Below, piece after piece: positions 1 to 64,000 of a stretch of 64,000 bases of DNA. The first letter of the stretch is position 1; every line of letters starts with the position of its first letter. This stretch comes from Lagopus muta (Eukaryota; Chordata; Aves; Galliformes; Phasianidae): NCBI RefSeq assembly GCF_023343835.1, contig NC_064435.1, positions 68,086,134 to 68,150,133 of the forward strand, written 5' to 3'. The position numbers and the translations under genes were made by a program. A model generated the notes under the pieces. The model saw only the letters and a program-made list of their open reading frames with translations, had not been told where the DNA came from and did no database searches.

Positions 1-1003
1 GTAACACAATGCAATAAAAACATACTGAAGAAGCCCCAGCTTTTCTAGCTTCCTAATTTGGAGCTTCCATTGCACATTTGCTTTCACATAGTTTATATTT
101 TTTCAAAGAGAGAAAGTTTTCAAAACATCCTCCCAACATCAGGTTTTGGGTTTGCTTCTCAAAGAACCTGCTACGGGATATGTACCAATCAGCCCACACA
201 GTTGCCATGGCTGAGATGAAAGGAGCAAGTCAAAAATACTTGCCGAACACACAAAGTCTGCTTTAAGAACAAACAATAGCAATGACATGTGCTCAGACCC
301 AGAGAATTAAAGCCCACCCTCTGCACAAAGGCTCAAGCAAACACCTTTCTACCACTTCACTTGTGTTTCTGACAGTCAGGGGGAGGGGGATTTAAACCCC
401 CATGATTGGCCTGGATTCACATACAATGATTGGCCCGGATTTCTATGCAAAGCAAACAGTTGCAACCTGGTATCTGGTTCTCCAGACAGTTTACCAAAGA
501 AACTTGTTCCTAACATTATCTGGAAGAGTTGTCCTGGGTCCAGCCTACCTTTTCCAGTTCAACTTAATTCCTGTAATCAGGCAGTAGATGAGGAAAATTG
601 AGCTTCTCAGCTAAGAATTTATGTTGCCAAGGAATGAAGAAAAAAGTCAAACAGACATAGCATTTAATGTGCATGTCCAAAGCAAGAGCCTATCCTTCTA
701 TGAAATGAAAGAGGTTGCTCTTTTTAAGCAATTAACTTTTTCTCCAAAACTCACCACTGAATGATCATTATCATGGTACATTAGGTCATAAAAGTTGCCA
801 TGGTTTGATGTAATGCAGTTACTAGCATATAGACAGCAGATAAAGAAATGAGTTAGCGCTGGAGCAACGTAGTTGAATAATTAGACTTTTTCATGTTAGG
901 AGCTTAGCAGTAACTGTCTATGTTAGCAGTATTATATATTCCCAATACACTTATGAGCTACTTTTGAAAAGAAAAAAAAAAAAATCCAAAGCAAATTCCT
1001 TAC

Positions 1004-1119
1004 CCTCCAAGCTCCTCTCCTGTACAGATGCAGCAGTTAAATTTAGAGCGATTTTCATCACTTCATGGAAAGTCTGTCCCAGTGGCATCACAGCTAAGTC
1101 TTTCAATGATACTAAGGTA
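1004..1119 (-). other. ABCA13: ABCA13 coding exon 8, last one in the window
   Basis: The segment has acceptor CTTTCAG, donor GTAAGG, 116 nt and no stop. It enters with one base completing the codon left open by the exon ending at 3693, and encodes [20 protein letters not shown] and then [13 protein letters not shown]. This resembles the SLEDLDWLPLNQTF stretch of the mammalian protein. No further ABCA13 exon was recognised in positions 1-1003. Confidence 0.78.
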
Positions 1120-4100
1120 CTGAAAGGTAAATTAAAAAAAAAAAAAAAAAAAAATCAAGCTCTCCATACACGCAAAACTGAAGGGGTTTGGTGGAAAAAG
1201 ATGAAGCTCAAGCAGCTGAAAATTAAAATATATAGTTTGAATATATAGCTGAAAAAAGTGAACTTCTGTTATATTATGTTTTTAAATCAAAATATCACAA
1301 GCTGAGATTTTACAGTTAGAGTTTCACCCACTTCTCATTAAGAAAATGAAAGAGATCTATCAGTGTTCTCAGGAACAAGAGACAGGAAAAGAAGGAAATA
1401 TGAGTTAAAAATGAGAATCAAAAAAGATTGCTAAAACACCACGGGCATCCTCCCAGTCTTCCCTGCAGCAAGACATCAGGATGGATACAGAATGCTTTTA
1501 TTTCTACTCAATCTGCAGAGAAAAAAAAACATTTAAAACAACAGCACAAGTATTCTCACAGTAAATTAGAGCAAATTACAGAATGTGTTAATAAAAATGT
1601 TTCTGTTGAATTTCTTACAACTACCAGTTTCAGTCCACCTAGCTGTTAATTTTTATTGATCTTAATGTAGCTGTAAGTTACTACTTAAAGTTTGTGTTAA
1701 ACTTTTTAGTTATTTCCTATAATGTATTCCTCTGTTACTTAGCAAATAAAAATCCAGCTTTTTTAGACTGGATCAGGAGCTGCAGAAACGCTTCTTAAAT
1801 AAGTGAGAATAAACAGTAACACTAAGTTACCTGAATACGTATGTAAAGTGTTGGACCAGGACACGTCTCGACCAGATAGTTTACTGTCCCCTCACAGAAA
1901 ACACAAGACAAGGACAAATATACATATATATATAATTTTTATTTTATTTTATTTTTTTGTAAGCCCTCAGGTTGGCTTTTAGTAGTCTCTTTTTATCTAG
2001 TGGGCTACTGTCTGCTAAGTACCTCTGAGAGCATAAGAAAGATGGTACAGGGCAAAGAAACAGGAGAAGTTGTAAATTTAGAATCTTCTCTGCTAACTAA
2101 ATTCTGCCTGAACCAGGACCTCTGTCTAGAAATGTAAGTTAGAAATATGAGGACAGTCACAAGGCAAGCATTGTTTTTTGTGGTTTCATTTCCAAATGCT
2201 ATTATTTATGGAAAATTCTGTCATTCAAGGGCACCAACACTGTGAAAAAGCCATAAAATAATAAATGAAAATAGAAAAACATAAGCCAAGTCTCCTGCCA
2301 TTAATCCCTTGGGGACTGACCCAGCTGGCAGCAAGTACCCACACATCTGCTCACACCCTTCTCCCCACCTCTCACTCTGACCTTCCTATGAGCTCAAGGT
2401 AGAAAAAAGCACTGCTGTGATTATACTATCAGGTTAGTGGCTTGACCCAGCACAGCAGACAGTGGTTACTGTTGTCTTTGGCCATTGCTGCTGAAGAAGA
2501 TAAAAATGATAACCACAAGCTTACGGTCAAGTTTTTGCCTTAGGAGTGCTTAGATTCTGAATGAGTTCACAAACCTTTCAGTAAAAGCCTTCTGCTTTGG
2601 GGGTATTGACCTGAGCCCAGCTATCCAGCCTGTCTTCCTACCCCCAGGCAGATTGACACTTCCTGCCAACTTGGTGTCATCTGCAAACTTACTGAGGGTG
2701 CACTCAATGACCTTATCCCAGTCATCAATAAAGATAATGAACAGAGCAGGCCCCAGTACTGATCCCTGGATAACATCACATATGACCAGTTGCCACCAAG
2801 ATGTGACTCCAATTCACCACTACTCTCTGAGCCCAGACATCCAGCCAGTTCTTTCTGCCTTGCTCCCCAGTTTCAAAAATACCTTATGCTATTATATCCT
2901 TCATGCCTTTTTTAATGATAAAAAGACAGTGAGATGTTAGAGGATAAGCAGCAACAGTTGGCATTCAAAGTTTTTAGGCCTCTGCTGCCCAAGGAATAAG
3001 GCTGGGGAAGTTCGTGCCAAGCCTTGCACAAGCAGATAGGTTTGGTGGCTTCCCAAAGCCTTACATGTCTGTTCACTGAATTCAGTGACAATTTCTTATC
3101 ATCTATTACAATTACCTACTCTTGCAAATGTATTTGTCACTTCAAGGTTTCCTTATTTCAATGAAAATTCCTGCAGCTCCTTTTTGTATTCCGTTCTTTT
3201 GATAGCATAGGTCTCTCTCTGAATCCAACTGCCCCTTACCTGAGACAGAAACTATCACATCCAGAATACAGTCCTCTGGGTTTTTTCTTACTGCTTCTTT
3301 TCTTGCAGTAGAAACAAGAGTCTTGAGAAATGCAATGGATATTGTCCAAATGCTAAATACATATTAAGCTGATTACAATCCAAATTGTGAGATTTTCTTA
3401 CATTCATATGTAAATCTTTTGAAGAATGCCAAAATACATGGCAAAGTTTAAAGCCATTTCTAACATAAACCTCCTTTTTTCCTAGAGAATTACCACTGAG
3501 CTGGACAGACATTTAAAAAACAGTTATGAAGTACTCAGAATGGGTGAAAGCACCCACAGTGTCTCTATAAAAGCAACACATGATCAAGAGAAAAATTCAC
3601 CTTCCTTGCATGTTAAGAATACTGATTAAGTAGCCTGTGAAAAGAACAGGAGTTTCAGGTAAAATATTAAGAGAGTATTTATAAGTACTTACTTTTTAAT
3701 AACTTCCAGAAACTGTGCTATGGCAGCTAATCCATCCTCTGAATATAAGTTCTTTGATTCAAGGCGAGGGAGAGAATGCAAAAGGTTCCAGAAAGATGGC
3801 TGTTTGTACAGGTTTTCTATTTTAGAAATGATTTCTTCTGCTTCATTCAAATCCATCTTCACGTGAGGAAAACACATTTACACGACACTTGCATTAGCAG
3901 AGAAAACCAGCAGGCATCTGCTACTTCCCCAACCCTGTTGAACTATTTCAAATATTTTTTTCAAGTATGAAGCGTACCCTTTAACTTCATTAATTCACAA
4001 TGTCATTTTGGTGATACTTTGAACTAAGAGTAGTTATCTTGCACATGACTTTGTCTACTCTTATGGTAAATGGAATTGGGAGAAAACCTGAGTAATCTTT

Positions 4101-7100
4101 CTGCTCAGACGTGCAAGGAGACACATTATACTCCCCTAAAGAGAAGGGTTGCCTATGATATCTCATACACAAAGAGCTCTTTACCCTGGCAATGAACTTT
4201 AAGCCTAAGGATAAAGGGCAGCATGCTGCCAGGGACATGCCATCCTTACCTCACAGCTCCTCCCACGGAGCTGGGATAGGTGTCAAATACTGCTTGGTGA
4301 AAATGGCTTTTGAAAGATTAACTGACTGGGGTAAAAGAACACAAAGCACATCTTTTGTAGGACTAAACCATCAGATGGATTTATCATAGCTGTTCATTAT
4401 CCAGCCCTTATTTATCTAGTTTAATGTTTCAGTTGAGCTCTTCTGCATAATAGTAACATGAGAGACATTCTACTAAAAGATGCTTGCATATGCAAGCCAT
4501 TAACAATGGTACACTTCTTTCAGATTTTCCCCCTCTACTCTATCTTTATGAGGTCTCCTATGGAGTACTGTGCCCAAATCCTGGGGCTCCCAGCACTTAA
4601 TGGATGTGGAGCTGTTGGAGAGAGTCCAGACAAAGGCCACGAGTATCAGAGGGCTGGAACACCTTTCCTAAGAAGAAAGGTTGAGGAAGTTGGGCATATT
4701 CAGCTTTGAGAAGAGAATACTCCAGGGAGAGTTCATTACAGCCTTCCAGTATTTGAAGGGAACTTACAGGCCAGAGTGGGACCGACTTTTTACATGGTCT
4801 GATAGTGATAGGACAAGGGAAATGGCTTTAAACTAAAAAAGGGGAGATTTGGATTAGGTGTTAGGAAGCAATTTTTCACTCAAAAGGTGAGGAGGCACTG
4901 GCACAGCTGCCCAGAATAGCTGTGGTGCCCCTTCCCTTGAGGTGTTCAAGGCCCAGTTGTTCCTGTCCCTGCACAGCCTAAGCTGGTGGAGGGCAGTCCT
5001 GCCCACAGCAGGGGAATTGGAACAAAGTGATCTTTAAGATCCATTCCAACCCAAAACATTCTATTATTCTATGATATGATTAATGAAGTTCCATCCAATC
5101 AAGTAGCTTTTGAGCAATTGACAAATATTACTATGAAAATGCTATCTGATTTCTAGTTATGAATCAGAAATGTAGGTCTCGTGAAATTGCAAGCTGTAAT
5201 CAATTTACTATGGAGAAAAATAATTTTACAATATTTTGAAGTGAAACCAGTGTTCTGTGAAAGGTACAAAATTGACAGCAATTGAAATCCACTGCAGTGC
5301 CTGCTGAGTCTTCCTTGTTCTGTTGAGATTGCAAAGGTGGAAAGACTGCACAGAGCCCGAATTCACTTCACATGCAAATGAATTCCAGAAGGAGTTATGC
5401 TACATCTTACAATCCTGCCTTCCTTTATTCCCACTTTAGTCTTCATGTTGTATTTATTGCATAATAAACCTGAATTCAAAGTAATCTCCAAGAGACCAAT
5501 CTTCTCAATCTCACTATATTCCTTTTCTAAGGCGTTAGGGTTTTTTGTTTTGTTTTGTTTTTAAATAATGAGCACACTTTAAGAGTTGCTTCTGAGATGT
5601 TTTGTAATATGATTGATTTTATGGAACTACTCAAAGTTTGGAGACAGAGTTTTAAATTGCTCCAAATAAATATCTAGTCTTCAAAAGTTGTGGATTTTGG
5701 TTACTAACAACCTAGAGTTGTTTAAATCAGCGCACAAGAAACCACTGAAGCATCCAAGATATTATTTCCTTCAGCAATATAACAATTTTTTTAAAGGCAG
5801 TTCACTAAAACCTGACAGGATAGAAATTTCTAACAGTTACAATAAAGACACTTAAAAAAACAGAACTATTTAGAAATAAAATGTAAAAGTACTTACAGTA
5901 AGAAAAGTGGTGCCATTATGAAGCCCTGTAAAATCAGATATTTTTCCTTTACAAAGAGGCATTATTAACTTCAGAAGATCCATTTTGTAAGTAATAGCAA
6001 ATAGTAAACAAAGTATACTTCTAAAGGATAAAACAGGTGTGAAACAAGTAATTCTGTAGAAAGTTAGCAAGCCACCAATTTTCTATGCCTTCCAATATTT
6101 TTACAATTATTACAGAAACAAAAGAAATGCGTTACCATTCACTTTTCAGTAAGACAAAATCATCACATCAATAGTAGGTGAGTGTATTAGCCCCCACAGA
6201 GCCAAGTATGAAATCAACTGCTTCACCTTAATCTTTCTTCTCGAAATCTCAGCCACCTGCTGCACAGCAAGACTGAGCAGTATGAGTGGGAACAGAGTGG
6301 GGAAAGTCAGAACATGGTGTTTCCAATCACGCCCTTTTAGTTCAAGACTGATTTGTTCACCTGAAGGTTACAAGGTGCAAGGAAATGAGTTTCCTATCCT
6401 TCTACTCTCTACTAAAACAGATATAACTGGGAAGACAGGCTAGGTTGTTATCCAAACCAACAGATCCTTCTGGCTAAACCCTGATAGTTACACTTAGATA
6501 ACATACTAGACTAAGTATCCACATACTCCAATTAATAATCATTATCTTTAAACCTTCATCACAGAATATTTTCTTAACAATCAATAAAAACAAGAGTACA
6601 GTTCCAGAAAGCTGAGATTTTAGAATAGCCACAGTAATAATAATCACTAAAGTGGCTTTTATTTTTGTGTTAGCTAAATTTGACTTTGCTAATTTTATTT
6701 AAAATAGAAATATTCCTTTGTCTGATGGGTATCATTATAGACAAAGCAATTCATTATTAGAAAAATCAAGCTTACCTGAGAACTTTGAGCTTTCTTCCCA
6801 CAGTTTTTCTAAAGCCATGGTTTTCTCTGTGGTTTCAGTAAATCCCTTTGCAAGTTCTTGTATCTCTTTCATAAACGCTAAGTCAGGTCCTGCAAAACTT
6901 TCTGAACCACTTTCAACACCTGAAGAACTTTTCCACAGAAAAACAAGAGGACAAGATAAGTAATTACAACCTGGAAGCTAGTCATTAAGAAAAATGTTGC
7001 CTTATAGCAGCATTCTAATTGTTCGTTTTTGTTTTCAGAACTATTATACACTTAGTTGTTTTTTATTTTGTTCATTAGTGTGCAAGTTTCACAACTGAGT

Positions 7101-10100
7101 CAAAACCTCAGGTAAGAGAGCACTGTAAATTTGCTGAGCTGAAGCAGCTCACCTGCTCAAGTAGTACAAATCTGACAGCAGATGAACACATACAGTGAAG
7201 TCAAATTTGTTCCTTTGTGCATCAAGATTCCAGTTGATGATGATTCTTTCACAGCCTGTACCCTGAAGTTCACATGTTCCAATTTCATGTAAGCCAATAC
7301 ACTGCAACCAGTGTCCAACACAGGGGAGACATCACCAGACAGAATGGGGATAAGGCCCTGACAAAAGGTGCTTCCCTTTTAGTTTACTAGGCAAAAGAAT
7401 TGTCATAACAATTACATCATGTTAACAAAAAAAACAACACCACCGACACCTGCACACTGATTCCAAGTGACACGCTCCTCAAGGTACCTTTCTAATTGAA
7501 AAGTGAGAAGAATTGTGTCACTGGCTAAATATCTTTCCTTATGCTGACATACATTCTGAAAGTGTCTGTTAAGAAAACTTGTACCACTTGTACATGAGAT
7601 TATGGTTTTTTTTTTTTCAGATACATGCAATAACTTACAAAAACGTCAAAAAAAAAAACTCTTAAAAAGATATTGCCCCTACCGGCTTTCCTTCGGTTTT
7701 AATTTACAGCTAAACTCCCTCCAATGCTACCATCTAGTGGCTTTTCAGTAACACAACAGTTCTAGAATAGTACTTCCACTGTGAAGTAAGTTCAACGATC
7801 TTTTACACACCTCTACAGGCCAGCATTACTTAGACTACCCCAAGGCACCATAAGCAATGGAACAGTTATCTTTAACAAGTTGCCAGGCATTTTAATTTAT
7901 CTTATAGAAAGTTCAAACGATATAAGGGTGAAGTCAAGTAGCAAATACATTGTGAATTTTCATTAGAAGAATAATTAACTGATTCATAAGCACTACTAAA
8001 TAGTAGAATATTTATATAAATAGTCACATTCCTTTCTTGTCAGACTTGAACATGAATGTTAGTTTTCAGCATGATTGCTATCAATTGGTAAAGAAAGATC
8101 TAAGGAGAAAAAGATCCACAAACTAATTCACTTGATTCAGTTTATCCTGTCTTATTTCTTCCAGATGATTCCTACAAACATCACCATGAACATCACAGAG
8201 CAGAACTTCATTGCAGCAAGTCTATGAACAAGCATCCCAAAAGGAACACATCCTGGTTAGACAAACAGTTCCTTCGCAATTATTGTCAATTCTCTAGGTG
8301 CAAAATTTTCCAGTCAGCATTTTTTTGACACGCCATACAAACTTTCAGCAGTGGTGGTATCTCAACTCATATAAGGCCACAGAAATCCTACGGGTACTTC
8401 AGCTAGAGAGGAAAAGAAAATGCATGAAAGAAGTCATGGCAGAATCCTAAGCTTGACTTAAGCTGTATACGAAGGCATGGAAAGTGAAATTCAGTGTTGA
8501 AACTCAAGGAACCTAATCACAAAGTTTGGGTTATTTTTAAACTGAATTGCTGTGAAGAAAATGTACATAGCCTACATACAAAGTCAGAGCATTAAGCTCC
8601 TGATTCTGCTAGAAAAAGGAAATTACTAAGGACCCAAAGTCCCAAGAGGCAGATAACTTGAGATCATTCACACATACATGGTGTTTACATCCTTTTAAAA
8701 AATGAAAATAATTTTATTCTTTATCAGGTTATAGTTAAGAATAAATATTAAGCACTGTCAGAACTACTTAATTAGAATAATTTTTATTTCATCTATGATC
8801 CTTAGTTGAATCCATATTACTGTTTTCCTCCCAATTATTTAAATAAGATACTAAGAGTCATAAAATAAAAACAATAATGCATATAAATGGATCAGATATG
8901 TTCAAAAGTTCTGCTAAAATGCAGCCACCGAATAGCATGCAGATGAAGAAGCACCTTTCTCTTGCACTCCTTCCATAATCTTTATTTGTTCAGTTTCCTG
9001 CAACTTTAGATTACAGGTTGATGAGAAAATTTAAGCTAAGAACTACCAACAAGTTCTTTATTGTTTCAGAGCAGTTTGTTTTGATCCCAATTTAGCTGCC
9101 AGCCAAGAGGATTTTATAAAAATCTTTCACCAACTTCAAACTTTCACAGATTATCCCAGCATCCTGCATCTCTCTGTCCAAAACAGCATATAAGAAACAG
9201 AAAATTGCTTTCCACATGACTTTGACCATAAGCTTGACTTGGCTTACCATGTGCCTGTTTCAAAATAAATAAGGCCCAGAGTTGTCTATTAACTTCTTGC
9301 AAATCACCCACCCACTTTTCTCTTTGACTTGATGCTTGATTTCATGTACTCCCCATACAACCTCCCTGCTTTTCTCAATGTGTGTTGTCCAGAGAAAGTC
9401 CCTGATATGGCACAAGCAAAATGTGATCTCAGCACACAGAGCTGTAAGATGATAGCTCAGTCATCCACACCAGTATCAGAATCAAGTCTACCCCTGGGCC
9501 TTATTAGATTTAATTTCAAGTTTTTGCAAGTTTAGCAAGTATTTCTTTTGGAAGTTATCAGGTCTTGATATTTATGCTACCAACTACAGCTGTTTAAACA
9601 CTATATGCAAGGAGGTTGGAACTGACAGTCTCCAGAGGTCCCTTCCAAACCCTACAATTCTGTAATTCTGTGAATTTAATTAAATTCATCAACATTCTTA
9701 GAAATAGCAGTCTTGAGTCTTAGTTTTTAATCATCTTAAGTATTTCAAGTGCAGGAAAATCTAAACTTATTTTCTTTGTGGCATTGAAAAGACTAACAAA
9801 CATAGTTCCAGGAGTCTGAGTTGGGATTCGACCTTGCAACTCATTCTGCAAGATCTGCAATGGAATTAAAAGCATCAAGAATATATTATGTCTACATGCA
9901 CATGCATACTTATTTTTGCATGGGAGCGTAAAACTACTGAAGGACACTGTGCTGGATGGTTTTTACATGATTTGCTCTCAGTTTTACTCTGTGCTCCAGT
10001 AAGATAGACTGGAGTGTGAAAAACATGGGAAAGAGAAGGCAAAAACACCTGTTGCTTTGGGAGCTCCTACATGCACTCAAATGCTAAGGAGGTCAGAGAT

Positions 10101-10352
10101 ACTGCTGTTTGATGGACTAGTGAATCACATTAAATTTCTGCAAGCAAGAACCTGTTGTAGTGACTGAAAAAAGGAGTAAGAAACAAAGCCTTTGGCTAGT
10201 TTGGGTCAGCTGTCCTGGCTGTGTTCCTCCCCAGTTCCTTGTGCCCCTCCACCTCCAAGCTGACAGGGCAGCATGAGGAACAGAAAAGTCTTTGACTCTG
10301 TGTAAGCACTGCTCTGCAACAACTGAAAACAGTAACATTATCACCACTATTA

Positions 10353-10386
<34 letters not shown>

Positions 10387-13300
10387 GTAGAAGAAGAAAA
10401 AGCACAGCATCATATGACCCTCTACGAAGAAAATTAACTCTATACCAGCCAAAACCATGACAAAGGCAGGGCAGATATTGCTGAAAAATTAGTTAATCCT
10501 GGCCTTCACCTGACTCATCTGCTCACCAAAAGTCTGTTGATGGAGTCTGTTAGACTGGACAGCTATTTGGGTGTTTATGGTTTTCATAATGGAGGTTCCA
10601 ATAGAAGTCACAGGATTTTTTTAATTTTTTTTTTTCTCCAAAGAACAGCTATATTTTAAACTGTCAGCATCAATGCAGTATGCGTTGTGAAGTGTATCAC
10701 ACGTCCATGCAAACTAGAGTCCTTGATTTGCCTTTAACAAACACATTGTTCATGAGAAGCATTCCTGAAAAGGACCATAAAGAACCAGCTATGGTTTGAC
10801 GTAAATCCTCAAAGGGAAAATATTTAATATTACTATTCCTATGTCACCCTGTCTCTCAACACAGGGACATTGTAGAGTTCAGTGGTATTTGGCTGACCAA
10901 GCTGACAACCAGGATTCCTAAGGCTAGCAGACAGCATAAGCCAAAGCAACATTTAGGCTGATTTAATTTATGCTGATGAACCTGCTGTAATAGACTGACC
11001 TCAGGATGAACCTAATGTTACCTTTTACCCTTTTCCTGACATAGGTTGCGATATTCAGCGTAGCCTTCTGAGGATAGAAATCTACATACATAGAAGAATT
11101 TATTTTTCAATTAAAAAAGAAAAAAGCAACTGAATAATTTCCTTCATTTTTAAGTAGGTCTAAGACTGCCTCCAGGAAATTCCTTCCTGATTTTCTTCTG
11201 AGCTGAAATATAATTTGGGCAGTTCAGTCAAAGTAGTGTAAATAATCACGCAAGGCAGTTGATATAATTCATTGGTCCTGGGGGCTTAACACACTTAAAA
11301 TAGCAACTGGAGTGGTGATGTAAATAAAAACTATCCATTTAGGAAATTATTTTTTTAAAGACTAAGAGCTATTTTGACACCATAGCCCAATAATTTGATA
11401 TTACTATTGCAAGTAGCAAGCTTCACAGAGTTTGCAAGACCACAGCACAGAGGTCTGTTACCTTCTCTTTGTCTAAACCTGAGATGTGCCTCAGTTTTGT
11501 TTTTTTCTGGGCAAATGGTTACGGTTTTTTATTTTACTTTCACACATCACTGTAAAATACTACTATAGTTTTACACCTATAGGCTTAAAACGTGATCATT
11601 CAAAGCAGAATAAGATATTTATGACTAACACAGGACAGTATCATGACAACATCAAGAAAAAAATAACATGTAGGCCTTCCTACAGTTTACTTTTTCACAT
11701 TCTCTTGTTTACAGAGGTTCTGCTACTCCTTTTTGGCTCTTTGTAGAACTTACTTAAGAGCTGTCTTTGTTTTACTTTTCTGCATGCATACTTCCCACCA
11801 TATATGATCTCAAAGTATAAATCCATGTACGGTATATTTTTTTTTGGCCAGTATCACCTTCACAGAACAATAGTCTTTCCTGTTAAGCATAGAAGTATGC
11901 TCTCATGTGCAACAGTGAAGTGCAAGAAAGCACAAAATTTGTGCATGAAGGGCAAAGAAAATTAGAAAGAGACATAAAACAAAGCCTTGTGACTTCTGCA
12001 CTCATAATGATACTAAAAGAAACTTCATGTGGTTACAAAATTCCTGTTCTTCCTATCTACGAGACAAAAATATTTGCTGTAAAAAGACCTACCGTGACTC
12101 TTATAGCACTGCATAGACTTGTACATCTTACCGTAAGCGGTTGTATTTCTGTGTTGAGTAACTGGTATTCCTGCATCTTGAGCCAACATTACAGAAAAGA
12201 GACCGCACAAAAGGATAAAGGCCCCGACTTGGCAAATCCCGAGCTTCTAAATAACCTAAAAATCAAGCAGCAACAGAATTAAAACCAGCAATGCTGCAGT
12301 TATAAAACTTGTACCATAACACTGTGCACCCTTCTCCTAGAAAGCTGCTCTGTCACCTGCGAATGATGATGTTGCATTAGTATCAAGTGTTCCTTCTTAG
12401 CACAACTAATTCACCACAGAAAACAGGTAACTCCCACATCAGACTATGGCAACGTAATGGTAGAGAGCACTTTCTGAAGAGCTCACTCTCATGGCAGTAA
12501 TGCCATTGCTACATCAAAACCTTGCTAGCCAGTCAGTCCAAAATGTCTTGCAAGCTAGATCAGAACATATAATTACTCATTAAATATTATTTCCTCTTTT
12601 CTTTGAGGCTTTCATAAGGTGAAGGAACTAGTGTTGTTATATGTGAATTTACATTCAACATTGATTAAAGTGAAGTTTCTTTGTATTCTGAGAATTTAAA
12701 CCTCAAAATGACAGGTTTTGTTCTTTTTTGTTTTTGTAACATAAGGGATAGCTATAGGGTTCCTATTTAACTTAATCTCTCAATTTAAAATAGCTAAAAC
12801 TAAAAGCATCATTGAAAGATCATTCTGCTTTCCTCAACATAACTTCCTTTTGGCAACCAATATATCAAATTAAGGAGTAAATATCTAGAACTAGTCTGAT
12901 AGATGGTACCTTAAACTCTGTATTTTTTCCCCCATCTAAAAATGACTTGCTCAGGACCACAGCTGGATAAGATCTAATCACACCCTAGGTTTCTATCTCT
13001 TGTCTCCACTACATGTAAGTCACCCCTCCTGCTTTATCTTCAGTATTTCCTGAATGCTTCTTAAAAGAGAGTCCAGAGGAAAAACAGCACAAGTGAAACA
13101 AAACATACAGTTTTCCTTATGTTTCGGGGGCTCTTGGAAGCGGATTGCAGCCAAAATCAGGAAGAGCATGCATGGCCAGAGTATTTCAGAGAGGAACAAG
13201 ACCTGAAAAGGGAAATGAAAACAATATTAGTGATACAGAAAAAAGAAAAAGAAAAAAAAGAAGAATTTGGTAGCACATAACTTAAGTCTAAATACCTTTT

Positions 13301-16265
13301 AATAAAAAAAAAATCTCATCTATAAATGCTTACAGCAAAATAAAATAACAACAAAATAGCAATTTACAGTTTATTTCAAACTCCTTATAAATTTACCAAA
13401 TATGTACAAATGCAGTTTTCAGCTCTTCTGCTGATAATGTTACGTAATATCCTCTGGTCAATACAAAATAAGCCTGACACTACAGAATTACAGCATTCCT
13501 ACAGCTGATCCTCTTGAGAACCCTGTGTTGCAATGCATCTTGATGAAATTCTTCATGCTCCCCTGTTGCCTGCTGTCCTGAACCTTGACTGGCATATCCC
13601 CTCATCCTCCTCAGCTGATGCAGTGTATCATTGCTTTCAGCTGCAGTCATCACTCTCTAAAAGTTGCCTTCATCACCTCAGCAGTAAGGCACTCTGAAGA
13701 CTAGCTAATAGGCCTCAGGCTACCCATGGCCACCTCTCATTTCCCCACCTTCCCATTCCTAGGGCCACAATGGAAACATATCCAAGCTGATACAGTGTGA
13801 GATGTATAGAAACAAAGCATATTTCTTATGAGCAAAAAGCATCTGCTTCCATCTCCAGGGAGAGGATGCAGCTCTCGCCAGAAAGATTCCATGAAGGAAA
13901 AGAAGCAAACAAAGACTCCACAGGTGCCTCAGTTTCCAGCTGAAAAAAGAAAAAAAAGACAGAACCTGATCTTTGGCAAAATTTCAAAAAGAAATCAGTG
14001 CTATGAAGGCAGTGAAGGTGGGAACAATAAGGGAGTTAGGGAAGTGTGAAGACCAATCTTGAAAACAAGAATGCAGTAGAAAAGGCACATTAAATATCTC
14101 CCATTAGAGATACTGGAAGAGGCTTTTAGCTTCTCTGAAAATTATTGAGTATTTTTACTTCAAAACATAGCTTAGTTGTTGATCAAAATTCCACTGAGAA
14201 AGCAATTTCTAAGCTTAGGTGTGTTACAAAAACAGCTGGGAAAAGTACATAAGAACAAAACCCAGAAGCAGAATCAGACCTGTGAAAAAGGCCAGCTAAA
14301 CCCATTTAAAATCAGGTAGAAGCAAGCCAAAGAACACCAGGCCAAGTACTTTTACATTTTTGGGTAATAGTGAAGGACAAAACTTGGCTGGACAGGAGCC
14401 ATCCCTCAGGGTCCCATGAGATGAAAAGGACAATCCCAAAAACTACCAGCTTCAACCAGAAGTTCAGATCACATCATAGTGATGAAGCAGATCAGAAAAA
14501 AGGTCAGAAATTGAACTTGCAGATCAATGTAAGGTCCAATAAGAGCAACCAGAATCAATCACTATCTTATGCTACCTAGACAAAACCATGACCAGGCACA
14601 GTGGAGCCAGACTGAGCTAAATAGACCAGGCTGGGAGAGTAGCTGGAGGTCCCAGGTGAGGCTGGTTAGGCTGATTAAGACCAATCTTTGCTCCTAGAGT
14701 CCTTGATTCTTTTGTTTGACTAGAAACTTTTGGTGCATTTATGTACTTATAACATCCTTTAAAAAGGGCAGAGGTTTTTTTCTTTCACTGTCTTTTTTTG
14801 CTTTCAGTTATCTTTTTGTAAGCAGTAGCAGCCAGGAGGAATTGTGAATCATAGAATTGTTTGGGTTGGAAGGGACCTTAAAGATTATTCAGTTCCAGCT
14901 TCCTACCACGGGCAGGGCTGCTTCCCACCTACTCAGGCTGATACTCACCATCTCAGGCTGCCCAGGGCCTCATCCAACCTAGCCTTGAGCCTCTGCTGCT
15001 GGCAGTATGTATCTCCTGAGCTTCTAAAATACATAGTTTAAAACTTCATCCTTAGTGATCCGCCTTGAATACTCTTGAGTATATGCAGATAAGGCACATT
15101 CATGGCTTGGTATTCATGCAGTGAGCATATAAGGAGATTTTCAAAAATTTCTCAGGGCAGTTCTGGCTCTAGACATGCAGAATTAAGTTTGATTCGGGTC
15201 ATTCATTATAGTTCCTGGTTTGGGGAATTTTGCATCTCACTAAGTTCTCTATTCAGGAAACGAACCGTTAAGGAAAGCTTAGAATTAAAAAGAATTAAAA
15301 CTTTTTCCTTCAAAAAATATATTAGGCAGAGCAGGATGAGAGAATGATCAGCATGGAGGACAGCAGGAGGTATTAAGCCATTTAAGACACATAGGTTGAA
15401 TTATGAGGAACTGGAAGCATTCAGAAGCATTTGGGAGCGATGAAGAATATAACAAACAGTATCCCTTCCAAAAATATAACAATATTTTTAAAATATACCA
15501 CCTGAAATCATATGAAAATGAAATTCTCTCTCTAAATCACAGCTTATGTAAAATATTTCTGAAATGGAAAGCTCTATTTTTATTTAATTGAAGTAATCAA
15601 ATCTGAAGTAGCCATCGTGCCTCACTGCAAATCCCTAGATTGACACAGACAAGGGAAATCAATGAGAAACTAGTAACTGTAGTGACATCTTTTTCCTGCA
15701 AAAATGCTACTTCACTTGACAGAATTCTCTCCTTTCTGTCTTAAAATAATTAAAATTTGGTACTAATTACACACGCATTACACCAATCACTGGTATCACC
15801 AATGATTACTTCTAATGTGAAGGAAATTAATTTTAATCCTTGTTACTGCTACAAGCACTGGTAGTATCTAATGATAATTAAAAGACTATCTGTGGCTCTT
15901 CAAAAACTTTAATGAGATTTTCTATCTTAATTTCAAACTGTGAAGCATTACTGACTTCAGCCATTTTAGAATTAAATCACACTACTGTTCTATATTTGTA
16001 TTTCCAACAACAAGGAGACAAAAAGCAAAACAAGAACCACTAGCAGTCAGCCAATCCTTTAACAGTGTGCAATGAGAAGGGAAAATCAAGACAGACTGAC
16101 AGATACACTATTTCCAGCAGAGAGCTCAGAATACACTCTTCCTAGCAACATAAGGTTTGAAATATTTATGTTATTTTATCATTTCCAAAAACTCACCGGT
16201 TGCCTCACACGGCAGAGCCAATTCTTCCAAAACAGTGCCTTGAACTGGCGTACTGCGTGCCCCAT
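1004..16265 (-). CDS. ABCA13: ABCA13, N-terminal part (first eight coding exons; gene continues beyond the left edge)
   Basis: ABCA13 is a very large ABC-A subfamily transporter of lipids or sterols in intracellular membranes; its N-terminus has one membrane helix followed by a huge lumenal region. Coding exons read on the minus strand are 16265-16197 (starts [19 protein letters not shown]), 13202-13109 (hydrophobic helix, then [11 protein letters not shown]), 12255-12132 ([20 protein letters not shown]), 7565-7522 (tentative), 6889-6776 ([14 protein letters not shown]), 5925-5897 (29 nt, LHNGTTFLT), 3856-3693 ([20 protein letters not shown]) and 1119-1004 ([20 protein letters not shown]). 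Phases join across all of them and give about 251 residues without a stop. The order and wording follow the N-terminus of mammalian ABCA13. The ATP-binding cassettes are not in the window. UPP1 lies upstream on the same strand, as in mammals. The identification is firm; the 44-nt exon is the weak point. Confidence 0.88.
2590..2900 (-). mobile_element. CR1 LINE fragment in an ABCA13 intron
   Basis: Minus-strand translation gives broken CR1 reverse-transcriptase text around the conserved FADD-to-KLGG region (plus-strand CTTGGTGTCATCTGCAAAC). The fragment is short, with stops and indels, and lacks both the endonuclease and the 3' octamer tail. It lies in the intron between the exons at 1119 and 3693. 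Confidence 0.75.
4540..5083 (+). mobile_element. CR1 LINE, 5'-truncated copy with 3' tail
   Basis: The sequence runs from the end of the reverse transcriptase region (GGAGTACTGTGCCCAAATCC) through the 3' UTR to a terminal ATTCTATTATTCTATGATATGA, abridged here as repeats of ATTCTATGA type. That tail is the diagnostic CR1 end. It lies in an ABCA13 intron, antisense to the gene. Confidence 0.88.
5897..5925 (-). other. ABCA13: ABCA13 29-nt micro-exon
   Basis: The acceptor ATTTTACAG is followed by 29 nt encoding LHNGTTFLT and a consensus GTAAGT donor. Phase 1 in and phase 0 out join the exon ending at 6776 to the exon starting MDLNEAEE at 3856. The mammalian protein has a similar short linker ending just before MDLN. 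Confidence 0.75.
7522..7565 (-). other. ABCA13: Candidate ABCA13 coding exon 4 (44 nt)
   Basis: A spacer exon is required because exon 3 ends in phase 2 and the exon at 6889 starts needing phase 1. This segment has a good acceptor (TTTCTTAACAG), exactly the needed length class, no stop, and encodes [14 protein letters not shown], with an F-Q pair where the mammalian protein has RFQ. The donor (GTGACA) is weak and the segment is a few residues longer than the human equivalent, so this stays tentative. Confidence 0.45.
9585..9675 (+). mobile_element. CR1 3' tail fragment
   Basis: Only the last 90 bases of a CR1 remain: a GGAGGTTGGAACTGACAG-like segment, then CCCTTCCAAACCCTACAATT and two ATTCTGTAATTCTGTGA-type octamers. 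Confidence 0.7.
10361..10386 (+). repeat. Poly(A) run of about 26 bases
   Basis: An uninterrupted A run lies in an ABCA13 intron and is followed by an A/G-rich stretch. No retrotransposon body ending here was recognised, so it is listed as a simple repeat. Similar shorter A runs occur near 1136-1154 and 13240-13262. Confidence 0.8.
14846..15010 (-). mobile_element. CR1 3' end fragment
   Basis: The plus strand begins with the reverse complement of the CR1 tail (AATCATAGAATTGTTTGGG) and continues with AAGGGACCTTAAAGATTATT and CAGGCTGCCCAGGGCCTCAT, typical of the CR1 3' UTR in minus orientation. It lies in ABCA13 intron 1. Confidence 0.85.
16197..16265 (-). other. ABCA13: ABCA13 coding exon 1 with start codon
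   Basis: The 69-nt coding part opens with ATG at 16265 and ends at a GTGAGT donor. It encodes 23 residues beginning [19 protein letters not shown], the cytosolic leader that precedes the first membrane helix in ABC-A proteins (basic and aromatic, with a K-N-W-L core). It ends in phase 0, and the next exon continues with [14 protein letters not shown]. The 5' UTR upstream was not delimited. Confidence 0.88.
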
Positions 16266-16797
16266 TATCCTCTTTTCTTCATCTACTTGGAGAATGGCTT
16301 CTTCAGGACTTTCTAGCCAAGGATCATCTCACCAAGCAGTCCGAACATACTGTTCAGTAGCTGAGTGATTCCAGCAGTGAGGAAAGGTGCAAGAGATTTG
16401 CCTGCTTGTTGAGAACAAATGATATTATGTTTCTGCCTCTTGTTTTGCTTTCATGGAGGAATCTCATCTTTCCTCTTGCTTCTCAGTGCAATGAACAGTG
16501 AGGGGATGGGTTTATATGAATGCCTTCAGGGTGCTTTACTCTCCCGCATATATTCCGCTCTTGTTTTTATTTTTCTGCCATGAAAAATCAATGCAAATAA
16601 CAGGGGAAAAAAAAAAATGGACAGCATGTTAAACACTTTTGTCTTTTTCCAGAGTTCAGTGACTTTTTGTATCTGCAGTATTAATGTCATTTCATATGCA
16701 GATTTGTAGCCTTTTGAAAAAAAAGAAGTGAGAAAGTACGTATGCTATTTAGCCTTATAAGGACGCATCTAACACTGTGGTGATCCCATCACATCAT

Positions 16798-16846
16798 CTT
16801 ATGTATATAATGTATATGTAATATATACATACGTATATGTAATTTT
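16798..16846. repeat. AT-rich imperfect microsatellite
   Basis: Alternating TATATGTA/TACATA units, partly self-complementary, lie about 540 bp upstream of the ABCA13 start codon. This looks like a simple repeat; no function is claimed. Confidence 0.6.
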
Positions 16847-17221
16847 ATCTTACAGTGGGTGTTTTTTTGACATTTATTTTTTTCTTTTTCGCTAAACACT
16901 ACCTATGGAAAAACTGTATATTCTGGACAGAATCACACATACAAACTAAAACAGTGCTATGCATGAACAAGCATTCTTTATCTTTTTCTACTGCTAAATA
17001 AATTGGATCATTACATTTTCTGCAAATTGTATACAAGTGAATGAAAGAGGCATCTTAACATGCATGGCTGTTTTTCTTCTTAGAGTGTAAAATCCTCAAA
17101 CACTTAAAAACCTTTTAGGTACAGAAGACTTTAGTGAGGAGTCTGACTTTCTCAAGATTTAAGCTAAGAAGGCAATCAAAAAAAATTAAGAAGTCTGATA
17201 TTTCTGCATTAAGCAACCATT

Positions 17222-17445
17222 CATCACAGAATCATAGAATCATAGAATGCTCTGGGTTGAAAAGGACCACAGATGATCATCAAATTTCAACCCCCTGCTG
17301 TGTGCAGGGTCTCCAACCACCAGATCAGGCTGCCCAGAGCCACATCCAGCCTGGCCTTGTATGCCTCCAGGGATGGGGCATCCACAACCTCCTTGGGCAA
17401 CCTGTTCCAGTGCATCATCACCTTCTGTGTGAGGGCTATTCTGTA
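17222..17445 (-). mobile_element. CR1 3' end fragment
   Basis: It starts with repeated AGAATCATAGAATCATAGAA, the reverse-complemented CR1 tail, and continues with GGTTGAAAAGGACCACAGAT and a CTTGGGCAACCTGTTCCAGT segment. It closely resembles the copy at 21,650, so both probably belong to the same CR1 subfamily. Confidence 0.9.
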
Positions 17446-17904
17446 TACAGTCCAAATATGCATTTTTACAAATTTATTTGTCAATACTTGAATGCTATGA
17501 ATATGTGTATGGGCTCACGCAGCAATTTTGGAAGGCTGGAGGCCAGAATCTATATTGAATGTTTTGTAGGAAATGATAAACTAATCATTCAGTATAATGA
17601 ATTTCAAACAGTTATTATCAAAGTAACTGATACGGTTCTCAACAGTATGCAAACCATCTGCCAAATTATTCTGAACAAGTAATTCTGCAAAATCTCTGTT
17701 CATCTGACCGTACGATGTACATAATTTGATATGCTCTATATAATTACATGCTCATAAACGCATTCCGATTTTTAATGCTAAACCGCTCTTTGTGAATATA
17801 GAAAACAACTGATTTGTATGCAATTAATTTTCAGCACTAATTAGTAACCAACTCCTCATTTTACTATATAAGACACGCAGAAATAAACAACTTTCACTAG
17901 TGAG

Positions 17905-18255
17905 ATCACAGAATCACAGAGTGATAGGGATTGGAAGGGAGCTGTGAAGACCATCTAGTCCACACCCCTGCTAAAGCAGGTTCCCTGTAGTGGGCTGCCC
18001 AGGAAAATGTCCAGGCAGGCTTTGAAAATCCTCACAGAAGGAGACTTTGCACCCTCTCTGGGCAGCCTTGTCCACTGCTCTGATACCCCCACAGTAAAAA
18101 AGTTCTTCCTCAATATTAAATTCATTTGCCCTCGAGTATCATCGTCCCTTCCTAAAGAAATCCATTCCTGCCCATAAGGTGTTCTCCAGTAGCACACTTG
18201 TTTTTCTAGAACAAAACAGATGAAAGCCAAAGATAACATCATAAACATTCATCCA
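17905..18255 (-). mobile_element. CR1 3' end fragment
   Basis: It starts with AGATCACAGAATCACAGAGT and GGATTGGAAGGGAGCTGTGA, then the GGGCAGCCTTGTCCACTGCT segment, as in older CR1 subfamilies. It is in minus orientation and more diverged than its neighbour at 17.2 kb. Confidence 0.85.
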
Positions 18256-21200
18256 AGAGCAATCCCTGTGGGGCCATTCTGGGAAATTACCTCTAAGACA
18301 GGCTTCATTGTATTATTTGAAGTGTTCTAGAAAGATGAGAAATATGAGATCAACCCTTCCTGACAAACCCTTGGCACCAAAGAGATGACTATTAAAAATT
18401 AAGCAGACATGCAGATCAGTTCTAAATAGTTTCTGAAAACACATCAGCTGTTTTGCTGCCAACCTGGATGTTCTTGAGTGGTCTATGTTTCGTCAGCACA
18501 GTGTCAGGGAGTCTTGAATATTACAGAGCAAATTAGAAGGTAATATATTTTACTATGTGCTCCACTCATTCTTTCTGGAATAGGAAATATATATATGCTC
18601 AGAATCAGCTGGACAGGGTGGGACAAAATAGAGCAATGCATGCTCTCTGATTTCTGCTCAGCTTGAGCAGGCTGTCACAGTGCTGAATTGGACATTTCTT
18701 GTTTGAGTGCACAGGATATCTGGAACCACGGGGGCAGAAAAGGCAGCAAACTCTCCACCAGCATTCAGCCTCAGCTTCAAAACCTGTCTGCTTTACAGCA
18801 CCACCAACTCTCCATGTCTGTCCTACAGCTTTAGTGCATTCTAATTACAGCTCAGCTGGCAAAAACATTCAAAGAAACTTTGTTTTGTATGTTAAGTATA
18901 TTACAGGCCAGGAGCTACGCGTACTGGTTGGTAGACAGGAACACAGTCTAATTGTGAGAGAGCATGGCTAGGAATCAGGCAGACTGGCCTGTTTTCCTAC
19001 CACCACCCACAACTCGTCTCACAAGGCTCACTGTGTGATCACAAGGCTTCCCTTTGAACCAGTGAGGAGTGCTGCTCATGAATATTGACACAGAACAGCC
19101 CTTCAGCACAGACAAAGCAGAATGACAACGATTCAACACAATTCAATTAGTCTTCCTGGGAGATGCTTCCCATGGGCTAAGTCAGGAGACAACTAAAAAC
19201 GTTGGTTGCAGGCAGGGTCTGGTAAAAGATTTGATTAAAACAGAGCCGTGCAGTGAACAAAGACAACAGCCCGAACTCGGCAAGCAGGGCTGCTGGTGGG
19301 GCTGCGCTTCTGGGCAGCAATAGGAAGTGTGTTCTTGTAATGGACAAACTGGTGGTAAACTACGGGAAATTTTCTCACAGTTACAAGCTGATGAGAAGCA
19401 TCTGGAATCAGGTTTCTGTGTCGTGTAAAACCGGCTTTGTCTGTCTTTTCCCACTCCAGCATTTTCCTGCAGCCTACACAGAAGCATTGCCCCTGTCAGC
19501 ACAATTCCTGCTATTACAGTGGCAGAATTTCAGATTTAGTGCTGTTTCTCTCAGTAACCTGTCTTCTCTCCATTATACAGCAGGCAGAGGACCTTTTTTT
19601 AACTGTAATTTAATTCATACTCTGGATTAAAATACAATGTGGCAATTATTTTAGAAAAAGAAACTATGTATTTGAGTCACTCCAACTTAATGACTGAATA
19701 ACTTTTTGGGAAAGGAAAACATAATATCTCACATAAAGCAACTGTAATATTATCACTGCTGTGCTTTCCTGCAACTCATTGCACACAGGCCTGATCTCAA
19801 ACCTCAGCTGTTCCCTGCACCAGGAAGGGAGTGCTGATGGCACATCCACATGCTCTGTCTTTGGCTTCTTTCTCCTAGCTTGCCATTGGAAATGAAACAC
19901 ATCTCTGATTTGAGGATGTTAACTGCAGTACTTTGTACATTTTATTTCAAAATATTCTCAGATCCAGGAGGACTTGAGATGGAAATCCAGCTCTGCTGCA
20001 CAGCACAATGAAAGTCCCTTGAAAGGACACAAGAAGAATCTTTAAAAAGATGTTATGTATTAAATGTGTGTAATTATGCTTCCAGGAAATCCCCAAAATA
20101 CCCTCTAATAGGAATTATGTTATTTGTTTTGAAGAGATAAAAACATCTATACTGCAAGCATTTTTGGAAATTGGTCATTGCATCACACTTCCCTTTAGGA
20201 TTTCTCATAACTTCCACCAAAGAAAAACATCAAGATGCAAGAAATAAAAATTAACTTCCTCAAGTGAACTCAACTTCATCAAGTTACTGCCCACTCTCGG
20301 TCTCTTTCAAATTTGCAACAGATGTGTTTTAAGCTATCTTACATTGTGCTCTCAACCATTTCTTTCACAGAAAGATTAGATCAAGCCAGAACGCTAGGAA
20401 TCATTGGTAGAAAAATTGTTTTCTTGTCATTCTTCCATGCTCATCACATCTGCCTTCCCCCTTTGTTGTTATCCCTACTGATGTCTGGAATAAACTGTTT
20501 CTGTAGCGTATTGTTAAGTATATGCTGACTAGACAGCACAAGTGGAACTTTGGTTGCTTTTGGTAATGGACCTCTGTAAAATCTACCGGAAAGTAGCTTC
20601 ACCGCCGGATGCACGCACAGCTGATTCATGTCTTTATCTTTCTGTCCATACACAGTCACAAGGTCTAATTCAATTGTTCTTATCAGGTAACTTACTGGCA
20701 AGTTTCCTCTTTAGCCAAGAGATTTTTTGGCACGTAGGATGCGTTTATACAGCACCCTCTTGTATTAGGAATTAAGTATTGCAGGATGTTGACAGTGGGA
20801 AAAAAACAGCGTATTTGGTCTCCTTTGATTTCTAATTTTTTTTATGATGATGTAATCCTTTATATCACTTTTTGGAAAGAAGAAAATTATTTTAAGAGGA
20901 AGAAAAATATGATGCCCTAAGGAACGGAGGGAAGGAGAAGGACATGGCTGAAGTTTTCTAGGAGTTCTTTCTTCCAAGCCCACACCATTCAACTCTGCGT
21001 AGGCACCACTGCTTCAGCCTAGAGTGCAGCATGTTTCTTCTTAAAGCACTCTTCTTATTTCCTTCCTACTGTTCTGGGAATTGGAGGTTAAAGAGCAAGG
21101 CTGCTCTTTGTCACATATCTCACTTCCTGCAAAGCACAGGCAAGCACTGGGTAGAACTACACAATTATTTTTTTAAGAGAGAAACAGTTCTAACAAAATG

Positions 21201-21649
21201 TGGAGATTGCGTTTCACCCAAAACACTTCCTGAACTTAGAGGGGGAAAAAAAAACATTTTCTGAAAAGCTTACCTTCATTGCTTATCCTGAACATAAAAT
21301 AAGAAAGTGAATTTTTAGAATAAGGAGAATAAATAAATCAAAGGTATTTAAAGCATGTTTGGATTAAAAAGAGAACAATGACAACACCGTTTTCATCTTT
21401 TCCACTATCCATTCCCAATATGTTCCCAGTTAAAAAGTTATAAAAAGTAGGACGTTAGTCGTTGTTTGCAGTTTCCAATTTGCAATAGACCTCCCTTCCA
21501 TTTTTGATGAATTGATCAAATTCTTCCAGTTTTTGTCTCAGTGAACATGCCTACTGCTGCATCACTCCCTTTCTGATCTAACTCTCGTGTTCTCAGAGGG
21601 TTGTAGACTATTGTCACCAAAATAAAACCTACATTAGCTAAATATATAG

Positions 21650-22065
21650 AATCATAAGATCATAGAATCATAGAATGGTCTGGGTTGAAAAGGACCACAA
21701 TGATCATCTAGTTTCATCCCCCTGCTATGTGCAGGGTCACCAATCACTAGACCAGGCTGCCCAGAGCCACATCCAGCCTGGCCTTGAATGCCTCCAGGGA
21801 TGGGGCATCCACAACCTCCTTGGGCAACCTGTTCCAGTGCATCACCACACTCTGTGTGAAAAACTTCCTCCTAATAGCTAACCTAAACTTCCCCTGTCTC
21901 AATTTAAAACCATTCCTATCACATCCCCCCCATGTAAACAGCCGTTCCCCCTCCTGTTTATATGCTCCATTGAACTCTCTCTTCAAAGTTCTTTTTAACT
22001 TTCCCTTATGGTACCTGTTGGCTATTGGTTCCACGCTGATATTAGGAACAACTGTTCTGAGTTGA
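21650..22065 (-). mobile_element. CR1 3' end copy
   Basis: The reverse-complemented octamer tail (AATCATAGAATGGTCTGGG) is followed by about 400 bp of CR1 3' region, including CTTGGGCAACCTGTTCCAGT and AAAAACTTCCTCCTAATAGC. It is in minus orientation, downstream of UPP1. Confidence 0.9.
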
Positions 22066-22689
22066 GTCTCTTGACCTGTGACCCCTACTAGAATGGGGCT
22101 ATAGAGAGAGAGAGAAACACATTGTTCTTTATTTGATCACATACTTCAACTGCAGCAGCAAATAAATGACTATGATTTTAAAAATAAAAATGAAAAACAA
22201 AAACTACCTGCACTAAAACAAACTAGGCTAATGACAGCAGAAAAAAATATGCAGACATTTTCGGTGGCACGTGCAGTCAATAGTTATTCTCCAGTTTTTC
22301 AGAACTGGAAACAACTGCAAGAGTGAGTGTTAAGTGTTAATGAAAAAAAAATTTAAAAAGAAATGAAGTGGGAGGAAGAAAATGAACCGCATCATGCAGT
22401 CCTGTGAAGATGTTGTGCATCTCCTGAATGCCTCTAACTTTGCCTTCAGGCTGCAGGAGCAACAATTCAGCAAAAGATTTTATGTTCTTCCATGCAAAAT
22501 GACTACAGTAAAAGTGTTCCGTGGGTATTCACCCAATGGTGTAGTTTAAATGAGATACAAATGATGTTGTTGGATCGGTATCTAGCAAGTACAGATATTC
22601 AACAGCTCAGTGTCAAATCCATAAATCTGAGGAAATCCAGTCTCACACTTTGCAATTTACTGAAATATCACCATATGAAAACAATACTG

Positions 22690-22695
22690 TTTATT
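22690..22695 (-). terminator. Candidate UPP1 poly(A) signal
   Basis: An AATAAA hexamer on the minus strand lies about 510 nt after the UPP1 stop codon. A second AATAAA lies at 22133-22128. Neither can be confirmed from sequence alone. Confidence 0.3.
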
Positions 22696-23201
22696 TGTCA
22701 ATGTCTGGAAAAAACAAAGTGCATTCACTCTAAGTTTTCTTTACAAAGTGAAACAACAAAGGCAGCTGTTATAATTTATATAACTTTATATATTTTTTAA
22801 AAAACAACAAGGAAGGTATTAACATTCTTAAATTAATTTTAATTTGGTGGTTTGTAAGTACTTTCCAAAAAAGTACTTTGTTTTCTTCCTACTTTTTCTT
22901 TAGCAGCAGGGATAAATGAAGCTTTTTCATATGTCACAGCAAGCTTCTCCTTCACAACAGATCCACTTTCCACTCAGAAAAGGGAATCTTAAATCCCAGC
23001 AACAATAACTAAACTAATCTTAACTGAAGCGCATTCAGCACACTCAGTTCCCAAAGCACACTGACACAAATGATTAACTTCCACATGTACATGGAATGCT
23101 GAAAGCTATTCTGAGGCAAAGAACCTTTAATGCACGGAGGTCGTGACCACGACTTCCGCTGTGCAAAAGCCTTCTGTCTCTAAAAACCAAAGACAGACAC
23201 G

Positions 23202-31065
<7,864 letters not shown>

Positions 31066-31979
31066 GTATGCTTGAACCTAGAATTATATTTTAAAATCAT
31101 TTGCTATAAATGCATTAGAACAGTCTCGTCTTTAACATTAACACTGATAGAAACCCCCTACATAGAAAACACTGTCACAAATACTAAAACAAAAACAAAG
31201 AAAAAACCAATTCCACCACACTATAGCTTTTAGAACTCTGGCAAAATGAGCACCCGCTGTTTACATGGCTAAGCACCCCCCTCTCCCCCCCGCCCTCCTC
31301 CTGAGACAATCCCCACCTCACCACTGCTTCTGTTGTCCAGCAGCACCTGCCTTACTGCCGGAGAGAGGCCCCTGTGGGGGCTCTGTCTGTTCCTCTGATG
31401 GCTCTGGCCGGTCCCCGCAGCCCCTCTCTAACTGTCATACGCCTGAAACACGAGTTCCAGGGAACCTCTTACTCATCATCTCCTCCTCCCGAAGCTCCTC
31501 CTCGTAACCCTAAAAGCACTTCTATCTGTGCCTCCTGCAGAGTAAAGGTGACCAAACACGAGTTCCCAGAAATAACAGCGCTCCTATCCCTCGCTCATCC
31601 CCTTTTCTAACCCATTACCCTAACCTACACGAAATAAATGCATAAATAAACAAGATGATCTGCTATCATTTTCAGCAGTGACTACGTGCAAAGCTAGCTC
31701 TATCAGGGGATGCCCTTTCCAGGAAGATCCGAGTGACAAAGCCTTCCTCCTCCCGCTCCTTACAAAGGGACCGATCGCACGGAGGTACTACGACGAAACG
31801 GAAACCACCCGGTTCTGCAACAGAATTACAAAAGGGATGCATTTGGAAAGAGTCGAGAAAGAACCGCGTGAGAGAAAACTGAAGGCTGCACGTTAAAAGC
31901 CACCGAATAAAGGAAATGTATTACAATTCATAAAGGGTGATAAATCTCCCTCACTTAAAACAATAAACTCTTTCATACG

Positions 31980-32345
31980 TTCACCTCCGCACGGGACGGA
32001 GGGAACGCTCACAACCCCGCTCAGCACCGGCCCGGCATCCTTACGGCGGCGCAATGGGGGCGGCCGCAGCGGAGCACCGCGCTCGCTCCACTGGGACGCG
32101 CGGACCCCGCGCCCGCCTGTGCCGCCCCCTCGTGCGGCGATCTCACCTGGGCGCCACGGGGTAGCGAACACCACTCGGAGCGTTCCCACAGACCCAGCCG
32201 TGCCGCCTCCCGGCAGCGGCAGCGCTGCTGGGCTGAGCCGCCCCGCCCCGAAGGAGCGCGGCACCGGGCGCGGTTAACTCCCTGCGTGCCGGCTTAGCGG
32301 GGTTCGGGGCCGGCTGAGAGGTGTGCGGCGGTGGCCGAGGTGTCC
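31980..32345 (-). promoter_or_regulatory. UPP1: UPP1 GC-rich promoter and non-coding first exon
   Basis: A CpG-dense block interrupts otherwise AT-rich DNA. On the minus strand a consensus donor (CCCAG/GTGAGAT, exon edge at 32147) lies within it. That fits a non-coding UPP1 exon 1 joined to the exon starting at 31077. The transcription start was not determined. Several GC-box-like GGCGGG or CCCGCC words are present. Confidence 0.65.
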
Positions 32346-32384
32346 GGTAGCTTCGACTCTCTGCCTCGAGGCTGCGGGTTCAGC

Positions 32385-32945
32385 ACAGCTCCCTCAGCCT
32401 TTCTTCATAAGAGAGATGCTCCAGCTCTCTGACCATCCTTATGGCCCTCCTCTGGACTCACACTCTGTTCCATTTCTTGTTCTGAGGCCCCAGACCTGGA
32501 TGCAATACTCGAGATGGAACCTCACAAGGGCAGAGCACAGTGGGGACAATCCCCTCCCTCTCCCAGCTGCACCCCTTCCCCCTCCCACCCCCTTTTGGCA
32601 CAGCCCAGTTGGCCTTCCAGACTGCAGGTGCACACTGTGGGCTCATGCCCAGCTTTTCATTCACCAGAACCCCCAAGTTCATTTCCACAGGTCTGCTCCC
32701 AATTAGATTCTTCTCCCAGCCTGTACTCATATCTGGGATTGCCTCAACCCGAGTGCAACACCTTGCACTTGGTCTTGTTGAACTGCATTATGTTCATGTG
32801 GGCCCACATTTCAAGCATGTCCAGGTACCTTTAGGTAGCATCCCTTTCTTCTGTTGTGTCAGCTGCACCGCTCAGCTTGGTGTCATCAGCAAACCTGCCG
32901 AAGGTGCACTCAGTCCTACTATGACAGTGATAAAAATACTGTGAA
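32385..32945 (-). mobile_element. CR1 LINE fragment upstream of UPP1
   Basis: In minus orientation it reads as the end of the CR1 reverse-transcriptase region (CTCCTCTGGACTCACACTCT and TCGAGATGGAACCTCACAAG in plus-strand form) up to the KLSGAAD-like segment near 32,880. The usual 3' octamer tail is missing. It begins within about 50 bp of the CpG-rich UPP1 promoter block. Confidence 0.85.
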
Positions 32946-32984
32946 GAGCACCAGCTCTAAGATGTGGCAGTGATGCGTCCAGCC

Positions 32985-35335
32985 ATGATGCAGGAAACAA
33001 GGGACTCCCTGGCCTCTTATCACCAGGTAGAAGGAGGGAACTTGAGATACAGGGGGAGACAAAAGCAGGTAGAAGACAGAAGGTAAAGATAGATTTCTGC
33101 TCAGGGCAGCAGGTGAATCCCCTCCCTGCCTACCCAACCCTCTGAGATGCCCTTATACAACAGATATGAGGCTCAGGAATTTGATGGACAGGCAAACAGT
33201 GGTGTAGATGAAGGTCCATCCAGGCTGAAGGAGTCACCCAGGGCAAGTCAGCCTGTCCCCTAAAACAGAGCCACCTCTGTCACGAAGAAAAGAAGGGTTG
33301 TTGTCATGGGCGCCTCCCTTCCAAGGAGAATAGAAGGCTTGATATGCTGACCAGACCAAACCCATAGGGAAGTTTGCTGCCTCCCTGGGGCCCAGGTAAG
33401 AGATATCACTAGAAAACTCACTAGCCTAGTACAGCCTTCTGACTATAATTAGTTTTCCATGTCAGCAAATGAGGTAGCAAGAAGTCCCAGGGCAACCCAA
33501 AGGGAGTTTGGGGCCATGGGGCAAATGTCTAAAGCAATGGGGGGTGGGTAGTATTTTCCTTTACCCTTTCAGTAGAAGAGAACAATACTGAACAGGCAGA
33601 CCCAGCTGATACATGTGTGGCTTCAATGCTGGTGTAACCAACAGAATTTGAGGTTTTTTCTTCACAGGATAGTCTATGCAACACCAGGTCTGCAGGGACC
33701 TGACTGGATGTACCTTTCTCAGAAGGGGGAAAGGATTCTTGCACAGAAGTTACTGGGGCTTTAAACTAGATTTGAAGAGGCAAAAGGATAAAACTAGACT
33801 CGGCAGTGATAAGCTACAGGATGACATGCCAAACTTCAAGAGTGTGACAGTGAGATCCTTCAGTCTGCTCCACAAGGTGCTGGGTACAACAAATTTGAAA
33901 TGTTTCTACATGAATGCACATAGCATGAGGAACAAGCAAGAGGAGGTAGAAGCCTTGGCTCAGTCCCAACAACATCATTGGCACAAGTGAAACCTGGTGG
34001 GAAGAGTACCATGTCATGATGGATGACTTGTGTGTCATTCTTGGCCTTCAGCAGGGACAGGCAAGGCAGGGGCTGGTGCTGTGTGAGGGAGGAGCTGGTT
34101 ACAGAGCTCGTAGTTGGTGATGACACAGTTGAGAGCCGCTGGTTAAGGATTAAGGGACAAGCAAATAAAGCAGATGTCACCGGGTGAGTCTACTATGGAC
34201 CGTCCAGCAAGGATGACAACACTGATGAATTATTCTTTAAGGAACCATGCAAGATTTCTAGACCAAACCACCCTTGTTCTTATGAGAGACTGCTCTGAAA
34301 GTAATGCTTCCCATTTAAGGTGTCGCCCTGTGATGTAAGAGGCACATATTGATGGTATGGCAGTAGAGGTTGAACTTTCCTGCCAATATTATATTTTATT
34401 GCTGCGTGACAGATGGCAACAGAGAGGCAGTCTGATAGAATGGTGTCTGACAAGGAAGTGCATATGGAGCATAGGTGTGTCATCAAATTCCTCCATGCAG
34501 AAAAAATAGCACCCACTGACATTCACTGACACTTGCTGAATGTTTATGGAGAACAAGCAGTGGATGTGATTACAATGAAGTGGTAGGAGGTGCATTTCAG
34601 CAGTGGCAACAGCAGGTCACTTCCACTGGTGCAGAATTTTACAACAGCAGCATGCATGCTCTTGATCACCACTGATGAAAATGCATAGTTAATGGTGGAG
34701 ACTGTGCTTTGTAGCTGAGAATTTGCTCTATAAAATAGTGCTCTTTCTATCTGTTATATTTTCCACAGAAATAAACAGGAGGAATTACTTTCGGAGTAAC
34801 CTATAGAGGTTTGTTACTTGTAAAGAGAAAGGGTCTCACGGATGGAGCAGCAATTGTAGAAAGCCTTAGTTATAGTGATCATGAAGCAGCTGATTTTTAA
34901 ATCTTTGGAGATAGGACAAAAACTGCCACCAAGACTTCAGCTCTGGATACAAGGAAAGCAGATTTCAGGTTGCTCAGGGAACTAGTTAATGAGGTCCCCT
35001 GGGAAACAGCTTTTGAAGGCATTGGGGCCCATCAGTGCTTCTCACTTTTTAATTACAACCTCTTGAGAGCACAGGAACAGGCAATTCCAAAGGGTTGGAA
35101 GACAAGTATACAGGACAGAAGGCTAGCCTGGAAGAATAGGGTTCTTCTAGAACTTAAGTAGAATAAGAAAGTGTATGACTGCTGACAGCAAGGTCAGAAG
35201 ACTATGGAGATGCCATCTGCCATTGTAAGGAGAAAAATCTGTGCAGCCCAGACTAAGCTACATAAGAGTTGAAGCTGGTCAGTACAGTTCTGGACAGCAA
35301 AAAGAGCTTCTAAAAACTATGTTAACAGTAAACAG
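32985..35335 (+). mobile_element. CR1 LINE 5' half, interrupted by a mariner-like element
   Basis: The plus strand carries decayed CR1 ORF1 text (RRKEGLLSWAPPFQGE near 33,290 and a Q-K-G-K-G motif near 33,715). The start of the ORF2 endonuclease follows (YMNAHSMRNKQEEVEALAQS near 33,910), then after the inserted element the linker to the reverse transcriptase (FRLLRELVNEVPWETAFEG near 34,970). It stops near 35,335, before the catalytic FADD region. It has many stops. CR1 copies are normally 5'-truncated, so a 5' half without the 3' half is unusual. Confidence 0.8.
34282..34804 (+). mobile_element. Mariner-like DNA transposon, internally deleted
   Basis: Both ends show the same terminal repeat in opposite orientation: CTCTGAAAGTAATGC at the left and, inverted at the right, ACTCCGAAAGTAATTCCTCC. 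Between them the plus strand encodes a broken mariner transposase N-terminus (MEHRCVIKFLHAE, then LLNVYGEQAVDV) and the C-terminal remnant near 34,690, with the central catalytic part missing. It resembles the chicken Galluhop-type mariner family. It sits inside the CR1 at 32,985-35,335 and is therefore younger. Confidence 0.75.
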
Positions 35336-36644
35336 AGGAACAGAGATAATACTGGCTGTGCCTCTGCCTTTAACACTTATGACAGGCTTAATTCTACAGG
35401 ATTAATTCTACATCTTTTTCAACTGAAATCTGCACGTTCAATGCAGACACAAGTTTTCAAGAAACAGATATGCTGAAATCAGTGACACTACAGATGCTTA
35501 AGAAATGAATGAACGCATTCAATTTTTCATTTTTTTCATTGCAGTACAAAATAAATGGGTTTATATTTAAACTAGTCTAAAAAGATGGAAGAAATAAAAT
35601 GATGCATATATTCAGTCACTTTACAATGAGAACAGCCTTTAGATGTTCCTACAGTTAAGTGGCTGCACGTAAAAGGAAAGTTATTCTTCATGTATCTAAA
35701 CTGCCAAATTATTTTTAAACCTTAATCTGGAATTATAAGTATTCACATATTCAATACACTTGGATGTAATTCATAAAATGAAATTGCACTTCTGTTTTAT
35801 TTTAGGTCTTGCAAAGCAATCAGCATGAAAAAAATGAAATTATGTCACTTAAAGATATTCAGCTCAAAGATGAAGCACAATACAGCTAAGTAAGTGTTCC
35901 AGCATTTAAAACAAGCAATGCTAGATTTTTGTGAGTGAGTGCCCAGCTTTTGACATCAGCAGCTCTCTGAAAGCCCTTCCAAAACTAATAACTTCCATTG
36001 CTATTAAATGCAACTGCTGCTGACTTTGAAAACTTAGCCATTGTGTGATTGTATTGACTGTAAAGCAAACAAAATAACATGATTAGTGAAATAAGGTGAA
36101 CTTGAGAAAACTTCTCCACCTGTGAATTCATCTGGAACTTCCTGATTTGTTACACTACTTTTATTTGATGCTTATTGAAGAACGTGTGAATCTTGTTGTT
36201 GCTGCAGCTTTCCGTTACTCTGAATGTGCAAACAAATTCCAGGGCTTGCCACCTGCTTTTATAAGAAGAAATCTTAGTCTCCAACAGCACTTCAAGTTGT
36301 TAATATTTTAACTCACAGTATTCAAACTGATCTGTGAAGATTCAGTTGGCTGACTGTGCATAGCAAACTCCTCCTTGGCCTGACTAAGGAAAGCTGTGTA
36401 TACATTAACAGCACACTAAGGAAACTTCTGAGAATTTGAGGAATGTTCTCTGGGCAATACCTAATGGGATGCAAGATAAGAAGAGATCATTAAAATAAGA
36501 TATGGCTTACACTTTTAAAAGAAAAACCACCAAAATACAAACTACTAAGAACACAACTACAGTAAAGCACTTAAACAGTGCTGAGTTACCAAGTTAGGAT
36601 CTTGGCTGTTCTGCCTCTAACAAGTTCTTTAAAAAAAAATTTAA

Positions 36645-36830
36645 AAATCACAGAACCACAGAGTGGCTCCTTGAAGATCACCCAGCCCCAACCCTGTGCC
36701 CTGGGCAGGGCTGCCAGCCACCAGCTCAGCTGCCCAGGGCCCCATCCAACCTGGCCTGGAGCACTTCCACGGATAGGGCACCACAGCTTCTATGGGCAGC
36801 TGTGCCAGCGCCTCACCACCCTAATAGACA
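36645..36830 (-). mobile_element. CR1 3' end fragment
   Basis: It begins with AATCACAGAACCACAGAGTG and contains CAGCTGCCCAGGGCCCCATC, CCAACCTGGCCTGGAGCACT and GCTGTGCCAGCGCCTCACCA in plus-strand form. This is CR1 3' UTR in minus orientation. Confidence 0.88.
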
Positions 36831-38164
36831 CCAAATACAGACAATTTTGGACAAGAACTCCAATACAGAGGAAATTCATTCAAGATTAGTGAAGAGGGAT
36901 TATACATCAAACTACGCAAGGCAATAAAATTATTTTAGGGAACTTTGTACAGACCTAACAAGAAAAGGAGACCATACCAAAGAAAAGGATGGTTGGAATC
37001 TTCAAGTCAGCAGTACCGGAGTTATGAACACTCTCACAGGAATTCTTATTTTATGGAACTGATTTTGCAGGCTTTGATTCAGCAAGTATTTTTAAGTTCA
37101 CATGATCAGGAGATCTACGAATTTGTCAATACCTTTAAATACCCATGCTCTTATTTCTCCATGACATTACGGTCTCCAAATTGAAGTGAATTTGTACTAA
37201 CCACCTTACAGAAAGCTTTCTAAAGAAATAAAATTGAAACGAATTCAATATTTTTTTTTTTTAAGAAATAAAATTTCTTACTCAACTGATGAGAGTTAGA
37301 AAAGATTTTGCTGCCTCACTGTTAAGCAGTTTAACGAAAGAGTTCAATCATCTTCCCATTTCTCCTTTCTTTTACATTTTTAAGCAGTATAGCATTTCTA
37401 CTAACTGAAAGCAGTATCTGTAAAAAAAGTTTCTCCTAGAACTGGAATATCAAAGTATGACTGAAAAGCAGTAATATTGCTGACAGTTCACAAAGTTAAG
37501 TTATGCTACATTTCTCAAGCTGTATTCTTTTTAATGTTGCAGTTTATCATTGGTGGGAACAAGAAGCCCAACTTCATAATACATTTTTATAGGTGATAAA
37601 AATAAAAGTAGTAACCAACAGCTGCATTAAGTGAACACAACTGAATTGCTTGATTAAGTATATTCATATGACTCAATTCTGAAGAAAAATAATGAAATGG
37701 TGCTTATTTTTCCCAGAGTATTAAGCAACTATTGGCAATTGTCTTTTGTGAGAAAATATATATAACTGAAATCCCAAGGGTATTAACAATTTGCCTGTTA
37801 TGCATCTGGTTTCTTCACACAGGCTTATTCCTTAGTGCCCTTCTATAATGACAAGAGAGTTTTCCTACTGGTAAGGTTTCAACACAATAAGCTCCAGCTC
37901 TGACATCCCCTGGTACTGCAGCCTAGAAAATTACATTAAAAACTGCTACAAGACTAAAATTAAAGGTTTCAACATATCTGCACACAATCCACTTCACAAT
38001 TTTTTTTTTTTTTTTAAGTTAAAACTAACTTAAAATTGCATTTATTTTATTTCCCCATCTCAGATGAAGCTTCATGTTACTTAAACTTTTTCTTTTTACA
38101 TTTGGAAAATTTTGCCAACCAGCCAAGTAACTGTGTGTTAAGCCATTTTCACATGTTTTTTTCC

Positions 38165-38610
38165 TTTCTTAAGTATTGGTGTGGCTTCACCTTGAGTACT
38201 GTGTGCACCTCTGGGCTCCACAGTGTAAAAAGAATGTTAAGGTCCTTGGAAGCATGCAGAGCAGTGCAACACTCGTGAAAAGGCTGAAAGCCACATCCCA
38301 TGAGGAGTGCATGAGGACATTGGGTTTGTCTGGAGAAAAGAAGGCTGAGAGACAACCTCACTGGTTTTTACAACTTCATGAGTAGGAGAAGTGGAAAAGG
38401 AAGTGTTGGTCTGCCCTCACTGGTCACCAATGGAAGGAGGCACAAAACAGCACAAAGTTGTGCCAGAGGGGTTCCAACTGAACATGAGGAAAAACATCTT
38501 TACTGAGAAGGTGGTCAAACACAAACAAGCTTCCCAAGGGTTGATGTGCCACGCCTGTTAGCACTCAAGGAATTTAAACAATGCTTTCAGTAGCATGCTT
38601 TCCTCCCAAC
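38165..38610 (+). mobile_element. CR1 LINE fragment
   Basis: Plus-strand text follows the CR1 ORF2 end (CTTGAGTACTGTGTGCACCT, then GTAAAAAGAATGTTAAGGTC) and runs into the 3' region, but loses the octamer tail near 38,640. It is strongly diverged. Confidence 0.8.
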
Positions 38611-39026
38611 CAAACTGATCTATTCTATGCACTGTTCAAATAAATGTAATTTCAGTAAAACATTTTAAAATATTCACCTCTCAGATTCAGAGGTGTACAA
38701 TGTGATGAGTGCACTCAAACATAAAAGTACAATTTCATTTATGAAAAACTTTACTTTTCATAGCATAAGCAAAAAAATCTTACTGAAACTGGATCAGCTT
38801 CTTAACAGTTTTTATTATAAAGCATTTAATTTTTCATAGAATTTGAGGTTATGTTCTAGTTCAAGCACACAAAAGAACAGGTGTTAACATGTCCATATAC
38901 ATATTTCAGAAGCCTTAAATAATTTGGATACATTGTTTTTCAAAGTACAAATTGTTTTATTGCTTTGAGTAAAGAAAAGTATCTAGCATATAATGTATTT
39001 GTTGCATTCAGAAATCAGGATAAATA

Positions 39027-39032
39027 TTTATT
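39027..39032 (-). terminator. Candidate C7orf57 poly(A) signal
   Basis: AATAAA on the minus strand lies about 363 nt after the stop codon, in AT-rich sequence. It is plausible but unconfirmed. Confidence 0.35.
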
Positions 39033-39394
39033 TTTAACTTAAAAGGCTGAATGTATAAATGTGTAACTTAGCCCATGCCACTTTTAGCCTACTGATGCAT
39101 CTCCTTCAATATTAGTCTTCAATAGGAAATGCCAACAAGTCTGGTATAGAAGAGAACTTCAGTTTTTATATAAATAAAAAAAATCCAGGTATATGTACTG
39201 GCAGCTTTTCTTTAAAGTTTGCTGTAATTGAACACAATGATGTTAATCAGTGTTATAATTCAGCTGAACTACAATCAGAAATGAGTTCAACTATAAATGT
39301 AAGCTAGTAAGATAGAAGTAATCAAGCAAAGATGTAAATAGTGGACTTTATCATAAGCTATATAATACCTTACTTTCCCCAATAGCCTTTCTAA

Positions 39395-48229
<8,835 letters not shown>

Positions 48230-49933
48230 CTGGTAATATCATTCTGAAGCAACAGAAAGGAAAATATTGATGGTGAAATTCAACTGTTAGTGACCCTTTG
48301 TCAAGAAACTAACAAATCTAGCCAACTTGAAATTAAGTGAAATGCTGCACTTCTTCACAAAGATAGAAGACAAGGATTCTATATTCCAGGGGACAAAGCA
48401 TGGGACATTTCAGGAGTTCCACATTCAAAAAGAGAAGGCCTTGATGTAATATATGAAACATCATTCAAGCTGTCCCATTAAAACGGGGGACTGCACATCT
48501 TCATGCAGCAGACCAGGTCTAGAGCACCAAGAGCAAGAGTCATAGTCAACAACTGAAAGCAGTTAAGTCTTCTGTTACCCTTCCTTCTCAGCCATCAACA
48601 ATAGCAAAGAAAGCTTTCTGACTTGTCCATTTTTAGGTCTCTGTTTGTAAAATAACCCCACCCGATCCTCCATTCCACCCTCCTTTAAAAAATAAAATAA
48701 AAATCAAGCCATCTCCAAATATATTCTTTTCTCTGCTTCCTGTGCACAAAAATAAGCAATTACACAAAAACAGAAAAGAAACTGCACAACTCCTTGAGGG
48801 GAAAACAATGGCAGACAGGGAAGAAAAAGACACTCTAAGGAATTGTGCTAAGAAACACAGGAGACTTACTGAGATGACTCCAAATAGAGTTATGTAAGTG
48901 TACCACACTGTCTTAAGGCAGGTATCTTCCTCAGGTGCTAGTACATAATCATCATGCTGACATGTGCCTAGGAAAAAGATTGCCTGTAAGAAATTATTTT
49001 CCTTGCATTAGGGGCGAAGAATCATTACAGTGTTTTATTTCACTACAGTAATTGGTCTTGATATTGGTTGGTTTGTTCAGCAATAGTACATTAGTTTAAG
49101 AACCAATATATTTGTTTAGCAAAAGGAATCTGTCAGTTATAGTTCTAAAACTTTCCATTTCAATTTTAGTGGGTGCATAGTCTTGTTTTCCTCAGTAATT
49201 TTGCACTGTGGACATAACAGAATACTTTTAACCTTCACCTCAATGATTTTGCCTCACAAGAAGCCATAATAGAATACTTTCATCTTTTGCACGCAGTAGC
49301 TGCAAGAACGTCTTCCTTGGATTCCACATTTGTTGTTTTAAAAGTGGTTATGGCCTAATAAGCAATGGAAAATTTTCCAAGCTGGGGAGAAGTGATTCAA
49401 AGTTAGCCATAGCCCTCAGTGATGGTGCTGATGATGGAAAATGGGGAAGAAGTAGATAGGCACTCGACCAGCCCAGGTTCTATTGAGCATGCCCAAAGGG
49501 ACATTAGCATAGATATTAATGAGTCCTTGGACAAAAGGATGAATATGTAGACCTATGTACTGCGTGCATATGTCTTAACTGTTTAAATATAGAACCTGAG
49601 CTCTGAAAGAGCACGCTTGCTGCTCAAGTCGCCCAGTACCATGAGGAAAAAAGGAACACCACTTTCTAGCACCACATTGGAGTCAGAGAGTTTTCTCCCC
49701 AGATTTCGGATGACAGTCTGTCAGAATCTTCTCTACCTAATTCTGTCAGAGCCCTCATTCTTTTTTAATTTGCTGTATTACTGCTCACCTGACTCTCCTT
49801 CTTCTAAGTGCTTGAATTGAAGGGCATACTGCAAAGCAATAAACTTCCGAGGAGAAATGCCAACAACAGATTCAAAAACTTCTGTAACACGGATAAACCA
49901 TCCCAATTGAACAGGCTAAATTCTGGGACTCAC

Positions 49934-50160
49934 CTCCGGTTTATAGTGCTGAGAGCCTCAGGGCGGTAGAAACGCTCGGGCCGGGATCTCAGCTGTCAGC
50001 TCGCTGCAACCGCTGTCGCCGCCGCTTCCCGTCCCCTTAGCAACGCGGCTGCTCCAAAGCCAACGGCGCACCGCCCAGCAGAGGCGGGCACCAACGGTCC
50101 AATCCCGCCCCGCAGCCCGAGGCTGCTATATAATCTGATGGAGAGCGGCTCCGCTGAAAG
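49934..50160 (-). promoter_or_regulatory. C7orf57: C7orf57 GC-rich promoter with X-box
   Basis: A consensus donor (CCGGAG/GTGAGTCC, exon edge at 49934) at the left of a CpG-rich block marks a non-coding first exon. It would join the exon whose acceptor (TTGCTTCAG) lies just above 48243, leaving 14 nt of leader before ATG 48229. GTCCCCTTAGCAAC at 50031-50044 fits the RFX X-box pattern (GT-CC-2N-RG-AAC). A CTATATAAT word at 50,126-50,134 could be a TATA box for plus-strand transcription, which I cannot test. Confidence 0.6.
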
Positions 50161-50834
50161 CGGCTTGGCATCTCGTTGGACAGCACGTTGAGCATCAGTC
50201 AGCAGTGCAACCAGGCAGCCAGGAATGCTAGCCGTAGCCTAGGGTGCGTCAGGCCCAGCAGTGCCAGCAGGGCGGAGGAAGCACCCTGTAGATGGGGAGG
50301 CATGTTGTGAGCGTACAACAGTGGAAAAGCTGTGCGACAGTTTGGTGGAATCCTTATGGGAACCACATGCCAGGTGGAAGTAGCCCACAGTGTGACAGCC
50401 AGCATCAAGACATTCCCCTTCGTCTTCTTTATCTGTGTGTGAGACTTCCCTGGTTTTCCTTGCGTTCCACAGCAATCTTTGGGACAAAAGGAGTGTTGGG
50501 AGAAAGTAAAATACCCCTGATACCCACTAAAGGGCTGGCAGTGGCAGACCAACAATGGACCATTATGGTGGTAGAAAGCTAGATGACATCAGAGATAGCC
50601 AAACAAGGCCATGTCTGTTGGGAAATCGCTGGGAGTGGACAGGATAACAAATTTGGGAACATAATGAATATCTAATACATTTGAAAACATAACCTGTTCG
50701 TGAACAATCAGCCAGTGACCGTTCTTGGAGAGTTATCCCAATGCCATCCCAGCTCTGCCAACAATGAGTACTTTGCTTAACAGTAACAAAGTGCTGCTGT
50801 TAAGTTTATACACATAGATTTCTTCAAATCAGTA

Positions 50835-51085
50835 CACTGCACTGGTGCGGCCCCACCTCAAACTCTGAGTTCAGTTTGGGGAATCACAGGACAAAAAAAA
50901 AAAAAGCCAGCATGGAGTACTGAATGGCTTCAGTAAGTAGCTGTGCACACTGGAATCAATGACTTGCATGCCAGAGGACCATGTTGGCCCACTGCTAAGT
51001 AACAAAAATACAGGAGCACACAATTGGGCTCAGTGATCTTGAACGTCTTTTGCAACCTAAATGATTATTTAATTCTCCTGAAGCC
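50835..51085 (+). mobile_element. Heavily decayed CR1 fragment
   Basis: CTGGTGCGGCCCCACCTCAA and TTCAGTTTGGGGAATCACAG match the ORF2 end of CR1. After a gap, AGTGATCTTGAACGTCTTTT and GATTATTTAATTCTCC resemble a worn 3' tail. The match is weak but consistent in order. Confidence 0.5.
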
Positions 51086-51149
51086 TGGAAACATAAGGAC
51101 AAGCACAAATGCTTGGTATTCCCAGCATAAGTACTTGTTCTCTTTTCTC

Positions 51150-51466
51150 TTAACAATTACTCAGATGGACTAAAGAGGCTCCACATGGGAAAAGTTATTT
51201 ATTCTGAAGTAAACCAGATAGCTTTCTCCTGACCTTACTGTCATGGTGGAGTACCTTCATGATACACACAGGTGTACTCTGGGTGGCTCTGGTGGCTCAG
51301 CAGTTGCAGCCTTATGTTACTGATGAACCCAGAGCACTGGAGATGCTGTCTGCGTGGTACGCTGTTGCTGGAATTTCAGTGGTTTATCATAACTGCAGTG
51401 GGAAAGATGGCCACAAGCAACTTGATGAAGACATGTCCCTATCTTTGTGGGAAGGGCCAGCACGAA
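51150..51466 (-). pseudogene. SUN3-like pseudogene fragment with two exons fused
   Basis: On the minus strand it starts with CWPFP, then GHVFIKLLVAIFPTAV, then after a stop and frame damage FISNIRLQLLSHQSHPEYTC and VYHEG. This is the SUN domain of the neighbouring SUN3-like gene. The exon corresponding to 55870-55700 runs directly into the one corresponding to 54553-54374, with no intron and without the intervening 93-nt exon. The junction falls at a shared GAGCACT-like word, so a deletion is more likely than retroposition, since downstream non-coding sequence is also shared. Internal stops show it is dead. Its right end coincides with the duplication boundary. Confidence 0.8.
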
Positions 51467-53600
51467 TACCTCTCAGAGGCTTACACCACAAGCCTGCCTC
51501 CCGCTCACGCTTTCTGATACTCCTGAACCTCTCAACCTCCTCCTGGAGGGCACACTCCACATCCTTCCAGCACTCCGCTCCACACTCTCTACAAGTTTCC
51601 TGTCTTTCTTGCGCTGAGGAGCCCGGGACAGGACACGGTACTCCAGATGCGGCCTCACCAGGGCAGGGGAGAGGGGGAGGATCACCTCCCTTGACCTGCT
51701 GGCCACGCTCTTTGGAAGGCAACCCAGGATCCCACTGGCCTTCTTGGCCGCCTGAGCACACTGCTGCCTCATAGTCAGCCGACTGTCCGCCAGTACACCA
51801 AGTCCTTTTCCGTCAGGCAGCTTTCCAGCCACCCCTCCCCAAGCCCGTAGGGTTGCCTGGGGCTGTTGTGACCAAAATGCAGGACCCGACACCTGGCCCT
51901 ACGGAAACTCATAGAGTTTACCGCGGCCCAGCGACCCAGGTCCCTCTGTAGTGCCTTTTCCCCCCTCTGGCAGAGCAACGCTCCCTCCCAACTTGGAGTC
52001 ATCCGCAAACCCACTGAGGGTGCACTCAATTCCCTCATCAAGATCGGTAATAAAGATGTTAAACAGAAGCGGCCTCAGTACCGAGCCCTGGAAGACACCA
52101 CTCTGGACTGGCCGCCAACTGCACTTAACTCCACTGACCACAGCTCTTTGGGCCCGGCGTTTCACCCAGCGGAGCGTACGCCCATCCAAACCGTTGGCAG
52201 CCGCCTCTCCACAAGAATGTTGTGGGGGAGGGTGCCAAAGGCGTTACTGAAGTCCAGGCAGACCACATTGACAGCCATACCTTCATTCATAAAGCCATGC
52301 TGATTGGGCCTCACCCCCAGCTTACCATTAACTGGTCCGTGAGGCCACCCGAGATGATCCATTTCATGGCCTTCCCTGGCACCGAGGTGAGACTACAGGT
52401 CTGTAGTTACCAGGATCACCTTCCCAGCCCTTCTTGAAGATGGGTGTCACGTTTGCCAGTCCAATGGGACGTTTCCAGTTAGCCAGGACTGCCAAAAGAG
52501 GGTGGAGAGTGGCTCGGCAACCACATCCGCCAACTCCCTCAGCACCCTAGGATGCAGTCCATCTGGCCCCACGGACTTGTGAGCACCCAGCTTTCAGAGC
52601 AGGTCCCAAACCATCTCATCGTGGATTGTGCAGGGCCTATTCTGTTCCCCATCCCTACCTACCGGCACAAGGGGCCGTGTGCCCAGGGAGTAACTAGTCT
52701 TACTATTAAGGACTGAGGCAAAGAAGGTGTATGGGAGCTGCTGAGTCACAGCCTGAACCACTGATTGATCGCCTGAGGCAAGGACTGACTCAGCCACAGG
52801 AGCACGGGTGGAGGCAGTTCAACTGTGTGACCCGGAGGGGTGCAGCCTGGCTCCACCTCTCCCAGGCCCCATTTGAGGGCTGACTGCCGCTGGGGAAGGA
52901 TCTCTTTCCGGAGATCCCTCCCTTTGCAGTTTTCTACTGCGAGCCTAGGCCACGGCTGAGCGTCTAATTTTTGATTCTCCCTTTCCACCACGATAATCTT
53001 TCTAATGATAAAACCCGTATAATACCATCCTAACCACGCCACTCTGCTATCTGTATGTTTGTAAATCATACAGAACAAGTACCTCAGCCCTATCCTGACC
53101 CTTGGTCACCACGTTGCCCTCAGCATCATCCAGCAGGGGATGGAGACTCTCCCTAGCCTTCCACTCGCTGCTGATGTATTTACAGAAATATTTACTGTTG
53201 TCCTTCACCTTAGTGGCCAAGTTCAGTTCTAGCTGGCCTTTGGCTTTTCTAATTTTCTCCCTGCACGGCTTCACTACGTACTCGTAATTGTCATAAGTTG
53301 CTTGCCCATTCTTCCAAATACCAAAAACTTTACTTTTGTTCCCGAGTTCCAGCCAGAGGTCTCTGTTCAGCCTGACCGGCTTCCTTGCCCGTCAACTTGT
53401 CTTCCATGACTCGGTGACGGTCAGCTCCTGCACTTTTAAAATAACTTCCCTAAAAGTATGCCCAGCCTTCCCGGGCTGCTGTGCGCTCCAGAACTGCCTC
53501 CCAAGGCACCTTCTCAACCACGGTCCAAAGGAGGCCAAGGTCTGCCCTCTGGAAGTCCAAGGGGGCAGCAGTTCCTGCTGACTCCCATCCGTGCTTCAAC
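51467..53600 (-). mobile_element. CR1 LINE ORF2 fragment, copy in unit 1
   Basis: Reading right to left on the minus strand, it covers the end of the endonuclease linker (ADLGLLWTVVEKVPWEAVLE near 53,520) and KAKGQLELNLATKVKDNSKY near 53,220. The reverse transcriptase follows, with [20 protein letters not shown] and the catalytic FADD in [10 protein letters not shown] near 52,010, then RPHLEYRVLSRAPQRKKDRK near 51,640. Several frameshifts make it non-coding. It has neither the 5' ORF1 nor the 3' octamer tail, so it is cut at both ends; the left cut is the duplication boundary. Confidence 0.9.
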
Positions 53601-53784
53601 AGGGATCGGAAAATGCAGTATCTTGGGATCACTTTGCCAACTCCCAACCAGCCGCTCCCTCCCTCCTCCTCCCCAGCAGGAGAGCAGGAGAAAAGGGAAT
53701 GAAAAGGCTTATGGAGCGAGATAGACAATAGGGAGATCTCTTAACATTTACTCTGACGGACAAAAGAGACTCAACATGGGAAAA

Positions 53785-54405
53785 GTTGAATGAATTGATG
53801 TTATATTTGATGTTAACGTTGTGGCTTTGTGATTTTTGTTGCTGATATTCCACCTCAGAAGATCACGTAAAATAGTGGGAGTTAAAGAGTTAATGTTCTG
53901 GTTCCTTGAACTGCCATTCATGGGCACGTGGGGTCCTCGGATGGGAGGGGAGGAGCGGCATTCCCGAGGACCTAGCGCGCAGAGGAAGAAAGGTGGAGCT
54001 ACTGGCAGGACACCAGCCTCTTCTTCCCACTCTTGGTTTGCCACGGAGAAAAGCACGTGCTTCCCCTGCAGTCTTCTAACATGAGATCTTGTATTTTGGA
54101 TACTTCCGTCTCTCTCATTTTGTTTGATTTTGTTGGATTCAGTAAATTCAGCTCCTCCTCAGACAGTTGCCGTTGATTCTGTTTTTGTTGGTGGGGGTTT
54201 TTTTTTTTGTTGTCAGACACACGTGTTGTCTCCCTTCCCCCTCTCCTGGAGCGCACGGCCCGCATCGTGCCTTGCCTTGTTAGTCACAGAGCCGGGGCCG
54301 GATGTGCCGCGCTGTTAGAAGGTAGGGTAATTTTTGTTGCCACTCTCTTTCGTCCCCTGGGTTTGTGCCCCTGTCACGGGCTCAGATCTGGAGACTCCTC
54401 CATGA
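53785..54405. mobile_element. Probable inserted segment of about 620 bp, unclassified (solo LTR possible)
   Basis: The pseudogene region reads CACATGGGAAAAGTT and then directly GAAGTAAACCAG, whereas here CAACATGGGAAAAGTT and GGTAAACCAAG lie about 620 bp apart. So the segment is either an insertion here or a deletion there. It contains three CACGTG words (53925, 54054, 54220) and a T run near 54,200, and has no recognisable coding content. The exact ends and any target duplication could not be resolved, so the LTR idea is a guess. The second copy is at 63,007-63,627. Confidence 0.4.
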
Positions 54406-57400
54406 AAGGTAAACCAAGTGGCTTTCCCTTAGCTTCACCGTCAGGGGCTGGATTGCCGTGGAGCCTGAACTGATACACACAGGTATAGTCCGGGTGGCCC
54501 CAGTTGCTCAGCACTCGCAGCTTGATGTAATTGATGAACCCGGAGTGCTCATTCTGCAATGAGAAAAAGAAATGAACTGTGTTTTCCTCTCTCCTCTTTG
54601 GCCACTGACAATGCAGGAGTGACACACTCACGCAACATCCTACTTCAGGCTGCCTTGCTAGGTCTTCTGACAAGCTGATAAGCTGCCATAGCGCAATCAA
54701 GACATTTCTTACCCTGCTCCACCTCTTTGGCCACGTGAGTTTTAAAGAAATAAACAGCTACCAAAAGCTGCAGCAAATACACTGCCAAGTTCTTTGCACT
54801 TGTTTTGAGTGTGTGTTCTCGCACAGAACAACACAGGGGTCGTAACTCTCATTGCTTTCTCTAGAATGTCACCCATCAGAATGGCCTCCCTGATGCTGCC
54901 CATTACTGGCAACGACAAAATCCTTGGAAAGTCACACATCCCCAGTGTGAAAGTAGCCCGCCAACAGTACTGCACCCTACGTGAGGCAGCCGCTTGTGTG
55001 CAATTGGAAGCCACCTGGTCATGGCAATTTCTGCTGCAAGTGTAGCTGGAGCTTAGCGGTGCTGTAAGCTGAAGCAGCTCTGCAGCTTAAAAGCCAGAAG
55101 GAAACAGAAACAGCCCAGCAGTCCGGGCATATGCAGGCAGTATAGAGGCAGCAGCAGAAATGCAAGAGGGCCCCCATACGCCTCAGGCTTGGAAGCTTTT
55201 CCCCAGCCAACCGCGGTTCCCCTCTCCCACGCTTCACGCCCCTCTTTGTAACCTTACCTGCAGCTGGAAGGTCTGACTGGGATCCTGGCCTGGCGTGAAG
55301 GTGAACTCTCCTAGCAAAGTTCCTTCCTCGTCACCTTCTTCCTGCAGGCCCTACAGGAAGACAGGGGTGGAGAAAACAGAACAGTGGGATGCGCTGCCGG
55401 AAGAGGATCACAAAGCCCCACAGGGCTTTCTGAAGCAAAGGTGGTCTAGCACCATCCACTGTGCCACTTCCCTTTCCCTCTGCCTCTCAAACTACCAACT
55501 CGCCCCAAGAGCGGGAAACCTTCTTTGCTGTGCTACCTTGGACAAAAAAGGAACGCTGTGGAAATGGAGCAACTCTGAGGAGCTTGTTACTCGCCCTGTG
55601 CAGGGAAGAACTGCACGCAGCAGCCCTCTTGGATCTGCAACCACCCTCCACGTCAAACGCTACGCAAAACTACCGCCACAACCCAGAGGAATCACTTACA
55701 TAGACAGCAAAGTCCTTGGGAGCACTGGAGGTGCTGTCTGCATGGTAGGCCGTTGCTGGAACTCCATGGTTTAACGTAACTGCCGTGGGAAAGATGGCCC
55801 TGGGCAACTTGATGAAGACGTGCCCTTGGCTTCCTGGGAAGGGCCAGCAGTTACCTGGCTGATTGTCAGGCTGAAAAAAGAAGAAGAAACAGCGTTCATG
55901 TGCAAAAGAGCGTCCTGGCTGAAAATCCTGCTGCAGCATCAGGGGCTCTGCAGGTGCACTGGCCCATCAGCTCTGCTCCAAAGCACAGGCATACGGGCAT
56001 GGCGGTGAGCTGGGTGCACAACCTGCAGAAGCTCTTGGGCTCCTTCTTTTGTGGGGCAGCTTGCAAAAAATAAAAAAGAGGGGCTGCTGTGGCTGAAAGG
56101 CACCTGCCCGGGGCAAAGAAGGGCCCACCTGCACGAGCCTTTCCTGCAAGGGGAAGCAATCGCTCCCTCTCATCCAGTCCCACCCCCTTCCCCCGGCACC
56201 AGCCAGGGCTCTGACTTGTGCCGGTAGCTCAGGAGCAGTGCCAGGATGGGCTGGCAAACACAACATGGGGCCCTCCTGCAGTGCACGCCCTCCGTGCCCT
56301 CTGGGGTTCATTAAGAGCCCCAGCGTTCTCGCAGCCCAGATCTCTCGTGGCACCTTATGGGTTCCCCTTCAGTGCCGGCCAGACAGCTCCACAATGGCTG
56401 GGAAGACAAGCAAGCTAGCCTGGCAGAAGCTTCCACAGAGGACCTGGGGCAGTCTGGCAGAAGAAATTCTCTGCCGGGATACACAAGAGGGGAGTAGGTC
56501 CTCGCAAGAAGGGGTGAAGACAAGGGTAAAGGCAACCCTCAGCAGGGCGTTTGGCCCCCTCTGCCCCGCACCATTCTTCCTCTGTTTCACACTGTTCTTA
56601 CCTCAAGAATAATCTCAGGAGGCCTCATATATGGTGTCACCAGCAACGAGTACCAGAAGACTTTCCCGCTTCCAATCCAGGAGGGAGAAGTCTTGGAACG
56701 AACGATAGCGGCGCCTGCAAATAAAAACACGGGCACAGTGGTCAAGCAAGGCCAAGAGGAACCAAGGGCTGCTGACTCTGTTTTCCACATGAACAGCTGC
56801 GCAGAAATGCCGGCTGCCTTTGCACTGTCCTCTTCAAAAGAGTTTCAAAGGCAGCCATACATCCCCAACAGTGATATTCCCCTCGTTCTCACTTGCCGTA
56901 TCCCTCTGCAACACAATGCAGGGACTCGCTCAGCTATCCTAAGGGGCCACATAAACTGACAGCCAGCTGAGCAGTCACGTGAGAAACAACACCAAGTAGG
57001 AGTAGCGCTTTTCAGATGTGCTCCAGCCCGCTGAAGGCTCTCTCAGCAAGCACATTCTCAGGGCACAAGGTGGCCATTCACTCCTCACCCCTTCTCCCCT
57101 ACCCTGCCCAAATGCCCGTCCTGTCAAACTGGACAAGACGCCCTTTGGAACCACCATCTGTGGTCTGGTTGTTTCTACAGCTTAACGGCACCTGAAGTTT
57201 TGCTGGCATAATTACGCATCTGGAATGGGCTTTCTTCCAGCTTCTCCAGGACTTGATTGATCATCTCTTGAACAGCCTGGGAAGAAAGACAAAGGAGAGC
57301 GCTCGTCAGAAGGAAAAGAAAAGGGAAAAGAGTTGCCTCCCAGCTCCCCTACAAAGCCTGCCAAAGCAAACTCGGCTGCTCCACTTGGATGTAATTCACA

Positions 57401-59192
57401 CTGCCTGGGAGTTGCCTGCGAACCTCCAGAGCTCTACTATGACCATCTGGCACGGGAACAGAGAGGCTGCTCACTCCAGCACACTGGACACGGATGCGGC
57501 ACGAATGGGCTTTTCCTGTCGAGATGCCCCATGACAGGCAGGCTGCGCTGACAGTCCTGCTGGCCAGGAGATGGGGCTCGAGTCAGGCACGAGGCAGGGA
57601 TTGCCCAGAGGTCACCACAACTGCTGCAGGCCAGCCACACACAGAGAGTTAACTTAAAGCAGAAGACAGAGCTTGCCTACTGCAATGGGGAAGAAAGGCA
57701 AAACGCAGAAGGAACTAATGCCTGCCAAGCCTCGGGCTAACATGGCCTTTGAGATTCCCATCACGGGAATCACCGTCAGCTTAGGCTTCGGGCAGACCTG
57801 GGGCCGTGCGAGCTCAAGCCACCAAAAGAGACGGTATCCACGGAGCAAGGGCCCTGAAACCAGAACAGCCTTCAGACTGGATGCCCCACGGGGAGGCTGA
57901 AACACAGCGTCTCCTGTGCATCTGCACAGGCCCCAGGCACCCAGGGCAGCCAGGCTCAACTCAGGGTGCTGGCTTACAGGTCTTCCAGGGGAACCTGCCA
58001 CCTCATGCACAGCAGCAGGTGCAGGGAAGGACTGACAGAGAGCAAGAAACAACTAAGGCATCTGAAATTCCCATCAGAGCTCATTCCTTTCCCCCACAAG
58101 AGCTCCGGAGCAACAGAGAAAAGGACCGATGGTGATGCACCAGCATTTCTTCCTGCTGGACAAGCCTTTTAGCTGTCTGTGACAGGGAACGCTAGCGAGA
58201 TATAATGCCACAGTGGGGAAAGAACTCTCTCAGCAGAGCTTTTTGCAATGTCCTCTTACCTCGCCGGTAAAGCCTGGGAGCTCATTTCTCTTCAGGGCCT
58301 CGTGGAGAGCACGCAGGGTGATGTCCTTTGCTCCCCATTGCAGGAAACGAAGCTGCTGCTGGATCTTGTCGAGCTCTTGTTCCACCCTCAGCATTTCCAG
58401 ATCATCACCCACCAGCCTAGAGACAGCAGGTAATTAATGGAGAGAGCGCACACAGCTGTCTTCTCACAAGCCGTGAGATGTGAGGCAGAGAACGAGCCTC
58501 ACTCCGCGTGACGACAGGGTAACCGAGGTTTAATAGAGAGTTGACAATACTGGTTGGCAAGCTCCAAGAGCTCCTGACCGAGAAGCTGCTTCCTGGCTTC
58601 CTGGCTAACTTTGGGGGAACTAACGGACATGGAGAGATAGCAGCTCGAATGGGGAAGGGGAGAAACTCGGGGCCTTGGTCACAGAAGTTGGACTCAGGTA
58701 ACAAGTGGTCATGGACAAGGGGCCGAGCTCCTCTAAAGAAGAGTCCAGCCAAAGGGAGATTCTTTTCTTACCATGAAGTCTTTTTTTCCACTGCCCTTGA
58801 GCCTCCAGCAAGACTTCCATCGCAGTAAAAACCTGCCAGGAATTCCACAAAGCTCTCAATAAATCATCTCTATTATTGTTCTGCCTTGGGCTGCCCACTC
58901 CCCTGTCCCTGGGCAGAACAAATTGTTGGAGGCTTCCGAAAGAAGCATCCTCAAATCAGAGCTCTACAGAGACTCACCGAAGGACACCACAGCCACGGTG
59001 CACAGCAGCACCAGGGAAACTGCCTTCCAAGCCTTAGGTTGCCTACAAAGAAGGAGAAGCGTGGTGAAGAATGGTGAAGCAGGCCGTATCTGTACAGTGC
59101 AGAAGACGACTACGGAGCAACAGATGTTTGAAACTTGGGAAGGAACCATATCCTTACCAGTCCCCACGCCTGCCTTGCTGTCGTTCCGCCAT
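54374..59192 (-). CDS. SUN3: SUN3-like SUN-domain protein, complete copy
   Basis: SUN-domain proteins span the inner nuclear membrane and bind KASH proteins in the LINC complex; SUN3 acts in spermatid head shaping. Nine coding exons are 59192-59158 (MAERQQGRRGDW), 59042-58978 (membrane helix KAVSLVLLCTVAVVSF), 58832-58772, 58416-58260 (coiled coil DDLEMLRVEQELDKIQQQLR), 57276-57192 (VQEMINQVLEKLEESPF), 56714-56602 (GKVFWYSLLVTPYMRPPEII), 55870-55700 (NCWPFPGSQGHVFIKLPRAI; SSAPKDFAVY), 55350-55258 (GTLLGEFTFTPGQDPSQTFQ) and 54553-54374 (YIKLRVLSNWGHPDYTCVYQ). All phases join: 960 nt, 319 residues, with the SUN domain in roughly the last 190. Human SUN3 is about 357. The SUN3 name rests on its neighbour C7orf57; SPAG4- or SUN5-type paralogy is possible. 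No poly(A) signal was seen. Confidence 0.86.
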
Positions 59193-59500
59193 TTCTCCGA
59201 AGCACAGCGACAAAAGACGCGGCTCGAAGCACAGCGACAAAAGACGCAGCTCGAAGCACAGCGACAAAAGACGCAGCTCCAAGCACAAGCGACAAAAGAC
59301 GCAGCTCAAAGCACAAGCCAAAAAAGATGCAGCTTGAAGCACGAGCCACAAAAGATGCAGCTCGAAGCACAAGCCACAAAAGATGCAGCTCGAAGCACAA
59401 GCCACAAAAGACGCAGCTCGAAGCACAAGCCACAAAAGACGCAGCTCGCAAGGAGTGAGCCAAACCCTGTCCAACAGCTATGCCGTCAGGACCGAGAGTG
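59192..59500 (-). promoter_or_regulatory. Inferred SUN3-like 5' region containing a minisatellite
   Basis: The start codon at 59192 is preceded on the minus strand by TTTCGGAGAA-type sequence and then directly by the tandem repeat. No TATA box was identified. An open frame continues upstream through the repeat, so an N-terminal extension cannot be excluded, but its repetitive Leu/Cys/Phe content argues against it. Confidence 0.4.
59199..59447. repeat. Minisatellite, nine units of 27/28 bp
   Basis: The first three units are 27 bp (core GAAGCACAGCGACAAAAGAC plus GCAGCTC). The later six are about 28 bp (core GAAGCACAAGCCACAAAAGA plus CGCAGCTC), with a few substitutions such as GATGCAG for GACGCAG. 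Its first base is 7 bp from the SUN3-like start codon. It is not CRISPR: there are no unique spacers and the host is a vertebrate. Confidence 0.92.
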
Positions 59501-59799
59501 GCCAAGGGCGGGGACAAGCTGCCTCAGTGCTGAGGGCCCTTTGTGACTTCACAATGGCCAGTGATGTCACCGCAGAGCAGCCAGCGCCATGTTTTGAGGG
59601 ACAGGGAACAGGCTTTGCACCTCCTGCCTGCAGGGGAAAAGATCCTACAAGGTCAAAAAAAACCAAACACCTCCTGCCCAGCAGCCTGCTTGGTAGGATT
59701 TTGCTGAAGGGGAACGGGCTGGGAGCTACAAGCCGCCTGCCTTTTTCGGTCCCTGCTTTTGATGCCCTGTACATCAGATGTCTCACTCCGGGTACCCAG

Positions 59800-60688
59800 A
59801 CTTTTCCAATGCTTTCCTATATCTGTCTTCCTACTGTCAGCCAGTGCTTCATTACAGCCAGGGCACAAGCAGATATGAAGGACCACAGATGCTGGTAGAA
59901 AGCACCAACAGGAAAAAACTGCACGTAGTTCTCCCTGCTCGTGAGAATTTCCACGCACGTACATGCACGTCAGTTGTTGCCTTTTATAAGATGTCAAGTA
60001 AATTATCCCGTGGTCAAAAAAACACCAAAATTCTTCTGATTGCACCAACCTCTAAGGCATTTGTTTGTGAGGTGGCTTTTGCTGATCCTCTTTGTATCCT
60101 TCCGCGCCACGGAAGGGGCAGAAGAAAAAACCACTTGCACACCCGCTCCATCAACTACCCGCGCAAGTCCTCTGAAGTCTTTTTTCATAGTCCTCATGCT
60201 TTTCTCAGTGACTTCATCACTGCCGGCCTGAACTGTCAATAAGGGGTAATAATCAGAAGGGCCAGTGAGACCAGGAAGTTTCCCAGAAACGGCCCTGACC
60301 CGCGCCCCAAGGAGGCAGCAGTCCTCCCTACTGGTAGGGTCCAGCTGACATGCAGGGCCCTCCGCTCCTCTCAGCAGGGAGCTGCCAATGACAGCCACCC
60401 TTCTTTCCTTCCGGTGGAGGCAGTCTTGATGCGTGAGGTCGACTGCTTCGCCCGGGACAGCCTCGCAAGTGGACCTTCCCCCACACCCTGATCCACCTCT
60501 CCCTCGAGTTCCGGGGCCTCACGCCTATTTTGCAGAGGCACCTGGGGAACCGAGCTTGGTCGGGACGGCGCTTGCCTACATCGCCTGGCCGGGACCCATT
60601 TCCACTCCTCCTCTTCTCTCAAACTGCCTCGCTCTGCTCGGCAACGGCAGGGGGCCCACCCCTGCCTGATGAGTATCACCCCCACGTC
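59800..60688 (-). mobile_element. CR1 LINE ORF1 fragment with SGNH-hydrolase-like text
   Basis: The minus strand reads AVIGSSLLRGAEGPACQLDP, then CCLLGARVRAVSGKLPGLTG, SDYYPLLTVQAGSDEV and FRGLARVVDGAGVQVVFSSA near 60,390-60,110, then LRGWCNQKNFGVF near 60,040. This is the GDS-L-like (here GSSLL) esterase-like part of CR1 ORF1, nearly open for about 130 residues. The element loses continuity near 59,980 and its 5' side is cut at the tandem junction. Confidence 0.82.
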
Positions 60689-62822
60689 TACCTCTCAGAG
60701 GCTTACACCACAAGCCTGCCTCCCGCTCACGCTTTCTGATACTCCTGAACCTCTCAACCTCCTCCTGGAGGGCACACTCCACATCCTTCCAGCACTCCGC
60801 TCCACACTCTCTACAAGTTTCCTGTCTTTCTTGCGCTGAGGAGCCCGGGACAGGACACGGTACTCCAGATGCGGCCTCACCAGGGCAGGGGAGAGGGGGA
60901 GGATCACCTCCCTTGACCTGCTGGCCACGCTCTTTGGAAGGCAACCCAGGATCCCACTGGCCTTCTTGGCCGCCTGAGCACACTGCTGCCTCATAGTCAG
61001 CCGACTGTCCGCCAGTACACCAAGTCCTTTTCCGTCAGGCAGCTTTCCAGCCACCCCTCCCCAAGCCCGTAGGGTTGCCTGGGGCTGTTGTGACCAAAAT
61101 GCAGGACCCGACACCTGGCCCTACGGAAACTCATAGAGTTTACCGCGGCCCAGCGACCCAGGTCCCTCTGTAGTGCCTTTTCCCCCCTCTGGCAGAGCAA
61201 CGCTCCCTCCCAACTTGGAGTCATCCGCAAACCCACTGAGGGTGCACTCAATTCCCTCATCAAGATCGGTAATAAAGATGTTAAACAGAAGCGGCCTCAG
61301 TACCGAGCCCTGGAGGACACCACTCTGGACTGGCCGCCAACTGCACTTAACTCCACTGACCACAGCTCTTTGGGCCCGGCGTTTCACCCAGCGGAGCGTA
61401 CGCCCATCCAAACCGTTGGCAGCCGCCTCTCCACAAGAATGTTGTGGGGGAGGGTGCCAAAGGCGTTACTGAAGTCCAGGCAGACCACATTGACAGCCAT
61501 ACCTTCATTCATAAAGCCATGCTGATTGGGCCTCACCCCCAGCTTACCATTAACTGGTCCGTGAGGCCACCCGAGATGATCCATTTCATGGCCTTCCCTG
61601 GCACCGAGGTGAGACTACAGGTCTGTAGTTACCAGGATCACCTTCCCAGCCCTTCTTGAAGATGGGTGTCACGTTTGCCAGTCCAATGGGACGTTTCCAG
61701 TTAGCCAGGACTGCCAAAAGAGGGTGGAGAGTGGCTCGGCAACCACATCCGCCAACTCCCTCAGCACCCTAGGATGCAGTCCATCTGGCCCCACGGACTT
61801 GTGAGCACCCAGCTTTCAGAGCAGGTCCCAAACCATCTCATCGTGGATTGTGCAGGGCCTATTCTGTTCCCCATCCCTACCTACCGGCACAAGGGGCCGT
61901 GTGCCCAGGGAGTAACTAGTCTTACTATTAAGGACTGAGGCAAAGAAGGTGTATGGGAGCTGCTGAGTCACAGCCTGAACCACTGATTGATCGCCTGAGG
62001 CAAGGACTGACTCAGCCACAGGAGCACGGGTGGAGGCAGTTCAACTGTGTGACCCGGAGGGGTGCAGCCTGGCTCCACCTCTCCCAGGCCCCATTTGAGG
62101 GCTGACTGCCGCTGGGGAAGGATCTCTTTCCGGAGATCCCTCCCTTTGCAGTTTTCTACTGCGAGCCTAGGCCACGGCTGAGCGTCTAATTTTTGATTCT
62201 CCCTTTCCACCACGATAATCTTTCTAATGATAAAACCCGTATAATACCATCCTAACCACGCCACTCTGCTATCTGTATGTTTGTAAATCATACAGAACAA
62301 GTACCTCAGCCCTATCCTGACCCTTGGTCACCACGTTGCCCTCAGCATCATCCAGCAGGGGATGGAGACTCTCCCTAGCCTTCCACTCGCTGCTGATGTA
62401 TTTACAGAAATATTTACTGTTGTCCTTCACCTTAGTGGCCAAGTTCAGTTCTAGCTGGCCTTTGGCTTTTCTAATTTTCTCCCTGCACGGCTTCACTACG
62501 TACTCGTAATTGTCATAAGTTGCTTGCCCATTCTTCCAAATACCAAAAACTTTACTTTTGTTCCCGAGTTCCAGCCAGAGGTCTCTGTTCAGCCTGACCG
62601 GCTTCCTTGCCCGTCAACTTGTCTTCCATGACTCGGTGACGGTCAGCTCCTGCACTTTTAAAATAACTTCCCTAAAAGTATGCCCAGCCTTCCCGGGCTG
62701 CTGTGCGCTCCAGAACTGCCTCCCAAGGCACCTTCTCAACCACGGTCCAAAGGAGGCCAAGGTCTGCCCTCTGGAAGTCCAAGGGGGCAGCAGTTCCTGC
62801 TGACTCCCATCCGTGCTTCAAC
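60689..62822 (-). mobile_element. CR1 LINE ORF2 fragment, copy in unit 2
   Basis: Counterpart of 51467-53600 at offset 9222, with the same frameshifts and truncations. The single noticed difference (61315) changes VFQGSVLRP to VLQGSVLRP on the minus strand. Identical damage in both copies shows that the element decayed before the duplication. Confidence 0.9.
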
Positions 62823-63595
62823 AGGGATCGGAAAATGCAGTATCTTGGGATCACTTTGCCAACTCCCAACCAGCCGCTCCCTCCCTCCTCCTCCCCAGCA
62901 GGAGAGCAGGAGAAAAGGGAATGAAAAGGCTTATGGAGCGAGATAGACAATAGGGAGATCTCTTAACATTTACTCTGACGGACAAAAGAGACTCAACATG
63001 GGAAAAGTTGAATGAATTGATGTTATATTTGATGTTAACGTTGTGGCTTTGTGATTTTTGTTGCTGATATTCCACCTCAGAAGATCACGTAAAATAGTGG
63101 GAGTTAAAGAGTTAATGTTCTGGTTCCTTGAACTGCCATTCATGGGCACGTGGGGTCCTCGGATGGGAGGGGAGGAGCGGCATTCCCGAGGACCTAGCGC
63201 GCAGAGGAAGAAAGGTGGAGCTACTGGCAGGACACCAGCCTCTTCTTCCCACTCTTGGTTTGCCACGGAGAAAAGCACGTGCTTCCCCTGCAGTCTTCTA
63301 ACATGAGATCTTGTATTTTGGATACTTCCGTCTCTCTCATTTTGTTTGATTTTGTTGGATTCAGTAAATTCAGCTCCTCCTCAGACAGTTGCCGTTGATT
63401 CTGTTTTTGTTGGTGGGGGTTTTTTTTTTTGTTGTCAGACACACGTGTTGTCTCCCTTCCCCCTCTCCTGGAGCGCACGGCCCGCATCGTGCCTTGCCTT
63501 GTTAGTCACAGAGCCGGGGCCGGATGTGCCGCGCTGTTAGAAGGTAGGGTAATTTTTGTTGCCACTCTCTTTCGTCCCCTGGGTTTGTGCCCCTG

Positions 63596-63775
63596 TCACG
63601 GGCTCAGATCTGGAGACTCCTCCATGAAAGGTAAACCAAGTGGCTTTCCCTTAGCTTCACCGTCAGGGGCTGGATTGCCGTGGAGCCTGAACTGATACAC
63701 ACAGGTATAGTCCGGGTGGCCCCAGTTGCTCAGCACTCGCAGCTTGATGTAATTGATGAACCCGGAGTGCTCGTT
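63596..63775 (-). CDS. SUN3-like, last exon of the second tandem copy (partial gene)
   Basis: This is the exact counterpart of 54374-54553. The one difference, at 63773, changes AAT to AAC (both Asn), so the 59 encoded residues, ending in MEESPDLSP, are identical. The acceptor and the following intron are intact up to the window edge. Whether the upstream exons of this copy are also intact lies outside the window. Confidence 0.85.
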   Translation of the reverse strand, partial: NEHSGFINYIKLRVLSNWGHPDYTCVYQFRLHGNPAPDGEAKGKPLGLPFMEESPDLSP

Positions 63776-64000
63776 CTGCAATGAGAAAAAGAAATGAACT
63801 GTGTTTTCCTCTCTCCTCTTTGGCCACTGACAATGCAGGAGTGACACACTCACGCAACATCCTACTTCAGGCTGCCTTGCTAGGTCTTCTGACAAGCTGA
63901 TAAGCTGCCATAGCGCAATCAAGACATTTCTTACCCTGCTCCACCTCTTTGGCCACGTGAGTTTTAAAGAAATAAACAGCTACCAAAAGCTGCAGCAAAT

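Follow-up and report, generated by a model that had tools for sequence, protein, structure and literature searches.

A near-identical repeat with a SUN-domain gene in Lagopus muta is probably the left edge of a SUN3-like tandem array

The right end of the window (the whole 64,000-nucleotide stretch of Lagopus muta DNA that was analyzed) runs into a second copy of sequence that has already been presented once, and the copied sequence includes part of a SUN-domain gene. This raises the question of whether a testis-type gene has been multiplied in the genome or whether one genomic copy was placed twice in the assembly, together with the question of which SUN gene is involved. The repeat probably marks where a genuine tandem array of SUN3-like genes begins on the left, with one minus-strand gene in each unit of about 9.2 kb.

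Direct comparison at an offset of 9,222 bp found 3,310 of 3,312 bases identical (99.94%) between positions 51,467 to 54,778 and 60,689 to 64,000, with two substitutions and no insertions or deletions. For the seven complete 200-bp bins that cover 50,001 to 51,400, just left of 51,467, identity at the same offset was between 0.215 and 0.315, which indicates that the left edge is sharp and that the match is not due to chance. BLAST recovered the same pair as a single match of 3,318 bp and 99.88% identity (51,461 to 54,778), the first six bases of which lie left of the edge and include two mismatches. The counts of the four letters total 64,000, so that the window contains no N and the junction at 60,688/60,689 carries no marked gap. 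The first-pass annotation had described a near-identical 9,222-bp tandem duplication; the repeat, the offset, and the two substitutions were all reproduced, whereas a complete second unit of 9,222 bp was not, as the window stops after 36% (3,312 bp) of it. The coordinates of the units and of the features within and around them are given in the table.

Features of the repeat and its surroundings. Positions are those of the window.
Feature	Position	Strand	Basis or remark
First repeat unit	51467..60688	.	9,222 bp; length inferred from offset to second copy
Second repeat unit, start only, ends at window end	60689..64000	.	3,312 bp, 99.94% identical
Exon, coil-like region	58260..58416	-	Splice sites, joined frame; first base belongs to preceding codon
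Exon between coil and SUN domain	57192..57276	-	Splice sites, joined frame
Exon, start of SUN region	56602..56714	-	Splice sites, joined frame
Exon A, SUN domain	55700..55870	-	Splice sites, joined frame
Exon B, SUN domain	55258..55350	-	Splice sites, joined frame
Last exon, end of SUN domain, stop codon	54374..54553	-	Splice sites, joined frame
Last SUN exon, second copy	63596..63775	-	Protein identical to that of first copy
Exon candidate, hydrophobic transmembrane-like segment, 65 bases	58978..59042	-	Splice signals; gene assignment inferred, outside 265-aa frame
Degraded partial SUN copy	51146..51463	-	Exon A, last exon, and downstream pieces; in-frame stops
Reverse transcriptase remains	51899..52243	-	Pfam RVT_1 1.8e-5, 25 bits, below curated cut-off of 29.6
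28-bp minisatellite, 9.1 copies	59198..59448	.	In first unit, upstream of hydrophobic-segment exon candidate
Uridine phosphorylase 1-like exon frame, neighboring gene	26251..26598	-	PDB match 1.5e-20
Possible uridine phosphorylase frame	25415..25723		Weak PNP_UDP_1, 17.1 bits, below cut-off of 25.1

The two substitutions fall in different parts of the repeat. The first (52,093 A / 61,315 G) lies in CR1-like remains, where the codon reads F or L depending on the copy, and the second (54,551 A / 63,773 G) changes AAT to AAC in the last SUN exon and is synonymous, as both codons encode Asn. In an attempt to polarize the first difference, a related stretch at 2,641 to 2,811 (122 of 171 bases identical) had a third base, T, at the matching site. 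Defects common to the CR1 pieces of both copies had been taken to show that the unit was copied as a block; they are expected at 99.94% identity and add little to that argument.

The first unit contains on its minus strand six C-terminal exons that join into an unbroken frame of 265 amino acids with no stops, which omits the first base of the exon at 58,416 to 58,260. All six have AG acceptors, the first five have GT donors, and the phases match. The frame matched the Pfam Sad1_UNC family (PF07738) at 2.9e-40 (137.8 bits; cut-off, 22) and 10 distinct PDB sequences at an E value of 0.001 or better (range, 2.4e-49 to 6.1e-43), of which seven are named SUN2, two SUN1, and one, the best, MKIAA0668 protein. 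These matches bear out the proposal that a SUN-domain gene is present in the unit. In the second copy the last SUN exon (63,596 to 63,775) is the only one visible.

Upstream of the SUN domain, the exon candidate at 59,042 to 58,978 is hydrophobic and the exon at 58,416 to 58,260 is coil-like, both judged by the appearance of the sequence. The protein has its SUN domain at the C-terminus, preceded by what looks like a short coil and probably by a membrane segment; it probably belongs to the testis-type LINC-complex proteins that reside in the inner nuclear membrane. A simple scan for N-terminal exons, assuming GT(A/G)AG donors, lengths of 30 to 250 and 30 to 400 bases, and direct splicing, did not find the first exon (one 35-base candidate was not accepted) and gave six candidates, none accepted, for the exon between the hydrophobic and coil-like exons. 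The minisatellite in this part of the unit could serve as a length-variable marker by which to tell units apart.

The identity of the gene was approached through its neighborhood. The protein of the unit presumably resembles SUN3. At a distance of 25 kb from the SUN gene, the frame at 26,251 to 26,598 had eight distinct PDB matches, of which uridine phosphorylase 1 was the best (1.5e-20); a uridine phosphorylase without a number (5.1e-19) and UPP2 (7.8e-19) were close to it, and the assignment of the neighbor to UPP1 depends on this single exon. Of three other frames judged by eye to be exons of this gene, the one at 25,415 to 25,723 had a weak PNP_UDP_1 match below the cut-off, and the two at 27,549 to 27,854 and 28,127 to 28,432 had no Pfam match. 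The kilobase from 32,001 to 33,000 is GC rich (0.61) and may be the promoter region of this minus-strand gene. In humans, the genes tabulated for a gain at 7p12.3-p12.2 are TNS3, PKD1L1, HUS1, SUN3, C7orf57, UPP1, ABCA13, and CDC14C (PMC10048180). The occurrence of UPP1 near SUN3 in that list, together with the uridine phosphorylase 1-like exon found here, fits an assignment to SUN3. The SUN gene and the uridine phosphorylase-like gene are both on the minus strand here, whereas human SUN3 and UPP1 are on opposite strands, which argues against a simply conserved order. The earlier label of SUN3-like stands in part: the neighboring gene and the human list speak for it, while the nearly equal score of UPP2 and the differing strand relation do not.

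A degraded partial copy of the gene ends three bases short of the edge of the first unit. Its pieces are in the same order and on the same strand as those of the intact gene, with 213 of 254 bases identical over four ungapped blocks (84%), that is, 16.1% different, or a Jukes-Cantor distance of 0.18. This count omits parts whose alignment was limited to blocks of at most 8 bases (51,197 to 51,259 and one base between blocks), so the true divergence is larger than 16.1%. The presence of this old remnant beside the unit indicates that the SUN gene had already been duplicated at the locus when the present repeat was formed. The remnant passes from exon A to the last exon without aligned intron sequence, the join lies inside both exons, and exon B is missing. 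On inspection by eye, the adjacent sequence showed a short A-rich stretch but no poly(A) run. It may have originated either by DNA duplication or by retrocopying.

The unit also carries pieces of mobile elements. The reverse transcriptase remains at 51,899 to 52,243 are taken to be CR1, with an apparent continuation on the minus strand at 51,473 to 51,898; a further piece at 53,047 to 53,391 is presumably CR1 ORF2-like and a frame at the unit's right-hand end (60,003 to 60,518) presumably CR1 ORF1-like, both likewise on the minus strand. None of the last three had a Pfam match. Over the 10 frames submitted to Pfam, three matched, two of them below the cut-off, and seven did not match. No Rfam family reached its gathering score in the window, and no tRNA genes were found. 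At 49,901 to 50,300, where the AT-rich left part of the window turns to the GC-rich right part, there is a spike of GC and CpG (0.56 to 0.71 GC in 100-bp bins, with 13 CpG in one of them). Positions 50,139 to 50,271 are weakly similar, in inverted orientation, to the CR1-like stretch at 51,695 to 51,827 (62%; E value, 2.8e-9). Farther left, two 160-bp direct repeats at 17,273 to 17,432 and 21,700 to 21,859, 93% identical and 4.4 kb apart, are perhaps pieces of a transposon.

Whether the repeat is a real array depends on how well a false duplication would account for the same sequence. In that case one genomic copy would have been entered twice, either as two haplotypes or as a repeated contig end, an explanation that we consider less likely but plausible. 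The divergence between the copies is 0.06% (95% interval, 0.007 to 0.22%), which overlaps low heterozygosity. If the copies were two haplotypes, a heterozygosity of 0.1% would leave at most two differences over 3,312 bp with a probability of 0.36, so that a false haplotype duplication fits an animal of low diversity; at 0.2% and 0.5% the probability falls to 0.04 and 1e-5, and the two differences are then fewer than expected. Same-haplotype false duplications are reported to be often about as long as a sequence read (PMC8081667), and 9.2 kb is a plausible length for a long read. An erroneous join would be indistinguishable in the sequence from a true one, no more than 3.3 kb of the second unit is visible, and the first exon of the gene was not found. 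Against a false duplication are the junction free of N, the old SUN duplicate already at the edge, and the situation in the chicken, in which 31 co-orthologs of mouse Sun3, Sun5, and Spag4 have been reported, compared with one or none in zebrafish; 11 of the 31 are co-orthologs of Sun3 (PMC6609395). This multiplication and the remnant are the reasons for favoring a real array.

The very low divergence would also follow from a simple recent duplication to two copies, a copy-number variant restricted to a single individual, breed, or species and outside any longer array. In its favor, the left flank and the unit share no significant similarity over their final 500 bp and so give no sign of an exchange between flanking repeats. 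The gene is multicopy in the chicken (PMC6609395), which counts against this reading, and we regard a two-copy variant as very improbable. We infer instead a genuine array of more than two units.

If a real tandem array is accepted, its identity of 99.94% may have come from recent copying, from unequal exchange, or from gene conversion between units. Exchange between flanking repeats was considered as the origin and is not supported: comparison of the final 500 bp of the left flank with those of the unit gave a best E value of 0.48, the unit's own end being used as the true right flank lies outside the window. A weak direct match between 49,741 to 49,792 and 60,180 to 60,231 (52 bp, 69%; E value, 0.003) is at an offset other than 9,222. 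Because the ends of the flank and the unit are unlike, a joining of unlike ends is the likelier origin, and the first duplication may have occurred in this way and been followed by unequal exchange. By homology, the protein may act in spermatids as SUN3 does at their posterior nuclear envelope, and extra copies could increase its dosage or stay similar through gene conversion.

In a bolder version, which we consider doubtful, the window touches the edge of a long SUN3 array in which gene conversion homogenizes many near-identical testis LINC genes; CR1 pieces would lie at the ends of the units, and the fossil copy would mark an earlier round. Such an array would be the avian equivalent, on an ordinary chromosome, of ampliconic sperm genes. 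A real array of any length would supply a defined unit, an edge, and an older remnant from which the multiplication reported in the chicken could be dated, and would make the effect of that multiplication on the shaping of the sperm head testable from the locus. A false duplication would counsel caution in counting testis-gene copies in assemblies of bird genomes.

A literature search on SUN3 copy number or tandem duplication in birds returned no title on this repeat unit among the matches listed. In viral_contigs, from which records of the window's own or a very near genome may be left out, the 42 bases across the junction were not matched exactly and none of 16 pattern stretches found with the SUN protein was confirmed.

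Multiplication of SUN genes is already known in the chicken at the level of Ensembl genes, and the window is most likely the edge of an array of this known kind. The chicken Sun3/Sun5/Spag4 group resembles the window in that its SUN-domain genes are multicopy; the testis expression is known from the chicken, and a putative SUN3-type neighborhood is seen here. Relative testis expression was 20 to 50% for the 11 chicken Sun3 co-orthologs and at least 50% for the 20 copies of Sun5/Spag4, in counts of Ensembl release 88 genes that may contain errors of their own (PMC6609395). The passages of that report on the co-orthologs provide gene counts with no unit length, array edge, or remnant, unlike the locus described here. 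A chicken SUN3-like gene, LOC428505, adjoins a marker at 80.83 Mb on chromosome 2 (PMC9690689). In mammals, SUN3 is a LINC-complex protein of spermatids. SUN3 has been placed together with nesprin-1 at the posterior nuclear envelope, where the manchette microtubules make contact (PMC10112980). Mammalian SUN3 shares with the gene here a SUN domain that follows a coil-like region and a uridine phosphorylase 1-like gene nearby. The human table entry names SUN3 once, whereas in L. muta the repeated part comprises at least the left third of a unit, in which the gene's 3' end lies. The strand relation to UPP1 differs as well. The SUN1 and SUN2 structures represented among the 10 PDB sequences contain a SUN domain homologous to that of the gene here, which is compact and has a short coil, whereas SUN1 and SUN2 are longer.
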